Notes under the pieces: generated by a model
What the model was told of the DNA's origin: nothing
The model's database searches: none
The model's input: only the letters and a program-made list of their open reading frames with translations
Shown: in pieces, positions 1-64,000 of the stretch
Layout of the letters: every line of letters begins with the position of its first letter
How positions within the stretch are numbered: position 1 is the stretch's first letter
Made by a program: the position numbers and the translations under genes
NCBI GenBank assembly: GCA_039961635.1
Contig: JABRWB010000031.1
Location: forward strand, 1 to 64,000
Direction of reading: 5' to 3'
From: a bacterium
GTDB taxonomy: Bacteria; 4484-113; JAGGVC01
Length of the DNA: 64,000 nt

Positions 1-1371
1 GCCTATGGAAACGGCCGCGGCGCGTGGCCGACGATGCCGGTCGCGGATCGGATCGCGCATGTCGCGGATTTCGCGGCGCGGATGGCGCAGAAGCGTGACG
101 AGGTCGTGCGGCTGCTGATGTGGGAGATCGGCAAGACGCTTGCGGATTCCGAAAAGGAGTTCGATCGCACTCTGGATTACATCCGGGACACGATTGACGC
201 GCTCAAAGAGGTGGACCGCGCCGGGTCGCGGTTCGCGATCGAGCAGGGGATAATCGGGATGATCCGGCGCGCGCCGCTTGGCGTGGTGCTGTGCGCCGGG
301 CCTTTCAATTATCCGCTCAACGAGACGTTCACGACGCTGATTCCGGCGCTGATAATGGGCAACACCGCCGTGATGAAGCCGCCGCGGTACGGCGTGCTTT
401 TGTTCGGCGCGCTGCTTGAAGCGTTCCGCGACTCCTTCCCGCCGGGCATAGTCAATGTCGTGTACGGCCGCGGGCGGGAGATACTTTCGCCGATGATGGC
501 GACGGGGAAGGTGAGCGTCCTCGCGTTCATCGGGACGAGCCGCGCGGCGAACGCGATCCAGAAATCGCATCCGAAGCCGAATCGGCTGCGGTGCATACTC
601 GGCCTCGACGCGAAAAACCCGGCGATTGTCCTTCCGGATGCGGATTTGGATCTGGCGGTCAGCGAATGCGTGCTCGGCGCGCTGTCCTTCAACGGCCAGC
701 GCTGCACCGCGATAAAGATGATTTACGCGCACAAAAGCATCGCGGACGCGTTCGTCGCGAAACTTTGCGATGCGGTAAACGCGCTCAAGCCGGGGATGCC
801 ATGGGATGAGGGAGCGCGGATTACCCCGCTGCCGGAGCCGGGCAAGCCGGAATACCTGGCGGAGCTTGTCGAGGATGCGAAGGCGGGCGGCGCGGCGGTT
901 GCGAACGCGGGCGGCGGAAAAATCGAGCGGACGTTCTTTTCGCCGGCGGTTCTGTATCCGGTCACGGCGACGATGCGCGTGGCGCGAGAAGAGCAGTTCG
1001 GGCCGGTCGTTCCGGTCGCGGCGTTCGACGACGTCGAGGAGCCGATCCGGTACGTCGAGGAGAGCGACTACGGCCAGCAGGTGAGCCTGTTCGGAAGCGA
1101 CGGCGGGCGGATCGCGGAGCTAGCGGACCACCTAGTCAACCAGGTGTGCCGGGTGAACATCAACAGCCAGTGCCAGCGCGGGCCGGATACGTTCCCGTTC
1201 ACCGGGCGCAAGGACTCTGCGGAGGGGACGCTGTCGGTGAGCGACGCGCTGCGGGCGTTCTCGATCCGCACGCTGGTCGCCGCGAAGGCGACCGAGGCGA
1301 ACAAGGCGATGCTGACGGACATCACGCGGAACAGGAAGTCGAGCTTTTTGAGTACGGATTTTATTTTGTAG
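1..1371 (+). CDS. gapN: GapN-like NADP-dependent aldehyde dehydrogenase (5' partial)
   Basis: This is an aldehyde dehydrogenase superfamily protein whose reading frame is already open at base 1, so the N-terminus lies outside the window. The first codons read AYGNGRGAWPT, which continues the family's N-terminal region. Fold landmarks are FNYPLNE in the cofactor domain and the nucleophile motif NGQRCTA with Cys at bases 703-705. The closest family I recognise is the one annotated as non-phosphorylating glyceraldehyde-3-phosphate dehydrogenase, which would make 3-phosphoglycerate and NADPH. The usual ELGGK catalytic-glutamate motif reads GLDAK here, so the general base position holds Gly and an acid sits two residues later. 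The substrate assignment is therefore tentative, while the superfamily call is firm. It converges with the next gene and overlaps its end by 11 bases. Confidence 0.75.
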   Translation, partial: AYGNGRGAWPTMPVADRIAHVADFAARMAQKRDEVVRLLMWEIGKTLADSEKEFDRTLDYIRDTIDALKEVDRAGSRFAIEQGIIGMIRRAPLGVVLCAGPFNYPLNETFTTLIPALIMGNTAVMKPPRYGVLLFGALLEAFRDSFPPGIVNVVYGRGREILSPMMATGKVSVLAFIGTSRAANAIQKSHPKPNRLRCILGLDAKNPAIVLPDADLDLAVSECVLGALSFNGQRCTAIKMIYAHKSIADAFVAKLCDAVNALKPGMPWDEGARITPLPEPGKPEYLAELVEDAKAGGAAVANAGGGKIERTFFSPAVLYPVTATMRVAREEQFGPVVPVAAFDDVEEPIRYVEESDYGQQVSLFGSDGGRIAELADHLVNQVCRVNINSQCQRGPDTFPFTGRKDSAEGTLSVSDALRAFSIRTLVAAKATEANKAMLTDITRNRKSSFLSTDFIL

Positions 1372-2359
1372 TTTCCGGCTGAATTGAAGGAGTCAGCTGC
1401 GGAATCAACCCCTCAAGCATCCTCCCCTGCCTTTCCGCCTCGCCGTCCTCGGCCTCGCAGTTGATGTACCGCACGGGCGAGGAGCGGAAGTAGTCCGACA
1501 GCGAGCCGTCGTCCGGGCTTGCACCGTTGTTCTGGAGGACGCAGCTCATCTGGAGCGCCGTTATCGCGTCGTAGTCCGCCCGCTGCGTGACGATGAAAAA
1601 GTCGTCGGTGTCGGTGTCCATCGCAACGTATACGGCGCTGGCGCTGTCCGGCTCGTCCAGGTAGGAATCCACGCTCCAGCCGCCGTCGCTGTCGTTGTGG
1701 AGCGCCACGACGATTTCGAAGCCTTCGAGCGACGCCAGCACAAGGTCGGCGAAGCGTTGCATCTCGGCAAGCGCGGCGGAATCGGTGACGCCGGGCGCAG
1801 CGCTGTCGATTTGCTGTTCGGTAACGGATGGAAGGACGTCGTCGGGATCTTCGATCGAGGATTGGCGCGAGCCGGATTGGGCGCGGCCCGCGCCGGTTGC
1901 CGCGGCATCGGCATTCGTCCGCCCGCCGCCAATCTCCCGGTTAAGCGGAATCATCCGCATGGAGGCGGCGCGGCCTGCGGGAGTGTAAATCCGGTTCGCG
2001 TCGACGACGTACATCGCGCCGCGGAAGGCGAATTGAATGCGCCGGCCGCCGCCGTAGTGGAGCGCGACGACGCGCCCGCCGTGCTTTTCCGCGAGCGCGC
2101 GCCCCGCCGCGAGCGCGGCGGTCTCGTCCTCGTGCACGTTGATGAACGCGACATGCGCAAGCGGCCCCGGATAGTCGCGGTATTCGAGCGACAGCACCGA
2201 CATGTCGCCTATTTGGACGGAGATGGTCTTGCCTTCAAAGGATTGTTCGAACGAAGGCGCGGAAGAAAACGCGGAGGAAATCCTGATGGCAAGCAATAAG
2301 GCCGCGATAATGATGGCCGCGATTGAAACAGGTTCAAAACGTGTATTGCGTTCAGACAT
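1361..2359 (-). CDS. Exported or membrane-anchored protein of unknown function
   Basis: I do not recognise this family. The ATG at 2359 is preferred because an upstream in-frame start would lie inside the REP repeat. The N-terminus has a short polar stretch and then one hydrophobic segment (about residues 8-25), fitting a signal peptide or anchor. The next 100 residues are the most ordered part, with NVHEDET, a GGR turn and VDANRIYT motifs. A low-complexity Ala/Gly/Asp-rich linker follows, then a C-terminal region with several acidic patches. The histidine and acidic residues near the N-terminal domain could be catalytic, but that is a guess. The REP palindrome lies five bases upstream of the start, so native promoter or ribosome-binding sequences may have been displaced. 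Confidence 0.6.
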   Translation of the reverse strand: MSERNTRFEPVSIAAIIIAALLLAIRISSAFSSAPSFEQSFEGKTISVQIGDMSVLSLEYRDYPGPLAHVAFINVHEDETAALAAGRALAEKHGGRVVALHYGGGRRIQFAFRGAMYVVDANRIYTPAGRAASMRMIPLNREIGGGRTNADAAATGAGRAQSGSRQSSIEDPDDVLPSVTEQQIDSAAPGVTDSAALAEMQRFADLVLASLEGFEIVVALHNDSDGGWSVDSYLDEPDSASAVYVAMDTDTDDFFIVTQRADYDAITALQMSCVLQNNGASPDDGSLSDYFRSSPVRYINCEAEDGEAERQGRMLEGLIPQLTPSIQPETTK

Positions 2360-2364
2360 AAATC

Positions 2365-2390
2365 CGTACGGGCGGGGTTTACCCACGCCC
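2365..2390. repeat. REP palindrome, left copy
   Basis: The core reads GGGCGGGGTTTACCCACGCCC, an imperfect palindrome preceded by CGTA. It is the inverted partner of the copy at 2880-2905 with a single mismatch. Confidence 0.75.
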
Positions 2391-2401
2391 ACCTTAATGA
2401 T

Positions 2402-2857
2402 CTAACCTTTCCAATCCAGAATGCCGCACCAAGGCCACTCCTGCGGCTTTGAAACAAGCTCCCTACGAACCGGATTATCCAGGATATACCGCCCTGTTTC
2501 TTTCATCTCCATTTCATTCCGAATCATTCTGTCATGGAAACTTCTATTCCATACGTTTCGCAGGCCCAGTTTCCCTAAGCCTGCCGAAGCTCTTCCTTTG
2601 ATCAATCTGATTAAGTCGCAAGGCGAAACATGCTTTGGCAGCAGGACCAACAGATGGAAGTGGTCCGGCAACACAGCATAACAATAAACCCATCCCGGCT
2701 TCCCGTTTGATACATATCTGATTTCATCGGCAACGATGTCCCGTGCGGAAGGAGTATCAAGGTAAGGCTGCATATCCCGGCAGCATGCGGTCAGGAAAAA
2801 CAATCCGCCGGAATCGTAAGGAATCGGCAGAGTACGAGGTGTCTTGCGAGTCGACAC
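2402..2857 (-). CDS. REP-associated tyrosine transposase (Y1/IS200-like, RAYT)
   Basis: This is a Y1 transposase of the RAYT group, single-strand HUH endonucleases that process REP hairpins. Visible signatures are the HUH motif in DHFHLLV, the nucleophile-helix motif GRYILDNPVRREL containing the candidate catalytic Tyr, and the downstream QEWPW typical of RAYTs. The frame is open upstream through the right REP, but translation of the repeat is not RAYT-like, so I place the start at the GTG at 2857, giving about 151 residues, normal for the family. A TTG four codons upstream is an alternative. No good ribosome-binding site is visible at either. The frame is intact, so the enzyme could be active. 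Confidence 0.8.
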   Translation of the reverse strand: MSTRKTPRTLPIPYDSGGLFFLTACCRDMQPYLDTPSARDIVADEIRYVSNGKPGWVYCYAVLPDHFHLLVLLPKHVSPCDLIRLIKGRASAGLGKLGLRNVWNRSFHDRMIRNEMEMKETGRYILDNPVRRELVSKPQEWPWCGILDWKG

Positions 2858-2879
2858 ACGAACAGAATACAAAAAATCT

Positions 2880-2905
2880 GGGCGGGGGTAAACCCCGCCC
2901 GTACG
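2880..2905. repeat. REP palindrome, right copy
   Basis: The core GGGCGGGGGTAAACCCCGCCC is followed by GTACG. It is the inverted match of the copy at 2365-2390. It lies just downstream of ahcY in that gene's transcriptional direction and could also form a terminator-like hairpin. Confidence 0.75.
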
Positions 2906-2912
2906 TTTATGT

Positions 2913-4229
2913 TTACGTCCCCAGCTCGTAGCTTGCAAGGTATTGCTTCTGCTCGTCGGTCAGCGCGTCTATCTTGATCCTCATCGCGGCAAGCTTGAGC
3001 TTCGCCACTTGCTCGTCGATCGCCTGCGGCACGGGGATGACGCGCGGCGCGCCCGCGCCCTGCCCTTTCGACAGCTTTCCCTTTGCGATGTACTCGATGC
3101 AGAGCGCCTGGTTGGCGAAGCTCATGTCCATTACGCTCGGCGGATGGCCTTCCGCCGCGGAGAGGTTGACCAGGCGGCCCTCCGCAAGGACGATTATCCG
3201 CCTGCCGTTTTTGAGCGTGTATTCGTCGCAGTTCGGGCGAAGCGTCGCCTTCTTCACGGCGAGTTGCTGCAGAGCTTTCAAGTTGATTTCCACGTCGAAG
3301 TGGCCGCTGTTCGCGACGACCGCGTTGTCCTTCATCTTAAGAAAGTGCCGGCGGTCTATTACGTTTATGTCGCCGGTCAGCGTGACGAACAGGTCGCCAA
3401 GCGGCGCGGCCTGCGCCATCGGCATTACCGCGTATCCGTCCATATGTGCTTCGAGAGCCTTCGTCGGATCCACCTCGGTGACGATCACATGCGCGCCGTG
3501 GCCGCGCGCGCGCATCGCGAATCCGCGCCCGCACCAGCCGTAGCCGGCGACGACGACGGTGCGGCCCGCGGCAAGCAGGTTCGTCGCCCGCAGGATGCCA
3601 TCAAGCGTGCTCTGGCCGGTACCGTAGCGGTTGTCGAACATGTGCTTCGTCAGCGCGTCATTGACGGCGATTATCGGGTAGCCGAGTTTTCCCGCGTCCG
3701 CGAGCGCGCGCAGCCGTATTACGCCCGTCGTCGTTTCTTCTGTGCCGCCGATTATGCCCGGAATCAACTCGCGATATTCCTTGTGCAACAGCGTGACCAA
3801 ATCCGCGCCGTCGTCCATCGTGATCGTCGGAGCGAATTCGAGCGCCGCTCTTAGGTGATCGTAATACGTTTTCCTGTCCTCGCCGCGGATGGCGTAGACC
3901 TCGATTCCTTTCTGCGCGGACAGCCAGGCGGCGACTTCGTCCTGCGTGGAAAGCGGATTCGAAGCGCAGAGCCGGACTCTGGCACCGCCGGCAGCGAGCG
4001 CAAGCGCAAGATTGGCCGTTTCGGTGGTGACATGCAGGCAGGCCGCGATGCGCTGGCCGGCGAGCGGCTTCGACCTGGCGAAGCGCTTGCGGATCGAAGC
4101 GAGCACCGGCATATCGCGCGCCGCCCAGTCAACGCGCCTGCCGCCCTCGGCCGCGAGTTTCGAAGCGCGGATGTCGCGCCCCGCCTTCACCATCTTCAAC
4201 ACGCCTGCCCCAAACTTTCGCTGCCCCAT
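2913..4229 (-). CDS. ahcY: Adenosylhomocysteinase (S-adenosylhomocysteine hydrolase)
   Basis: This cytosolic NAD-dependent enzyme splits S-adenosylhomocysteine into adenosine and homocysteine, removing the inhibitory product of SAM-dependent methylation. The 438-residue protein is normal length. It carries the substrate-domain motif [10 protein letters not shown], the conserved DDGADL, the [10 protein letters not shown] and [11 protein letters not shown] segments, and the NAD-binding [12 protein letters not shown]. The ATG at 4229 has GGAGG eight bases upstream. An internal ATG 12 codons later is possible but less well placed. The gene is monocistronic here. Its upstream region contains a TGATAGAAT-type extended -10 and an adjacent 6-bp inverted repeat. 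I looked for an SAH riboswitch fold and did not see one. Confidence 0.95.
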
Positions 4230-4259
4230 CGAAATGCCTCCAAACCCGGAATCGGGGCG

Positions 4260-4285
4260 ATTCTATCATTGCCCTAAACGGCAAT
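4260..4285 (-). promoter_or_regulatory. Putative ahcY promoter with adjacent inverted repeat
   Basis: On the minus strand TGA-TAGAAT (extended -10, hexamer at 4265-4260) lies about 30 bases before the ahcY start. Directly upstream is the inverted repeat ATTGCC-N6-GGCAAT (4268-4285), placed where a regulator could block the promoter. No clear -35 is present. Confidence 0.4.
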
Positions 4286-4402
4286 CGGCTGCCAATGCTG
4301 TCTGTTGATAACCGCGCAAATTTGATTCGAAAATAACTATCCCGCCGCTGAAATAATATGAATGAATAACCGGTCGATGCGGGTACCTCTTGGCGGCCGG
4401 GA

Positions 4403-4431
4403 TTGACCGCCGTGCAGGGGTCGCTTATAAT
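4403..4431 (+). promoter_or_regulatory. Strong sigma70-type promoter for the 2-oxoacid dehydrogenase operon
   Basis: TTGACC at 4403-4408, a 17-bp spacer and a perfect TATAAT at 4426-4431. Transcription would begin near 4438, giving a leader of about 60 bases before the first gene at 4498. Confidence 0.75.
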
Positions 4432-4497
4432 TCCTGCTTCGATTCTCGCAGGCCGGGTTCGGCCTTCCGGGGGTTTCCGGCCGTTGGAGCAAGCATA

Positions 4498-5169
4498 ATG
4501 AAGATAATCGGTTTAGCCGCGTGCGAAAAGCTCGAGCATTCGAGCATCAAGATCCTGCAGTATTTCCTTATACGAACGACCGCCCCGTTCGAGCTATTGA
4601 CTTTGGAAGGCGCGATCGACTTTCCCGACGAAGGCCAGCTTGTGCACTGCTTCGGCGGCGCGGAAGACAAGGTTTCCCTCGGAGAATTGCTGGACAAGGT
4701 CGCGAAGGCGGACGCGCTTGTGCTATCCACGCCGGTTCGATACCAGCGCGACGGCAAGGCGGCTTGGGCGTACTGGGAAAAGCTGTTCGCCCAAGACGCG
4801 AAGTGGAAGAACATGCTAAAGGGCAAACCGTTCGTCGTGATTTCGATGGGCGGGCTCGAGCCGATGAACGCGTTCGAGGATGCCAAGCAGTTTCTGGAAT
4901 CGCAGGGAATGGACTTTTTCGGCGGTATCGTAGACAACGGGCTCGTTGATTGCGGAAGCCTCTGCACGCCCGAATTCTGCTACGTCGCGAAGGTCGTTCA
5001 CACTTACGGGCTGGGCAGTGAAATGACCGTAGACATCGGAAGCAGAATCGACTATGAACACAAAGACATTCCGGACGAATGTCCGGCGCGGGTGCATACG
5101 GTTCCGCAGCTCGACGAAATCGCGGGCAGGCTCGGCCAGTCGCTGGGCGTTACCGCCGGCGGCATTTGA
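4498..5169 (+). CDS. Flavodoxin-fold NAD(P)H-dependent FMN reductase-like protein
   Basis: This 223-residue protein has the start and spacing of the flavodoxin-like FMN reductase superfamily: an initial beta strand (MKIIGLAA) followed by a phosphate-binding-loop region, a central DALVLSTPVRY strand-loop and a VVISMGG strand with a flavin-contact loop. The family uses NAD(P)H to reduce FMN, quinones or metal ions; the substrate here is not evident. The ATG at 4498 is chosen because GGAGC lies nine bases upstream and translation of earlier sequence would enter the promoter leader. It is the first gene of the operon leading into the 2-oxoacid dehydrogenase genes, with a 40-base gap to the next start. 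Cysteines in the C-terminal half (LVDCGSLCTPEFC) are unusual for a simple flavodoxin and might bind metal. Confidence 0.6.
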   Translation: MKIIGLAACEKLEHSSIKILQYFLIRTTAPFELLTLEGAIDFPDEGQLVHCFGGAEDKVSLGELLDKVAKADALVLSTPVRYQRDGKAAWAYWEKLFAQDAKWKNMLKGKPFVVISMGGLEPMNAFEDAKQFLESQGMDFFGGIVDNGLVDCGSLCTPEFCYVAKVVHTYGLGSEMTVDIGSRIDYEHKDIPDECPARVHTVPQLDEIAGRLGQSLGVTAGGI

Positions 5170-5209
5170 CGGGCGCGTGAACGCGCAGACATCAGTTTCA
5201 GGAGTCAAT

Positions 5210-6319
5210 ATGGCGAAAAAAGATACAGGCGATACTGCGGTGAAAGAGCCGGTGGAGGCTGCAACCCTCGGCGGGCCGTACCGCGACAGCTTCAAGCTCA
5301 CGCCGAAACGCAAAGAGCAGCTGCGCGGGCTTTACCGCGTGATGAGGCTGACGCGCGATATCGATGACCGGATGCGAAAGCTGTTCCGCCAGGGAAGGTA
5401 CTACGGCACATACTTCAGCCAGATAGGCCAGGAATGCACCACGACGGTTCCGGCGTTCCTTGCCGAAAAGGACGATTTCATAGGACCATCGCACCGCGAG
5501 CTGGGCTGTATGGTGGGCAAAGGAGTGCCGACCAAATACCTCTTCGCGCAAGTCTACACCAAATCCACAAGCCAGGACCGGGGCGTCATGCACCCCGTTT
5601 TTTTCGGATGGACCGACGTGCGCCAGATCACGCCTTGCACCTGCCTTGCGACGCAGGTTCCGCTGGCGACCGGGGCTGCGCTTTCGTACAAAATGCGCGG
5701 AATCAAAAACGTGGCTTTTTGTTTCACAGGCGAAGGCGCAACCTCGAAGGGCGACTTTCACGAATCCCTCAACTTCTGTGGGATACACAGGCTGCCGCTT
5801 GTTTACACGATTCAAAACAACTGGTACGCGGAAAGCGTGCCGCTGGAAATCCAGAGCGGCAACCCCAACCAAGAGCAGCGCGCCGAGGGTTACGGAATCG
5901 AGGGCGTGCGCGTATCGGACGGAAACGACGCAATCTGGATGCTTTGCGTTTACGAAGAGGCTATTGAGCGGGCGCGCAACGGAGGCGGGCCGACGCTGAT
6001 CATGGCCGACACCTATCGCTGGTACGGCCACAGCGAAATCGATCCGGCGACTTACAGGCCGGATGATGAGTTGAAGCGCTGGATGGCGCTCGATCCGATT
6101 CCGAGGTTCGAAGCGTACCTGCTTGAAAACAAAGTTATGACTTCGGATGAAATGAACGCGATCAAGGCCGAGATTCAAGCCGAGATAGAAGACGCCGTCA
6201 AGTTCGCCGAAGACAGCCCGGAATCACCGGCTGAAGTCTGCCTTGAAAATGTTTACGCACCGGACGACTTCGTAAACCCGCTTTCGGAATTCGACAAAGT
6301 CGTCGCGAAGGAAATCTAG
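5210..6319 (+). CDS. 2-oxoacid dehydrogenase E1 component, alpha subunit (branched-chain type)
   Basis: The E1 alpha subunit binds thiamine diphosphate and, with E1 beta, decarboxylates a 2-oxoacid and acylates the E2 lipoyl group. The TPP motif is visible as GEGATS followed about 27 residues later by NN. The GEG form, rather than GDG, and the C-terminal YRPDDEL...DPIPRF segment resemble branched-chain 2-oxoacid dehydrogenases more than pyruvate dehydrogenases, so 2-oxoisovalerate-type substrates are my first guess. The ATG at 5210 has an AGGAG ribosome-binding site, making 369 residues. An upstream in-frame extension overlaps the preceding gene and is discounted. The next subunit starts nine bases after the stop. 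Pyruvate or acetoin specificity cannot be excluded. Confidence 0.85.
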   Translation: MAKKDTGDTAVKEPVEAATLGGPYRDSFKLTPKRKEQLRGLYRVMRLTRDIDDRMRKLFRQGRYYGTYFSQIGQECTTTVPAFLAEKDDFIGPSHRELGCMVGKGVPTKYLFAQVYTKSTSQDRGVMHPVFFGWTDVRQITPCTCLATQVPLATGAALSYKMRGIKNVAFCFTGEGATSKGDFHESLNFCGIHRLPLVYTIQNNWYAESVPLEIQSGNPNQEQRAEGYGIEGVRVSDGNDAIWMLCVYEEAIERARNGGGPTLIMADTYRWYGHSEIDPATYRPDDELKRWMALDPIPRFEAYLLENKVMTSDEMNAIKAEIQAEIEDAVKFAEDSPESPAEVCLENVYAPDDFVNPLSEFDKVVAKEI

Positions 6320-6328
6320 GAGCAACAA

Positions 6329-7312
6329 ATGGGTCACGTGGCAACTTACATAGATGCGATTGTCGAGGCGCAGCGGGAAGAGATGCGCCGGGACGAGCGC
6401 GTTTTCGTGATGGGCGAGGACGTCGGGATTTACGGCGGCGTTTTCAAGGCGACGAAAGGGCTGAAGGACGAATTCGGATTCTACCGCTGCCTGGATACGC
6501 CGATTTCGGAAAGTTTAATCGTGGGCGCGGGCATCGGAGCGGCATTGATGGGTATGCGTCCGATCAGCGAAATCCAGTTCGCGGACTTCATTCACGGCGC
6601 GCACGACCAAATCGTAAACCAGGCGGCGAAGATTTTTTACCGCACGGGCGGAACGTGGGCTTGTCCGCTCGTCATTCGCGTTCCATACGGCGGAGACGTC
6701 GGAGGCGGGATGTACCACAGCCAGTCGGTTGAAGCCTGGTACGTTCACGTACCGGGACTCAAAATCGTATGTCCCGGAACCCCGCGCGACGCGAAGGGAT
6801 TGCTTAAGGCCGCGGTTCGCGATAACAATCCGGTGCTTTATTTCGAGCATAAAAAACTGTACCGCACAATCAAGGAAGAAATTCCGGACGACGATTACGT
6901 TACGCCGATCGGCCCCGCCGAAGTGCGGCGCGAAGGACGGCACGTGACGATGATCGCTTTCGGCCTGATGCTTCAGCGCGTTTTGAAAGTTGCCGAGCGG
7001 CTTTCAGGCGAAGGAATCGAAGCGGAAGTCATAGATCTGCGAACGCTGCTTCCGATGGACAAGAACACGATCATTGAAAGCGCGAAAAAGACCGGCAAAG
7101 TCGTGGTCGTACACGAAGCCCCCAAGACCGGCGGCGTCGGCGGCGAGATTGCCAGCATCGTCGCGGAGCAGGCGTTTGAATATCTCGACGGCCCGATCGT
7201 GCGCGTGTGCGGGTTGGATATTCCGCATCCGTTCCATCCCAAGATGGAGGAGTTCTACCTCCCCAGCGTGGAGCGGATTTACGAGGAAACAAAGAAGCTG
7301 GTCGAATATTAG
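6329..7312 (+). CDS. 2-oxoacid dehydrogenase E1 component, beta subunit
   Basis: This partner of the preceding alpha subunit forms the alpha2-beta2 E1 heterotetramer. At 327 residues it is the usual length. Conserved landmarks include MGEDVGIYGGVF near residue 30, the TPISES segment, EIQFADFI, a potassium-site-like region around GGDVGGGMYHSQS, YFEHKKLYR typical of branched-chain/pyruvate E1 beta, and the C-terminal transketolase-like domain with VVVHEAPKTGG. The start has AGGAG six bases upstream. Its immediate linkage to alpha, E2 and E3 genes supports one co-transcribed complex. Confidence 0.88.
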   Translation: MGHVATYIDAIVEAQREEMRRDERVFVMGEDVGIYGGVFKATKGLKDEFGFYRCLDTPISESLIVGAGIGAALMGMRPISEIQFADFIHGAHDQIVNQAAKIFYRTGGTWACPLVIRVPYGGDVGGGMYHSQSVEAWYVHVPGLKIVCPGTPRDAKGLLKAAVRDNNPVLYFEHKKLYRTIKEEIPDDDYVTPIGPAEVRREGRHVTMIAFGLMLQRVLKVAERLSGEGIEAEVIDLRTLLPMDKNTIIESAKKTGKVVVVHEAPKTGGVGGEIASIVAEQAFEYLDGPIVRVCGLDIPHPFHPKMEEFYLPSVERIYEETKKLVEY

Positions 7313-7347
7313 ACGGTTTCGTTTAGCCGCTTTCCAAGGAGAGCATT

Positions 7348-8679
7348 ATGGCAGTTCAAATCAGAGTTCCACAGCTGGGGGAGAGCGTAGTCGAAGGCGT
7401 CGTCGGCAAATGGCACTTCGCCGAGGGCGACAAGGTTGAGCGCGACGTGACGCTGCTCGAAATAGAGACGGATAAGATCAACCTGGATATTCCGTGTATC
7501 GCAACCGGAACGCTTGCGAAGATTCTAGTTCCGGAAGGGACTACGGTTGAAGTCGACCAGCTTTTGGGGATAATCACACTCGAAGGTGAGTCGTTCGACG
7601 AGAGCATGCTCGGCCAGGCCGCGGCGAAGCCCGCGGAGGCGCCGAAGCCGCCCGCGGCACCAGCTCCTCCTCAAAAAGCTGAAATATCACCTGCCCCGGC
7701 TCATACACCTTCACCGGTTCCAACGGCCTCCGGCGAGGAAGCCAGGGACAGGCTGTCTCCCGCCGTGCGCAGGATGATCGAGGAATACAAACTGGACGTC
7801 AACCAAATTCCCGGAACCGGCGAGGGCGGCCGCATCCGCAAAATCGACGTTGAAAGGTTTTTGGCCGATCCGAGTTACAGGCGGACAGCCGCCGCGGCGG
7901 CTGCTTCGGTTCCGCCCGCTCCGGCATACGAATACAAAACCGCTCCCGCGCCGAAATTCGTTGCGGGCGGCTCGGCGGATTATCCCGAAGAGCGCCAGGC
8001 GCTTACACCGATCCGCAAGACGATCGCCCAGGCGATGCAACGCAGCAAAAACACCGCCGCGCACACGCTCGACGTGGGCGATATGGACTGCACCAATTTG
8101 GTGAAGTTCAGGGAAGCGGCGAAAGAAGAAGTGCTCAAAGAGTACGGCGTGAAGCTTACCTTCATGCCTTTCTTCGTTAAGGCCGCGGTGGAAGCGCTCA
8201 AGAAATTCCCGAATTGCAACGCCTCCATCACCGAAAGCGAAGTCGTCTACAAACGCTATTACAACATCGGAATCGCCGTGAATACCGATGCGGGGCTCGT
8301 GGTTCCGAACATCAAGCACGCGGACAGGAAGTCAATAATCGAAATCGCGCGGGAGATAGCGGATCTCGGCCAAAAGGCGCGCGAGCGCAAATTGACGATG
8401 GAAGACATCTCGGGCGGAACCTTCACGCTGACCAACGCGGGAGGTTACGGCGTGGTTCTTTCGTCGCCGATCATAAATTACCCAGAGGTGGCGATACTTG
8501 GAATTCACGCGATCCAGAAGCGTCCGGTAGTGCGCGACGGCGAGATCGTCATCCGCGACATGATGTACCTAGCGCTTCAGTTCGACCACCGTTTGATCGA
8601 CGGAGTTTACGCAATCCAGTTCAGGAGCGAAATTCAGCGGCTTCTCGAAACGCCGGAGCTTTTGCTGCTTAACGTTTAG
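7348..8679 (+). CDS. Dihydrolipoamide acyltransferase (E2) of the 2-oxoacid dehydrogenase complex
   Basis: E2 is the structural core that transfers the acyl group from lipoyl-lysine to CoA. Domains in order are one N-terminal lipoyl domain (about residues 2-78, with the lipoylation site ETDKIN at Lys43), an Ala/Pro-rich flexible linker, a peripheral-subunit-binding domain (about 135-175, starting at RLSPAVRRM), a second linker and the C-terminal catalytic domain. The active-site motif HRLIDG is at His413-Gly418. The single lipoyl domain and 443-residue length are normal for bacterial branched-chain or pyruvate E2. AGGAG lies upstream of the ATG. Acyl specificity is not readable by eye. Confidence 0.9.
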   Translation: MAVQIRVPQLGESVVEGVVGKWHFAEGDKVERDVTLLEIETDKINLDIPCIATGTLAKILVPEGTTVEVDQLLGIITLEGESFDESMLGQAAAKPAEAPKPPAAPAPPQKAEISPAPAHTPSPVPTASGEEARDRLSPAVRRMIEEYKLDVNQIPGTGEGGRIRKIDVERFLADPSYRRTAAAAAASVPPAPAYEYKTAPAPKFVAGGSADYPEERQALTPIRKTIAQAMQRSKNTAAHTLDVGDMDCTNLVKFREAAKEEVLKEYGVKLTFMPFFVKAAVEALKKFPNCNASITESEVVYKRYYNIGIAVNTDAGLVVPNIKHADRKSIIEIAREIADLGQKARERKLTMEDISGGTFTLTNAGGYGVVLSSPIINYPEVAILGIHAIQKRPVVRDGEIVIRDMMYLALQFDHRLIDGVYAIQFRSEIQRLLETPELLLLNV

Positions 8680-8694
8680 CCGCAGGGGAGAAGT

Positions 8695-10107
8695 ATGCCT
8701 AAGAAATACGACGTGATTGTAATCGGCGGCGGGCCGGGCGGATACGAATGTGCAGTTCGCTTCGCGCAGCTCGGAAAGAAAACGCTTTGCGTGGAAAAAA
8801 AGTACTGGGGCGGAACATGTCTTAACGTCGGCTGCATTCCGTCGAAAGTATTGCTGGACGACAGCAAGCGCTACTGGGAGCTTGCGCATCTTGCCGATCA
8901 CGGAATAAACATCGACTTGGATTCGGTCAAACTGGATTTCGAAAGGATGATGGCTCGCAAGGACGGCGTCGTCAAAAAGCTGACTTCCGGCGTGAAAGTT
9001 CTGTTGGACAAAAACGGCGCTGACGGGATCATCGGTGAAGCAAGGTTCATCGGGCCGCATGAGCTTATGATTAAGTCCAAGGACGGGGAGGATAAGTATT
9101 CCGCGGACACAATCGTGATTGCAACCGGAAGCGCGCCGATGCGGATTCCCTCGCTCGGCGTGGACGACATCAACGTCGTTACTTCGGATGACGTGCTGTC
9201 GCTTCCGTCGGTGCCGCGCAGCCTGCTTGTAGTGGGCGGCGGGTATATCGGGATGGAAATGGCGAGCGTGTACAAGCGGCTGGGCAGCGAAGTGCTTATA
9301 GTGGAAATCCTGCCTTCGATATTGACCGGCCTGGAGCCGGACATAGTCAAAATCGCGCACCGCGAATTCAAGAAGCAGGGAATCGAGTTTTACTTGGAGC
9401 ACAAAGTCAAAAACGTAAACGTTTACGGCGGCGCGCGCGGCGTTCAAGTGACGTTCGAAAGCAAGGACGGCAAAGAGGAACATCGTACGGTCGAAAAGGT
9501 TCTGGTTTCGACGGGCCGCGTTCCATTTACCGAAGGACTCGATTTGGACAAGGCCGGAATCGAAAAAACCGAAAAAGGTTTCGTGAAAGTAAACGACAGG
9601 CTTGAAACAACCGCGCCGGGCGTCTATGCGATAGGCGACGTGATCGGCGGGATGATGCTGGCGCACAAGGCGTCACACGAGGGCGTCGCGCTGGCGGAGC
9701 ATCTGGCCGATGGCAAGCCTGCGCACTTCAAGGCCGCGATCCCGTACGCGGTGTTCACCAGTCCCGAAATCGCGGGCGTCGGAATGACCGAGCCGGAGGC
9801 GAAGGCCCAAGGACTCGAAATCAAAACCGGCACGTTCAGCTTCAAAGCAAGCGGCAAGGCGATGGCGCTGGGCGAAGACGAGGGGGTGGCGAAGGTTATC
9901 GCGGACGCGAAAAACGACGATTTGCTCGGGGTGCACGTAATCGGCCCGCATGCCAGCGATCTCGTTGCGGATGCGACGCTTGCGCTTGAATTCCAGGCGA
10001 GCCTTGAAGACTTCCAGGCCGCGGTGCGTATTCACCCGACGCTGAGCGAGGCAATCAAGGAAGCCGCGCTGAACGCGGACAAAAAGGCGATCAACAAAGT
10101 GAATTAG
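8695..10107 (+). CDS. lpdA: Dihydrolipoyl dehydrogenase (E3)
   Basis: This FAD-dependent disulfide oxidoreductase re-oxidises dihydrolipoamide with NAD. It has the FAD-binding GGGPGGYE at residues 11-18, the redox-active pair in GGTCLNVGC (Cys42 and Cys47), the NAD-binding VVGGGYIGMEMAS and the C-terminal HPTLSE carrying the active-site His-Glu pair. The 470-residue length is standard. The start has GGGGAGAAG seven bases upstream. It is the last gene of the 2-oxoacid dehydrogenase operon and converges on the next small gene with only about 40 bases between, without an obvious strong terminator. Confidence 0.95.
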   Translation: MPKKYDVIVIGGGPGGYECAVRFAQLGKKTLCVEKKYWGGTCLNVGCIPSKVLLDDSKRYWELAHLADHGINIDLDSVKLDFERMMARKDGVVKKLTSGVKVLLDKNGADGIIGEARFIGPHELMIKSKDGEDKYSADTIVIATGSAPMRIPSLGVDDINVVTSDDVLSLPSVPRSLLVVGGGYIGMEMASVYKRLGSEVLIVEILPSILTGLEPDIVKIAHREFKKQGIEFYLEHKVKNVNVYGGARGVQVTFESKDGKEEHRTVEKVLVSTGRVPFTEGLDLDKAGIEKTEKGFVKVNDRLETTAPGVYAIGDVIGGMMLAHKASHEGVALAEHLADGKPAHFKAAIPYAVFTSPEIAGVGMTEPEAKAQGLEIKTGTFSFKASGKAMALGEDEGVAKVIADAKNDDLLGVHVIGPHASDLVADATLALEFQASLEDFQAAVRIHPTLSEAIKEAALNADKKAINKVN

Positions 10108-10148
10108 CCCATGCAAGTATAACGGGATTTTAAATCAAATAGGCGGAT

Positions 10149-10394
10149 TCAAGCTTTTAGAAATCCTGTAATGTAGGGATTAAACAAAGCGGTAAATCCA
10201 CATTCGCCGCATACCAGCGGCACCACGGGCAAAACACCTCCGGGCACGAACGCCCCGTCAGGTCGATACGGGAACATACCGAATGCGTCACCGAAATGCC
10301 ATTCTTCCTTCCCGCAAATCGGACACAGCTTCTCGCCCCACCACTTTTCGAATATAAAGTTTCTGAGTGCGTCTTTGTCAATAACCTCCGGCAT
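10149..10394 (-). CDS. Small zinc-ribbon-like protein, unknown function
   Basis: This roughly 81-residue protein has two cysteine pairs, CPIC near residue 24 and CGECG near residue 62, so it probably binds one zinc ion as a ribbon. The start at 10394 is chosen because AGGAGC lies about nine bases upstream; a longer reading from 10439 lacks such support. It is transcribed away from oppF from a shared 62-base spacer. I cannot name a partner or function; small proteins of this layout are common as uncharacterised accessory proteins. Confidence 0.6.
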   Translation of the reverse strand: MPEVIDKDALRNFIFEKWWGEKLCPICGKEEWHFGDAFGMFPYRPDGAFVPGGVLPVVPLVCGECGFTALFNPYITGFLKA

Positions 10395-10438
10395 GGCTTG
10401 CTCCTTTCTTTTGGCTCCCGCGGATACGGGGCGTCGCA

Positions 10439-10447
10439 TGATACACT
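10439..10447 (+). promoter_or_regulatory. Extended -10 for a probably leaderless oppF transcript
   Basis: TGA-TACACT ends nine bases before the TTG start of oppF. There is no Shine-Dalgarno in the interval. Confidence 0.4.
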
Positions 10448-10456
10448 TTCAAAGAC

Positions 10457-11488
10457 TTGAGCGCCACTTCAATTCCTGCGGCAACCGCAAAGGACGGCAT
10501 CCTGCTCCGCGTCGAAAACCTGGTCAAGCATTTTCCCATCCGCGCCGGGATTTTCGGCCAGAAGACCGTCGGCAGGACGCGTGCGGTGGACGGCGTATCG
10601 TTTGACATAGCCCGCGGCGAAACTCTCGGGCTGGTGGGCGAAAGCGGGTGCGGCAAGTCCACGACAGCGCGGCTTGTCCTGCGGCTGATCGAGCCGACCG
10701 CGGGGAAGGTAGAGCTTGACGGCGCGGAGATCACTGGCCTGGACGGCCTCGCGCTGCGCGAAAAGCGCCGCGAGATGCAGATTATCTTTCAGGATCCGCA
10801 CGGAAGTCTCAACCCGCGGATGCGCGTAGGTGAAATCGTACGCGAACCTCTGGACGTATTCCGCGTAGGAACAGCGCGCGAACGCGCGGAGCGCGCGCGG
10901 GAATTGCTCGCAACCGTGGAACTTCCGAAAGACGCTTACGGCCGATATCCGCACGAGTTCAGCGGCGGCCAGCGCCAGCGCATCGGAATCGCGCGGGCTC
11001 TCGCGCTCTCGCCCAAGCTCATCGTATGCGACGAGCCGGTGTCCGCGCTGGACGTTTCGATCCAGGCGCAGGTAGTCAACTTGCTTATGCGGCTGCAGGC
11101 AGAGCTTGAGCTGACTTATCTATTCATCGCACACGACTTGGCTGTTGTGCGCCAGATATCGCGGCGCGTGGCCGTTATGTATCTGGGCAAAATCGTGGAG
11201 CTCGCGCCGAGCGACATAATTTACGGCGGCGCGGTGCATCCATATACGCTCGCGCTGCTTTCCGCGGTGCCGATCCCCGATCCGCAAGTAAAAATGAACC
11301 GCGTCCCTCTGACGGGCGAAGTGCCGAGCGCCGCGAATCCGCCGTCCGGATGCAGGTTCCATACGCGCTGCCCGTACGCGACCGAGCTGTGCAAGGAGAA
11401 GGAGCCGGAACTGGCCGAAGTCGCGCCGGGCCATCTGGCTGCGTGTCATTACTGGGAAAAAACAAGAATATGTCAACAGTCAGTATGA
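10457..11488 (+). CDS. oppF: Oligopeptide/dipeptide ABC transporter ATP-binding protein (OppF/DppF type)
   Basis: This cytoplasmic ATPase energises peptide import. It has Walker [10 protein letters not shown], the Q-loop IIFQDP, the ABC signature [15 protein letters not shown], Walker B LIVCDEP with the following SALDVSIQ, and the His switch AHDLAVV. The C-terminal oligopeptide-transport extension is present, with the Cys-bearing FHTRCPYA region. The start is a TTG at 10457 with no Shine-Dalgarno and a -10-like box nine bases upstream, suggesting a leaderless message. No permease or solute-binding gene is adjacent; the partner ATPase (OppD type) is 15 kb away at 25518-26585, so the transporter is split across the genome. 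Confidence 0.85.
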
Positions 11489-11518
11489 AATGCGCCGTTT
11501 TGCAGGATACTATATGAT

Positions 11519-11542
11519 AAGCCGCCTGCTATAATGCGGCTT
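11519..11542 (+). promoter_or_regulatory. Promoter -10 in the loop of an inverted repeat upstream of tpl
   Basis: AAGCCGC (11519-11525) and GCGGCTT (11536-11542) form a 7-bp inverted repeat. Its 10-base loop contains TGC-TATAAT, an extended -10 with hexamer at 11530-11535. It could be an operator over the tpl promoter, or a weak terminator for oppF. Confidence 0.45.
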
Positions 11543-11585
11543 TCAAGGGGCTTGGCTCGTACATATCACTTTTTGGAGGCATCCG

Positions 11586-12986
11586 ATGGCGATTAGGCAC
11601 GTTCCAGAGCCGTTCAAGATCAAATCGGTCGAACCGCTCCGCCGGACCACCCGCGAGGAGCGTGAACGCGCCATTCGGGATGCCGGGTACAACACGTTCC
11701 TGCTTCGGAGCGAGGACGTTTACATAGATTTGCTCACGGACAGTGGGACATCCGCCATGAGCGACCGACAATGGGCGGGGCTTATGCTGGGCGACGAGGC
11801 ATATGCAGGCAGCCGCAACTTTTACAACCTGGTCGCGTCCATGCAGGACGTGATGGGCTACAAATACCTCGTCCCCACACACCAGGGCCGCGGCGCCGAA
11901 CACCTGATGAGCCGGATCCTCATCGAGCAAGGCGATTACATCCCCGGAAACATGTACTTCACGACGACCCGGCTGCATCAGGAGCTTGCAGGCGGAACAT
12001 TCGTGGACGTGATCGTGGACGAGGCGCACGATCCGCAAAACACGTTTCCATGGAAAGGCAACGTCAGCATCGAGAAAATGCAGAAGCTGATCGAAAAGGT
12101 CGGCGCGGACAGGATTCCGTACTTAAGCTTCGAAACGAGCGTCAATATGGCGGGCGGCCAGCCGTACTCGATGCAAAACGCGCGGGAAGTGTACGAGTTT
12201 TGCACGAAGCACGGGATAAAGGTGATGCTTGACGCGACCCGCATCGCCGAAAACGCGTTCTTTATCAAGCGCAACGAGCCGGGTTATCAAGGCAAGACGA
12301 TCAAGGAAATCATACGGGAGCTTTGCGCCTACTCCGACGGCTGCACGATGAGCGCAAAGAAGGACGGCCTGGTCAATATCGGCGGATTCCTTGCCATGAA
12401 CGATGAGGATTTCTACGAGCAGGCGATGAACCTGGTGGTCGTGTACGAAGGGCTGCACACCTACGGCGGAATGGCCGGGCGCGACATGGAGGCGCTTGCC
12501 ATCGGGCTTCAGGAAGTGACCGACGAAGCGTATCTTGAATACAGAATCGGCCAAACCAGATACCTGGGGACTAAGCTCCACGAAGCGGGCGTGCCGATTG
12601 TCCTGCCGGTCGGAAGTCACGCGGTGTTCGTTGACGCGAAGCGGTTTCTGCCGCACGTTGACCAGGATCTATATCCGGCGCAGAGACTTGCCGCGGAGAT
12701 TTACCTCGAGGGCGGAGTGCGCTCGATGGAGCGCGGAAACGTATCTTCCGGCCGCGGGCCAGACGGCCTGAACCGCAGGCCGAAGCTGGAACTCGTCCGG
12801 CTCACGATTCCGCGCCGCGTCTACACGCAGTCGCATATGGACTACACCGCTGAAAGCGTGATAGAGGTCTTCAAGCGCCGCGCGGATATCGGCGGGCTGA
12901 AAATGATTTACGAGCCGTCGGAATTGCGATTCTTCCAGGCGAGGTTCGAGCCGGTCGCTGCGGGGGTCGCGGTCGAGGCGGGGTAG
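11586..12986 (+). CDS. tpl: Tyrosine phenol-lyase
   Basis: This PLP enzyme (EC 4.1.99.2 by homology) splits tyrosine to phenol, pyruvate and ammonia. It belongs to the tryptophanase/TPL family, and several residues favour TPL: Arg383 in SMERG corresponds to Citrobacter freundii TPL Arg381, which contacts the phenol oxygen and is not Arg in tryptophanase. Tyr73 (TPL Tyr71), Thr126 (Thr124), Asp216 and Arg219 (Asp214 and Arg217) and Phe450 (Phe448) are also kept. The PLP-binding lysine is Lys259 in SAKKD. Length, 466 residues, is close to the family norm, with a short extra C-terminal tail. TTGGAGG lies upstream of the ATG. Phenol would be released unless degraded elsewhere. Confidence 0.9.
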   Translation: MAIRHVPEPFKIKSVEPLRRTTREERERAIRDAGYNTFLLRSEDVYIDLLTDSGTSAMSDRQWAGLMLGDEAYAGSRNFYNLVASMQDVMGYKYLVPTHQGRGAEHLMSRILIEQGDYIPGNMYFTTTRLHQELAGGTFVDVIVDEAHDPQNTFPWKGNVSIEKMQKLIEKVGADRIPYLSFETSVNMAGGQPYSMQNAREVYEFCTKHGIKVMLDATRIAENAFFIKRNEPGYQGKTIKEIIRELCAYSDGCTMSAKKDGLVNIGGFLAMNDEDFYEQAMNLVVVYEGLHTYGGMAGRDMEALAIGLQEVTDEAYLEYRIGQTRYLGTKLHEAGVPIVLPVGSHAVFVDAKRFLPHVDQDLYPAQRLAAEIYLEGGVRSMERGNVSSGRGPDGLNRRPKLELVRLTIPRRVYTQSHMDYTAESVIEVFKRRADIGGLKMIYEPSELRFFQARFEPVAAGVAVEAG

Positions 12987-13011
12987 ACAAACAAGCCTGC
13001 ACTAAACAAAG

Positions 13012-14568
13012 CTACTTCTTCCCCACCCTTTTCGCACCGATGAAGCGCTCCTTGTAATAGCCCTCGCTCATGTTCGAAATCGTCACTTCGCCCTGTGCGC
13101 TGGACGCGTGCACGAAGTCGCCGTCGCCGAGGTAAAGCCCTACGTGGCTCGCCCCGGCCTTGTATGTGGTAAAGAAGACCAGATCCCCCGGACGCAAATC
13201 TTCCTTGTCCACCGAAACACCGAGGTCGCGATACATATCCGCGGCCGATCGCGGCAGGTCGTTTACGCCGGTCGCGGTCTGAATCAGGTAGTAAATGAAA
13301 CCGCTGCAATCGAAGCCGCCCGGCGACTCTCCGCTCCATCTGTAGGGCGTGCCCCTAAGAGACAGCGCACGATTGATCAAATCCGCCCCCAAACTGCGCT
13401 TTACACCGCGCAGTCCGCCCTGCTTGAGAAAGTCGGCTTCCGATTTAAGGTACTCGCTGTACATCCAGCCGGTTTTGCCGTTGTATTTTACGAGCGTCCA
13501 TTTCTCTTCGCGGCCGAGCACCTTGACTTTCACACCCGCGTCAAGCTGGTCGAGGACGTCCGCAGTTATGCTTGGATCCTTCCTGAAATTGATCGAGTCG
13601 CCCGAAACGACGTACGTCGGTGCTTCCTGCGCTTTGTCTATTCGGACGTAACGCTGGTGCACCCAGCCTGTGTATCCTTTATCCGGGCTCGCGACCAACA
13701 CGTAATTATTCAGCCACGATTTCTTGACGAATCTTAAGCCTTTCGGCAGCTTGCGGATCACCTTCGCGCTTTCGGACGGCTTCTCGCGCAAATTCACGTC
13801 GTCGCCCGTTATCACGACGTAGTCGAGCTGCTTCACGAAATCGCCGAATACCCATCCTCGTTTGCCCTGCCCCGGAATACTGACAAAATACCAAGGCTTG
13901 CGCTCTTCAACAATGTATACCTTTTCGCCCGTGGTCACACTGCCGATTACATCCGAGCGCAGATTCGGCTTCGCTCGAAGGTTCACGTTTTCAGCCGTGA
14001 TAAGCGCAATCAGGTCGCTTCCTTCCACGGCAGCCGTCGTAAACGAATCGAACTTGCCCGAATCCTTCTCCGGTTTTTGGGGCGATGCGGGGGCAGGCTC
14101 GGAGCCTTGTTTGACAACTATCGCATTCGCGGGCGATTCCGCGGATGGCTTTGCGTTTTCAGATTCGGCCGGCTTATCCGTTGTATCCGGTTTTCCGGAA
14201 TCGCCTTCTTCAGCAGGCTGACCATCACTCTCGGCTTGGACACCATCCCCGTTCGGACCCGAAGAGGGAACGAGCAGCTTGCTCCATACCCATCCTTCGA
14301 TCCTGTTTTCCTCGGAGACGGTGGCAACCAAAATCCAGGACTTCTCAGTTCTAACCTTGTATACCAGAACACCTGGCTCGAAAGCGGTCAGGACTTCATA
14401 AGAAGATGACGGGCCGGAGCGAACATTTGCTCCTGAATCTGCGACAGTGAAATATATCCGCGCTTCGGCTTCCTGCTCCTGCGCGTGCAGGGAGCTTCCC
14501 TGTGGGAACAAACTTATCGCCGAAGCCGCAAAGGCGGCCAGCAGCCAAGCTGCGGTGAAACGGTGCAT
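13012..14568 (-). CDS. Secreted NlpC/P60 peptidoglycan hydrolase with tandem SH3 domains
   Basis: This probable cell-wall endopeptidase cleaves peptide bonds in peptidoglycan stems. It begins with a signal peptide ending near residue 30 and then carries several bacterial SH3 repeats (recognisable by NVRSGPS, NLRAKP, NLREKP and NFRKDP starts), interrupted after the first by a long acidic/Pro-rich linker. The C-terminal NlpC/P60 domain has the catalytic triad residues Cys421 (DCSGF), His475 (SHVGLY) and His487 (VHAS). The ATG at 14568 has GGAGG five bases upstream; a TTG one codon earlier is possible. A good promoter (TTGCAT-N16-TATAAT with TGC) precedes it. The cleavage site within the stem peptide cannot be told from sequence. 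Confidence 0.88.
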   Translation of the reverse strand: MHRFTAAWLLAAFAASAISLFPQGSSLHAQEQEAEARIYFTVADSGANVRSGPSSSYEVLTAFEPGVLVYKVRTEKSWILVATVSEENRIEGWVWSKLLVPSSGPNGDGVQAESDGQPAEEGDSGKPDTTDKPAESENAKPSAESPANAIVVKQGSEPAPASPQKPEKDSGKFDSFTTAAVEGSDLIALITAENVNLRAKPNLRSDVIGSVTTGEKVYIVEERKPWYFVSIPGQGKRGWVFGDFVKQLDYVVITGDDVNLREKPSESAKVIRKLPKGLRFVKKSWLNNYVLVASPDKGYTGWVHQRYVRIDKAQEAPTYVVSGDSINFRKDPSITADVLDQLDAGVKVKVLGREEKWTLVKYNGKTGWMYSEYLKSEADFLKQGGLRGVKRSLGADLINRALSLRGTPYRWSGESPGGFDCSGFIYYLIQTATGVNDLPRSAADMYRDLGVSVDKEDLRPGDLVFFTTYKAGASHVGLYLGDGDFVHASSAQGEVTISNMSEGYYKERFIGAKRVGKK

Positions 14569-14624
14569 CAACTCCTCCGGCTCGCGCTGTAACCGTCGCG
14601 AGTAGTAGGCGGCTGCGAGGGACG

Positions 14625-14652
14625 ATTATAGCAAAACGAAGACGCAATGCAA
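14625..14652 (-). promoter_or_regulatory. Promoter of the NlpC/P60 gene
   Basis: On the minus strand TTGCAT (14652-14647), a 16-bp spacer and TATAAT (14630-14625) preceded by TGC. Transcription would start near 14618, about 50 bases before the start codon. Confidence 0.65.
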
Positions 14653-14726
14653 TCCGCAAAGTTCAAATTTTCGAAACCCCGTTCTTGATGCGTGTGAAAA
14701 TAAAGGCCGATATTCACATTCTACTG

Positions 14727-15593
14727 CTAATTTTTCTGTTTACGGCCGGCCTTAGTCTCGGCCATTGTACGCTTGAATAACAAAGCGTCCTCGTGCATTA
14801 TCTTGTGAGGCGACTCGCAAATAATCCGCCCAGCGCAACCAAACGTCTTTAGAGCCTTGAACAGGTCGCGCCACTCGAGATCGCTTTCCTCGATGGGCAT
14901 ATGCTCGCGTTCCCCCTTGTCCGAGTATTCGATGCCGGAGAGGTGTATGTGCATTGCTCGCAGCCCTTTTTCCTCGCCGAGCGCGTCTCCGATCATTTCC
15001 AGCGCCTTGCACCATTCCTTGTAGCTGTTCCACTTGCCGCCGGTGCGCGCGTGGAGATGCGACCAGTCTATGCAGGGTTGCGTATGCGGAAACTCCTTCG
15101 ACATTCGAATCACTTCTTCGAGCCGGCCGTATGCCGCATCCTTGCCCGTAAGCTCAGGCCTGAGAGTAACCCTAAGCTTTTTGTTTTCGTACTGCTTGAT
15201 TACTTCCGAAAATGCCTTGAATGTGAGCTTTTCCACCTCGTCGCGCTCCCGCTGCATCAAAAACGCCGGATGAAAAACGATATCGGTGGCCCCTGCAATC
15301 TCTCCCATTTCCGCGGACTGGATGATGCGGCCGATACTCGCCTCGAGCTTGTCGGGCTCTTTCGCGGCGAGGTTGATGTAATAAGGCGCGTGAACGCTTA
15401 GTGCGACTTCGTTTTCTGCGGCGGCCGCCTTGAATTCGGCGCACTTCTCCTTTTTCAGCCGCACGCCGTGCACCCATTCAAGTTCGAGCGCGTCAAGCCC
15501 GAGGGCGCGTATTTCCGCGATGCCCTTCAGACTGTCGCCCGAAGGCACCGTAATGGGCACACCCGCGGTACCAAAAATAAAATCAACGGCCAA
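14727..15593 (-). CDS. Endonuclease IV-like TIM-barrel protein (archaeal type)
   Basis: This 288-residue protein resembles endonuclease IV (AP endonuclease, zinc-dependent). Metal-ligand-like residues appear in order: His in SVHAPYYINL, His in VFHPA, Glu in RPELTG, Asp and His in CIDWSHLH, His in HIHLSG, and Glu in ICESP. The start IFGTAGVP and the HLSGIEYSDKGEREH segment look like the archaeal branch of the family rather than E. coli Nfo; the Nfo Asp229-x-His231 pair is not clearly kept. It may act in base-excision repair, but the xylose-isomerase-like superfamily also includes non-nucleases. Start is TTG at 15593 with GAGGA eight bases upstream. It is separated from neighbours by about 100-150 bases and seems monocistronic. 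Confidence 0.7.
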   Translation of the reverse strand: MAVDFIFGTAGVPITVPSGDSLKGIAEIRALGLDALELEWVHGVRLKKEKCAEFKAAAAENEVALSVHAPYYINLAAKEPDKLEASIGRIIQSAEMGEIAGATDIVFHPAFLMQRERDEVEKLTFKAFSEVIKQYENKKLRVTLRPELTGKDAAYGRLEEVIRMSKEFPHTQPCIDWSHLHARTGGKWNSYKEWCKALEMIGDALGEEKGLRAMHIHLSGIEYSDKGEREHMPIEESDLEWRDLFKALKTFGCAGRIICESPHKIMHEDALLFKRTMAETKAGRKQKN

Positions 15594-15694
15594 TCGAATT
15601 CCTCGGCAAGGCGCGGCATGGATGTCCGGCGGAGACTCAAATTAATACCCGGAAGCAAACAATAGCAAACAATCCCGGCCGGCCTCGACCGTCA

Positions 15695-17671
15695 TTATTC
15701 GCCGCCCTCCCCGCTTGGCGCAGGAACTTCGACCTCGATTGTTTTCCCATCGCCTTCCGACGATTCCGGAGGCGGGATGGTGATGGGAATGGAAGTGCCG
15801 CCGGCGCCTTGTTGAAGCTCTCGTTGCTTCTTCTGGGCTTGGTCGATGCGCGCCTTGACTTCGTCCGCCTTTTGGTCTTCTTCGAGCTTCACGAACAAGC
15901 CGCGAATAGTCGTCAAAACGGTTGTGTCGTAACCGGCATACTTGAGGGCTTGATCGGCGGCGGCGACCGCGTTCTCCTTGTCACCCTTTTCGGAGAGGAA
16001 CTCCGCCAATGCCAGATGATAGTAGGGCTGATATTCGTATTTTGCGATCGCGTCCCTGTAGCCTTTCTCGATCAAGGCATCAAGTTCCTCTGCGGTTTTC
16101 TTCAGCTCGGACTTGTGCGCCTCGTCCTTTCGCCATGTGTCGTAACACCAGGCGACGAAGTAATAGGACTGCGCGCTCTCCTTGTAAACTACGTCACGCG
16201 CTTCCTCGAATGCAAGCACCGCCTCCTCGTACCGCGGCGGGCCCTTTTCATCCTCGATGGACGGCGGCGAACTGACGTACGGCTCGGCCGCGGCTTTTTC
16301 CGCATCCTCGCCTTCCGCCGGCACGTACCAGCTTGCCGCCTTGGGACCCTTTCCTTCCTTCAAAAGCGAAATCGCTTCTTTGATTCTTTCGGGCAGAATC
16401 TTGCCTTCCTCCAGAATACCGAATTCCTCCGCAACAATGTGCAGCTTTGCTTCGATTTCGGGTTCGGGCTGCTCCGGCTGGACGTTTGGCTCGCCTTGCA
16501 TGGCGCGGTAACCTTTGATGTAAGGATCTTTCACGCTGAACGGAAACGCCTTTGCCAGCCTGTTTTCGTAAAGATATCTGTCGAATGTGCCCTGCGTGTT
16601 CAGCGTTATATGGCGGATTTTAACTTTCGTATACTTGGCCTCGTAAGTCCAGGCAAGCTCTTCTTCGGTCGGCTCGTAAGAATCTTCCTTTTTGTTTATG
16701 CGGCGGAACTCCTTTTTAAGGTCGTCCAGTATTTCTTCCTGCTTCTTGTCTTTGGTCTGCGCGATCTTCTCGATTAGTTGCACTTTTTCAAATCCATATT
16801 CGTTCTCGAACCAAGGCGTTACATCACCCGGATTCTTAAGACTGAAAACTTCCTTGTCGAAATTTTCACTGAAAAATCCGAGGCCGAGAGGCGACGGCAC
16901 TTCGCCACCCTCATCGCGCGAATAAAAGTCGTAACTGAACAGCCTTGCGAGATCCGCGAATTCCGTGCCGCCTTCAAGCTGGTCGTCCACGGTTTTCTTT
17001 ACCAACTCGACTAGCGAGGATTTGCGCTCCGAAATCTGCTCCTCGATGTTTTTTCTCACCTTGTCCAGCAACAGCTCGTCCCTGGTTATTTCGTAAAACT
17101 TCTGCTCGTCCCAACCCTGCGCCTCCAAAAATCTAAGAAACGCAGCGTGTTCCGCCTCGCCCTTTTCAAGATTTTGACGGATTTCCCCAAGAATCGTATC
17201 GGGCTTCTTGCTGTCGGAAGAGTCCTTTTTGAACTGCGCCTTGGCGGTTTCAATCGCTTTGCGGACTTCATCCTCGCCGACCTTGATGGAGTGCCGCTTG
17301 CCATACGCCCGGATTGCTTCGTCCGCAAGAACTGCCTTGTATACCTGGTTCATTAGGTCGAGGTCGTCCTGCGGCGATTTGCCTTGTGAAGGATTCGCTT
17401 CACGATTCTTTTGAGCGTTGTTGTATAACTCGTTGAAGCGGTCGTATTTGACCTTGCTGTCTCCGATTTCCGCAATGAGCTCCGGCATTCCGGCGGCAGC
17501 TGCGCCCGGTACGCCGGTTCGGTTCACATTGAACACGTACTGACCGCCGAGTCCGGCGAACACGCTAATTACGAAGATTACGGCGAACCAGGCGAGCCAT
17601 GTCTGGCCTCTTTTCCTGATTCTGTTCATCAAGCGGTCCGAACTCATTCCGCTGTGCTTGGGCGTTGACAT
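15695..17671 (-). CDS. Membrane-anchored PpiC-type peptidyl-prolyl isomerase/chaperone (SurA/PpiD-like)
   Basis: A single transmembrane segment (TWLAWFAVIFVISVFAGLGG, about residues 24-43) anchors a large periplasmic part. It is followed by a SurA-N-like helical region, then a parvulin-type rotamase domain recognisable by EFADLARLFS, GLGFFSENFDKEVFSL and a final GFEKVQLIEK strand. The last third is helical and TPR-like, ending in a Pro/Glu-rich tail. The likely role is folding of exported and outer-membrane proteins, useful given the beta-barrel encoded in this window. I prefer the ATG at 17671 because GGAA lies about eight bases before it; a GTG three codons earlier is open. A small GCAA-tetraloop hairpin precedes the start. 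Catalytic isomerase activity is not assured because rotamase residues are only partly conserved. Confidence 0.75.
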   Translation of the reverse strand: MSTPKHSGMSSDRLMNRIRKRGQTWLAWFAVIFVISVFAGLGGQYVFNVNRTGVPGAAAAGMPELIAEIGDSKVKYDRFNELYNNAQKNREANPSQGKSPQDDLDLMNQVYKAVLADEAIRAYGKRHSIKVGEDEVRKAIETAKAQFKKDSSDSKKPDTILGEIRQNLEKGEAEHAAFLRFLEAQGWDEQKFYEITRDELLLDKVRKNIEEQISERKSSLVELVKKTVDDQLEGGTEFADLARLFSYDFYSRDEGGEVPSPLGLGFFSENFDKEVFSLKNPGDVTPWFENEYGFEKVQLIEKIAQTKDKKQEEILDDLKKEFRRINKKEDSYEPTEEELAWTYEAKYTKVKIRHITLNTQGTFDRYLYENRLAKAFPFSVKDPYIKGYRAMQGEPNVQPEQPEPEIEAKLHIVAEEFGILEEGKILPERIKEAISLLKEGKGPKAASWYVPAEGEDAEKAAAEPYVSSPPSIEDEKGPPRYEEAVLAFEEARDVVYKESAQSYYFVAWCYDTWRKDEAHKSELKKTAEELDALIEKGYRDAIAKYEYQPYYHLALAEFLSEKGDKENAVAAADQALKYAGYDTTVLTTIRGLFVKLEEDQKADEVKARIDQAQKKQRELQQGAGGTSIPITIPPPESSEGDGKTIEVEVPAPSGEGGE

Positions 17672-17694
17672 CCAATTCACTTCCGATACGGATT

Positions 17695-17708
17695 TTCCCT
17701 TGCGGGAA
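17695..17708 (-). other. GCAA-tetraloop hairpin in the leader of the PpiC-type gene
   Basis: On the minus strand TTCCC-GCAA-GGGAA forms a perfect 5-bp stem with a GNRA-type loop, about 24 bases before the start codon. It may influence translation or mRNA stability; no function is shown. Confidence 0.35.
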
Positions 17709-17787
17709 CCTCAAATGATAGATTAACGCGGCGCCGATTGCAAGTGCGCAATTGCCGCCGCAGGCTCCGCAGCGCAAACGGCGGCGG

Positions 17788-17796
17788 TGTTATAAG
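17788..17796 (+). promoter_or_regulatory. Extended -10 for a leaderless SDR transcript
   Basis: TGT-TATAAG ends eight bases before the ATG at 17805, and the interval has no Shine-Dalgarno. Confidence 0.55.
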
Positions 17797-17804
17797 CGAA
17801 TGCG

Positions 17805-18614
17805 ATGAACTCGATTAACAAGCAAATTGCAATTGTCACGGGAGCGTCGGCGGGTCTCGGCGCGGAATTCGCCCGCCAGCTCGTTTCGAAAGGGTACGGC
17901 CTTTTGCTCATCGCAAGGAGGCTCGACAGGCTGCAACTGCTGGCCGACGAGTTGAAAGCGGAGTTCGGAGTGGCCGCAAAGGCGCGGCCGTGCGACTTGG
18001 CCGATCCCGCGGCACTCGAAATTCTTTGCAGCGAAATCGAGTCCCGCAACGACGTTTCGATTCTTGTGAACAATGCCGGATTCGGAGTGCCGGGTAAGCT
18101 GACCTACGCGGACGGAGAACAACTCGAGAAACAAACGATAGCTCACGTTTTGGCGCCAATGAAACTCGCCAGGGCCGTGCTTCCGGGCATGATCGAGAAA
18201 AGGCACGGCGCGATCGTCAATGTCAGCTCCGTCGCTGCGTTCGTTCCCGCGCCAGGCACCGTCAATTACCACGCGACCAAGGCGTACGAAGCGGCGTTCA
18301 GCGAGGCGCTGGCGTTGGAACTTAAGGGCACGGGTGTGTACGTCCAGGCGCTTTGTCCCGGTTTCACGCACACCGAGTTTCACGCGGTTTCGGGATTCGA
18401 CAAGAAACAAGTGCCAATGCGATGGTGGCTGAATGCGGATTTCGTCGTCCGGACGTCGCTTAGGGAAGTGAGCCGACGCGATGCGCGCGGAATGCCGCGC
18501 GGCCGGACAATCGTCGTGCCGGGATGGGGATACAGGTTGGCCGTCAATATGCTGAACACCCTGCCCCGGCCGCTTGTCTGGGCGGCGTCGAGATTCAGGC
18601 CGACGTCAAAATAG
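17805..18614 (+). CDS. Short-chain dehydrogenase/reductase
   Basis: This classical SDR oxidoreductase uses NAD(P)H. It shows the cofactor-binding TGASAGLG near residue 12, the NNAG motif at about residue 87, the catalytic Ser in NVSSVAAF and the YHATK active-site pair. At 269 residues it has normal length. The substrate is unknown; closest relatives of this layout are often annotated as DltE-like or general SDRs. The start codon is eight bases behind an extended -10 and lacks a Shine-Dalgarno, so translation probably begins on a leaderless mRNA. It converges with the ALDH7-type gene. Confidence 0.85.
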   Translation: MNSINKQIAIVTGASAGLGAEFARQLVSKGYGLLLIARRLDRLQLLADELKAEFGVAAKARPCDLADPAALEILCSEIESRNDVSILVNNAGFGVPGKLTYADGEQLEKQTIAHVLAPMKLARAVLPGMIEKRHGAIVNVSSVAAFVPAPGTVNYHATKAYEAAFSEALALELKGTGVYVQALCPGFTHTEFHAVSGFDKKQVPMRWWLNADFVVRTSLREVSRRDARGMPRGRTIVVPGWGYRLAVNMLNTLPRPLVWAASRFRPTSK

Positions 18615-18633
18615 CTGATTGGCTCGCGGCGTC

Positions 18634-20166
18634 CTACCCGAACTTAATCCCCTGCGCGAGCGGTAACTCCTTGCTCCAGTTTATCGTGTTCGTCTGGCGG
18701 CGCATGTACGCCTTCCAGGAGTCGCTGCCGGATTCCCTGCCGCCGCCGGTTTCCTTCTCGCCGCCGAACGCGCCGCCGATTTCCGCTCCGCTCGTCCCGA
18801 TGTTGACGTTCGCAATTCCGCAGTCGCTTCCCGCAGCGGATAAAAACCGCTCGGCCTCGAGCAGATTCGTAGTGAATATCGCGCTTGACAGCCCCTGCGG
18901 AACCGAGTTGTGGAGCTTGACCGCCTCATCCAGGGTTTTGTATTGAATCATATAAAGAATCGGCGCGAAAGTTTCCTCCTGGACGATATCCCAGTGATTT
19001 TCGGCGCGCGCTATGCAAGGCGTCACGTAGCAGCCGCCGGGATACTTGTCTCCCACAAGCCTCTCGCCTCCATACAGAATTTCGCCGCCGGACTTTTTAA
19101 CCCTCTCGATGGCGGTCATCATCGTGTCAACTGCCTTCGGCTCGACAAGCGGCCCCATCAGAGTGCCAGGCTCAAGCGGATTGCCGATAGGCACCTGTTT
19201 GTATGCGGCCACCAGTCTGTCGGAAAGCGACTCGATCACGGATTCGTGTGCGATTATCCTCCTTGTCGAAGTGCAGCGCTGGCCCGCGGTGCCGACCGCG
19301 CCGAACAGAATGGCCCGCACCTCGAGCTCCATATCCGCGCTGGGAGTGACAATAATCGCGTTGTTTCCTCCGAGTTCGAGTATGGTCCGGCCGAGCCGTT
19401 CGCCGACGACCTTGCCGATGCGGTAGCCCATCGCACAGCTGCCGGTTGCAGAAACAAGCGGAATCCTCCGGTCGTTTATCAACTTCTCGCCGATAGTTTT
19501 GCCGCTTCCGATGACAAGCGACGCCAGCGCAGGGTTGTATCCGCATTCTTCAAAGACCTTCGCGGCGATTTTCGTAGAAGCGATGGCCGTAAGCGGAGTT
19601 TTGCTGCTCGGCTTCCACAAGCACGCATCGCCGCAAACCCAGGCAAGCGCCGCGTTCCAGCTCCAAACCGCGACCGGAAAATTGAACGCGCTGACGATGC
19701 CGACCACTCCGAGCGGGTGCCACTGTTCGTACATCCGGTGTCCGGGGCGCTCGCTGTGCATCGTACGACCGTAAAGCTGGCGGGAAAGCCCAACCGCGAA
19801 ATCGCAGATGTCAATCATCTCTTGAACTTCGCCCTCGCCTTCGACGCGGATTTTGCCCATTTCGAGAGTGACAAGCGCGCCTAGTTCGGACTTTTTTTCA
19901 CGGAGGGCGTTGCCGATACGCCGGACGACCTCGCCGCGCTTAGGCGCAGGAACCTCTCGCCAGTCCAGAAAAGCTCTTTGAGCCGAAGAAACTACGCTCT
20001 CGTATTCCGACTCCGTCGCTTGCAGGACGCCGCCAATTTTGCTTCCGTCTATCGGCGTAAAAACATCAAGGACGTCGCCCGACCCGAACCAATCGCCGCA
20101 AAACGCGCCGGATTCGACTTGCGCCAGTCCAAGAGCTTCGGTGATGGCTTTTGCGTTCATGTTCAT
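18634..20166 (-). CDS. ALDH7-family aldehyde dehydrogenase (alpha-aminoadipate semialdehyde type)
   Basis: This 510-residue NAD(P)-dependent enzyme resembles antiquitin (ALDH7A1), which oxidises alpha-aminoadipic semialdehyde/piperideine-6-carboxylate in lysine breakdown. It has the catalytic Cys298 in TAGQRCTS, the general-base Glu264 in LELGGNN, the FNFPVAVWSWN segment and the C-terminal NVNIGTSGAEIGGAFGGEK that contacts the amino-acid moiety in the family. The full set distinguishes it from the GapN-like gene at the window edge, which lacks the glutamate motif. The ATG at 20166 has GGAGA eight bases upstream. Lysine catabolism genes are not otherwise in view, so a betaine-aldehyde or broader role cannot be excluded. 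Confidence 0.85.
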   Translation of the reverse strand: MNMNAKAITEALGLAQVESGAFCGDWFGSGDVLDVFTPIDGSKIGGVLQATESEYESVVSSAQRAFLDWREVPAPKRGEVVRRIGNALREKKSELGALVTLEMGKIRVEGEGEVQEMIDICDFAVGLSRQLYGRTMHSERPGHRMYEQWHPLGVVGIVSAFNFPVAVWSWNAALAWVCGDACLWKPSSKTPLTAIASTKIAAKVFEECGYNPALASLVIGSGKTIGEKLINDRRIPLVSATGSCAMGYRIGKVVGERLGRTILELGGNNAIIVTPSADMELEVRAILFGAVGTAGQRCTSTRRIIAHESVIESLSDRLVAAYKQVPIGNPLEPGTLMGPLVEPKAVDTMMTAIERVKKSGGEILYGGERLVGDKYPGGCYVTPCIARAENHWDIVQEETFAPILYMIQYKTLDEAVKLHNSVPQGLSSAIFTTNLLEAERFLSAAGSDCGIANVNIGTSGAEIGGAFGGEKETGGGRESGSDSWKAYMRRQTNTINWSKELPLAQGIKFG

Positions 20167-20197
20167 TCTCCATAGGTCGCGTCCGCCAAAGACGGCC

Positions 20198-20219
20198 GCG
20201 GAAATGCTGCGGAAATGCT
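20198..20219. repeat. Tandem 11-bp direct repeat upstream of the ALDH7-type gene
   Basis: GCGGAAATGCT occurs twice without a gap, one helical turn apart. It lies about 30-55 bases before the ALDH start, overlapping a possible -10 (TAGCAT on the minus strand), so it could be a binding site for a regulator. Confidence 0.4.
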
Positions 20220-20328
20220 ACCATGACTATTGTCGACGATGACCAAAGTGCGGGCAAAGTGAAAGCCGCCTATGCCTTCCATCGGCTTGTGAACGAATCT
20301 CAAAAATGCACCGATTTTTTTTTTTGGC

Positions 20329-20334
20329 TATAAT
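20329..20334 (+). promoter_or_regulatory. -10 box for a probably leaderless transcript
   Basis: A perfect TATAAT after a long T-run ends six bases before a GTG and nine before an ATG that open the next gene. Confidence 0.55.
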
Positions 20335-20340
20335 CTGGAC

Positions 20341-21033
20341 GTGATGTCCAACAGCGAAGCCAAATCAATGCACGCGGCGGGAGAACGCGCCAAGTATTTT
20401 GTCCGGTTTCACCGCCTGCGTTACGAATATGAGGAACACGAGCTGCCCAAGCGATCCTATGTCAAGGTGCTGGTCGATCCCGAGGGAAGGCATCTTCGCA
20501 GGCTATGGCTGCGGGCCGACGGGACGCTGACCACGCGCGAGGAACTTCAGTATTCGCCCGAAGGCGCGCTCATCAGAATCGCCAACTTCGACGCCAAAGA
20601 TGCCAGGAAAGGCCATACCGTCATAAACGACCTTGGCGGAGGCCGCAAAAGCCTGCACAGGTTCGACGCTTCGGGTAAGCCTGTCGAAGTGATTGAAGAG
20701 AAGCGAAACGAGCGTGGATTTCTATTGTGGGAGCTGCACCAAAAGGTTACCGAGCACGGCGAAAGACTTGAGCTGGTTCAACGAATCGAGTACGAATATC
20801 CATTGTCAGGCGTAAGGCATGCATACTTCTTTGATGCCAACGGCGAACCACAGTTCGAAATGATAGACAAGTACAACGAGCACGGTGACCTGCTGGAAAC
20901 CGAAAAGCTCGATTCAAGCGGGAAAGTAGTTTCGCGCTCCGTATACAAGTTCGATTCGCGAAGACGCGTAAAGTGCAGAACCGACTATGACGAAACCGGA
21001 AACGTGACGGCGGAAGAAGATTACCAGGAATAG
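20341..21033 (+). CDS. Unknown soluble protein with MORN/YD-like repeats
   Basis: I do not recognise this 230-residue protein. It has no signal peptide or membrane segment. The body is rich in short repeating units containing D-x-x-G-x-L or D-x-x-G-x-V turns (for example DANGEP, NEHGDL, DSSGKV, DETGNV) spaced about 20-25 residues apart, like the YD or MORN-type beta-hairpin repeats seen in toxin and wall proteins. These suggest an extended beta-sheet protein. The initiating codon is either GTG at 20341 or ATG at 20344, directly behind a TATAAT; there is no Shine-Dalgarno. It converges with the next gene, leaving four bases between stops. Confidence 0.6.
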   Translation: MMSNSEAKSMHAAGERAKYFVRFHRLRYEYEEHELPKRSYVKVLVDPEGRHLRRLWLRADGTLTTREELQYSPEGALIRIANFDAKDARKGHTVINDLGGGRKSLHRFDASGKPVEVIEEKRNERGFLLWELHQKVTEHGERLELVQRIEYEYPLSGVRHAYFFDANGEPQFEMIDKYNEHGDLLETEKLDSSGKVVSRSVYKFDSRRRVKCRTDYDETGNVTAEEDYQE

Positions 21034-21037
21034 CCTG

Positions 21038-22219
21038 CTATAGCGGGAACAGGATTTTAAGCTTTTCCAGACCCAGCAGGGCTTCATCGTCCCTTCCGAT
21101 GTGAATCGGCATTAGCTGCCAGCCATCGCCGCCTTTCATTTGGACAACAATCTGAAACCTGCCCAGAAACACGTCCAAATCGCCGAAGCGCTTGTCCTCC
21201 ACGGGAATGTAACTCGGATAAATCTCGCCGGAAAACAACGGCGAAAGCCCCTCCCAGACAGGGCTTTGCCTCGGATCAATCGGCCCAACCACCATCCACT
21301 GGGTAAGAACCCGAGCGTATTTGAGTTCGGGGCTCATCGCGTGCTCAAGCGGAATAATCTGAATACCCCCGATTTGGCCCAATGGAGAAGTGGAAATGTC
21401 AATCACGCCCGGATGATTGGCGCGGATCCGTCCCGGTCCGCAGTAAACCGTCCCTTCGAATCTACCTACCCCGAATACCGGCTTGTATACTTGCCCGAGC
21501 ACCACAGGCTCGTCGCCCGCGTACTTGACGGAGATAAATCCCCCGAATTTATTTTCGAATTCGATCCACTCGATATTCCTTCCTTCCGATGGCGATACCT
21601 TTATCGCAATCACGTCGCCCACCTTGGGCGTATAGTCCAAGGGACAGGCAAAAAAACCCGACGCGTTCGCGAATCCGGCTACAAATTCCGGAACAACGAC
21701 CTTTTCAGCAAATTTCGCGTCCGGCTCTTCCGCGGGGGAAATCAAGAACGGGCTGCCAACTTTGGGTGCGAATCCTCCTCCGAATAAATCGCCTCCGGCG
21801 TGCAGGTCGGTGAAGATGCTCGCCTCTTTGTTGTAATAGCTCAAGTAATTAGTCGGATCAAAGTTGGCGAACTCGACGGGCAAAATCGAAAAAATTTTAC
21901 CGAAACCCGTTTCCGGATTTTGCCCGACCTTGCAATGGATCGCGTTGACAGCGGTTCCCGTAATGCAACCCGTTTTACCCCAGCCGCTTGCGGTGAATCC
22001 GTTTTGGCTGATGGTCGCGCAGGGCGCCAACACCTTTCCCAGCGGCAGGGCTTCGCCCCCGCCAAGCCGATTGACCGCGGTTATTTCCCCTCCCGCCGTG
22101 TTCCTGATTACGACAAAAAACTCGGCAGAAGAAAAATCGGATTGAGCAAAAATACCTGTGCAAATAAAAGCCGCCAGGAATACCGAAACGAGTATGGCAA
22201 TGTATAAACGATGGATCAC
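21038..22219 (-). CDS. Exported protein of unknown family
   Basis: This is a secreted or periplasmic protein of about 393 residues with a signal peptide (hydrophobic core LYIAILVSVFLAAFICTGIF). I chose the GTG at 22219 because the longer reading from 22249 would include its own -10 box; TGT-TATAAT ends seven bases before this GTG. The mature protein is rich in Gly, Pro and aromatic residues, with four cysteines in the mature part (near AGGEI..., PCATIS, GCITG, HCKVG and FFACPLD) that could form disulfides, and a beta-rich look. I cannot assign a function. It lies 33 bases downstream of ispH in the same direction but appears to have its own promoter. Confidence 0.6.
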   Translation of the reverse strand: MIHRLYIAILVSVFLAAFICTGIFAQSDFSSAEFFVVIRNTAGGEITAVNRLGGGEALPLGKVLAPCATISQNGFTASGWGKTGCITGTAVNAIHCKVGQNPETGFGKIFSILPVEFANFDPTNYLSYYNKEASIFTDLHAGGDLFGGGFAPKVGSPFLISPAEEPDAKFAEKVVVPEFVAGFANASGFFACPLDYTPKVGDVIAIKVSPSEGRNIEWIEFENKFGGFISVKYAGDEPVVLGQVYKPVFGVGRFEGTVYCGPGRIRANHPGVIDISTSPLGQIGGIQIIPLEHAMSPELKYARVLTQWMVVGPIDPRQSPVWEGLSPLFSGEIYPSYIPVEDKRFGDLDVFLGRFQIVVQMKGGDGWQLMPIHIGRDDEALLGLEKLKILFPL

Positions 22220-22226
22220 GGCCGGA

Positions 22227-22235
22227 ATTATAACA
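22227..22235 (-). promoter_or_regulatory. Extended -10 for a leaderless exported-protein transcript
   Basis: On the minus strand TGT-TATAAT ends seven bases before the GTG at 22219. It is the cleanest leaderless arrangement in the window. Confidence 0.6.
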
Positions 22236-22252
22236 CCGGACGGCCGCATCTC

Positions 22253-23152
22253 TCAGGCGGATACCGGCTGCAGCGACTCAAGAGCTTGAACGATTTCGTC
22301 CACGATCCAATCTGGCGTGGAGGCGCCGCTCGAAATTCCGACAACAGAGTCGGGCGTGAGCCGGCTCAAGTCTATATCTGCCAGTCCTTGCACAAAAATC
22401 GTATTTGGATTGGCCGCCTTGCACTTTTCGAAGAGTTTGTTGGAATTGGATGAGTGCTTGGCCCCTACGACGATCATCAAATCCACCATCCCAGCCGTTT
22501 CGACGGACGCCTCCTGGTTGCGCTTGGTATGGGCGCAGATTGTCTGCAGCCATTCCGCGCCCGTGCCGGCTTCCGGATTCCATTTGCCGTATTTTTCCTC
22601 AAGCAGCCTGATGCACTCCTCGTACTGCTCTGACGCGATCGTCGTTTGGCTGACGATGCCGACGCTTTTGTAATTTGGAAGGGCGGCAATATCTTCCGCT
22701 GAAAGTACGACATGCGGATTTGACAGCCAGCTCACCAGACCAACGATCTCCGGATGCTTGCGTTTGCCGCAAATTACTACAGCGGGGTGTCTTTGCTCCA
22801 GGGCGAGCGCCTTTTCCCGCACCTTTTTCACTATAATGCAGGTGCAATCAACTAGCACATTCCCGGCGCTGGCAAGCTCCTCGATACGTTCTTTTTGCTC
22901 GCCATGCGTACGAATGACAACCGTCCGGCCGGTTACTCCCGCGGTATCGTAAACGGTCGTCAAGCCCGCGCGCTCGACCGCGGTGACAACCTCCTTGTTG
23001 TGAACAAGGTCACCCAAAATCAAGAGGCCGTTCCCGTCATCGTTACCGTTCGCGGTTTTGGATGCGAACTCAGCGGACAACTCGTTCACCGTATCAAATG
23101 CCTTCTGCACACCGTGGCAGAAGCCCATTTTTTTCGCTCTGATTACTTGCAA
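22253..23152 (-). CDS. ispH: 4-hydroxy-3-methylbut-2-enyl diphosphate reductase
   Basis: IspH (LytB) is the last enzyme of the MEP pathway and makes IPP and DMAPP using a [4Fe-4S] cluster. Cluster-binding cysteines appear in MGFCHGV (Cys12), DCTCIIVKKV and QTICAHTKRNQEA, and substrate-contact motifs VGAKHSSNSN and SGASTPDWIV are intact. The 299-residue length is normal. The start is TTG at 23152 with GGAG about eight bases upstream. Together with dxs and ispA in this window it shows that isoprenoids are made by the MEP route. It is transcribed on its own or with the preceding unknown gene 54 bases away. Confidence 0.95.
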   Translation of the reverse strand: MQVIRAKKMGFCHGVQKAFDTVNELSAEFASKTANGNDDGNGLLILGDLVHNKEVVTAVERAGLTTVYDTAGVTGRTVVIRTHGEQKERIEELASAGNVLVDCTCIIVKKVREKALALEQRHPAVVICGKRKHPEIVGLVSWLSNPHVVLSAEDIAALPNYKSVGIVSQTTIASEQYEECIRLLEEKYGKWNPEAGTGAEWLQTICAHTKRNQEASVETAGMVDLMIVVGAKHSSNSNKLFEKCKAANPNTIFVQGLADIDLSRLTPDSVVGISSGASTPDWIVDEIVQALESLQPVSA

Positions 23153-23206
23153 TGCTCACTCCATTTGTTTCGGTGGAAGTACCGGCGGGCGCCGGACAAG
23201 CATGTA

Positions 23207-24013
23207 CTACCGGCCTGACGGCCGAATGTTTGAGTTGCGACGCTTTGAGGGGGGACGGTGACCGGCCGGATCAACTAGCTTTTCAAGCTCCGCGGACAGA
23301 TTGAAGCGCGCGATTTTGTCGGATAGATACCCGGGATACCCGCGGGATGCAAGGGATTCTCCAGTGGACAATCCATCGGCGATGAGTTTCCGCAGCCGGT
23401 TCACCTCCGACCTAAGCCGCGAGGTTCGCTCTCCGATCGCGATTGCTGCGGACTTCGCGTTCCGCTCGTACTCGATGGCCATCGAATCATATCCCTGGGC
23501 CTCTAGCAAAGGATCGATGTACAACATAAAAAACGGCCCTGACACATCGGCGGCTTCCCGGCGCGCGAGTCTTGCTTGGTTTCGGTAGTACCTTGCCTGA
23601 TCGTAATTCCTTAACATCGTTTCGGACAGCGTCGAAAGCGAGTTCGCGTCCATATTCGCTTTAGCCAGCGACAATTCCACCTGGGATATGGCGTGGTCGG
23701 CATCGGAGTAGAACTTAAACCGCTTTCCGCCCAACCTTGCCTCGTAATCCGACTTCCGTCCGCCCCATTCCACCATGCGCTGTCTGAAACGCTCTATATC
23801 GGCCTCGTCGGTGTCCTCGCCGGTAGGGATTGAGGCGGAAATCAGGAGCAAATCGCCCAGCAAGGCGTCAAGCGCGGCCGCGCGCTCCCGGACTCCGGCG
23901 ATTCCTTCGGAACGCTCAATGTCGTAGCTGTAATAGTCTGAAATGAAAAGCGTCGCAATCGCCAAAGCACCGGCGATCCAGGTAAGCGAGATGATTCGTA
24001 CTACGCCGCCCAT
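23207..24013 (-). CDS. Unknown membrane-anchored protein with long helical region
   Basis: The 268-residue product has one N-terminal transmembrane segment (about residues 8-24) followed by a largely helical, charged domain with likely coiled-coil stretches (for example around ERAAALDALL and RTSRLRSEVNRLRKLI). It ends in a basic tail. I do not recognise the family. The ATG at 24013 lacks a Shine-Dalgarno and follows a TATACA box by eight bases, which suggests a leaderless start. The next gene downstream is ispH, 54 bases away. Confidence 0.6.
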   Translation of the reverse strand: MGGVVRIISLTWIAGALAIATLFISDYYSYDIERSEGIAGVRERAAALDALLGDLLLISASIPTGEDTDEADIERFRQRMVEWGGRKSDYEARLGGKRFKFYSDADHAISQVELSLAKANMDANSLSTLSETMLRNYDQARYYRNQARLARREAADVSGPFFMLYIDPLLEAQGYDSMAIEYERNAKSAAIAIGERTSRLRSEVNRLRKLIADGLSTGESLASRGYPGYLSDKIARFNLSAELEKLVDPAGHRPPSKRRNSNIRPSGR

Positions 24014-24021
24014 AGACGATT

Positions 24022-24027
24022 TGTATA
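24022..24027 (-). promoter_or_regulatory. Possible -10 box, leaderless start
   Basis: TATACA on the minus strand ends eight bases before the ATG at 24013. A TAATAT overlapping it is an alternative; both leave no room for a ribosome-binding site. Confidence 0.35.
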
Positions 24028-24061
24028 TTACCCGATTACGAAGTCACGCCCCACGGAATAT

Positions 24062-24619
24062 TTAATGCTGATCCAACCCAAGCCCCAAATCGTCATCGGC
24101 GTCGATTTCATAGGTCTTGTCGTGCCCGGATACGATCATCGCGCGAACACCAAGCTTGTGTACAAGTTCCGCCCCTTCGTGGCCGGTGTTTGCAAGGCCA
24201 AGGAATCCGGCGGAATAGAGAGCAAGAAAAACGACGCTTGTAATGACGAACGCGGCGTGTCCCGGTTTTTTTCTGGGCAGAGTGAACGCCGCGGTGATCA
24301 CAGCGTACAGCGCGAGCAGCCCGGTGAAAAGATTCCGCGTTGCTTCGCCAAGCTCCTCGTGATGTTCAAGCACCGCATTGATTTGCGGCGTCCGGTCCAC
24401 AAGCTCTCCTCCGGCCTCGCCGCTTGAAACCGCAAGGTACAATCCTACGGTTCCGACAGCGAGCACTGCCAGCGCGGCGCCCGCGAACGCCTTGGAATTC
24501 GATCTAAACGCGATCGACATAACAATCAAAACCGGCACGACCGCAAGGGCGCCTATCGGCAAATGAACAAGCAGGGGATGAATCGCATCCCAAGGCTGCA
24601 TCGGCGGAATTTGAAACAT
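24062..24619 (-). CDS. DUF2231-family membrane protein
   Basis: This 185-residue inner-membrane protein starts with the family hallmark HPLLVHLPIGAL around residues 14-25 and has four hydrophobic segments. Conserved histidines lie in LEHHEELGE and NTGHEGAELVHKLG. The family is uncharacterised; the paired histidines have led to suggestions of heme or metal binding, but that is not established. GGAG lies about eight bases upstream of the ATG. It follows the rubrerythrin gene in the same direction with an 88-base gap, so co-expression with an oxidative-stress protein is possible. Confidence 0.8.
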   Translation of the reverse strand: MFQIPPMQPWDAIHPLLVHLPIGALAVVPVLIVMSIAFRSNSKAFAGAALAVLAVGTVGLYLAVSSGEAGGELVDRTPQINAVLEHHEELGEATRNLFTGLLALYAVITAAFTLPRKKPGHAAFVITSVVFLALYSAGFLGLANTGHEGAELVHKLGVRAMIVSGHDKTYEIDADDDLGLGLDQH

Positions 24620-24707
24620 TTATTCACTCCGTTACGGGATTAGGTGCTCGGGCAAGTCAATACATGAATACTATTGCGTGTTGAGCTGAACAAAGGATTT
24701 GCCCTGC

Positions 24708-25373
24708 CTAGGTGACCTTTATGTATTTCTCGCCCAGGGTGAAGCAGACGATACATTTGGCGAAGTCTATCTTGGCCACCGTGTAACTGCATGTCGGGCA
24801 AACAAAAAACTCGCGCCCCCCACCCTTCCATTGGTCGAGCGTTTCCTTCGCCTTGAGGAAGAATTTCAGGATCTGCTCCTCGCCGCTCTTCGCGTAATTG
24901 AAGGTTTTCATCGCGTCCTTGTTTCCTTCGTCGCGCGCCTTGCCCAAAAGCGAGGGATACAGGGTTTCGGCCCCGTCTTTTGCAAACTTAATGGCCGCAT
25001 CCAGGTTCTCCCTGATGGATTTGACTTCCGGCGCGGCCGCGCTTGCGGACGGAGTGCCGCCGCATTTTTCAATCGCCTCGGCGTGGTTGCGAACTTGGAA
25101 CTCCTTGGACTTCGCGGCCGCCCTGAACAGGCTGGCCAGCTTGCCTATGCCCTCTTCGTCCGCTTTCTTTGCAAATGCAAGATACCTTTGACGCGCGTTT
25201 TCCTCCCTGGAGTAAACTGCTTTCAGGTTGTCCAGTGTGGTTGTAGCCGCCGCGAGCGCTTCGTATTTGCGCGGCGCGCAATATGGATAAAGCCCGAACT
25301 TCCGCGCCGCGGCGTCAACGAAAACACCAAGCGAAAAGGCCAAAAACCTTCTTCGCGATTTTGAACCGTCCAT
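24708..25373 (-). CDS. Rubrerythrin with a twin-arginine-like N-terminus
   Basis: Rubrerythrins use a diiron site to reduce hydrogen peroxide. The ferritin-like four-helix domain (about residues 40-165) shows the iron-ligand pattern SREENARQRY, EFQVRNHAEAI and SGEEQILKFF. A C-terminal rubredoxin-like domain follows with two CxxC pairs, CPTC and CIVC. The N-terminus begins with SRRRFLAF, which fits the twin-arginine (Tat) signal core although the following hydrophobic stretch is short and contains an Asp. If real, the protein would be exported folded with its metals. GGAGG precedes the ATG by about seven bases, so this N-terminus is translated. Export should be tested before it is assumed. Confidence 0.85.
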   Translation of the reverse strand: MDGSKSRRRFLAFSLGVFVDAAARKFGLYPYCAPRKYEALAAATTTLDNLKAVYSREENARQRYLAFAKKADEEGIGKLASLFRAAAKSKEFQVRNHAEAIEKCGGTPSASAAAPEVKSIRENLDAAIKFAKDGAETLYPSLLGKARDEGNKDAMKTFNYAKSGEEQILKFFLKAKETLDQWKGGGREFFVCPTCSYTVAKIDFAKCIVCFTLGEKYIKVT

Positions 25374-25453
25374 TGCAAACCTCCGGATGAAATGATGGAT
25401 GAACCGCGGATATCATACCTTTCATATAGGCATTATTCTTTTTGCCGCGCGGG

Positions 25454-25480
25454 AAATCCGGCTTCCCGGCCGGATTTTTT
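25454..25480. terminator. Hairpin with T-run between oppD and the rubrerythrin gene
   Basis: AAATCCGG (25454-25461) and CCGGATTT (25470-25477) form an 8-bp stem with an 8-base loop; a run of T follows on the plus strand. The only genes nearby are on the minus strand, where just three T follow the stem, so it may act as a weak terminator for oppD. Confidence 0.4.
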
Positions 25481-25517
25481 GCAGCTTTTAACGATTTTTA
25501 AAAATTTATTACTGCAT

Positions 25518-26585
25518 TCAGCGATGATTCGACGGCTTATCGTACAGCCAGCAGTCCGTGGAATGTTCGCCGTCTTCATGCCGCACCGGGTATTTCACCC
25601 GGCATACATCCATAACTTTCGCGCACCTCGGAGCGAAAGGGCACCCGTCGGCGATTCCGATCAAGTCAGGGGGCTGCCCCTTAATCGGTTCAAGACTCCT
25701 GCGCGCTTCGTCCAGCCGCGGGAGGCTGGCAAGCAGGCCTCGACTGTACGGATGCCTGGGATCTGAAAAAAACGCCTCGGTGGAACATGATTCCACAATT
25801 TTCCCGGCGTACATCACATTCACCCTGCTGCAGGTCTGTGCCACAACCCCCAAATCGTGGGTTATGAGCAAGATGCTTGTCTTGAATTTCTCCCTCAACC
25901 TGGATAACAGCTCCAAAATCTGCGCTTGAATGGTCACGTCCAGTGCGGTAGTAGGTTCGTCCGCAATCAAAAGCCTCGGATTGAGCGCAAGCGCCATCGC
26001 AATCATGACGCGCTGCCGCATCCCCCCGCTGAATTCATGCGGATAGCTTGAGAGCTTGCCCGAAGGATCCGCGATGCCGACTTCGCTTAAAAGCTCCACC
26101 GCACGATTACGCGCCTCGTTTCCGGATATGCGGATATGCCGGCGCATCACTTCGGTTATCTGCTCGCCTATCGACAGTACCGGATTGAGGCTAGTCAGAG
26201 GATCTTGGAAAATCATTGCAATCTCCTTGCCTCTAATCCGGGAAAGTGCCGAGTCGCCCAGGGATGCCAGGTTGCAGGCGGCTCCGTCCGCGTCGAAATA
26301 CCATGCGCAACCCGCCACTACACTGGCGCGGGATTCCTTCGTCAGCCCCAATATGGAGAGTGCGGTCACGCTTTTCCCGCAGCCGCTTTCGCCTACGAGC
26401 GCAATCATTTCGCCTTCGTACAAAGTGAGGTCCACCCCGCGCACCGCTTCAAGAACCCCTTCTTCAAGGAAAAAGTGCGTCGTCAGTCCTTCGATTTGCA
26501 GCACCTTCTTCCTGCCGTCAATATCCACGGCGGGAGGCGCGGCGGATTGGTTTATCGAAGTTGAATTGCGCAAAGCGGATGGCAT
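25518..26585 (-). CDS. oppD: Oligopeptide/dipeptide ABC transporter ATP-binding protein (OppD/DppD type)
   Basis: This is the second ATPase of the peptide importer. It carries Walker A GESGCGKS, the FQDPLTSLNP Q-loop, the signature FSGGMRQRVMIAMAL, Walker B LLIADEPTTALD, the His switch THDLGVV and the C-terminal oligopeptide domain with a Cys-containing CPFAPRC. The ATG at 26585 is chosen; an earlier in-frame start at 26618 would overlap thiD by 16 bases. A spacer of about 40 residues before the ATPase core is longer than usual. It follows thiD with a 17-base gap, and no permease gene is adjacent. The matching OppF-type ATPase is at 10457-11488. Confidence 0.88.
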   Translation of the reverse strand: MPSALRNSTSINQSAAPPAVDIDGRKKVLQIEGLTTHFFLEEGVLEAVRGVDLTLYEGEMIALVGESGCGKSVTALSILGLTKESRASVVAGCAWYFDADGAACNLASLGDSALSRIRGKEIAMIFQDPLTSLNPVLSIGEQITEVMRRHIRISGNEARNRAVELLSEVGIADPSGKLSSYPHEFSGGMRQRVMIAMALALNPRLLIADEPTTALDVTIQAQILELLSRLREKFKTSILLITHDLGVVAQTCSRVNVMYAGKIVESCSTEAFFSDPRHPYSRGLLASLPRLDEARRSLEPIKGQPPDLIGIADGCPFAPRCAKVMDVCRVKYPVRHEDGEHSTDCWLYDKPSNHR

Positions 26586-26602
26586 AGGATTTGGTACTTG
26601 GG

Positions 26603-27418
26603 CTATTCCCCGCCCCACTGGTAATATTCATGCATGTGATGCACAGGGCTTATCCCTCCGCCCACCGGAACGGCGAAACGGAGAGCCGTTGAAACAAAGT
26701 GTTTCGCCTCGCAAACGGAGCGCTTGACTTCAAAGCCGCGTGCAAGAAACGCCGCTATCGCGCTGGAAAGCGTGCATCCAGTTCCATGTGTGTGCGGCGA
26801 ATCGACACGCGGGGCGCGTATTTCGTGCACTTTATTGCCGTCGCTGAAGTAGTCCACTGCGTCGGAGCCGTTCAAGTGCCCGCCCTTGAGCAGCACGTAC
26901 TTTGAGCCGAACCTGCATAATTCGAGTGCGGCCTTTCCCGGATCGCCAAGGTTTTCCACTTTCGTATCAAGCATGGCCGCCGCTTCGTGGGCGTTCGGGG
27001 TAATAATCGTCGCCAGCGGACAAAGCAGTTTCATCAAGGCCTCGGCCGCGGTCTGCTCTATGAGCCTGCTGCCATGCTTGCTTATCATAACCGGATCGAC
27101 AACCAGGTTTTCGATTGAATGCTCTTTGATCTTTCCGGCTACCTCGGCCACTATTTCGGCGGTTCCCAGTGCACCCGTTTTGGCCGCGCCGACGGCGAAA
27201 TCCGACATCACGGCGTCTATCTGCTTCCCCACGAGCCACGGCGGAAGCATCTCCACGTGGAATACATCGCGGGTGTTTTGCGCAGTGATAAGCGTCAGTG
27301 CGGCCGTGCCGAACACCTTCAGCGCGGCGAACGTCCGCAGGTCGGCTTCGATGCCGGCTCCGCCGCCGGAATCGCTGCCGGCGATTGTGAGCGCCGTGGG
27401 AACGCGGATATCTTCCAT
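26603..27418 (-). CDS. thiD: Hydroxymethylpyrimidine/phosphomethylpyrimidine kinase
   Basis: ThiD phosphorylates HMP and HMP-P for thiamine synthesis. It is a ribokinase-fold enzyme showing the N-terminal [36 protein letters not shown] and the anion-hole motif [11 protein letters not shown] with the catalytic Asp region. Length, about 271 residues from the ATG at 27418, is normal; a GTG 7 codons earlier is open. A TATAAT lies about 55 bases upstream. I looked for a THI-box (TPP riboswitch) between promoter and start and found none. The thiamine product feeds Dxs and the 2-oxoacid dehydrogenase in this window. It is co-directional with oppD. Confidence 0.93.
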
Positions 27419-27471
27419 AGGCCGAACATTCGGACGCACAACCAGGTCAATAGGTTCGCACGCCCGCGGCC

Positions 27472-27477
27472 ATTATA
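27472..27477 (-). promoter_or_regulatory. -10 box of thiD
   Basis: TATAAT on the minus strand, about 54 bases before the thiD ATG, between it and the stop of the beta-barrel gene. No convincing -35. Confidence 0.45.
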
Positions 27478-27485
27478 ACCGGACT

Positions 27486-29195
27486 CTAGAATTCCCAGAC
27501 GGTTTTAAGAAAGATTCTGAAGCCCTCGCTGTTGAAGTTCGGAACGAAATCCAAGTTGGAGTCGAAGAATTCCGCGCCCAGCGTAACAGGAAATCCGCCA
27601 ACGTCGAAATTGAGCCTCGACGAGATGGTGTTCCAGTCGCCGTTATACATTGCGCCCGCTCCGCTGTCCGCTTCGGTCTTTGAGTACGCAACATCGGCTT
27701 TGAACGAGCCGAAGTCGCCAGCCCAGCCGAACCGCCATGTGTCCTGCGAAATGCCGCTTGACGATCCTTGCGTTCCGCCAAAGCCCTGATCCCATTCGGC
27801 GAACTCGCCGCCGATGGAAATCGAATGATTCTGGAAAATTCCCCAGCTTAGATCCGCCGTGACGATGTTTTCGCTGACATCGCTTGCGCCGCCCGCCGTA
27901 GTGCTTTCCCGGTACCATTCGCCGAGCGTTAAATCAATGACGTCAGAAAATGGAACCCAAAGCGAAGCCCGGAACGAATCCTGGGTTTGGGGCAATATCG
28001 GCTGCAACGCGCCCGCGGTAGGGGTAGCCGAAGTCGCCGTGTCATCGGTCGTTTGTCTTGAGTACTTGCCTGTAAGTTTGGCCTGTCCCAGACCGAATTC
28101 CGCGTCAACGTACCATTTGTCGGTTTTCGGTTCCTCCGGCCTTATAAACGGCGCAAGGTCGGAAGCAGTCAGGTCAAGTCTCGTTTTGATTTGAGAGAAT
28201 CCCGGATCTTCAAGCATCAGTCTGGACAAATCCCACTCCGCGGCTTCATAGCCGACTTGCAGTTTGCGGACAACCGAATCGCTTTTCCAGCCGAAATATG
28301 CCGAGTACTTGCGTCCTTCATCCAGATGTGTGTTGAGAATGGGCGAGCCGGTATATCTGCTGCTTCTCAAATCGAATCCGCCGAACCAGGGATTGCCGGG
28401 GCCGCCGTACTTGACGCCAAGTTTGACTTCATCCGCGGTCAGGTCGTTTTCAAGTCCCGACGCCGCGTCCTGCCATCGCTTCATATAGTCGCCGCGGACG
28501 CGCCACTGCTCGTCAAACCTGTAGTCCGCCCGGAATTTGAATCCATTGGCGGAGGCGCCGTCGAATCCCAGAGGAGCACTCGTGAAGGTGTCGAAGTGGT
28601 AATCCGCCCTCCATTCGATCCCGTCGCAATAATCTGACATATAGCTGAGTTTGAAATGCTCCGCGTCGTATTCCGGAAGCGCCGGCACGGACAAACCACG
28701 GTTGACATCATGCTTGAAGTAGCTGCCCGAAAGACCCGTGGAAGCGATTTCGTTTATGCCCCCGCCATACCAAATGTGGTCGGATTCTACAAGTTGGTAA
28801 CCCGCAAAAACGTCCGCGACCGATGCGTGGCCGTGCTGTCGGATGAAACCCCAGATTTTTCCGGCATCCAGGCCGAGTGCGGCGCCCGCGCGGTAGTTGT
28901 TCACCGTCGAAATCCTACCGTCCGACGACCAGTAAAAACCGGTTCCGCCCGGCGCATAAAGGTGCCAGTCGCCGGATAGCGCGTCAGGCATCCGAGTATT
29001 TCTTTCCGTGGCGAACTCCTGGCCGTCGTTTACATCCCGCGCACCGATTTCCGGGGCGAGCAGCCCCTGGATACCTAGAGCTTCCATGAACAAAGCCGCG
29101 TTTTCCTCATCCATCGCAGACGAGTCCTGCGCGACGGCAACCGACGAAACGCCGTAAGCAAAAAGCAACAACGCAATCAAGTATCTCAAGCTCAT
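27486..29195 (-). CDS. Outer-membrane beta-barrel protein of a porin-cytochrome cassette (MtrB/PioB-like role)
   Basis: This 569-residue protein has a signal peptide (residues 1-22, cleavage near VAVAQ) and then an alternation of aromatic/Gly-rich strands and polar loops throughout, ending in TVWEF, the aromatic terminal-strand signature of outer-membrane barrels. It contains a single cysteine in the mature part (SDYCDG) and lacks the N-terminal CxxC of Shewanella MtrB. Its place right behind an MtrA/DmsE-type decaheme gene (nine-base gap, GGAG Shine-Dalgarno) indicates that it is the barrel that holds the cytochrome in the outer membrane. Strand number is probably near 26, but I did not model it. 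The function as a conduit is inferred from context; sequence similarity to MtrB was not measured. Confidence 0.75.
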
Positions 29196-29204
29196 TGGTG
29201 GCTC

Positions 29205-30119
29205 CTATTTGATGAAGAGAGCGCTTGAATTCGATCCGTGAACCTGGCTGTGGCAGCCCGCGGTCCAACAGGTCGGGCCGGGATTGTGGTTGACCTTGTC
29301 CGCATGACAGCTGATGCACAAGCTTCTGCCCGGACGCCGGAGCAGGTTGAAAGTGCCGGATGCATGCGGGCTGTGGCAGTTAAGGCACTGCCTTCCGGAT
29401 GCGTCGCCGTATTCGCTAACGTGCTGGAACTGGTAGGGCTGGCGTGCGAACTCGTGGCAGCGTCCGCATGTTTCCGCGGGTGTTTCTTCACGCCAGAGCG
29501 ACGGGTTGTCGCCGTGGGGATTGTGGCAGTCAACGCAGAAAAAGTCGCCCTGCTTGACTGGATGAGCGGAAATGCCGGATTTGAACTGGCTCATCACCTG
29601 CTTATGGCACGACGCGCAAAGATCGTTTTTGGGCTGGCGGAGCTGGTTTTCGTGCGAAGCAGGGGAATGGGGGTCGTGGCACTTCGCACAGCCGATGCCG
29701 TGGTTCGCATGCCTGTTGCCCGCCCAAACGGAGCGAGTGGCGACCTGCTTGTGGCAGTCCAGACAGACCGAAGAGAATGTTTCAACGGTGTCGCCCTGGA
29801 AATTGACAATCTTCCTTTCGCCGGACTCGTTCGTGAAATTCGCCATATGCAAGGAACCCGGCCCATGGCACATCTCGCAGCCTTTGACGCTGGCGGGAAG
29901 ATCCGGTTTGCCCAGCGTCAACGCGTGCTTCGTACCGAGGTAACCTACCTTGTAGTCCGAATGGCACATAAGGCATTGCGTCGCGCCAAGATATTCCGCC
30001 CCTTCTTCCGCGAGAAGAATGCGCGGGTCGGGCGGAGGATCCTTGGCAACAGCCAGTCCGGCCGCAAGGGAAACCGCGGCCACAGCAAGCGCCATCGTCA
30101 AGAGCCGAGTCCTAGTCAC
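29205..30119 (-). CDS. Decaheme c-type cytochrome, MtrA/DmsE type
   Basis: This periplasmic electron carrier has ten heme-attachment motifs in about 304 residues. Nine are CXXCH: CLMCH, CEMCH (followed by GPGSLH as in the MtrA/DmsE family), CLDCH, CAKCH, CASCH, CVDCH, CGRCH, CLNCH and CISCH. The last is CWTAGCH, a CX4CH variant. Around 20 further histidines supply distal ligands. The N-terminus has a signal peptide ending near LAVAK. I place the start at the GTG at 30119 because AAGGAG lies eight bases upstream; a longer reading from 30170 has no such site. It is followed by the barrel gene and preceded by the triheme gene. It would span the barrel and pass electrons across the outer membrane. 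Confidence 0.92.
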   Translation of the reverse strand: MTRTRLLTMALAVAAVSLAAGLAVAKDPPPDPRILLAEEGAEYLGATQCLMCHSDYKVGYLGTKHALTLGKPDLPASVKGCEMCHGPGSLHMANFTNESGERKIVNFQGDTVETFSSVCLDCHKQVATRSVWAGNRHANHGIGCAKCHDPHSPASHENQLRQPKNDLCASCHKQVMSQFKSGISAHPVKQGDFFCVDCHNPHGDNPSLWREETPAETCGRCHEFARQPYQFQHVSEYGDASGRQCLNCHSPHASGTFNLLRRPGRSLCISCHADKVNHNPGPTCWTAGCHSQVHGSNSSALFIK

Positions 30120-30182
30120 TTGGTTGCTCCTTAGCTCAAAACTGCAATCAGTCCAAAAACGCACGGCCAAAAAGCCGGGCGG

Positions 30183-31802
30183 CTATTCTCCGAAGCCGAG
30201 GGTGATCGGTCCGAATCCACGGTGCTCAACCCTCGAATTGTCGGTATATGCTGCGGATAATGGAACAACGGAAAATACATCGAAATCCAGATCAGTAGGA
30301 CTTGCGCCACCGGAATCTCCCGAAACGAGCTTGCGCCGGAAGACGACAGTCCATCTGCCGTCAGCGTACATAGAGGTGACGCTTACCGTAGCCGACGGAT
30401 CCTCCGCTGAAACCGCGTCATTCAGGAAAAATCCGGGTGAAGTTTCACCGCCGGTTGGCGAATAGGGGCTTCCGTCCGGACGTTCGTATTGATTTGAATC
30501 GGGATTCCAGGTTGCCAAAGTGCCGGAAGCCAGGTACTCCGCAATGTCCGATTCGAATAAAGGCGCGCCTTGTGCATCGGCCGGGATCAAATACAACGGA
30601 CGGTCGGCCTCGGCGGCCTGGGAAGCAAGCCGCAGCGAGCTGTGGCTGGCGAATCCCTCGGGCTCGTTGGGCTTCACCAGTGCCTGGCCGTCGTGGTGGT
30701 GGGACTGACCTCCCGGAATATAGTCGTCGACCGCTAGCGCAAGATGCGCGCTGGAGGCCGCTCCCCACTGCCAAATGTCGAAACTTGTACCCTCGGCGGC
30801 GGCCATATCCGAACCGCCGTAGAAGGTGCCGATTCCATCTTTCCAGTCGGTTCCATGACAAACCGCGCAATTCGACTTCATTTGCGCCGTCAAGACCATA
30901 TGGGCGAAAACGGGATTGTCGTCCTGGTTGCCGGCGGCCTTGTCATGGCATATCGTGCAGGATGAAAGCGGGCTGACCGTGTCGGAAATCGTCACGCCCC
31001 CGTGTGAATCCGGATTGGGAGTGGTGCGGTGGCAGGTGGTTGTGCAACCGGCCTCGGCGAATGTCTTGCCGCCGCGCCCCGGCCCGTCAACTATCGGGAA
31101 CTGAATGAAGAAACGGTCCTCATTACCCGACTTAGTCCAGTTTCCCGCACTGTAAGTCCAAGCCTCGCCCTCGGCGTCTTCGGTCTCGTCCGGCCAGCTT
31201 GCCCAAATCAAAAGCTCATCGTCGTCGTAAACGCTTTTAAGCTCAAACGGTGCAATCGAGTTGCCAATCGCGCCGTGGCTTCCGGTTGATGGATTGCCGG
31301 TGGGAGTAAACGACGCGCCTTCAACCGACGACCAGTCCGAAGAAGCATCGAAATACGAATCCACGCTTTCCACCAATTTGGAAACAACGTCCGCATCCAC
31401 CGTTCCGACTTCGCGAACCTGCACGCTCAAAGTCGCCTGTACCGACCTGCCGAACGCATCAGTGGCGGTGGCGGTAATCTCGTAGGTTCCAGGCTGCAAA
31501 GCTGTCCATTTGACGATTGACCCTGCCGCGGAATCCTCTTGGCCGGAAAATTCGCCGCTTGCCGCGTTACCGTCGCTCCAAGTGTACGTAACCGCGACCG
31601 ATTCGGGATTGTTGACGGAAAGTGTAAAGGTGACTTCGTTACCCGCGCGTATCGTCGTCGCGGATGGCAGAATGGGATCCGTGATCGATATCCTCTGTCC
31701 GCCGTAGAGCGTAAAATCGTTATCCGCCCTCCTGCAGGCAAACTGGGCGGCAAACAGCAAAAGAACGGCAATCGCCAACGGCACAAACAATCGCTTAGGC
31801 AT
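30183..31802 (-). CDS. Triheme c-type cytochrome with Ig-like and EB_dh-like domains, probable lipoprotein
   Basis: This 539-residue protein leads the porin-cytochrome cassette. A hydrophobic signal (residues 5-22) ends in FAC at Cys23, a somewhat irregular lipobox. Next comes an Ig/PKD-like beta domain (about 35-130: DPILPSATTIRAGNEVTF, TYTWSDG, PGTYEITATATDAFG), then a large domain with VYDDDELLIWASWPDE and DRFFIQFPI, which resemble the ethylbenzene-dehydrogenase-type cytochrome domain (EB_dh). Heme motifs are CTTTCH (Cys253, CX3CH), CTICH (Cys282) and CAVCH (Cys312). A His-rich SHHHDG follows near residue 368. I infer a surface-exposed or periplasmic terminal cytochrome replacing MtrC/OmcA. 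Start is ATG with GGAGG five bases upstream. EB_dh proteins can also hold heme b; this is not shown here. Confidence 0.8.
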   Translation of the reverse strand: MPKRLFVPLAIAVLLLFAAQFACRRADNDFTLYGGQRISITDPILPSATTIRAGNEVTFTLSVNNPESVAVTYTWSDGNAASGEFSGQEDSAAGSIVKWTALQPGTYEITATATDAFGRSVQATLSVQVREVGTVDADVVSKLVESVDSYFDASSDWSSVEGASFTPTGNPSTGSHGAIGNSIAPFELKSVYDDDELLIWASWPDETEDAEGEAWTYSAGNWTKSGNEDRFFIQFPIVDGPGRGGKTFAEAGCTTTCHRTTPNPDSHGGVTISDTVSPLSSCTICHDKAAGNQDDNPVFAHMVLTAQMKSNCAVCHGTDWKDGIGTFYGGSDMAAAEGTSFDIWQWGAASSAHLALAVDDYIPGGQSHHHDGQALVKPNEPEGFASHSSLRLASQAAEADRPLYLIPADAQGAPLFESDIAEYLASGTLATWNPDSNQYERPDGSPYSPTGGETSPGFFLNDAVSAEDPSATVSVTSMYADGRWTVVFRRKLVSGDSGGASPTDLDFDVFSVVPLSAAYTDNSRVEHRGFGPITLGFGE

Positions 31803-31864
31803 ACGGCCTCCAATGAAGCCAACGATACTTTCGCGCCCGGAATGTACTTGCGCGAACCTATGAA

Positions 31865-31893
31865 ATAGTAGTTTTACTATCAGTTGCTGTCAA
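31865..31893 (-). promoter_or_regulatory. Consensus sigma70 promoter with overlapping operator for the porin-cytochrome operon
   Basis: On the minus strand TTGACA (31893-31888), a 17-bp spacer and TACTAT (31870-31865). A perfect inverted repeat ATAGTA-N4-TACTAT (31880-31865) covers the -10 and the adjacent spacer, in a position suited to repression. Transcription would start about 55 bases before the first gene. Confidence 0.75.
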
Positions 31894-31929
31894 GAAAAAA
31901 GACGGACAAGAGAGATTACATGCCGTCGG

Positions 31930-33228
31930 TTAATAAATTGCCTTTGCAGGTGCGCTTTCACGTTCGCCCCGGTGCGATAACCACCAGTCTATAGCATCGC
32001 TGATAAGGCCGGACGCCTCTTTCAGCCCTTGGCGTGTTTTCGCGCTTACTACAATCGCGGGCGCGTTTGAAAGCAGCAGCCCCGAAATCAGATCGCTGTC
32101 AGCAGGCGCATCCCCCTTGTTCAGCAGCGTAATGCGCGGTTTTTCGGCAAGCCCACGCGATGCAAGTATTGCATTGACTCGGTTCACGGTTTCCAGGACG
32201 TCCAGTCGAGATAAGTCTACTACGTGAATTAGTACGTCGCTTGCCGAAATTTCCTCCAAGGTGGATTCGAACGCCGCCAAAAGCTCTCCGGGAAGATCCT
32301 CGATGAATCCAACCGTGTCGGCAAGCAAGGCAATGCTTCCGTTTGCAAGCTCCAGCCGCCGCACTGTCGGATTCAGAGTGGCGAAATACCGATCGTCAAC
32401 TTCAGCGGAGCTGCCCGTCAGCGCATTCAGCAGACTGGATTTGCCCGCGTTCGTATACCCGACGAGGCTGACCACAGGATACGCGGATTCCGCGCGTCGC
32501 GCGCGACGCAATGCGCGATCCCGCGATATCTTTCCTAAGCGTTTTTCAAGCACGCGAATCCGCGCCTCGATCTCGCGCTTTGTTTTAAGGTGAAGTTTTT
32601 CGCCTGGGCCGCGCGTACCGATTCCTCCTCCGGCGCTTGATTGCTCCTCGAATATGTGCATAATCCGCGGCAAATCGTACTTCAGTCGGGCAAGTTCCAC
32701 CTGCAGCTTTCCTTCGGCAGTCTGCGCGTTGCGTTCGAAAATGTCGAAAATCACGTCTGCGCGTGTGAGTACCGGCAATTTCAGCGCCGAACGCCAGTTG
32801 CGCTGGTGAACCGGCGAAAGCCTTTTGTTTACAAGTATAAACTCCGGCCTGGCCGCATCATCCGGCGGATTTTGCACTTCACATTCGCAAGCCGATTCCG
32901 GATTCAATTGCGCCTTGCGCGAATTTGCGGACGCGGCTCCATTCTCCTCATCCGATTGCCCAATAAAAAAGCAGCCGGAATCCAAGGCTTCCCTTACGAT
33001 TTGCAGTTGGCCCGATCCAACAAATGTAGCCGGGTGTGGCTTTCCGACTCCGAGAGTAACTATGCCTGCGATTTCGAATCCCGCACTCCTGGCAAGCTCG
33101 GCGAATTCGTCCATGGACCATTTTTTTCTTTGTTCGCCCGCCCCCTTTTCCGAAATGCACACAAGCAAGGCCCGCCGCGCAAGCTTGCGGCTCGAAACAC
33201 CTTCCCGGTTTTCGACTGGATTCGGCAT
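31930..33228 (-). CDS. hflX: Ribosome-associated GTPase HflX with an inserted segment
   Basis: HflX is a ribosome-splitting/rescue GTPase. The N-terminal HflX domain, the central helical linker (DIFERNAQTAEGKLQVELA) and the G domain are present: G1 GYTNAGKSS, G3 DTVGF and G4 NKGD. Between residues about 90 and 130 there is an extra stretch of about 40 residues rich in Asn, Ser and Asp, breaking the segment before FILVNKRLSPVHQRN; typical HflX proteins continue there without a gap. It looks like an insertion in the ribosome-contacting N-domain. Total length is 432 residues. AGGA lies about eight bases upstream of the ATG. Confidence 0.92.
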   Translation of the reverse strand: MPNPVENREGVSSRKLARRALLVCISEKGAGEQRKKWSMDEFAELARSAGFEIAGIVTLGVGKPHPATFVGSGQLQIVREALDSGCFFIGQSDEENGAASANSRKAQLNPESACECEVQNPPDDAARPEFILVNKRLSPVHQRNWRSALKLPVLTRADVIFDIFERNAQTAEGKLQVELARLKYDLPRIMHIFEEQSSAGGGIGTRGPGEKLHLKTKREIEARIRVLEKRLGKISRDRALRRARRAESAYPVVSLVGYTNAGKSSLLNALTGSSAEVDDRYFATLNPTVRRLELANGSIALLADTVGFIEDLPGELLAAFESTLEEISASDVLIHVVDLSRLDVLETVNRVNAILASRGLAEKPRITLLNKGDAPADSDLISGLLLSNAPAIVVSAKTRQGLKEASGLISDAIDWWLSHRGERESAPAKAIY

Positions 33229-33274
33229 CCGCGATATCCTACCCTTATACGGGAATCGCGATTAAAAAATCTGC

Positions 33275-35194
33275 CTAGATTTGGGCCGGCACCGCCACCG
33301 AAATCTTTGCGCGAGCACGCAAAAAGACTTCAATCCGGCTCTCCAAACCCGCCGCGTCCATTTCCAGACTTCGGAGCAATTCCTCCTGGGTGCCGTGTTC
33401 GACGAACCTGTCCGGAAGCGCGACTCTGAGCATCGGCGGAACAGTATCCGCATTGTCGGCGAACCAGCCCAAAACAGATTCGCCGAGTCCCCCCTTAAGA
33501 ACGTTTTCTTCCGCGGTTATAATCGGAATACCCGCTCTTGATAGGTGCGAAAGGTATCCGAAATCCAGCGGTTTCAGAAACCTCGCGTTCACAACCTCCA
33601 GCTCGATGCCGCGCGCGGCAAGCTGCTCGGCCGCTTCAAGCGCGCGCTCAACCATCGAGCCTATCGCGAGCACGGCCGCGGCGTCGCCTTCGCGCGCGAC
33701 GCACCAGCTGCCGATTGGAAGCTCAAGGAGCTTATCCGAAAGGGGAACGCCCAGGGCGTTGCCGCGTGGATACCTGAAAGCAATCGGCCCGCGTTCATGT
33801 TTTATCGCGGTGAAAATCATATGTCGCAATTCGTCTTCGTCCGCAGGCGCCATCACGGTGAAATTAGGGATCATAGACAAATATGAAAGGTCGAAATACC
33901 CATGGTGAGTCGCGCCGTCCGCGCCCACCAATCCCGCCCTGTCGATTGCGAACACGACCGGAACGCTTTGTATACCCACATCGTGAATCAGCTGGTCCAT
34001 CGCCCTTTGAAGGAAAGTCGAGTAAATGGCCGCAACGGGCCGCATACCGCTTTTGGCGAGTCCCGCGGCGAAAGTGACCGCGAAATCCTCCGCAATCCCG
34101 ACATCGAAAAACCGCGATGGAAACCGCTTCTGAAACAGATCAAGTCCCGTTCCTTGGCTCATCGCGGCGGTAATAGCGACAATCCTCTGGTCGTCCTCCG
34201 CAATATCGCACAGCGTTTCGGCGAAAATTCTGGTATACGCCTTGACCGAGCTTTTCTTTGTGAATTTGCCGTTCACCTTGTTGAATTCGCTAACGCCATG
34301 CCAAACCGTGGGCTCGTCTTCTGCCGGATTGTAACCTTTGCCTTTCACGGTTCTGACATGCATCAGCACCGGGCCTTCGATGCGCTTGAGCTGGCGGAGG
34401 TTGCGCACGAGCGCGGGTAAGTCGTGGCCGTCGTACGGCCCGAAGTATTTCATCCCCCAAGCTTCGAACACCGCCCGCCTGGCGGCCGGGCTGACGAAAT
34501 ATAAAAGCGCGCGTTTGAAACGGAGCCAGGCGTTTTCAAGATCCGCGCCGCCGATCGGCATTTTCTTGAAAACATCGCGCAAAAGCTGGTTGATCCAGCG
34601 GACGTCTGTGCGCTGGCGCAAGAGTGAAAGGGTGCGGCTGACCTTACCGACGTTGGGCGCGATGCTCATTCCGTTGTCGTTTAAAATGATAAGCAGCTTT
34701 TTGGTTCCCGCTTCGCTGTTGTTCATGCCGGTCAAAGCGAGCCCGCCGGTCAAAGCTCCGTCGCCTATAACGGCGACAGTATGCCTGTCGTCGCCTTGAA
34801 GCAGATCACCGCGGGCGAATCCCATCGCCGCCGCGATTGAAGTCGACGCGTGTCCGACTTCGAAAAAGTCATGCTCGCTTTCGTCGGGATTGATGAATCC
34901 GCTTATTCCTCCGAACTGTCTGAGAGTGTGAAATGAGTCCCTACGCCCGCAGATGATCTTGTGTGCATACGCCTGGTGGCCTGTGTCGTAGACGATTCTG
35001 TCGCGCGGCGAATCGAAAACGTAATGAAGAGCCGTGATTAATTCGACTGCACCAAGAGACGGTGCCAAGTGTCCGCCCGAGCGGCTGACACTGTGAATTA
35101 TGAACGACCTCATTTCGTCCGCGTAAACCTCAAGCTCTTTTATCGATAGCAGCTTCAAATCCGCGGGCGAGTTTACCGATTCAAGGTATGTCAA
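33275..35194 (-). CDS. dxs: 1-deoxy-D-xylulose-5-phosphate synthase
   Basis: Dxs condenses pyruvate and glyceraldehyde-3-phosphate, the first step of the MEP pathway and a source of thiamine/pyridoxal precursors. The TPP motif GDGALTGG...NDNGMSI is clear, as are RSGGHLAPSLGAVEL, VYDTGHQAYAHKI and the transketolase-type second domain with DRAGLVGADGATHHG. I place the start at the TTG at 35194 because GAGGAG lies six bases upstream and it gives 639 residues, the family norm; a longer reading to 35335 would overlap ispA. It is the second gene of an ispA-dxs pair (10-base gap), a combination seen in many bacteria. Confidence 0.93.
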   Translation of the reverse strand: MTYLESVNSPADLKLLSIKELEVYADEMRSFIIHSVSRSGGHLAPSLGAVELITALHYVFDSPRDRIVYDTGHQAYAHKIICGRRDSFHTLRQFGGISGFINPDESEHDFFEVGHASTSIAAAMGFARGDLLQGDDRHTVAVIGDGALTGGLALTGMNNSEAGTKKLLIILNDNGMSIAPNVGKVSRTLSLLRQRTDVRWINQLLRDVFKKMPIGGADLENAWLRFKRALLYFVSPAARRAVFEAWGMKYFGPYDGHDLPALVRNLRQLKRIEGPVLMHVRTVKGKGYNPAEDEPTVWHGVSEFNKVNGKFTKKSSVKAYTRIFAETLCDIAEDDQRIVAITAAMSQGTGLDLFQKRFPSRFFDVGIAEDFAVTFAAGLAKSGMRPVAAIYSTFLQRAMDQLIHDVGIQSVPVVFAIDRAGLVGADGATHHGYFDLSYLSMIPNFTVMAPADEDELRHMIFTAIKHERGPIAFRYPRGNALGVPLSDKLLELPIGSWCVAREGDAAAVLAIGSMVERALEAAEQLAARGIELEVVNARFLKPLDFGYLSHLSRAGIPIITAEENVLKGGLGESVLGWFADNADTVPPMLRVALPDRFVEHGTQEELLRSLEMDAAGLESRIEVFLRARAKISVAVPAQI

Positions 35195-35204
35195 TCCAAT
35201 CTCC

Positions 35205-36095
35205 TCAGTTTGTACGCTCAAGTCCCCAATTCGCCAACTCGACCAACAGCGATGAGCGGGCGCCGTAATCGGATATGGATGCGATTGCATCCGCCGTGTG
35301 TTTTTCCAGCTTGCGGCGCGATTCCTCGACACCAAGCAACCTCGGATACGTTGCCTTCATCGCTTGAGCATCGGTCGAAAGCGTTTTGCCTACTACATCC
35401 TCGCTCCCGTTCGCGCTCAGAAGATCGTCTTTGATTTGATAGGCAAGACCCAAATTGAGCGCGTAATTGCCAAGCTTTTCCTTGTCGCTGCTGTCACCGC
35501 CGGCAAGCTCAACGCCCAAAAGGCACGCAGCCCTCAACAGCGCGCCGGTTTTTGATAGGTGCAGGTGTTCCAATTCGTCTATCTCCACACCTTTACCTTC
35601 CAGCGATAAATCAATTACCTGACCTTCAACCACTATCGCGCACGCATGAGTCAGATGCCCTATTATGGCGAGCCGCCTTTCCGCTGTTAACGACGCAGGC
35701 GGCGCGGCGAGCGGCAACGCGAGCGCCTGGTTCAGCAGGGCGTCGCCCGCAAGTATCGCCACGCCGTTTCCGTATTTCACATGCGTGCAGTCGTGGCCAT
35801 GACGCATCTTTGCATCGTCCATTCCGGGCAAATCGTCATGCACAAGCGTGAAAATGTGTACAAGCTCGACCGCACACGCCATAGTCACAAATGCATCCAA
35901 ATCGGCAGCGGGATCTACCGCGTGCGCGCTCATAAGCGCCAATAGCGGACGTGTACGCTTTCCCCCCCATAAGGAATGGCGCACGGCGTCCTGAAGCGCG
36001 GAAACGCCGTACCACGCATCGGTAAGTCGCGTAAGCTCGGCGTTTATAAGACGCCTGTATCGCTCCGAAAAAAACGATAAAACTCCACCGGCCAA
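35205..36095 (-). CDS. ispA: Polyprenyl (farnesyl/geranylgeranyl) diphosphate synthase
   Basis: This enzyme elongates allylic diphosphates with IPP. The first aspartate-rich motif is DDLPGMDD (the spaced form common in bacterial farnesyl synthases) and the second lies in QIKDDLLSANG. Other family blocks are KRTRPLLAL, LVHDD and KTGALLRAA. At 296 residues, chain length could be C15 or C20; the residues before the first motif (CAVELVHIF) do not settle it. Initiation is at TTG 36095, eight bases after an extended -10, without a Shine-Dalgarno, so the ispA-dxs message appears leaderless. Confidence 0.9.
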   Translation of the reverse strand: MAGGVLSFFSERYRRLINAELTRLTDAWYGVSALQDAVRHSLWGGKRTRPLLALMSAHAVDPAADLDAFVTMACAVELVHIFTLVHDDLPGMDDAKMRHGHDCTHVKYGNGVAILAGDALLNQALALPLAAPPASLTAERRLAIIGHLTHACAIVVEGQVIDLSLEGKGVEIDELEHLHLSKTGALLRAACLLGVELAGGDSSDKEKLGNYALNLGLAYQIKDDLLSANGSEDVVGKTLSTDAQAMKATYPRLLGVEESRRKLEKHTADAIASISDYGARSSLLVELANWGLERTN

Positions 36096-36103
36096 GAACT
36101 TTT

Positions 36104-36112
36104 ATGCTATCA
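36104..36112 (-). promoter_or_regulatory. Extended -10 for a leaderless ispA-dxs transcript
   Basis: TGA-TAGCAT on the minus strand ends eight bases before the TTG start of ispA. Confidence 0.5.
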
Positions 36113-36174
36113 CGAACTTTGCCATCGGGCAAAAAAGATTGCGGTGATAAAATTCTTTCGTTTGGAGGTGAATC

Positions 36175-36591
36175 ATGAGCTACAATCCCGATTGCATTTT
36201 CTGCAAAATCGCCGCCGGCGAGATTCCTTGCCACAAGATTTACGAAGATGAGCTTTTCATCGGATTCCTGGACATTTTCCCGATGGATGTCGGCCATTCG
36301 TTATTGTTGCCCAAAGAACACGCCGCGAACCTGCTAGAGCTATCGGATACTTGCGCCTGCGCGCTCGGTAAAACTGCAGTCAAATTCGGCGCTCTTGTCA
36401 AAAAAGGCACTGGGGCGGACGCATTAAACATTTCGTCCAACATAGGCAAGCGCGCCGGACAGATTGTGATGCACGCTCATTTGCACTTCATCCCGCGCTA
36501 CGAGGGAGAGGAGCCGATCAACTGGGAACCGCAAAATTGCGATTCGGAAATTCTGGAAGCAACCGCGAAAAAAATCCGGGGAGAATTCTGA
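36175..36591 (+). CDS. HIT-family nucleotide hydrolase/transferase
   Basis: This 138-residue protein has the family core: CIFCKIAAGEIP near the N-terminus (a zinc-type CxxC with later His), a central VGHSLLLPKEH strand and the active-site HIT motif HAHLHFIPR (HxHxHxx). The substrate is not predictable; HINT-type proteins hydrolyse adenosine phosphoramidates. GGAGG lies eight bases before the ATG and a GATAAAAT -10 about 25 bases further upstream, so it is expressed by an ordinary leadered message. Its stop is 23 bases from the end of the convergent sufU gene. Confidence 0.9.
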   Translation: MSYNPDCIFCKIAAGEIPCHKIYEDELFIGFLDIFPMDVGHSLLLPKEHAANLLELSDTCACALGKTAVKFGALVKKGTGADALNISSNIGKRAGQIVMHAHLHFIPRYEGEEPINWEPQNCDSEILEATAKKIRGEF

Positions 36592-36614
36592 AAAGCAAGT
36601 CGGGATTAAACAAG

Positions 36615-37082
36615 CTACTGCGCCATGTCAAGGCCTTCGGACGACTCCGCAGCTCCGGCCTCTCCGCCGAAAAGCGCAAGGTCAAGCGTATGCCACGAAA
36701 GAGTCGCGCATTTGACCCTGGCGTGCAAATCCTTTACACCTTCAAGAACGACAAGTTCACCGAGCAGCTCGGTAGCAGCAGCCTTGTTTCCGACCAGCAT
36801 TTCAATAAACGCGGCGATCACCCCGCGCACTTCGGAAAGTTTCTTCCCTTTGACCTTCTCCGTGAGCATGGATGTGCTGGCAGTGTGAATCGCGCAACCC
36901 ACGCCCGTGAAACCGATGTCGGAGATTGTGTCGCCGTCAACGCGGATGTATAGATCCAACTTATCCCCGCAAAGCGGATTGTGCCCCTTGGCATGATGTG
37001 TCGGATTTGCGATCTCGCGTTTGTTGCGGGGCTTTTTGTAGTGATCCAGTATTACTTCGGTGTAAAGATTTCTAAGCGACAT
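36615..37082 (-). CDS. sufU: SufU-type Fe-S cluster assembly protein
   Basis: This IscU/SufU-like protein transfers sulfur and works with SufS. It has three conserved cysteines in NPLCGD, GVGCAIHTAS and RVKCATL; these are the zinc/sulfur-transfer ligands of SufU. An extra segment between the second and third cysteines, around 20 residues longer than in IscU, marks it as SufU rather than IscU. The C-terminal tail is acidic and Ala-rich. It lies 18 bases downstream of sufS on the same strand. Fe-S clusters for complex I and IspH in this window would depend on it. Confidence 0.9.
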   Translation of the reverse strand: MSLRNLYTEVILDHYKKPRNKREIANPTHHAKGHNPLCGDKLDLYIRVDGDTISDIGFTGVGCAIHTASTSMLTEKVKGKKLSEVRGVIAAFIEMLVGNKAAATELLGELVVLEGVKDLHARVKCATLSWHTLDLALFGGEAGAAESSEGLDMAQ

Positions 37083-37100
37083 AATCTCCCCGCTCCGCTG

Positions 37101-38393
37101 TCAAAGTGCAAACATCTCCTTGGCCGTCATCACAGCTTCCGCAAGTTTGTCTACATCTTCTTTGATGTTGTAGAAAAGGAAGCTGGCTCTCGCGCTTGAA
37201 TCTATGCCCAGGGCGGCGTGAAGCGGCTGGGCGCAATGGTGGCCCGCACGCACCGCGATACCCTCGGAATCCAATATTGAAGCGGTGTCATGCGGATGTA
37301 TTCCGCTGATATTGAACGATACAGCCGATGCGCGGTTTTTCAGGCTACCGTAAATCTCGACACCATCAATCGCGCTTAATAAATCCAGGCAGTATTGGAT
37401 AAGCTCTTCTTCGTATTGGTGCGCCCGCTCCCGGCCGATCCGCTCGAAATACTTCAACGCCGCGCTTAGACCGATAGCTCCGCTTATATTGGGCGTGCCG
37501 GCCTCGAACTTTTGAGGAACCGGCGCCCACGAAGCGCCTTGCAATGTGACTTCATTGATCATCGATCCCCCGGTCTGGAACGGCTCCATGTTTTCGAGCA
37601 ACGGCATCCTGCCGTAAAGCACGCCGATGCCCGTGGGGCCAAGCACCTTGTATCCCGAGAAAACAAAAAAGTCAGCTCCGATTTCCGGAACGCGGACGGG
37701 GAGATGCGCGGCCGATTGGCTTCCGTCGCAGACAAAAATCGCGCCAAATTCATGAGCCCAGTTCGCCAGCGTAAAAACATCGTTCGTGACACCCAAAACG
37801 TTTGACAGATGAACGATGGAAACGATTTTTGTTCGCGGTCCGATGAGCGACCGGGCCGAATCCATATCCAATTCGCCGGACTTGGTTAGCTTGATGAACC
37901 GGATCCGGAGCTTCTTGTGTTTGGCCAGTTGCAGCCATGGTACGAGGTTGGAGTGATGTTCCATCTCCGAAATGACAATTTCATCTCCTTCGGAGAGGTT
38001 GTGAAGTCCGTACGAATAAGCCACAAGATTCAGGCCTTCGGTGGCATTGCGTGTAAAAACTATTTCATTCGGATCCGTGACGCCAAGAAACTTCGCCGCG
38101 GTGCACCTGGCCTCCTCATATGCGTCAGTTGCTTCATCCGAGAGTTGATGGATGCCCCGGTGAACATTGGCGCTGTGTTCGAGCTCGAACTGGCGAACGG
38201 CCTCGATGACCTCCAGCGGCATCTGGCTTCTCGCGGCGCTGTCCAGATAGACAAGCGGCTTTCCCCCTCGAACGGTACGGTTTAAAATTGGAAAATCTTT
38301 GCGGATTGAAAACGCGTCGAAGGCTCCGGAATTGTCCGGATTGCCGACAGAACGCAAACAAGAGTCAACTTTGCCGATCAAACCGCAGATCAC
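37101..38393 (-). CDS. sufS: Cysteine desulfurase, SufS type
   Basis: SufS takes sulfur from cysteine using PLP. The PLP lysine is in VFSGYKVLGPTGIGVLYG and the catalytic cysteine is in RAGHHCAQPLH. N-terminal landmarks IRKDFPIL and VYLDSAARSQ are typical. The reading begins about 20 residues before the usual family start; the GTG at 38393 is used here, preceded by a TGT-TAGAAT extended -10 about 25 bases away. A downstream start cannot be excluded. Pairing with sufU is the Firmicutes-type SUF arrangement; sufBCD are not in this window. Confidence 0.92.
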   Translation of the reverse strand: MICGLIGKVDSCLRSVGNPDNSGAFDAFSIRKDFPILNRTVRGGKPLVYLDSAARSQMPLEVIEAVRQFELEHSANVHRGIHQLSDEATDAYEEARCTAAKFLGVTDPNEIVFTRNATEGLNLVAYSYGLHNLSEGDEIVISEMEHHSNLVPWLQLAKHKKLRIRFIKLTKSGELDMDSARSLIGPRTKIVSIVHLSNVLGVTNDVFTLANWAHEFGAIFVCDGSQSAAHLPVRVPEIGADFFVFSGYKVLGPTGIGVLYGRMPLLENMEPFQTGGSMINEVTLQGASWAPVPQKFEAGTPNISGAIGLSAALKYFERIGRERAHQYEEELIQYCLDLLSAIDGVEIYGSLKNRASAVSFNISGIHPHDTASILDSEGIAVRAGHHCAQPLHAALGIDSSARASFLFYNIKEDVDKLAEAVMTAKEMFAL

Positions 38394-38508
38394 CAGGCCG
38401 GCGTAGGGCTTACGGATTCTAACACGGCATAGAACGCGCGCCGCGGTTCATATTACCCTTCCGACTGATTGAATCACAAGACTGGCCGGCGCTTGATTCC
38501 GATTTCGC

Positions 38509-38757
38509 CTAGCTCCAAAGCTTGCGCAAAATCAGCGAAACAAGCAGGCTTCCTATCAGGAAACCCCAACTGACCTGGCGTATGAGGTGCGACAGCCTTT
38601 CTTCGCGCCCCATCGCGCCTCGTGAAGTATCGGACTGGCCGGTAATTGCCGCGCCGATGCCTTCGCTTTTCCGGTTCTGTACGAGCGTCAAAAAAATCAG
38701 CCCGCAGCAGACGAGCAGGTAAACAATCAAAGCGATGTTTTCGATTGTGGTAGCCAT
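38509..38757 (-). CDS. secG: SecG subunit of the protein translocase
   Basis: SecG is the small third subunit of SecYEG. The 82-residue protein has two transmembrane segments (about residues 5-24 and 63-80) separated by the family's conserved loop KSEGIGAAITGQSD. The start lacks a Shine-Dalgarno; a TTGCAA-N17-TATAGT promoter ends about 14 bases before the ATG, so the leader is only a few bases long. It is transcribed divergently from the gene at 38911. Confidence 0.9.
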   Translation of the reverse strand: MATTIENIALIVYLLVCCGLIFLTLVQNRKSEGIGAAITGQSDTSRGAMGREERLSHLIRQVSWGFLIGSLLVSLILRKLWS

Positions 38758-38771
38758 AATAGCGAAACTAT

Positions 38772-38800
38772 ACTATAGCGGAAAACGGATTGGATTGCAA
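38772..38800 (-). promoter_or_regulatory. secG promoter with very short leader
   Basis: TTGCAA (38800-38795), 17-bp spacer, TATAGT (38777-38772) on the minus strand. Transcription near 38765 leaves under ten bases before the ATG at 38757. Confidence 0.55.
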
Positions 38801-38873
38801 ATCATTGCCGGTAGCCAAAAAATCGCCCGCTTATACTGCGTAATCTCCTTGGAATGGATTTGCTTACCAAAAC

Positions 38874-38902
38874 TTGACCAAATTCACAATCAGATGTATA
38901 AG
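38874..38902 (+). promoter_or_regulatory. Consensus promoter for a leaderless transcript
   Basis: TTGACC at 38874-38879, a 17-bp spacer and TATAAG at 38897-38902. The ATG follows eight bases later, so transcription and translation would begin at the same place. Confidence 0.65.
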
Positions 38903-38910
38903 CAATCGCG

Positions 38911-39405
38911 ATGAGCTTCAAACATGTAGACGACTCGTTTTACGAACCTCAAAAAGGCGGCAGTTCGGGGAGCCTTCTAGGTCCGGTAATCCTCGTCGTT
39001 GCGATTCTGGCGGTTCTGGGATACATCGGATATACCAAGGACTGGTTCAGGGGAAAAGGCGAAATATACGGCAGGGTCGTGGATAGCTACAACATGCCCT
39101 TCATTTACGCCGATGTGCAGCTCACTTGCAAAAAACACGACACGGCTATGCGCGTTATGGTGAACCAGAACGGCGAATTCGTATTCAGGGGTGTTCATTC
39201 AGGCAAATACGAAGTTAGAATCTTCACCTGGGTGGGGGAATATCCGATGACGCCCAGAATTGTTGCGGTCAAGCCGAATTTCCGCCAAAGAGTTGACTTG
39301 GTTATTGACCAACAGCTGCTTGGCGAGCAAAAATCCAAGTCTTACATGGATTACCGGACCGGGCGCAACGTGGAAGAGAGCACCGGAATTGCAACGGGCG
39401 GCTGA
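38911..39405 (+). CDS. Membrane-anchored protein with a carboxypeptidase-regulatory-like domain
   Basis: The 164-residue protein has a short cytoplasmic N-terminus, one transmembrane segment (about residues 23-42) and an exported beta-sandwich reading GEIYGRVVD...NQNGEFVFRGVHSGKYEVRI, the pattern of the CarboxypepD_reg fold used for binding or presentation. The C-terminus is polar. I cannot name a function. A TTGACC-N17-TATAAG promoter ends eight bases before the ATG and no Shine-Dalgarno is present, the best evidence of a leaderless gene in this window. A GC-rich hairpin with six T follows the stop. Confidence 0.7.
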   Translation: MSFKHVDDSFYEPQKGGSSGSLLGPVILVVAILAVLGYIGYTKDWFRGKGEIYGRVVDSYNMPFIYADVQLTCKKHDTAMRVMVNQNGEFVFRGVHSGKYEVRIFTWVGEYPMTPRIVAVKPNFRQRVDLVIDQQLLGEQKSKSYMDYRTGRNVEESTGIATGG

Positions 39406-39417
39406 GGGTAAAACCCC

Positions 39418-39438
39418 GCGCGCGTGCCGCGCTTTTTT
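39418..39438 (+). terminator. Rho-independent terminator
   Basis: GCGCG-N5-CGCGC followed by six T, 13 bases past the stop of the gene at 38911. The stem is short (5 bp) but entirely G-C. Confidence 0.65.
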
Positions 39439-39494
39439 GGAAGTTCGAGGTTGCATTCGCGAAACGGCGGAATCGCTCCGAATCTTGTGCCGCG

Positions 39495-41009
39495 TCAAAT
39501 CCCCGCGTTCGCCAGCAATTCCAAAGCCTTTTGAGGAACAACGCCAAGCCACAGAACAAGTATCGCTGCAATGCATACGGCCGCATAGATCCAACCGTTT
39601 GGAATCGGGACGAATCCTGATTCGTCGCCTTGCGCATCCTGCATGAACATCGCGACTATTACCTTCAAATAATAATAGGCCGAAACTACCGCGTTAAGCA
39701 GTCCGACCACTACAAGCCAAACCAATCCTTCGTGAAGAGCAGAAGCAAATACGTAGAACTTTCCCAAGAAACCGGCGGTCAGCGGGAAGCCCGCCAGTGA
39801 CAGCAGAAAGAACGCAAGCATCCAAGCCGACATGGGGTGCCTGCGAGCCAAGCCGCGTACATGTTCTATTTCAAGCAAAGCGCCTTCGCTTTCACGCGGG
39901 GTTAGCCACCAGATTGTCGTGAATGCACCAATCACTGAAGCCGCGTATCCAGCGAGATAGAAAAGCGCCGCAACCTCGCCGCCCGAAACGCCGCCGAGCG
40001 GCGCCGCACCTGTCCACTCCGAGCCAAGCGCAATCACGGCGACGAGCAGGTATCCTGCATGTGCGACGCTTGAATAAGCAAGAAGCCGCTTTAAGCTCGA
40101 TTGATTCAAGGCAAAGAGGTTTCCGGCCGTCATAGTGGCGACCGCCAGCACCATCAAAGCGATTCCCCAGATTTCAAACAGGCCTATGGCCGGCTCCGCG
40201 AAAAATCTGATTGCAGCTGCGAATCCGGCAGCTTTTACCAGCCCGGCCATAAATCCGGTAACCAGCGTCGGGCTTCCCTGGTAAACGTCGGGCATCCACG
40301 CATGGAACGGCACCAGCGCAACCTTGAATCCGAATCCCACAGCGACCAGTGCGAGCCCCGCAAAAAGCGTGTAATCGTTCGAAAGAGCGGCGGAATTTTC
40401 CGAAATCGAGGAATAGTCAAGCGCTCCAATCGCGCCGTAAAAAAGCGAAATGCCGTACGCGAAAAAGCCGGATGCAAAGGCGCCGGTCAGGAAATACTTG
40501 AGACCCGCTTCCTTGCTGTGCGCGCTGTCCAAATTTATTCCTGCCAACACATACAGCGGAATCGAAAGCGTTTCGAGCGCAAGGAAAGTCAAGATCAAAT
40601 TGCGGCTGGCCGCCATAACGATCGCGCCCGCCAGCGCCGATAAAATCAGAGGAAAAACTTCGGAACTTCCGAACAGCCCCTCGCTGCCCGGCGATTTCGA
40701 AAACGGGCAATAGCGGGCGGCGATGGCCAGAACCGTCAAAATCGTGGCGACAAGGAAAATACCCGTCGCTGCGAGGGTGAAGTTGTCCGCCGAATAGGAG
40801 CCGTCAAAGCTTGAAAGCCCGCGATTCCAAATAAGCGAATTCGCGACGAACGCGGCCGCCAGCACCGCCAGAGTCGCAAGCGGCAGCACTATCCTAGCCC
40901 TGCCCTTCACCGCGAACTGTAGTAACAACGTCAAAATGATGCCCGCGGTGATAATGGACACAGGTGAAAACGCGGCGAAATTGACGCCCTGCGGAGCCAA
41001 GCCGCTCAT
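39495..41009 (-). CDS. nuoN: NADH-quinone oxidoreductase subunit N
   Basis: NuoN is one of the three antiporter-like proton-pumping subunits of complex I. It is a multi-spanning membrane protein of 504 residues with the family segment HAWMPDVYQGSPT and a conserved Lys in the antiporter core. It is the last gene of the nuo operon, overlapping nuoM by four bases (ATGA-type junction). The following 90-base intergenic region contains the terminator of the convergent gene. Confidence 0.95.
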   Translation of the reverse strand: MSGLAPQGVNFAAFSPVSIITAGIILTLLLQFAVKGRARIVLPLATLAVLAAAFVANSLIWNRGLSSFDGSYSADNFTLAATGIFLVATILTVLAIAARYCPFSKSPGSEGLFGSSEVFPLILSALAGAIVMAASRNLILTFLALETLSIPLYVLAGINLDSAHSKEAGLKYFLTGAFASGFFAYGISLFYGAIGALDYSSISENSAALSNDYTLFAGLALVAVGFGFKVALVPFHAWMPDVYQGSPTLVTGFMAGLVKAAGFAAAIRFFAEPAIGLFEIWGIALMVLAVATMTAGNLFALNQSSLKRLLAYSSVAHAGYLLVAVIALGSEWTGAAPLGGVSGGEVAALFYLAGYAASVIGAFTTIWWLTPRESEGALLEIEHVRGLARRHPMSAWMLAFFLLSLAGFPLTAGFLGKFYVFASALHEGLVWLVVVGLLNAVVSAYYYLKVIVAMFMQDAQGDESGFVPIPNGWIYAAVCIAAILVLWLGVVPQKALELLANAGI

Positions 41010-42607
41010 TCGCCACCTCCGACCTGCGTTTTTTCCAGGTACCCTGCGGCGGCCGGCAATTCAAGCGTTTCGACTATTCCGGTTCGAACAGTCGAGGTCG
41101 GCCGCGAAAACCGCTCGATCAATGGAGCGGTGCCGGTACCGATATCCTTCAAGAAAGGCGTCGAATAAATACCGATCAGGAAGCAGAAAAGCACAATCGG
41201 GATCAGGGCGAAAAGCTCCGGCGTCCTCAAGTCGGTTACCCTTTCGTTTTCCGGCTTCGTTATTTCCCCGTAAAAAACCCGGCGAAACATATAAAGCAGA
41301 TAAACCGCAGCAAAGATCACGCCGGTCGTCGCGATGCCGCCGAGAACCGGATTCGCTTTGAATGCTCCGACGAGAATCAGAAACTCACCCACAAAGCCGT
41401 TAAGTCCGGGAAGCCCCACGCTCGAAAGCATTATTATCAGGAACACGACGAAATAGAGCGGCATAGAACGCGCCAGCCCGCCGAAGTCGCTTATCAGCCT
41501 GGTGTGCCGCCTGTCGTAGAGAATTCCAACCAACAGGAACAACGCACCGGTGGAAAGTCCGTGATTGACCATCTGGAGAACCGCGCCGTCTATCCCCTGG
41601 TGATTGAACGAAAACAGCCCGAGCATCACAAATCCGAGATGCGCGATGGAACTGTAGGCAACCAAACGTTTCAAATCCGGCTGCACCGCGGCGACGAGCG
41701 CGCCGTATATTATTCCGATCACGGCAAGCACGCCGATCGTTTCGGCGAACTGCTTGCTGGCTTCGGGAAACAGCGGAAGGCAGAAGCGGATGAATCCGTA
41801 CGTTCCCATCTTGAGCAGGACGCCGGCCAGGATGATACTGCCTGCGGTCGGCGCTTCCGTATGCGCATCGGGCAGCCAGGTGTGGAAAGGAAACAACGGC
41901 ACCTTGATGGCGAACGCAACTGCGAACGCCGCGAACAGCCACATCTGCAGATGCACGTCGAGATTGTGCGGCAGAATCCCGACCAATTCCGGCAGGACGA
42001 ATGTGGGCTGGCCGTAATGGCCGGACTGGATATAAAGAAGAATCATCGCGGCCAGCATCAACGCGCTGCCGGCCATCGTGTAAATAACGAACTTGTAAGT
42101 CGCGTAAATCCGGTTCGAGCTTCCCCAAATACCGATGAGGAAGTACATTGGAATCAGCATCACTTCCCAGAAGAAGAAAAACAGCATCAAATCCAGCGCC
42201 ACGAAAACGCCTGCGATGCCCGTGGTCGTAAGAAGCAGCATCTGCAAATACAGCTTGATGTTCGATTTAATATGGTTCCAGGTTCCGAGGATGCATACGG
42301 GAAGAATGAACGCAGTCAGGATCAAAAGGTAAAGCGAAATGCCGTCCACGCCCACGACGTACCTTATGTTGAGCGCGGGCATCCAGGCCACGTTGTTGCC
42401 GAACTCGTATCCCGGAACCAGCTTGTCCTGTGTCTGCGGGTTGAAATTGAAATAGACGACCAGCGAAAGCGCGAACGTGATCAGCGAAACAACCAGCGCC
42501 GTGACTTTGAGCAGCTTTTCGTCGTCCTTGTTTATGAATGCAAGCAGAACCGCCCCGATTGCGGGAAGGAACACGATTAAAGACAAAATGTCCAGGCGTT
42601 CTAGCAT
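41006..42607 (-). CDS. nuoM: NADH-quinone oxidoreductase subunit M
   Basis: This antiporter-like membrane subunit of complex I pumps protons with NuoL and NuoN. The 533-residue protein has about fourteen hydrophobic segments and the conserved HTWLPDAHTEAPTAGS. The proton-antiporter core with a Lys/Glu pair is present. It starts three bases after the nuoL stop. Confidence 0.96.
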   Translation of the reverse strand: MLERLDILSLIVFLPAIGAVLLAFINKDDEKLLKVTALVVSLITFALSLVVYFNFNPQTQDKLVPGYEFGNNVAWMPALNIRYVVGVDGISLYLLILTAFILPVCILGTWNHIKSNIKLYLQMLLLTTTGIAGVFVALDLMLFFFFWEVMLIPMYFLIGIWGSSNRIYATYKFVIYTMAGSALMLAAMILLYIQSGHYGQPTFVLPELVGILPHNLDVHLQMWLFAAFAVAFAIKVPLFPFHTWLPDAHTEAPTAGSIILAGVLLKMGTYGFIRFCLPLFPEASKQFAETIGVLAVIGIIYGALVAAVQPDLKRLVAYSSIAHLGFVMLGLFSFNHQGIDGAVLQMVNHGLSTGALFLLVGILYDRRHTRLISDFGGLARSMPLYFVVFLIIMLSSVGLPGLNGFVGEFLILVGAFKANPVLGGIATTGVIFAAVYLLYMFRRVFYGEITKPENERVTDLRTPELFALIPIVLFCFLIGIYSTPFLKDIGTGTAPLIERFSRPTSTVRTGIVETLELPAAAGYLEKTQVGGGE

Positions 42608-42610
42608 CGG

Positions 42611-44707
42611 CTAAAGCACCAACCTGGAAATTATTATGATTGCAAGCAACCCGACGGTGCCTATGAACAGCGCCGCGGCGTAGGCGCGGACGACCCCGGT
42701 TTGCAGGCTGCGAATCCTCTCTCCGCAGAAGGCGAAGAATCCCGCCGTGCCGTTCACGATGCCGTCCACGACCACCATGTCGAAGACCCAGGCGATGTTG
42801 GCAAGAATCTTGCCCGGTTCGACGATCGCGTATTGGTAAATCTCGTCCACGAACCACTTGCGAATGCTGCCGTAGGCGATGAATCCGAAACGCTCGAACC
42901 CGCGGCGCAATGCAGGCAGCTTCGACCAATCGATCGCCCGGAAATACAGAAAAGCAAACCAGATGCCAAGTCCCCCTGCGGCGACCGAAGCAAACAGCAG
43001 CAACCAGGCTGTGCCGGGATCGTGTCCGCCGGAGTGAACTTCATTCTCCGTTGCATGCGATTCGCCCGCGGCCGCGCCTCTTGATTCGACGGCACCGGAA
43101 TGCGTCTCGACGATTTCCGCGGCGGCATGAATTCCGGACTCGCCTATCGCATCCGGCGAGTACTCGAAAGTCTGCGCGGCGGGCGCAAGAAAATGTTCGA
43201 GCACGTTGGGCACGTGAAGCGGTTCGCCGATAATCGCAGGAAGCCCGATGTATCCCCCTATTACGGACAGCACAGCGAGAATCGTCAGCGGCACGGTCAT
43301 AACGCGCGGCGATTCATGCGCATGTTTCGCCTTTTCCGATTGCGGCTCACCAAGGAACGTGCGGATTACAAGGCGGAACATATAGAACGCGGTCATGAAC
43401 GCGGTTAGAAGCGCGACAGCGAAAAGCCACTTGCCGATGGGAACCGGACCTTCGGAGAAATACGTCATCGCAAGGATTTCATCTTTGGAGAAGAAGCCGG
43501 AAAGGAACGGCACGCCCGCGATCGCCATGGAGGCTATTAAGAACGTCCAATACGTTGTCGGCATTTTCTTCGCGAGCCCGCCCATCTGGCGTATGTCCTG
43601 CTCTTCGCTCATTCCATGTATGACGGAACCGGAGCCGAGGAAGAGAAGCGCCTTGAAGAACGCATGCGTCATCAGGTGGAAGATGCCCACCCAGAATGCG
43701 CCGACGCCGCAAGCGAGAACCATGTAACCCAACTGGCTGACCGTCGAGTACGCGAGAACGCGTTTGATGTCCACCTGCGAGAATGCTATCGTCGCCGCGA
43801 CAAACGCGGTGAGGCATCCGACAATAGCTACGACAAGCATCGCGGTAGGCGCGCTGAAGAAAAGCACATTCATCCTAGCGAGCAGGTACACGCCGGATGT
43901 AACCATCGTCGCGGCGTGGATCAGCGCGCTGACCGGTGTGGGGCCTTCCATCGCATCGGGAAGCCACACGTACAAAGGAATCTGCGCGCTCTTTCCCGTA
44001 ACTCCGAGGAACAGGAAAAGAGCCACAGCAATCAGGAAAATATCGTTGAAGTTGGTTTGTGCATAAATCTGAATTGCACGCGATAGCGCCGCGAAATCCA
44101 GCGTCGCGATCCGGTCGTTCGCGAACAGAAGGAACATCGCGACGAGAACGCCGAAATCACCGATCCGGTTGACGACGAACGCTTTCATCCCGGCGATATT
44201 GGCGCTGGCCTTGTGATACCAGAATCCGATGAGCAGGTAGCTGCACAGCCCGACGCCTTCCCATCCGATGAACATAATCGGCAGGCTCGCGCCGAGCACC
44301 AGGATCAGCATCATCCCCACAAACAGGTTGAGGTAGGTGAAGAACCGCGCGAAATCGCGGTCATGCGCCATATACCCGATGCTGTAAACGTGGATGAGGA
44401 AGCTTACACCCGCGACGATGAGCACCATCACCAGCGAAAGCGGATCCACCAAAAACGCGAAGTCTATTTTCAGGTCGCCCGCGGCGGCCCACGTGAAAAG
44501 CGTAGAAACGAACCGATCGTCCACTATTCCGCTTGCGGTGTTGAATATGAACAGCGAGGCAAGACCGACAAGGAACGATAAAAGCACGGAACCGCACGCT
44601 GTTGCGTACACTGCGGGCTTGGCCATCTTGTGGCCGAAAAAGCCGTTGATGAGCGCGCCGAGAAGCGGGAATAAAACCGCAAGGCCGATTATGTTGAGGA
44701 GTTCCAT
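42611..44707 (-). CDS. nuoL: NADH-quinone oxidoreductase subunit L
   Basis: NuoL is the distal antiporter-like subunit of complex I, with a C-terminal lateral helix that runs along the membrane arm. The 698-residue protein contains YVWLPDAMEGPTPVSALIHA and a long C-terminal extension with a charged, His-rich linker (about residues 530-600) before the final segments. The linker is slightly expanded compared with E. coli NuoL. Located between nuoK (56-base gap) and nuoM (three bases). Confidence 0.96.
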   Translation of the reverse strand: MELLNIIGLAVLFPLLGALINGFFGHKMAKPAVYATACGSVLLSFLVGLASLFIFNTASGIVDDRFVSTLFTWAAAGDLKIDFAFLVDPLSLVMVLIVAGVSFLIHVYSIGYMAHDRDFARFFTYLNLFVGMMLILVLGASLPIMFIGWEGVGLCSYLLIGFWYHKASANIAGMKAFVVNRIGDFGVLVAMFLLFANDRIATLDFAALSRAIQIYAQTNFNDIFLIAVALFLFLGVTGKSAQIPLYVWLPDAMEGPTPVSALIHAATMVTSGVYLLARMNVLFFSAPTAMLVVAIVGCLTAFVAATIAFSQVDIKRVLAYSTVSQLGYMVLACGVGAFWVGIFHLMTHAFFKALLFLGSGSVIHGMSEEQDIRQMGGLAKKMPTTYWTFLIASMAIAGVPFLSGFFSKDEILAMTYFSEGPVPIGKWLFAVALLTAFMTAFYMFRLVIRTFLGEPQSEKAKHAHESPRVMTVPLTILAVLSVIGGYIGLPAIIGEPLHVPNVLEHFLAPAAQTFEYSPDAIGESGIHAAAEIVETHSGAVESRGAAAGESHATENEVHSGGHDPGTAWLLLFASVAAGGLGIWFAFLYFRAIDWSKLPALRRGFERFGFIAYGSIRKWFVDEIYQYAIVEPGKILANIAWVFDMVVVDGIVNGTAGFFAFCGERIRSLQTGVVRAYAAALFIGTVGLLAIIIISRLVL

Positions 44708-44763
44708 TTTCTAAAATCGGACCTCCTTCTCGCGGCCGGCGATTTGAGCAAAGGACATTTCGA

Positions 44764-45072
44764 TCATCCTTTCATCCTCCCCGCCGCGTCGATGTCCACA
44801 TCAGCTTTGTGCCTGTACATCGCAACGATGATTGCAAGTCCGACCGCGACTTCCGCGGCCGCGATCGTGATCAACAAAAACGCGTAAACCTGGCCGTCCA
44901 AATAATGAAGATAGCGGCTGTAAGTTATGAACGAAAGGTTGACCGCGTTCAGCATCAACTCGATGCTCATGAAAATAACAAGCGGATTGCGCTTGATCAA
45001 AACTCCGGCCGCGCCGATTGAAAACAGAACGGCCGCAAGCGTGGTGAAGTAGAACATCGGGACGTTAGCCAC
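44764..45072 (-). CDS. nuoK: NADH-quinone oxidoreductase subunit K
   Basis: NuoK is a small three-helix subunit (about 102 residues) that links the Q-site to the antiporter subunits. MSIELMLNAVNL contains the conserved membrane Glu. I place the start at the GTG at 45072 because GGGAGG lies about nine bases upstream, overlapping the nuoJ stop; an ATG five codons later is the alternative. Confidence 0.92.
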   Translation of the reverse strand: MANVPMFYFTTLAAVLFSIGAAGVLIKRNPLVIFMSIELMLNAVNLSFITYSRYLHYLDGQVYAFLLITIAAAEVAVGLAIIVAMYRHKADVDIDAAGRMKG

Positions 45073-45673
45073 TTTCGCCGCCCTCCCGATTTTTCGGATT
45101 GCCGCCCGGACTGCGCTTGGCCAGCACAACGGCGCCTATCATCGCCGCCAAAAGCAAAAGCGACGTCAGCTCGAAAGGCAAAAGGTATCTTGAAAAAAGC
45201 AACTCGCCTATGAGATGTGGATTGTTCCTGTCCAGTTCCGCCGGCGGAATGTTGTACTGCGGGCTTGATTCAATTGCAGAAAGCCCGCCTTTCCATTCCG
45301 AGACGGACGGCGATGCCGTCAGGCTGAAGTTTCCGAAGGCAAACATTAACAGACAGAAGAAAACAAACGCGACAAGAGCTGCGCCGCCGATTTGGGTCGC
45401 TCGCGGCGCTTTCATGTATTCGATGCGCTGCTTCGGGCGGTAAAAGAACATAATGACGAATAAAAACAGCACCATCACCGCGCCGGCATAAACGACCACC
45501 TGCACCATTCCCAGGAAGAACGCGCCGAGCATCAAATAAAGCACCGCGAGGCACGCCATCACGCCGATAAGGCAAAGCGCCGCGTGAACGGGGCTTTTCA
45601 TCCAAAGCATCATAACGGCCAATATCACCGCCGCTCCGGCAAGTACGCCCCAAATGATCAGCTCGAAACTCAA
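45065..45673 (-). CDS. nuoJ: NADH-quinone oxidoreductase subunit J
   Basis: NuoJ is a five-helix membrane subunit of complex I. The 202-residue protein has the VQVVVYAGAVMVLFLFVIMF segment typical of the family. The C-terminus is charged. The start is TTG at 45673 with GGAGAAGG before it. It overlaps the nuoK start by eight bases, favouring translational coupling. Confidence 0.93.
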   Translation of the reverse strand: MSFELIIWGVLAGAAVILAVMMLWMKSPVHAALCLIGVMACLAVLYLMLGAFFLGMVQVVVYAGAVMVLFLFVIMFFYRPKQRIEYMKAPRATQIGGAALVAFVFFCLLMFAFGNFSLTASPSVSEWKGGLSAIESSPQYNIPPAELDRNNPHLIGELLFSRYLLPFELTSLLLLAAMIGAVVLAKRSPGGNPKNREGGESG

Positions 45674-45703
45674 ATCCTTCTCCTGTCCGCCTCGCCGGAC
45701 AAA

Positions 45704-46240
45704 TCAGATATCGAACTTGCCAACCTTGAACTCCGGTTCCTTCGGCCCCTCGAAAACGCGGTCCAGAAGGTCTTCTTTAGTGTAGATGAACTTGTTGTTT
45801 CCGGGCGCGCGCGAATCGTCCGCGAGTTCGAATTCATGCTTCATCACAATCGCGTCGTAGGGACAAGCTTCAACGCACATTCCGCAGAATATGCAAAGCA
45901 GGTAATCGATATCGTAAACCTTAGCGTAACGTTCGCCGGGCGATTTCCACTCCGCCGGATCGGGAGGATTGTCTTCCGCGACCACGGTGATGGCCTTGGG
46001 CGGGCACGCCGCCTCGCAAAGCGCGCATCCCACGCACCGCTCCAGCCCCTTGTAGGGGCCGGTATGGTAGCGCTCCAGGCGATGCATCCCGCGGAACCGC
46101 GGGGCCAAATCCGGCCGCTTTTCCGGATACTGCAGCGTGACAAGCCCGCCGGTGATGCCCTTGCCGAATTCGCGCAGAGTCAACCCGAGACCCCTTACGA
46201 TCTCGAGCGGATTCAGCACTACTCCTTTCTTTTCGCTCAT
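45704..46240 (-). CDS. nuoI: NADH-quinone oxidoreductase subunit I
   Basis: NuoI carries two [4Fe-4S] clusters (N6a and N6b) in the connecting arm of complex I. Both ligand sets are intact: [12 protein letters not shown] and [12 protein letters not shown]. The 178-residue length is normal. It lies between nuoH (12-base gap) and nuoJ. Confidence 0.96.
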
Positions 46241-46252
46241 TTCAAATCACCG

Positions 46253-47281
46253 TTATCCAAGAGGCAGGGGCGGAAGCCCGATTCCGAAAACCATAAGCGT
46301 CCCGGCGAATATCACATTCGCGAGCGCGATGGGGAGCAGTATCAGCCAGCCGAACTTCATAAGCTGGTCGTACCGGAACCGAGGCAAAGTCGCCCTTACC
46401 CATACAAAGAAGAAAATAATCGCGACCGTCTTAACCGAGAACCAGACCAGTCCGGAGACCGGCCCGAACCACTGCGGCCCCGCCCATCCGCCCAGGAACA
46501 GCGTGGCGGTCATCGCTCCGGCCGCGATGATGTTCACATACTCGCCCAGAAAGAACATAGCGAATTTCATCGAGCTGTACTCGGTGTGGTAGCCGGCGAC
46601 AAGCTCGTTTTCGGCCTCCGGCAGATCAAACGGCGCGCGGTTCGTTTCGGCGAATATGCTTATGAGGAATATGAGTCCGGACGCGACCATGCAGATAACC
46701 GCGAGAACGTTGACCGGCGACGAAAAAACATTCGGCCAGAATTTTGTCTGCGCCTCGACGATCCCGTTCAAACTGAACGTGCCGGAATAAAGCACGACTG
46801 GAATGATCGAAAGCCCCAGCGCCAGCTCGTAGCTGATCATCTGCGAGCAGCTGCGCAGCCCTCCCAGCAGGCTGTATTTGCTGCCGCTCGACCATCCCGC
46901 GAGGATTATTCCGTATGTGCCGAGCGACGACATCGCAAGCACGTATATCAGCGCGACGTTGACATCCGCGATAAAGAAATTCTGCTGAATAGGGACTACA
47001 GCAAAAAGCATGAACGCCGCAATCAACGAAATCGCGGGCGCGAGGAAATACACGAACCTGTCCGCGGCGCGCGGCACGATTTCCTGTTTGAAAAGGAGCT
47101 TGACGCCGTCAGCGATCGGCTGGAGCAGACCTTGCCAGCCGACGCGGTTCGGGCCGGGGCGAAGCTGGAAGAAGCCGACGACGCGACGCTCGAACAGCGT
47201 CAGGTATGCCATGCATCCGAGCAAAACCACCAGCACCGCCAGTATCCTCACGACCGCCCAGACTAAATCCATCAGCTCCAT
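46253..47281 (-). CDS. nuoH: NADH-quinone oxidoreductase subunit H
   Basis: NuoH contributes to the quinone-binding chamber at the membrane interface. The 342-residue protein has eight hydrophobic segments and the highly conserved RAPFDLPEAENELVAGYHTE loop. GGAG lies seven bases upstream of its ATG. Confidence 0.96.
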   Translation of the reverse strand: MELMDLVWAVVRILAVLVVLLGCMAYLTLFERRVVGFFQLRPGPNRVGWQGLLQPIADGVKLLFKQEIVPRAADRFVYFLAPAISLIAAFMLFAVVPIQQNFFIADVNVALIYVLAMSSLGTYGIILAGWSSGSKYSLLGGLRSCSQMISYELALGLSIIPVVLYSGTFSLNGIVEAQTKFWPNVFSSPVNVLAVICMVASGLIFLISIFAETNRAPFDLPEAENELVAGYHTEYSSMKFAMFFLGEYVNIIAAGAMTATLFLGGWAGPQWFGPVSGLVWFSVKTVAIIFFFVWVRATLPRFRYDQLMKFGWLILLPIALANVIFAGTLMVFGIGLPPLPLG

Positions 47282-47311
47282 GGTTTCTCCGCTGCGCGAG
47301 GCTTCTCGCCG

Positions 47312-49900
47312 CTACCCTCCCCCCGCGGCGACCGCTTCGCCGACCGGAACAAGATTCACAACCGTATGTTCGCCGAGCGTCAAGATATCGGCGAGGCGCA
47401 CTCCGGGCAGACTGTCGGATACAAGGACATGCCCCGCGGGAACGCGCTGCGTCACCTTGACGAACAGCTCGATGCCGCCCGCCTTGCTTGCAAGCTCGGC
47501 GCGGCTTCCGTCCGCAATTCCCAATCTCCCAGCATCGGCGGGATTTATCTCGCAGAACGGTTCGCCCACTGCGACTCGGAAATGCTCGGAATGCATCGAA
47601 TGGTTCTCGCCGTTGAAATGAAACACTTTCGGAATAAGCACGAGCAAATTGTCTCCGCCCGCGGATTCAGCTAGCGGTGCAACGCCGCCGAATTTCGCGA
47701 ACTCGTTTTTCCCCGCGGGAGTCGAGCCGTCGGCGGAGTGGGCGAAAACCAGCGGGCTGCCTGTCGCGGGAATCGAAGCGTAATCCATCCCCGCCAGAAA
47801 TGCGAAACGCTCCGAAATGAGCTTGAAAGCTTCCTCCGGCGTGGCCGCGCGGAACGGAATCCCCATCTCGCCGAACAGCTTGCGCAAAATTCCGAAATCC
47901 GAGTCCGCAAGCTTGAACCGCACATCCGGCGCGTTCAACTTCTGAAGCCGCTTTTCGGACGAAATTACCGTTCCTTCCTGCTCCAGCGCCGTCAACGCGG
48001 GCAGAACAACGTTTGCGCATTTGGCAGTCTCGGTCAAGAACTGATCCTGAACCACAACGAATCCGCAACGCTCGAACGCGGCTTTCGCCAGCTTGGTATC
48101 CGGAAAATTCTTGACCGGATCGGCTCCGATCACATAGCAGAAATGCGACTTTCCTGCGGACATTCCCGACAGAATCGCGTCCAGCCCCGGCGCGGCGCCC
48201 GCCTCGTCGCCCGCGTGTTCCATAGCGATGACGGACATATGGTTGAACAAAATCGCGCCGATGGAATTGCCGTCCCGGAAAATGGGAGTAATCGAAACCG
48301 CGGGAGTAATTGCGCCTTCGTCGGCGTGATCGGTTTCGCCGAAAAGCTTGATTTCCAAATTGCGGCCAAGCGACGCGATAAGCGAAATCAGCTCCGCCGC
48401 ATTCGGTGCGCCCAGCACTTCATTTCCGAACAGAATCGCAACCGACTTCGCTCCGCAAAGAATCTCGACAAATCGCTTTAGCTCCGGTGGCGCCGCGCTT
48501 GCGTCCGCGATTCCGTTAATCAAATGCTTCAGCGCGTCGGACTGCTTTCTGATTGGGAAATGAAACACTTCCTCCGCAAAACGCTCGCCTTCGGTCGCGT
48601 GGCTGTTTGCCGCGATCAACCTGCACTTTCCAAGCTGCAGGTCGCGCTCGACTTTCAAGCCAAGCACGGGCGCTTCTTCCAGCAGATCCACGCCCCACGC
48701 AAGAATCACGTCGCTTGCGGTCGCCTTTTCCCACGGCTCCGACCGGAACAGGACTTCCTCAAGGAACTTTGTTGGACTCTTTGCGACTCCGGGTATAAAA
48801 GGCCCGAAGTGGTAATTCGGCGTCCCGATGTGCGAAGCGAGCAGCCTGCGGAAAATCGAATACGTCTCGTTGGTCAACCGCGAACCCGCGATTCCCGATA
48901 TGCTTTCCTTGCCGTAAAGCTCGACTGTTTTTTTCAAGTTTTCGGCCACCAGCTTCATCGCTTCGCCCCAGCTTGCTGGAACGAACTCGCCGGCTTCGTT
49001 CTTTATCAGCGGACGCGATATCCGCTCCGGATGGTAAAGCTGCTCGTATACGAATCTGCCCTTGTCGCACAGCCAGCCCCAGTCCACCTCGGGATTGTCC
49101 CTGCTCCAGAGCCTGTGCACTTCGCCAAAGCGATGGTGGATTTCAATATTGCATCCCACCGCGCAGCCTGTGCAAACCGACGGCGTGTGCTCCAGCTCCC
49201 AAGGCCTGCCCTTGAAGCGCGACGGCTTCGACAGCAGCGCTCCTACCGGGCAAAACTCCACTTGGTTGCCTGAAAACTTGCTTTTGATTCCGGGCGCGGG
49301 CTGAATGAAAGTTTCCCAGCCGCGCCTTCCGAATTCCATCAAATGGTCGCCCGCGACTTCCTCGTGGAACCGCACGCACCGCTTGCAGTGGATGCATCGT
49401 TTGTAGTTGAGCCGGACAAACTCGTTCACGTCCGCGTCCGGCAGGACGCGCTTCGGCTCCACCATCCGTGATTCGGACAGGCCGTATTTGTAGGTGATGT
49501 CCTGAAGCGGGCACTCGCCGCCCTTGTCGCAGACTGGGCACTCCAGCGGGTGATTCAGAAGCAGGAATTCAAGCACCTGCCTGCGGTTGCGCTCCGCGGC
49601 GGGAGTGTCCGTGTAAACCTCCATCCCTTCCGATACAGGCATCGCACATGCCGCCTGAAGCTTCGGAAGTTTGGCAATTTCCGTTATCTTTTGGCCGTCA
49701 CGCTCAATCGTCCGCGGAAGGCCTACTTCTACAAGGCATATCCTGCATCCCGCCCAGGGGTGCATCTTGGGATGGCCGCAGAAAACGGGGATGTCGATTC
49801 CGTTCGCCGCGGCCGCGCTAGTGATGAACGTGCCTTCGGGGACGGTAATCGTCTTCCCGTCTATCTTCAGCGTCACCATCTTTTTTCCGTTTTCGCTCAT
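47312..49900 (-). CDS. nuoG: NADH-quinone oxidoreductase subunit G
   Basis: NuoG is the large peripheral Fe-S subunit. The N-terminal [2Fe-2S] domain (FCGHPKMHP, AGCRICLVE) is followed by the His/Cys cluster HPLECPVCDKGGECP, a [4Fe-4S] set in RCIHCKRCVRF and the N7-type CTGCAVGC with a later Cys in DWGWLCDKG, so N7 is probably kept as in E. coli. The large molybdopterin-oxidoreductase-like domain follows. Total about 862 residues, which is on the long side. The ATG at 49900 is used; an internal ATG at 49879 with GGA nearby is an alternative. Confidence 0.93.
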   Translation of the reverse strand: MSENGKKMVTLKIDGKTITVPEGTFITSAAAANGIDIPVFCGHPKMHPWAGCRICLVEVGLPRTIERDGQKITEIAKLPKLQAACAMPVSEGMEVYTDTPAAERNRRQVLEFLLLNHPLECPVCDKGGECPLQDITYKYGLSESRMVEPKRVLPDADVNEFVRLNYKRCIHCKRCVRFHEEVAGDHLMEFGRRGWETFIQPAPGIKSKFSGNQVEFCPVGALLSKPSRFKGRPWELEHTPSVCTGCAVGCNIEIHHRFGEVHRLWSRDNPEVDWGWLCDKGRFVYEQLYHPERISRPLIKNEAGEFVPASWGEAMKLVAENLKKTVELYGKESISGIAGSRLTNETYSIFRRLLASHIGTPNYHFGPFIPGVAKSPTKFLEEVLFRSEPWEKATASDVILAWGVDLLEEAPVLGLKVERDLQLGKCRLIAANSHATEGERFAEEVFHFPIRKQSDALKHLINGIADASAAPPELKRFVEILCGAKSVAILFGNEVLGAPNAAELISLIASLGRNLEIKLFGETDHADEGAITPAVSITPIFRDGNSIGAILFNHMSVIAMEHAGDEAGAAPGLDAILSGMSAGKSHFCYVIGADPVKNFPDTKLAKAAFERCGFVVVQDQFLTETAKCANVVLPALTALEQEGTVISSEKRLQKLNAPDVRFKLADSDFGILRKLFGEMGIPFRAATPEEAFKLISERFAFLAGMDYASIPATGSPLVFAHSADGSTPAGKNEFAKFGGVAPLAESAGGDNLLVLIPKVFHFNGENHSMHSEHFRVAVGEPFCEINPADAGRLGIADGSRAELASKAGGIELFVKVTQRVPAGHVLVSDSLPGVRLADILTLGEHTVVNLVPVGEAVAAGGG

Positions 49901-49942
49901 ATCCAATCTGTGCCGCGTTTTAAACAAACGCGGCGGATTTGT

Positions 49943-51259
49943 TCAATACGCCCTCGCAGGAAGTTTCTCGTGGCCGATGGTGCCGACCGGCTTGTACTTG
50001 GGCAGCATCTTTTTCCGGCCTTCGATGTAATCCACGAACTCGTGTCGGAAATGCTTTAGGAAGCTCTGCACCGGCCACGCCGCCGCGTCGCCCAGCGGGC
50101 AGAACGATTTCATCTCGATTCCGTCCGCGGCTTCCTTCAGCGTGTCCAAATCTTCCATCTTTCCTTCGCCTCGAAGGATGCGCCGGAGGATCATCGTCAT
50201 CCAGTGCGTCCCTTCGCGGCAAACCGTGCACTTGCCGCAGGATTCATGAGCGTAAAACCTGGAAATGACTTCGAGCATTTTCACCATGCAGGTGTGCTCG
50301 TTCATCACGATCATCCCCGCGCTGCCGAGCATGGAACCGGCGGCGTGCAGCCCCTCGTACGAAAGCGGGCAGTCGCAGTTGGCCGCGGGCATGACCGGAA
50401 CGCTGGAGCCGCCGGGGATAATCGCCTTGAGCTTCCCTCCGCTCACTCCTCCGCAAAGCGTCTCGATGAAATCGAGCTGGTTCGTTCCGTATGCAATTTC
50501 GTACACCCCCGGCTTGTTGACGTGGCCGGAAACCGAGAACATCTTTATTCCGGGGCTTTCCTTCGTGCCGAGCGACAAATGCCAGTCCGCGCCCCTCTCG
50601 ATTATGGCCGGAACCGTCGCGAGGGTTTCGACGTTGTTGATTATCGTCGGGCGGTCGTACAACCCTCTGATAGCGGGGAATGGCGGCTTCATCTTCGGCT
50701 CGCCGCGTCTGCCTTCGAGCGATTCCAGAAGCGATGTCTCCTCGCCGCAGATGTACGCTCCGGCGCCCGGATGCACCGTGCATTCGACGGAATAATCGCT
50801 CCCGCAGACTCCCTTGCCGAGATATCCGGCGGCGTATGCCTCGTCAACCGCTTTTTGGACAATGTTGATTTCCTTCCAAAACTCGCCGCGGATGTAAATG
50901 AAAATGTGCGTCGCACCGAACGCGTAGCCCGCGATGACCGCGCCCTCGATCATCCTGTGCGGCACAAACTCAAGAATCATTTGGTCTTTAAATGTGCCCG
51001 GCTCGCTTTCGTCCGCGTTCACGCATAGATACTTGGGGCCCGGCGTTTTAGGAATAAAGCTCCACTTCTGGCCTGCGGAAAATCCCGCGCCTCCCTTGCC
51101 GCGCAGTCCCGATTTCTTGACTTCCGCAATAACCTCGTCGGGCGTCATCTTGAGCGCTTTCTTGAGCGCCAAGTATCCGCCGCGCTTGACAAAGACATCC
51201 AGGGACGCCATTCCCGGCACGTCTATGTCCTGCATCACGACTCTGGTTTCTTCGGCCAT
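49943..51259 (-). CDS. nuoF: NADH-quinone oxidoreductase subunit F
   Basis: NuoF binds NADH and FMN and holds a [4Fe-4S] cluster. The FMN/NADH motifs RGKGGAGFSAGQKW and the cluster ligands SCGKCTVCREG with Cys in SFCPLGD are present. I use the ATG at 51259, two bases after the nuoE stop; a longer upstream reading would overlap nuoE. 438 residues, normal length. Confidence 0.95.
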   Translation of the reverse strand: MAEETRVVMQDIDVPGMASLDVFVKRGGYLALKKALKMTPDEVIAEVKKSGLRGKGGAGFSAGQKWSFIPKTPGPKYLCVNADESEPGTFKDQMILEFVPHRMIEGAVIAGYAFGATHIFIYIRGEFWKEINIVQKAVDEAYAAGYLGKGVCGSDYSVECTVHPGAGAYICGEETSLLESLEGRRGEPKMKPPFPAIRGLYDRPTIINNVETLATVPAIIERGADWHLSLGTKESPGIKMFSVSGHVNKPGVYEIAYGTNQLDFIETLCGGVSGGKLKAIIPGGSSVPVMPAANCDCPLSYEGLHAAGSMLGSAGMIVMNEHTCMVKMLEVISRFYAHESCGKCTVCREGTHWMTMILRRILRGEGKMEDLDTLKEAADGIEMKSFCPLGDAAAWPVQSFLKHFRHEFVDYIEGRKKMLPKYKPVGTIGHEKLPARAY

Positions 51260-51261
51260 AT

Positions 51262-51753
51262 CTACTTCAGCGTCTCCAAAAGCTCGTCGACTTTTCTGAT
51301 ATTCATGTTCTCGTGGTATTCGCGGTTGTTGATCTGGATCACCGGGCCGCGCCCGCAAGCCGCCAGACATTCGACCGCAAGCACCGTGAATTTCCCGTCT
51401 GGCGTCGTCTTCCCTGTTTCAACACCAAGTTTTTCTTCCAGGTGGGCAATGATGTCCTCGGCGCCGAGCAGTTGGCAAGTAGCGTTGTGGCAGACCTGAA
51501 TAACGTACTTTCCGGGCTTGTCCATGAAAAACATGGAGTAAAAGCTGGCGCAGCCTTTTACGTAATTCTCCGGGACGCCCAAAAATTCCGCGACCGCGGC
51601 TACCGCATCGCCGCTTATCCAGCCGTAATGCTCTTGGGCTATGTGAAGCGCCGGAACGAGCATTGAAAGCCGCTTGGGGTATTTCCCGCGCGACTCCAGC
51701 TCGTCGAACTTCGACTTGAGCTCCGCTGGAATTTTGGTCACGGCGACAGCCAT
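51262..51753 (-). CDS. nuoE: NADH-quinone oxidoreductase subunit E
   Basis: NuoE holds the [2Fe-2S] cluster N1a. Its four cysteines are in QVCHNATCQL and in AVECLAACGRGP. The thioredoxin-like fold is about 163 residues. The ATG at 51753 has GGAG eight bases upstream; a TTG one codon earlier is possible. It sits between nuoD (34-base gap) and nuoF. Confidence 0.95.
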   Translation of the reverse strand: MAVAVTKIPAELKSKFDELESRGKYPKRLSMLVPALHIAQEHYGWISGDAVAAVAEFLGVPENYVKGCASFYSMFFMDKPGKYVIQVCHNATCQLLGAEDIIAHLEEKLGVETGKTTPDGKFTVLAVECLAACGRGPVIQINNREYHENMNIRKVDELLETLK

Positions 51754-51787
51754 CAACTAAGCTCCTGATGTAAAAGCAAGAACGAAA

Positions 51788-53044
51788 TCACCTGTCAATC
51801 TCCCCCAAAACGATGTCCAAGCTGCCTATGGCGGCGACGACGTCAGCGATAAGTTGACCGCGCACCATATCCTCGATCGCGGAGAGATTGACGAACGACG
51901 GCGGGCGGATCTTGACGCGCCAGGGATGCGCGGTTCCATCAGAAATCACCCAGAAACCAAGCTCTCCCTTGGATGCTTCGATGTTCGCATATGCCTCGCC
52001 GATCGGTGGATGAATGCCCTCGGTCCAGTACTTGAAATGATGGATAAGCTCCTCGATCGAATCCTGAACCTTGTGCCTGGGGGGCGGCGTGTATTTGGGA
52101 TGACGCGCCATGTGATCCAGCTCACCTTCGCCTTTCCCCATCTTCTTCAGCTCACGAAGGCATTGCTCGCATATCCGCACGCTTTGCTTCATCTCTTCCA
52201 TTCTGACGAGATAACGGTCGTAAATATCTCCGTTTTCCCCGATGGGAATGTCGAAATCGAGCTCCGGATACACCAGGTACGGATTGTCCCGCCTGATATC
52301 CCAGTCCACTCCCGCGGCGCGCAGAAGCGGCCCGGATAGTCCGTGCGCAATGCTGTCTTCCGCGCTCATCGCGGCGACGCCCTTCGTTCGGCGAATCCAA
52401 ATCGGATTTTTGGTGAGCAGGCTTTCGTACAGCTTGATTCTCGCGGGGAATTCATTGAGAAACTTCCCGACTTCGTCCTCGAATCCATCGGGAAGGTCGT
52501 ACACTACGCCGCCGATGCGCATATAGGACGTCATCATCCTTTGACCGCCGACGGCCTCGTAGAACTTGAGTATCTTTTCCCGCTCGATGAAGCAATACAA
52601 AAATACGCTCATCGCGCCTATGTCGATCGCGTGCGTTCCCAGCCAAACAAGATGGCTTATTATTCGGGTCAGCTCGCTCATCAGGACGCGGATGTACTGC
52701 GCGCGGCGGGGAACTTGTATTTGGAGCAGCTTTTCGACCGCCATGCAGTAACACATTTCGTTGTTCATCGGCGACAAGTAGTCGAGACGCGGATAGTGCG
52801 TGATGTTCTGCGTCCAGTTGCGCGTTTCCGAAATCTTCTCGATTCCCGTATGAAGGAATCCTATGTCCGGCTTGCAAGCGACGATCTGCTCGCCGTCGAG
52901 TTCCAACGCGAGCCGGAGCACGCCATGCGTGGATGGATGCTGCGGCCCCATGTTGAGGCGCACGCGCTTTTCGGTGCGCGCGACATCTCCCTGCCCCAGG
53001 GCTTCTCCGCCTTCCATCGCAACTTTCGCTTCGAAATTGTTCAT
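51788..53044 (-). CDS. nuoD: NADH-quinone oxidoreductase subunit D
   Basis: NuoD forms most of the quinone-reduction site of the peripheral arm with NuoB. GPQHPSTHGVLRL is the hallmark His-containing loop. The 418-residue length is typical for a separate NuoD; here nuoC and nuoD are distinct genes, unlike the fused NuoCD of E. coli. Confidence 0.96.
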   Translation of the reverse strand: MNNFEAKVAMEGGEALGQGDVARTEKRVRLNMGPQHPSTHGVLRLALELDGEQIVACKPDIGFLHTGIEKISETRNWTQNITHYPRLDYLSPMNNEMCYCMAVEKLLQIQVPRRAQYIRVLMSELTRIISHLVWLGTHAIDIGAMSVFLYCFIEREKILKFYEAVGGQRMMTSYMRIGGVVYDLPDGFEDEVGKFLNEFPARIKLYESLLTKNPIWIRRTKGVAAMSAEDSIAHGLSGPLLRAAGVDWDIRRDNPYLVYPELDFDIPIGENGDIYDRYLVRMEEMKQSVRICEQCLRELKKMGKGEGELDHMARHPKYTPPPRHKVQDSIEELIHHFKYWTEGIHPPIGEAYANIEASKGELGFWVISDGTAHPWRVKIRPPSFVNLSAIEDMVRGQLIADVVAAIGSLDIVLGEIDR

Positions 53045-53056
53045 TGAAGATTCGGG

Positions 53057-53710
53057 TCAGTGAATCGTCCCGATGATTTCGTCGTAATTCGAAGGCACCA
53101 CATGCCTGCCGAGTTCCCAGACGTCCTTTCCGTGGGCGGGATAACTTTTGCGTAGCGGATGGCCGTCGTAATGCGGCGGAAGGAGAATCCGACGCAAATC
53201 CGGATGCCCCAAAAAATCTACGCCGAAAAGGTCGAAAACCTCGCGCTCGTGCCATTCCGCAGTCGAAAACAAATCCGCAACACTCGGCGCGGAGGGATCG
53301 TCTTCCGGCAGCACGAGGTAAACGTAAAACCGCGTTTTTAGCCGGAAAGAGTAAAGATCGTAGCTGACGTAAAAGAACCGCTCGTGCGTCTGCTCGTTTT
53401 TGTGCCACTCCGCGCCGGCAATCTGCGACAGGTATTTAAACTCAAGTTCTTGCTCGTCGCGCAAAAACAAAAGCACTTCACGCAGCGCTTCCGGTGCAAC
53501 CTCCACGCGGATTTCGTTTCTAAATTGGCGAACATCTTTTATCGCGGAGCCGTGCGCCGCCTTCAGCCTCGCGAGCGTATTTTCCGCCGCGGCTTTGGAC
53601 TCGTCCTCGTAATTCCTGACGACGACCTCCGCGCCAAGCTCGCCGCGGCGGTTGGGCCTGCCCCATTTGACCTGTTCACTCGGCTTCATTCCGCTGCGAT
53701 TGCCGGACAC
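53057..53710 (-). CDS. nuoC: NADH-quinone oxidoreductase subunit C
   Basis: NuoC is a structural peripheral-arm subunit with no cluster. The conserved signature EWHEREVFDLFGVDF is present near residue 150. The 217-residue reading begins at a GTG sharing one base with the nuoB stop; a later ATG (53689) is the alternative start. The N-terminal 60 residues are weakly conserved, as usual. Confidence 0.93.
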   Translation of the reverse strand: MSGNRSGMKPSEQVKWGRPNRRGELGAEVVVRNYEDESKAAAENTLARLKAAHGSAIKDVRQFRNEIRVEVAPEALREVLLFLRDEQELEFKYLSQIAGAEWHKNEQTHERFFYVSYDLYSFRLKTRFYVYLVLPEDDPSAPSVADLFSTAEWHEREVFDLFGVDFLGHPDLRRILLPPHYDGHPLRKSYPAHGKDVWELGRHVVPSNYDEIIGTIH

Positions 53711-54243
53711 TATTCTTTGCCCTCCCTGAGCGCAACCATTTCGGGATCGGGCACGCCGCGGTTCTTGATCTTGATTTCATAGTCCGGGTTGACGATTTTC
53801 TTTTGAAGTTTCATCAACCCGTCAAGAAGCATCTCCGGACGCGGCGGGCAGCCCGGCACGTAAATATCCACGGGAATTATGTTGTCCACACCGTGGACGA
53901 TCGTGTACGTCTGAAAAACGCCGCCGCTGGATGCGCACGCTCCCATCGAGATCACCCATTTCGGCTCGGGCATCTGGTCGTAAAGGTGCCGGATTATAGG
54001 CGCCATCTTCCAGGAAAGCCTGCCGGGCACGATAAGCAAATCCGCCTGCCGTGGACTTGAGCGGAATACTTCGCTTCCGAACCGGCTAATGTCGAAATTG
54101 GACGCGCTTGTGCTCATCATTTCGATCGCGCAGCACGCGAGACCGAAACCCATCGGCCACAGCGAATTGGCCCGCGCCCAGTTCATCATCTTCTTCACGG
54201 TTGTGAAGACGACGCTGCTTCCGAGTATGTCTTCCAGTGCCAT
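53710..54243 (-). CDS. nuoB: NADH-quinone oxidoreductase subunit B
   Basis: NuoB carries cluster N2, the last cluster before quinone. The four ligands are seen in [19 protein letters not shown] and VPGCPPRP. The 177-residue length is normal. GGAG lies about nine bases upstream. A 115-base gap with a GC-rich hairpin separates it from nuoA. Confidence 0.96.
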
Positions 54244-54296
54244 TTATGTATCTCCGCACTGCGCCTTGCGGCGCCGCGCTTGTGAAACTTTTTACA

Positions 54297-54317
54297 CGGG
54301 CGGACGCATGCCGCCCG
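54297..54317. other. GC-rich hairpin between nuoA and nuoB
   Basis: CGGGCGG-N7-CCGCCCG forms a 7-bp stem in the unusually long nuoA-nuoB spacer (115 bases). It may be an attenuator, a processing site or a leftover repeat; it differs from the REP element. Confidence 0.4.
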
Positions 54318-54358
54318 GACATGCTGCCTCCGCGGCGCGCCAATGACGAATCCGCGGT

Positions 54359-54736
54359 TTACTTCCAGTCGAATGCTCCCTTGCCGATCAAGTACAGGTA
54401 TCCGACGAGCAAAATCGCCAGAAAAACCACCATCTCGATATACCAGAACGCGGTGAAGCCGCTTGCACGATAGCTTTGGAACGAAATCGCCCACGGCCAG
54501 AGGAACACCGCCTCGACGTCGAACAGGACGAAGAGGATTGAAACGAGATAAAACTTGATCGGGTACCGCTCCGGCCCCGCTCCTTCGCTTGGCAAGCCGC
54601 ACTCGTACGGTTCCTCGAATACCGCCGCCTTGCCGCGGCCGCGAGGGGAAAGAAGGTGCGAAAGGCCGATTATGATCAGCGCAAGGCCGACCATAATCAC
54701 GAAGTAAATCAGGATTGGAACGAAATCGAGAAGCAC
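54359..54736 (-). CDS. nuoA: NADH-quinone oxidoreductase subunit A
   Basis: NuoA is a three-helix membrane subunit at the joint of complex I. It has the family motifs EPYECG and FYLVSILFVLFDVE. 125 residues. Translation starts at GTG with GGAG nearby. It is the first gene of the 14-gene operon that continues without interruption to nuoN. Confidence 0.96.
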   Translation of the reverse strand: MLLDFVPILIYFVIMVGLALIIIGLSHLLSPRGRGKAAVFEEPYECGLPSEGAGPERYPIKFYLVSILFVLFDVEAVFLWPWAISFQSYRASGFTAFWYIEMVVFLAILLVGYLYLIGKGAFDWK

Positions 54737-54768
54737 GCAAGCTCCGTTATTCGGCTGAAAGCCGTCGG

Positions 54769-54777
54769 ATTATAGCA
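54769..54777 (-). promoter_or_regulatory. nuo operon promoter (extended -10)
   Basis: TGC-TATAAT on the minus strand, about 32 bases before the nuoA GTG. Right after the start site is a 5-bp hairpin CGGCT-N3-AGCCG in the leader. No clear -35. Confidence 0.6.
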
Positions 54778-54858
54778 AGACGGCGGCTCTCCGGCAAGCG
54801 AACTCCTGCACCGCAATCGCTTGCTAAAGCGTATCAATTGCAAGAAACGAAATTCGAA

Positions 54859-55872
54859 CTAGTCAACCAGGTTTTCATGAAAAATCTGGCTGATGGACTG
54901 GTCTTCGAAACAGTTCTTGATCGCTCTGGCGAATATGCCGGCGGTTGACACCACTTCCACCTTGTTCGAGCGGCGGTGCAGCGGGATCGTGTCCGTGACG
55001 ACCACTTTTTTTATCGGACTGGCGTCAAGCCTGGAATACGCGTTTCCGCTCATCAGCCCGTGCGTAGCGTAAACGTGGACTTCCTTTGCGCCGCGGCGGG
55101 TCAACTCCTCCGCCCCGTTTGTGACGCTGCCCGCCGTGTCGATCATATCGTCAAAGATGACCGCCGTTTTGCCCTTAACGTCTCCGATGACCTCAAGAAC
55201 TTCGCTCACGTTCGGCTCGGGACGGCGCTTGGCGATAATGGCCAGAGGCACTTTCAATCCATAGAAGCGTTCGATCTTGTTTGTAACTTCGTTCGCGCGC
55301 TGCACGCCCCCGACATCCGGAGATACAACGATCATGTCGCTGTGGACCAAACCATGCTGGTGCATCGCGCCTACCAAATTGTTGATCGCGGTCAGATTGT
55401 CCACCGGAAGATTGAAAAATCCCTGGATTGAGTTCGAATGCAAATCCATGCACAAAACGCGGCTCGCTTCGCAGGATTCGATCAAGTTTGCAACAAGGCG
55501 CGCGGTTATCGGCTCGCGCGGCTGGACTTTTTTGTCCTGGCGCGAGTAGCCGTAATAAGGAATAACCGGGTAGACGCGACGCGCGCTGGCTCTGCGCAAC
55601 GCGTCCATAATAATCAGCAGCTCCATAAGATTGTCGTTGACCGGGTTGCAGGTGGACTGGATTACGAAAACGTCCAGACCTCGCATGCTTTCGTCTATTT
55701 TCACTTGGATTTCGCCGTCGGAGAAGCGTCCCACCTTGACCTTTCCCAGCTCAACACCAAGCTTCTTGGCTATCTTTCTGGCGAGCGGAAGGTTTGAATT
55801 GCCGGCAATAATCTTCATCTCGCGAACGGAAAAAACGGGGCCGTTGTCAAGTCCTTTGCTTTTACGAACCAT
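54859..55872 (-). CDS. prs: Ribose-phosphate pyrophosphokinase
   Basis: Prs makes PRPP from ribose-5-phosphate and ATP. It has the PRPP/ATP motifs SDGEIQVKI, DLHSNSIQGFF, VVSPDVGGVQRA and the PRPP loop DDMIDTAGSV. I use the ATG at 55872, which overlaps the glmU stop by 11 bases and has GGGGG about nine bases upstream. The family's usual first residues (MKIIAGN) begin 18 codons later at 55818, which is an alternative start without a Shine-Dalgarno. The glmU-prs order is known from Firmicutes and other groups. Confidence 0.94.
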   Translation of the reverse strand: MVRKSKGLDNGPVFSVREMKIIAGNSNLPLARKIAKKLGVELGKVKVGRFSDGEIQVKIDESMRGLDVFVIQSTCNPVNDNLMELLIIMDALRRASARRVYPVIPYYGYSRQDKKVQPREPITARLVANLIESCEASRVLCMDLHSNSIQGFFNLPVDNLTAINNLVGAMHQHGLVHSDMIVVSPDVGGVQRANEVTNKIERFYGLKVPLAIIAKRRPEPNVSEVLEVIGDVKGKTAVIFDDMIDTAGSVTNGAEELTRRGAKEVHVYATHGLMSGNAYSRLDASPIKKVVVTDTIPLHRRSNKVEVVSTAGIFARAIKNCFEDQSISQIFHENLVD

Positions 55873-57301
55873 CAGCTTCTTCCCCCTTTTCTCCGGAATC
55901 AGGGATTGCGCCGGCTTTGGCCGCCTTTTCCCTGCTCCTTGCCATGCTTTCACGCAACCGTCTCGCGTAACCGGATTTATTCACCTGGCGGCCGCGCCCG
56001 ACGGCGAGGTCATCCGGCGGAACGTCCTCTGTAATAACGCTTCCAGCCGCAACGTACCCGCCCTTTCGGATAATGCGAGGGGCGATGATGGTGGAATTCG
56101 AGCCCACGAATACGTCATCCTCGATAGTCGTCTGATGCTTGTTCACACCGTCGTAATTGCAGGTAATTGTTCCAGCCCCAATATTCACCCTTTCGCCGAT
56201 TACCGCGTCGCCGACGTATGAAAGATGCGGAATCTTGGAGCCCCTGCCGACACGGGCCTTTTTGATTTCAACAAAGTCGCCCAGCTTGACATCGTCCTCA
56301 AGCACTGTTTCCGGCCGTACGTTGCAGAATGGACCGATTTTTACTCTATTACCAACACTTGCCCGGTTGACTGTGCTCTTAAGAATTTCGCACCCGTCGC
56401 CGATGGACGAGCGGTCTATGTAGCTGTCTGGACCGATTTTGCATCCCGCGCCGATGGTCGTGTTTCCAAGCAGGCATGTGCCCGGCATAATCACGGTGTC
56501 GGGTGCGATTGTCACCGCGGCCTCGACATAGCAGGTTTCGGGGCGTATAAAGCTGACTCCATCCAACAAATGCCGGGAAATTATCCGGCGTTGGGCTTCG
56601 GCTTCCGCCGCCGCCAGATCCGCGCGCGTGTTGATCCCCGCGATCTCCCAAGAATCCTGCACCGGGCATATCAGCGCCTTGCGGGTGGAAATAACGTCGG
56701 TGAGATACATTTCGCCCTTGGCGTTCTCGGTGCTGACGCCCGAAAGCTCGCTCCAGATTCCGTTGAGCGCCAGTACGTAAATCCCGCTGTTGACCTCGCG
56801 GTTCTCCCGCTCGCTCGGTTTCGCGTCCTTTTCCTCGATAATCCTGTCGACGCGGTTTCCGGATCGCACTATACGGCCGTATCCGGTGGGATCGCCTATG
56901 ATTGCAGCCAGCACGACCGCTTTGACATCCTTGGCGACGCCCTCGAACATTTCAACGGCATCGAGCAGCGTCTCCGGCCTGATAAATGGCGTATCGCCTG
57001 ATATCAACAAAATTTCCTTTACCCGCGGGTCAAGCACGGATTTCGAGGAAAGCAGCGCATCCGCGGTGCCTCTCGGGTGCTCCTGCAGCGCCCAGTCCAC
57101 CCCTTGAAAATGCTCCTTCAGGAATTCGTTGTGAGGGCCGTAAACGACAATAATTTGCAAGGGATTGAGTACGCGCGCGGCATCCAGCACCCATCCCAGT
57201 ATGGGTTTTCCGGCGAGTTTGTGAAGCAGTTTCGGCGTATCGGACTTGAAGCGGGTGGATAGCCCGCCAGCAAGCACAACGACGGCGAGATTATCGTGCA
57301 A
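55862..57301 (-). CDS. glmU: Bifunctional N-acetylglucosamine-1-phosphate uridyltransferase/glucosamine-1-phosphate acetyltransferase
   Basis: GlmU makes UDP-GlcNAc for peptidoglycan and LPS. The N-terminal nucleotidyltransferase shows LAGGLSTRFKSDTPKLLH and a GDTPF metal site (residues about 100-104). The C-terminal left-handed beta-helix shows hexapeptide repeats and the acetyl-CoA region CNYDGVNKHQT. The 479-residue length is normal. Start is TTG with GGAG seven bases upstream. A TGG-TATAAT extended -10 lies about 32 bases further. Confidence 0.95.
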   Translation of the reverse strand: MHDNLAVVVLAGGLSTRFKSDTPKLLHKLAGKPILGWVLDAARVLNPLQIIVVYGPHNEFLKEHFQGVDWALQEHPRGTADALLSSKSVLDPRVKEILLISGDTPFIRPETLLDAVEMFEGVAKDVKAVVLAAIIGDPTGYGRIVRSGNRVDRIIEEKDAKPSERENREVNSGIYVLALNGIWSELSGVSTENAKGEMYLTDVISTRKALICPVQDSWEIAGINTRADLAAAEAEAQRRIISRHLLDGVSFIRPETCYVEAAVTIAPDTVIMPGTCLLGNTTIGAGCKIGPDSYIDRSSIGDGCEILKSTVNRASVGNRVKIGPFCNVRPETVLEDDVKLGDFVEIKKARVGRGSKIPHLSYVGDAVIGERVNIGAGTITCNYDGVNKHQTTIEDDVFVGSNSTIIAPRIIRKGGYVAAGSVITEDVPPDDLAVGRGRQVNKSGYARRLRESMARSREKAAKAGAIPDSGEKGEEADGS

Positions 57302-57332
57302 TTCGATGCTCCGGGAGTGTTAAAAGCGCGGA

Positions 57333-57341
57333 ATTATACCA
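57333..57341 (-). promoter_or_regulatory. glmU-prs promoter (extended -10)
   Basis: TGG-TATAAT on the minus strand, hexamer at 57338-57333. Leader length about 25 bases. Confidence 0.6.
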
Positions 57342-57388
57342 CGCTTCCATTGGACTTCGCCGCGGCGTTTTCATACGCGCTTCGTTCG

Positions 57389-58240
57389 TCATCGCCCGGT
57401 TTGCGGAGGATGTTGCGCCGGTTCCGGCGTCTTGATTCGATAGACGCGCGTACCCGCGGCGAGGTCGTGCCACGTCGCAACGTCCGGCCTGAACATTCCC
57501 CAAAGGCTTCCAAGATAAAGCACCTTGCTGCCCAGCCAGTAGACGATATAACGGAGTAGGCTTGCACCCCAACCGATCGGGCGTCCGTCCGCGCGGCACA
57601 CCCGGATGCCTAGCGCGAACTTTCCCGGAGTCTGCCCGCCCATCGCGTGGAATATCCAGTAATAGGCCAGAAAAATCGCTCCGGTCAAAAGTGCAATCGT
57701 CATCGAGTGCTGCAAAAATTCGCCGACCGTCCCCGAGAATATTCTTGACGGGTCGTTGGAAAAAACCGCCGACATATAATCCTTGAAAAACCTGTCGAAT
57801 TCGTCGGGCGTTTTGAACTGGAATTCGGAATCCAAATCGGTAAGTCTGAGCGCGATGAATAAAACGAAACGAAGAATAATAAAATCGATGATAAACGCTC
57901 CAACCCGCGCTCCGAACGAAGCAACCTCCAGACGGGAAGTCAACTGTCCGGGCGCCGACGGCTCCGGCGGAGGGGAATAATGCTGCGGCTCGCGGAATTC
58001 GGTCGCGTCCCAGGCGGGCGGTTGTGGCATTTCCGTTTGCGTTTCGCCATGGGGGGAACCAAAATCCGGCGGAGAATCTTCAACGGGATGCTCTTTTTGT
58101 TCCTCGGCAGAATCCGATGGAGGAACATTGTGCTGCGCAGGGGGAGGCGACGGTACCGCAATAAATCTGGCCCCGCAGTTGAAGCAGAACGCCGCTTCGT
58201 CCGGATTTTGCGCGCCGCAACGAGAACAATAAACGCTCAT
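57389..58240 (-). CDS. Zinc-ribbon RDD-family membrane protein
   Basis: The 283-residue protein starts with a zinc ribbon CSRCGAQNP...CFNCGARF, followed by a Pro-rich linker to about residue 110 and then an RDD domain with several transmembrane segments (FIIDFIILRFVLFIAL, IALLTGAIFLAYYWIF, GGQTPGKFALGIRVCRADG). RDD proteins are poorly characterised, sometimes acting as ion or small-molecule exporters. Its ATG overlaps the preceding gene's stop (ATGA), so the two are probably translationally coupled. Confidence 0.85.
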   Translation of the reverse strand: MSVYCSRCGAQNPDEAAFCFNCGARFIAVPSPPPAQHNVPPSDSAEEQKEHPVEDSPPDFGSPHGETQTEMPQPPAWDATEFREPQHYSPPPEPSAPGQLTSRLEVASFGARVGAFIIDFIILRFVLFIALRLTDLDSEFQFKTPDEFDRFFKDYMSAVFSNDPSRIFSGTVGEFLQHSMTIALLTGAIFLAYYWIFHAMGGQTPGKFALGIRVCRADGRPIGWGASLLRYIVYWLGSKVLYLGSLWGMFRPDVATWHDLAAGTRVYRIKTPEPAQHPPQTGR

Positions 58241-59157
58241 GACGCGCCGATATTACCACGAACGCTCTGTTCGGTCGGCGTCAGCACGACCCCGAACCGG
58301 CTGCGCGCATATTCGATGAAATCCGCCATCGCCTCGTCGTTCGCTCGATCATCGGCCGACGCCAGGAATCCGACGATCTCAATTTCGTCGAACAGGCTGT
58401 ACTCCGAGCCGGGCGTCCCCCATCCCAGTAGGTAATAGGATTCGAAAACTCCGTCGCTTTCGCGGTCCACCGGGATGTACGTAAAATCGCCCGGTTCCGG
58501 TTTGTCGAGCCGTACGTTCCTCATCGGCTTTCGCGAAAAGTAATTTTGTGGGTAACCTGTTTCATAAGGGATATAGCCCCATGTAACAAGTGCATCTGTC
58601 CCGTCGCCGCCCGACAGCCTGCCGGGGTAGCTTCCCTTTCCCTTTCCGTCGAAGTAATCTTCCAGCGCCTGCTGAATCAGGAACAGATTCGCCCGGCATT
58701 TAAGCTCCTTGCTGCCCGTGTCGTTCCAATCTCGCGATGTGAATAGGTACAGCCCTCGCCTGCCCTCCGCGAATGTGGAGTATCTCACGTCGGAAAAAGC
58801 CTCGATTCGCCAACCTGAAGATTCCCGGATTAAATAATAAAAAACTTGGTCGTTTTCAAATTGAGCTTGGACAAGCGCGAATCTGCCTTCTTCGAGAATG
58901 GACGGCTCTTCGAGCGAATAGCCGGACTCTGCGAGCGCTTCCTTCCGGCCGAGCAAATACACATTCACTAACCGCACATTGGAAAGAATCGCAGCTCGGA
59001 AAGCGTCCGAAAACAGCTTTTCCGCGCCCGGAAAATCGGATGCCGCGATTCTGTCGAGATGGATTTCGACTATTTCCGCCGGCCCAGGGATCGCGCAGAA
59101 TGCGTGCGATGCGAAGAGCGAAAGCAATATGGCAGCGGCGAATATTGAGCGGATCAC
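58237..59157 (-). CDS. Secreted protein with a pseudopilin-like C-terminal domain
   Basis: This 306-residue exported protein has a signal peptide (MIRSIFAAAILLSLFASHAF, cleavage near residue 22). An N-terminal region of about 130 residues (LVNVYLLGRKEALAE, DVRYSTFAEGRRGLYLFTSRDW) is unassigned. The C-terminal part reads like a type II secretion pseudopilin head: CRANLFLIQQALEDYF, GSYPGRL, YPQNYFSRKPMRN, PGDFTYIP and GWGTPGSE. No prepilin cleavage site precedes it, so it is not a pseudopilin itself. It might interact with a secretion or pilus system. Translation begins at GTG 59157, directly after a TAAAAT box (six bases), so the message looks leaderless. Confidence 0.6.
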   Translation of the reverse strand: MIRSIFAAAILLSLFASHAFCAIPGPAEIVEIHLDRIAASDFPGAEKLFSDAFRAAILSNVRLVNVYLLGRKEALAESGYSLEEPSILEEGRFALVQAQFENDQVFYYLIRESSGWRIEAFSDVRYSTFAEGRRGLYLFTSRDWNDTGSKELKCRANLFLIQQALEDYFDGKGKGSYPGRLSGGDGTDALVTWGYIPYETGYPQNYFSRKPMRNVRLDKPEPGDFTYIPVDRESDGVFESYYLLGWGTPGSEYSLFDEIEIVGFLASADDRANDEAMADFIEYARSRFGVVLTPTEQSVRGNIGAS

Positions 59158-59163
59158 GCGCCG

Positions 59164-59169
59164 ATTTTA
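59164..59169 (-). promoter_or_regulatory. -10 box for a leaderless transcript
   Basis: TAAAAT on the minus strand, six bases before the GTG at 59157, in the 57-base divergent spacer with mreC. Confidence 0.45.
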
Positions 59170-59200
59170 TCTTATTTCCGAACGGCGGTCGGAAGCCGTT

Positions 59201-59209
59201 TGATAAACT
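59201..59209 (+). promoter_or_regulatory. Extended -10 for mreC (leaderless or near-leaderless)
   Basis: TGA-TAAACT ends five bases before the GTG at 59215. Confidence 0.45.
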
Positions 59210-59214
59210 AAGCC

Positions 59215-60102
59215 GTGCTCCGACGAAGACGCCCCAGACTGGTCCAGCCCGGCGAAAGAAGGCAATCCGAACCGCGCGGAGTTTACTTCGCGGCGGTTGC
59301 GCTGGTGCTGGCGATTGTCGTGTCGACCGCTTTCGAGGCCGCGGGAAGGCACAATCCGGTCGGCTCCGCGATCGTAGGCGTGGCAACGCCGGTGATTACC
59401 TTGGTGCGCGCAGTCGTGGACGGTGTGGCGAGCCTTGGATACATATTCAGGCTTAAGCCGATAGCTGCTGACAACGAGCGGCTGGAAAACGAAAACGCAT
59501 TGCTGAAAAAAAGAGTTGCAGAACTGGAGGCTGCGGAGGCTGAGGCCTCAAGGCTAAGAAAACTTCTGAAGCTGCCCGAACTTGCCAGATACAAATTCGT
59601 CTCGGCCAGGGTGATTGGGCGCTCGCTCGAACTATGGTTCGATTCGATTTGGATCGATCGCGGCACGCGCGACGGAATCGCTCAAGGCGATCTGGTGCTG
59701 GCCGCAGGCGGCCTGGCCGGCGAAATAGAAACGGCGGATCGCGACAAATCCAAGGTCAGACTTTTATTCAATCCCGACTTCGCAATAGGCGCCGTCACTT
59801 CGGTGTCCGGCAGCCAGGGAGTCGTAAAGTCGGGCGTCCGGGAGCGCATCGAGCTGGTGAACACGCTTCGCCTGGATTTCGTGCCGAAAAGGAACAAGAT
59901 TTCGGTCGGCGAAAAGGTGTATACAAGCGGACTTACCCAGGGCAAGCCGCGAGGCGTTTACATCGGAACAGTCGGAAAAGTTATCAGCGAAGCGAACAAG
60001 CAGACGCAAACGATAGAAGTCGAGCCGGGAGCCGACCTCGGCTCGCTGGAGGAGGTTGCAGTACTCGCAACCGGCGGAACCGGAGGCCATGTTGGACCAT
60101 AA
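59215..60102 (+). CDS. mreC: Cell shape-determining protein MreC
   Basis: MreC is a membrane-anchored scaffold of the elongasome that couples MreB to peptidoglycan synthesis. A short basic N-terminus, one transmembrane segment (about residues 23-41), a coiled coil (NERLENENALLKKRVAELEA region) and two beta domains with WFDSIWIDRGTRDGI and GLTQGKPRGVYIG are present. 295 residues. It starts with GTG just behind an extended -10 and opens the mreC-mreD-mrdA operon. mreB is not in this window. Confidence 0.93.
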   Translation: MLRRRRPRLVQPGERRQSEPRGVYFAAVALVLAIVVSTAFEAAGRHNPVGSAIVGVATPVITLVRAVVDGVASLGYIFRLKPIAADNERLENENALLKKRVAELEAAEAEASRLRKLLKLPELARYKFVSARVIGRSLELWFDSIWIDRGTRDGIAQGDLVLAAGGLAGEIETADRDKSKVRLLFNPDFAIGAVTSVSGSQGVVKSGVRERIELVNTLRLDFVPKRNKISVGEKVYTSGLTQGKPRGVYIGTVGKVISEANKQTQTIEVEPGADLGSLEEVAVLATGGTGGHVGP

Positions 60103-60649
60103 TGCGCGTATGCCTAAAGAGGATCCATGGCCGGCGATTGCAAGGTCAACATTCGCTGTCGGCTCGTCGCTGATCGCGCTGATACTGATTAACAACTCGA
60201 ATCCGCAAATTGCAAAGGGGTTCGACCTTCCGCTCGCGGTTCTTCTTGCTGTAGCCATTTTCGTCAGTCCGAACGTTTCAATCGTGCTCGGCTTGTTCGC
60301 CGGACTGGTTGCGGATTCATTCGGCGATCATCTGTTTTTGTTGCACACAATTTTTTACTGCTTCCCGGCGCTGGTTGTGCTCACGCTGGGAGATGCACTG
60401 GTTGCAAAAACCTGGCAGGTGGGCATCGCGTTGTTCATCGCGCTGGATCTAGTAAAATTTTTCGTCCAGTATGCGCTTCTGTTCTTTCTTGGCCACGGCG
60501 ACTGGCCTGTCGTCCTTTTATCCGTCAACTACTACGGCACCATTTGGGCGGGAGTGCTGGTTGGGATTTTCTGGCGTTCCGCCGGGACATGGCTGTCGGG
60601 AATTCGGGAAACCGCCGTAGTGAGGAGGGGCAGGTTTGGCCGCTCCTAA
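60089..60649 (+). CDS. mreD: MreD-like rod-shape membrane protein
   Basis: MreD is a small multi-pass partner of MreC. This about 186-residue protein has four or five hydrophobic segments (for example LAVLLAVAIFVSPNVSIVLGL) but little sequence conservation, as usual for MreD. The call rests on its position between mreC and mrdA. The start is uncertain: ATG at 60089 or TTG at 60092 (GGAGG five bases upstream), both overlapping the mreC end, or ATG at 60110. It overlaps the next gene by 14 bases. Confidence 0.8.
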   Translation: MLDHNARMPKEDPWPAIARSTFAVGSSLIALILINNSNPQIAKGFDLPLAVLLAVAIFVSPNVSIVLGLFAGLVADSFGDHLFLLHTIFYCFPALVVLTLGDALVAKTWQVGIALFIALDLVKFFVQYALLFFLGHGDWPVVLLSVNYYGTIWAGVLVGIFWRSAGTWLSGIRETAVVRRGRFGRS

Positions 60650-62414
60650 CGTCCAGCCGCCCCCTGATCCACGTCTTGTCGCGTACAGGCGAATTGTTGC
60701 GCTCGTTTTCCTGCTGATAGCGATTCGATTGTTTTACATGCAGGTTCATAAGTACCCGGATTTTCTGAAGGGCGCGGTTTCAAACAAGATCAAGTTCATC
60801 CCGCACATCGCGCCGCGCGGCCAGATTTTCGACCGCGCAGGCCGTCCCCTAGCCGTAAACGAACCGGTTTTCAGTCTAATGTACTTTCCTCCGCTGGAAG
60901 GAGGAGAGGATGAAGCGCTTCCACCCATCGCGGCGGCGCTTGGGGAACCGGTTGAAGCGTTGGCCGAAAGGATTGAAAAGGAAAAAAAGCGGAATTATCC
61001 CTATCAGCCTGTATCGATTCGGGATAATCTAACTCCGGAGCAGGTGATATTTTTCAGTGAAAACTCCACCAGGTTTCCCGGCGTGTTCGTGGAGGAAAAC
61101 AATTACCGAAGGAAATACCCGCTGGGAGCGGCAGCCGCGCATGTAATCGGCTACACGGGTGCGATGTCCGAAAAAGATCCAAAGGCGCAAACCGGCTCCG
61201 GATACGACAGGCTTGAATTCGTGGGCAAAACCGGTGCGGAAAAAGCATTCGAGGAATACCTTCACGGCCGTGCAGGAAGCAAAGAAATCGAGGTAACAAA
61301 GAACCGCGCTTTCAAACGGCTGATAAACGAAACACCGGCCAAAAGCGGCCAGAATATTTACTTGACAATTGATTCACAGATACAGGCGCGGATTTTTGAG
61401 CTGTTCAAAGGAAGGCGCGGCTGCGCGATCGTATCCAAGCCGTTCACTGGCGAAATAATTGCAATGGTGTCCAGCCCAAGTTACGATGCCAACCTGTTTT
61501 ACCTTCCGCAATACGCCGATTATCGCGTGAAGCTGCTGAACGATAAGGTGGGAATGCCCGAATTCTTTCGGGCGATTGGGGGCACTTATCCGCCAGGCTC
61601 GACTTTCAAACTCGTGACCGCGATCGCCGCCCTCGAAACCGGCAAAGCTTCCGAGAATATGCAATGGACTTGTCCTGGCACTTACGAGCTTGGAAACCGG
61701 ATTTTCCGGGAAGAGTACGTTTCCGGCGGGCACGGGCCGATAGTCTTCAAGGACGCGATAGGCAAAAGCTGCGACATCGTGTTTTGGAAAATCGGGGTCG
61801 AAACGGGAAGCAGCAAGCTCGCGGAATACGCCCGCAGATTCGGATTCGGAGATACGCTGGGCATAGAACTGGCCGGGGAAAAAAAGGGCTTCGTGCCGGA
61901 CCGGAGCTGGAAAAAGCAAATTTGGAAAGACGATTGGTGGGCCGGCGACACCGCAAACATGTCCATCGGCCAGGGATTCGTCCTGGCCACTCCTCTTCAA
62001 GTGCTTTGGAGCGTGAATGCGATTGTTACGGACGGAGACACGCCGCGTCCTCATATCCTCAAAGGTTATATCCACGATGGCAAAATGGTGGAATCGGCAA
62101 GGCAGCCCAATCTTCGCATTCATGCTGACAAGTCGTCGTTCCGCATCGTCCGCGAGGGAATGCGGCGGGCGGTTTTGAACGGCACGGCAAAACAACTGCG
62201 GGGAACGGGAATTTCATCGGCGGGAAAGACGGGAACCGCGGATGCCCCGCATGGAAAAGAGCCCCATGGGTGGTTCGTGGGATACTTCCCCTACGAAAAT
62301 CCCGAATATTCGGTTGTGGTTTTGCTCGAAAACGCGGGCAAGGCCGCGGACAGCGCTGTACCGTTGGCCGGTGAGATTATCAAGCAGGTGAATGAAGTCT
62401 CAAAAGGAAAATGA
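60636..62414 (+). CDS. mrdA: Penicillin-binding protein 2 (peptidoglycan transpeptidase)
   Basis: PBP2 cross-links peptidoglycan during cell elongation. One transmembrane segment (about residues 19-35), a PBP-dimer domain beginning with PRGQIFDRAGRPLAVN and a C-terminal transpeptidase domain are visible. Active-site motifs are STFK at Ser322, SCD at 378-380 (SxD form as in several PBP2s) and KTG at 531-533. 592 residues. Start is TTG at 60636 with GAGGAGGGG upstream. rodA does not follow; the next gene is a metabolic mutase. Confidence 0.94.
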   Translation: MAAPNVQPPPDPRLVAYRRIVALVFLLIAIRLFYMQVHKYPDFLKGAVSNKIKFIPHIAPRGQIFDRAGRPLAVNEPVFSLMYFPPLEGGEDEALPPIAAALGEPVEALAERIEKEKKRNYPYQPVSIRDNLTPEQVIFFSENSTRFPGVFVEENNYRRKYPLGAAAAHVIGYTGAMSEKDPKAQTGSGYDRLEFVGKTGAEKAFEEYLHGRAGSKEIEVTKNRAFKRLINETPAKSGQNIYLTIDSQIQARIFELFKGRRGCAIVSKPFTGEIIAMVSSPSYDANLFYLPQYADYRVKLLNDKVGMPEFFRAIGGTYPPGSTFKLVTAIAALETGKASENMQWTCPGTYELGNRIFREEYVSGGHGPIVFKDAIGKSCDIVFWKIGVETGSSKLAEYARRFGFGDTLGIELAGEKKGFVPDRSWKKQIWKDDWWAGDTANMSIGQGFVLATPLQVLWSVNAIVTDGDTPRPHILKGYIHDGKMVESARQPNLRIHADKSSFRIVREGMRRAVLNGTAKQLRGTGISSAGKTGTADAPHGKEPHGWFVGYFPYENPEYSVVVLLENAGKAADSAVPLAGEIIKQVNEVSKGK

Positions 62415-62435
62415 GCCTTCAGGAAAGTGCTTTTT

Positions 62436-62444
62436 GCTAAAATC
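62436..62444 (+). promoter_or_regulatory. Extended -10 before the mutase gene
   Basis: TGC-TAAAAT ends 23 bases before the ATG at 62468, so the leader would be about 17 bases; no Shine-Dalgarno in it. Confidence 0.45.
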
Positions 62445-62467
62445 CGAACGGCCTTCAGCCTACTGCC

Positions 62468-64000
62468 ATGTCAGATAAATCAAGCCGCAGCAACTGGGAA
62501 GAGAACATTCTTTTTCCGTTCCTTAAAGAACACCCCGAAAGAAAAGACGTGCTTCCTTCCACTTCGGGGTGGGAAACACCGCGCATATGCGGAACGGAAA
62601 TCGGGAAAAGATCGGACTATGATATCGGCTGGCCGGGCGAATATCCTTTCACCAGAGGAATCACGCCAACCGGATATCGCGGAAGACTCTGGACGATGCG
62701 CCAGTATGCGGGATTTTCGACAGCGAAAGAGACGAACGAGAGATACAGGTTCCTCCTCGAAGCGGGCCAAACAGGTCTTTCGGTTGCATTTGACCTGCCA
62801 ACGCAAATGGGGTACGCCTCGGATGACCCGATGGCGCGCGGCGAGGTTGGCAAAGTCGGCGTACCCATTGACACAATCGAGGATATGCGGACTCTGTTTG
62901 CGGGAATCCCACTGGATAAAGTATCCACAAGCATGACGATCAACGCCCCGGCGGTGATATTGCTGGGCTTTTACCAGGTTGTGGGCGAAGAGCAGGGAGT
63001 GCCGGGAGAGAAGCTGCGCGGCACCATTCAAAACGACATACTCAAGGAATACATGGCGCGCGGGACGTACATCTTCCCGCCCGCGCCGAGCATGAAACTG
63101 ACGGTGGACAGTTTTCGATATTGCCGGAAACACCTGCCGCACTGGAACACGATAAGCATCAGCGGATATCACATCCGCGAAGCGGGATGCACCGCCGTGC
63201 AGGAGGTCGCGTTTACCCTTGCGGACGGAATCGCGTATTGCGAGGCCGCGCTTTCCGGCGGGCTTGAAATAGACGACTTCGCTCCAAGGCTTTCGTTTTT
63301 CTTCAACGCGCACAACAATTTCCTGGAGGAAGTCGCCAAATTCCGGGCGGCGAGAAGGCTCTGGGCAAGGTTGATGAAGGAGCGGTTCGGCGCCAAGAAT
63401 CCCCAGTCGATGCTGCTCCGATTCCACACGCAGACCGCGGGAAGCATGCTCACCGCGCAGCAGCCGCACAACAACATCGTGCGAACGGCTTACCAGGCGC
63501 TCGCGGCGGTGCTGGGCGGAACGCAGTCGCTTCACACAAACAGCTTCGACGAAGCGCTTGCGCTTCCTACCGAGCAAAGCGTGGAAATCGCGCTTCGCAC
63601 TCAACAAATCATCGCTTACGAAACGGGAGTTGCGGATACCGTTGATCCGCTTGGAGGCAGTTGGTTAATCGAAGATTTGACAGACAAAATCGAGGCGGGA
63701 GCAGTGGAATACATCAGGAAGACGGACTCGATGGGCGGAATGGTGGCGGCAATCGAAGCCGGATACCCCCAGCGCGAAATCCAAAACGCCGCTTACAAAT
63801 GGCAAAAGCAGGTGGATTCCGGCGAAAGAACAATCGTCGGCGTAAACCGGTTCAAAGACGCTTCGAATGAATCGGTGGAAACTTTGCGCCGCAACGAAAA
63901 CGCCGAGCAGGAGCAAATCGAACGGCTTGAACAGTACATTTCCGCCAGAACGGATCGGCAAAAGAAAGAAATCTCCAAAACGCTCGGACTGGTCGTCAAG
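62468..64000 (+). CDS. Methylmalonyl-CoA mutase, large subunit (3' partial)
   Basis: This is a coenzyme-B12-dependent mutase interconverting methylmalonyl-CoA and succinyl-CoA. The frame is open to the window end; 511 codons are visible, so the B12-binding domain, if on this chain, lies outside. Landmarks are [39 protein letters not shown] and [12 protein letters not shown]. By comparison with Propionibacterium shermanii numbering, Tyr89 (RQY), Arg207 ([10 protein letters not shown]) and His244 (SGYH) are kept, which favours methylmalonyl-CoA over isobutyryl-CoA. The residues matching CoA-contact positions Tyr75 and Met78 are Thr and Gly. The start codon lacks a Shine-Dalgarno. It would feed propionyl-CoA from branched-chain amino acids into the TCA cycle. 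Confidence 0.92.

Follow-up and report, generated by a model that had tools for sequence, protein, structure and literature searches.

The window, which is the whole stretch of bacterial DNA analysed here (64,000 nucleotides), contains a cluster of three genes for a triheme cytochrome, a decaheme cytochrome and an outer-membrane beta-barrel. The decaheme cytochrome and the barrel are well supported by sequence comparison as the core of a diverged MtrAB-type conduit. This assignment follows from the recurrence of the decaheme–barrel pair in other genomes, the homology of the decaheme to MtrA, and the match of the barrel family to MtrB-type barrels. The best explanation of the whole cluster, to which we give somewhat better than even chances, is a diverged MtrAB/DmsEF-type conduit with the triheme protein in the place of MtrC. 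The unusual part is the triheme EB_dh protein beside the conduit, and the core is of the known MtrAB kind in diverged form.

Gene cluster

The features of the cluster are as follows (window positions).
27486-29195, minus strand: outer-membrane beta-barrel, 569 aa (relative in genome G001, profile match, strand density)
29205-30119, minus strand: MtrA/DmsE-type decaheme cytochrome c (TIGR03508, NF041028, PDB 6r2q_A)
29250-29270, minus strand: CWTAGCH, tenth heme motif of the decaheme (CX4CH; motif scan and alignment to MtrA)
30183-31802, minus strand: triheme cytochrome (signal peptide, PKD domain, EB_dh domain interrupted by heme motifs)
about 30309-31340, minus strand: EB_dh domain of the triheme protein (residues 155-498, Pfam 2.2e-20)
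30855-30869, minus strand: heme motif 3, CAVCH (CXXCH), in the inserted segment
30945-30959, minus strand: heme motif 2, CTICH (CXXCH), in the inserted segment
31029-31046, minus strand: heme motif 1, CTTTCH (CX3CH)
about 31419-31664, minus strand: PKD domain of the triheme protein (residues 47-128, Pfam 2e-9)
31865-31893, minus strand: promoter-like site TTGACA-17-TACTAT

As originally predicted, the three genes are co-directional within 27486-31802; they lie on the minus strand, the triheme gene first, then the decaheme and the barrel. The intergenic gaps are 63 nt (triheme/decaheme) and 9 nt (decaheme/barrel), and Shine-Dalgarno-like sequences precede both downstream genes. The promoter-like site is located about 60 nt upstream of the triheme gene. 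Shuffled sequence has such sites at least as often, so that TTGACA-17-TACTAT alone is no evidence, and it is suggestive by position only. A weak terminator-like hairpin lies inside the 63-nt gap, and the frequency of such hairpins is likewise not above chance. The cluster is flanked by hflX upstream and thiD downstream.

The hairpin in this gap, together with the restriction of the three-gene block to one genome, would fit chance neighbours, with the triheme gene as a separate unit of its own function beside the conduit pair. We regard this as very improbable, as the genes share one strand, the gap is short, the flanking HflX and ThiD are unrelated housekeeping proteins, and both distant triheme homologues also lie among electron-transfer genes.

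The G+C content of the three genes (0.56-0.60) resembles that of the neighbouring genes. Lateral import was considered and set aside; besides the neighbour-like G+C content, the closest decahemes are those of the same family and class. Downstream of the cluster (24062-25373, minus strand), a rubrerythrin-like protein adjoins a DUF2231 membrane protein.

Decaheme cytochrome

The start of the decaheme gene was revised from the TTG at 30170, which had been proposed earlier, to a likely GTG at 30119 preceded by AAGGAG. The protein has nine CXXCH motifs and the terminal CWTAGCH. The predicted MtrA/DmsE type is borne out by three matches. The DmsE model TIGR03508 matches over the full length (2.7e-46) with 158 bits, below the cut-off of 192 bits, and the NF041028 (GSU2203) model matches at 3e-49 with 168 bits, below the curated cut-off of 325. 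The best solved relative is PDB 6r2q_A (2.9e-27), and this alignment covers the whole length, heme for heme, with ten motifs against ten. This PDB entry, 6R2Q, holds MtrAB from Shewanella baltica (PMC10654088), and the database copy labels chain A as 'Cystathionine beta-synthase'. Ten spaced motifs in 304 residues, one-for-one with MtrA, are not a chance pattern. An independent Pcc-type origin of the conduit was rejected because the decaheme is homologous to MtrA.

The C-terminal pattern CW[TS]xGCH....HGSN is common to the decaheme relatives of the same class and G381 in the alignment, whereas the MtrA-like proteins of G095, G018 and G015 have CXXCH at the place of the tenth motif. By analogy with heme 10 of MtrA, the CWTAGCH heme is expected to be located at the outer face. 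The closest decaheme, in G001 of the window's own family, is 57% identical. A search of plasmids gave one Photobacterium match and nothing else.

Three relatives have decahemes with an N-terminal extension that carries extra heme motifs, to a total of 12 CXXCH and two CX4CH. The end segment CWTSxCHSDxHGSN looks as if it were duplicated in them.
L090:6922-8130: extended decaheme of G002
L091:6455-7663: extended decaheme of G007
L087:3855-5108: extended decaheme of G008

Barrel protein

The barrel ends in VWEF and does not have the CxxC of Shewanella, and the sequence confirms both of these earlier statements. Only a single cysteine is present after the signal region, and thus no CxxC can be formed. 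The expected relation to MtrB/PioB was not obtained directly with HMMs; the barrel has no match to PF11854 or TIGR03509, and only weak porin matches were detected. NF041027, the model of the GSU2204-type barrel family, does not match it either, and no match was found with the barrel profile against PDB or in a search of viral contigs.

The closest barrel relative in G001 is 37% identical and adjoins the 57%-identical decaheme. The decaheme-adjoining barrels of G002, G005, G007 and G008 fall in the same broad family. According to hhalign, the class-level profile of this family matches MtrB-type barrels of other lineages with 89-90% probability (E ~1e-6, 330-400 columns), whereas comparison barrels gave 0.3%. 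The matched MtrB-type set contains G095, whose barrel matches PF11854 at 2.1e-8, and this set in turn matches the set holding G018 (PF11854, 6e-109). The profile of the window and G001 barrels by itself does not reach MtrB, so the relationship to MtrB rests on the wider barrel family. Amphipathic strand peaks were counted with our own score, which is not a validated predictor, and 26 peaks passed the lower threshold and 22 the stricter one; a barrel of the MtrAB/PioAB/DmsEF kind is expected to have about 26 transmembrane strands. The peak density is 4.0 per 100 residues, as against 0-1.2 in four non-barrel proteins of the window. Single-sequence AlphaFold2 models of the barrel (pLDDT 32) and the triheme protein (pLDDT 38) were unusable. 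From the profile comparisons, the barrel is probably a distant MtrB-type sleeve.

Triheme protein

The original prediction of a PKD/Ig domain and an EB_dh domain in the triheme protein was upheld; against PF09459 (EB_dh) the protein scores 74.1 bits with a gathering score of 33.3. Three c-type motifs are present as stated, and only two of them are CXXCH, the first being CX3CH. The description as lipoprotein-like is not supported, because AQFA-C, the putative lipobox, departs from the standard pattern at position -3. A non-canonical lipobox is possible. No match to TIGR03507 (OmcA/MtrC) was found, and PF22113 gave only 0.0045, below its cut-off.

Full-length homologues among 385 genomes are limited to G195 and G050, each 33% identical, which belong to one phylum other than that of the window, represented by four genomes. 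When the phyla of G195/G050, G294, G252 and G222 and 380 genomes of the G316 phylum were searched with the triheme profile, no further full-length homologue was detected. An alignment scan of wider genome contigs gave only short, distant EB_dh-like matches, and a search of plasmids gave none. The window, G195 and G050 proteins have CX3CH first and then two CXXCH motifs, whereas the distant mono-heme EB_dh proteins of G209, G106 and G363 have the CX3CH motif only. Both cysteines and the histidine of CX3CH are invariant in these six aligned proteins, and the CXXCH motifs are confined to the triheme three. One reading of the triheme family is therefore that an EB_dh domain with a single putative covalent heme received an insertion of about 60 residues that carries two more hemes. 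Covalent heme binding by CX3-4CH motifs is stated in PMC4245776, which cites Stevens 2004. Together with the two inserted CXXCH motifs, CX3CH suggests that the triheme protein holds three covalent hemes. The G363 mono-heme gene lies beside cytochrome b-like and Rieske-type-like genes (L042:119-3504, minus strand), and these neighbours suggest that the mono-heme CX3CH EB_dh proteins may be cytochrome partners of a bc-type complex.

The best solved relative of the triheme protein is NXR-C (PDB 7b04_C, 6.1e-15), and the next is EbdC. In NXR-C, the heme b ligands are Met155 and Lys305 (PMC8387239). All six aligned proteins keep a methionine upstream of the D-x-W-x-W motif. In the lysine region, the window protein has HRG and the other five have Lys; loss of the heme-b lysine ligand is possible, in a stretch of uncertain alignment.

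The fold shared with NXR-C and EbdC raises an alternative, that the triheme protein is a gamma-type molybdenum-enzyme subunit and the cluster a DmsEFAB-like extracellular reductase with its catalytic subunits encoded elsewhere. DmsEF is itself an MtrAB-type core (PMC8805035). The molybdenum-enzyme link is hinted at by G050 only, where the triheme gene has a molybdopterin oxidoreductase gene on one side. The N-terminus of that oxidoreductase shows no export signal, and a molybdopterin reductase gene was found neither next to the window cluster nor within the 15 kb read around the G195 homologue. The arginine in the heme-b lysine region and the CX3CH motif also argue against such a subunit. The model of the type II DMSO reductase gamma subunit (TIGR03477) gives 20 bits with a cut-off of 170. 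We consider this alternative unlikely, though less so than chance adjacency.

Gene neighbourhoods in other genomes

The predicted recurrence was found for a part of the cluster. The decaheme–barrel pair recurs in at least six genomes (G001, G002, G005, G007, G008 and G095, among others), whereas the three-gene block was found only in the window genome. No triheme homologue was found in nine class relatives, including G001, the closest relative with the pair.

Other genes occupy the surroundings of the pair in other genomes. In G361, an OmcA/MtrC gene immediately precedes the decaheme gene, in G095 one comes after the barrel, and a 9-heme gene is located upstream of the decaheme in G015, G235 and G381. 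Within the window's own class, the upstream slot has other occupants. That of G007, directly upstream of the pair, is a PKD-PKD-nonaheme protein whose start is twin-arginine-like and which has an apparent lipobox. With the fragment in G008, it is another unnamed candidate for an outer cytochrome.
L091:4279-6264, plus strand: PKD-PKD-nonaheme protein of G007, outer-cytochrome candidate
L087:5333-6007, minus strand: 69%-identical nonaheme fragment of G008, same slot upstream of the decaheme
At another locus of G008 (L089:7464-9464, minus strand), a heme-free 666-aa lipoprotein with no clear family match is encoded directly upstream of a decaheme–barrel pair. In the window genome, the OmcA/MtrC model gave no match at 1e-5 among the three of 13 first-look candidates that were scored.

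In support of a conduit, both full-length triheme homologues adjoin electron-transfer genes. In G195, a cytochrome b, a multiheme cytochrome c and a 929-aa OmcA/MtrC-type decaheme (TIGR03507, 5.9e-54, somewhat below the cut-off) are encoded ahead of the triheme gene. In G050, the side away from the molybdopterin oxidoreductase gene encodes a HEAT-repeat lipoprotein, a 464-aa barrel-like protein with no family match, and 12-heme and 9-heme cytochromes.

Proposed conduit

For the positions of the two cytochromes, the flow and the partner, we infer the following. The decaheme would sit inside the barrel and carry electrons across the outer membrane as an insulated wire, as in MtrAB. The triheme protein would dock onto the decaheme's outer end, working in place of MtrC. 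Its two CXXCH hemes would take electrons from heme 10, or give them to it, and the heme of the EB_dh domain would exchange electrons with an extracellular partner. MtrAB-type cores run in both directions (PMC8805035), and the flow may go either way here. The window genome (G000, contig C53, L108:4296-8096, plus strand) also has consecutive genes for an NrfH-like tetraheme quinol dehydrogenase, NrfA and an octaheme cytochrome. They are a possible quinol-oxidising entry to periplasmic electron transfer and could in principle feed the wire from the inner side.

The triheme EB_dh protein was found where MtrC/OmcA is expected, as predicted, since its gene holds the upstream slot of mtrC in mtrCAB. 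Its outer role is plausible. The chief rival is a PioAB/MtoAB-like conduit without an outer cytochrome, in which the triheme protein would be a periplasmic electron partner like the HiPIP PioC. The localisation is the main weakness of the best explanation, as the standard lipobox is missing in the window protein and in both full-length homologues, against an anchored surface protein. Some relatives have the decaheme–barrel pair without any cytochrome neighbour. N-terminal Ig/TIG/PKD domains, however, are more usual in surface proteins, and G007 has its PKD-nonaheme lipoprotein in this slot. The outer cytochrome is absent from some mtr clusters (PMC4245776), and pioAB is also encoded with a periplasmic partner, but the gene order here is that of mtrCAB and not of pioABC, whose partner gene is the last (PMC10654088). 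A periplasmic role is the less probable one, with a real minority share, and an MtrC-like role of the triheme protein is preferred.

A bolder reading is that the surface contact of the conduit is a covalent triheme form of the EB_dh domain, related to electron-transfer subunits of molybdenum enzymes, instead of MtrC, which would make it a distinct outer terminus; we hold this tentatively, at slightly under even chances. Such a terminus might be made for a specific partner, soluble or surface-bound, and not for mineral oxides. The conduit had been predicted to be distinct. The unusual upstream triheme protein beside the decaheme–barrel core agrees with this, whereas independence from MtrAB does not hold; the probable distant relationship of the barrel to MtrB makes the conduit a diverged member of the MtrAB kind.

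Variation of the outer partner in conduits is already recognised (PMC8805035, PMC4245776, PMC5566968), and one proposal treats MtrAB as a core that is combined with varying outer cytochromes (PMC8805035). In a literature search of partial coverage, no conduit with an EB_dh triheme protein was found. A core beside such a protein would widen the MtrAB-core idea to include an unrelated heme domain, and this in a bacterial lineage that has been little sampled. The triheme-neighboured core would also give annotators a marker for conduits missed by the MtrC and MtrB models. The series of EB_dh domains from heme b to one CX3CH heme and to three hemes makes a covalent multiheme origin testable.

Comparison with known systems

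The cluster resembles MtrCAB/MtrAB of Shewanella (6R2Q) in the order outer cytochrome, decaheme, barrel, in the whole-length homology of the decaheme, and probably in the barrel, which the family profile places as a distant relative and our own score estimates at a similar strand count. It differs in that the outer candidate is a triheme PKD/EB_dh protein and not the decaheme MtrC, the barrel is short (569 aa) and outside PF11854 and TIGR03509, and the tenth heme motif is CX4CH. PioAB/MtoAB and DmsEF share the DmsE/MtrA-family decaheme and the barrel, a conduit without MtrC. Unlike them, the window cluster has an extra upstream triheme EB_dh gene and lacks genes for a HiPIP, MtoD or an adjacent DMSO reductase. 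The GSU2203-GSU2204 type (NF041028, NF041027) is similar in the decaheme (3e-49), whereas the score stays under the cut-off (168 against 325 bits) and NF041027 misses the barrel.

Pcc (OmbB-OmaB-OmcB), PCC3 and PCC4 likewise combine a porin, a periplasmic cytochrome and often an outer cytochrome of variable heme number, and atypical CX3-4CH motifs are reported in Pcc outer cytochromes. The decaheme and barrel of the window probably belong with MtrAB rather than with Pcc, whose proteins are unrelated to it; the grouping of the decaheme with MtrA speaks against Pcc membership. NXR-C (7b04_C) and EbdC (2ivf_C) have in common with the triheme protein the EB_dh domain and, in the alignment, the Met and the W-x-W motif. 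They hold one heme b with Met/Lys ligands, whereas the window protein has CX3CH with two inserted CXXCH motifs and an N-terminal PKD domain.
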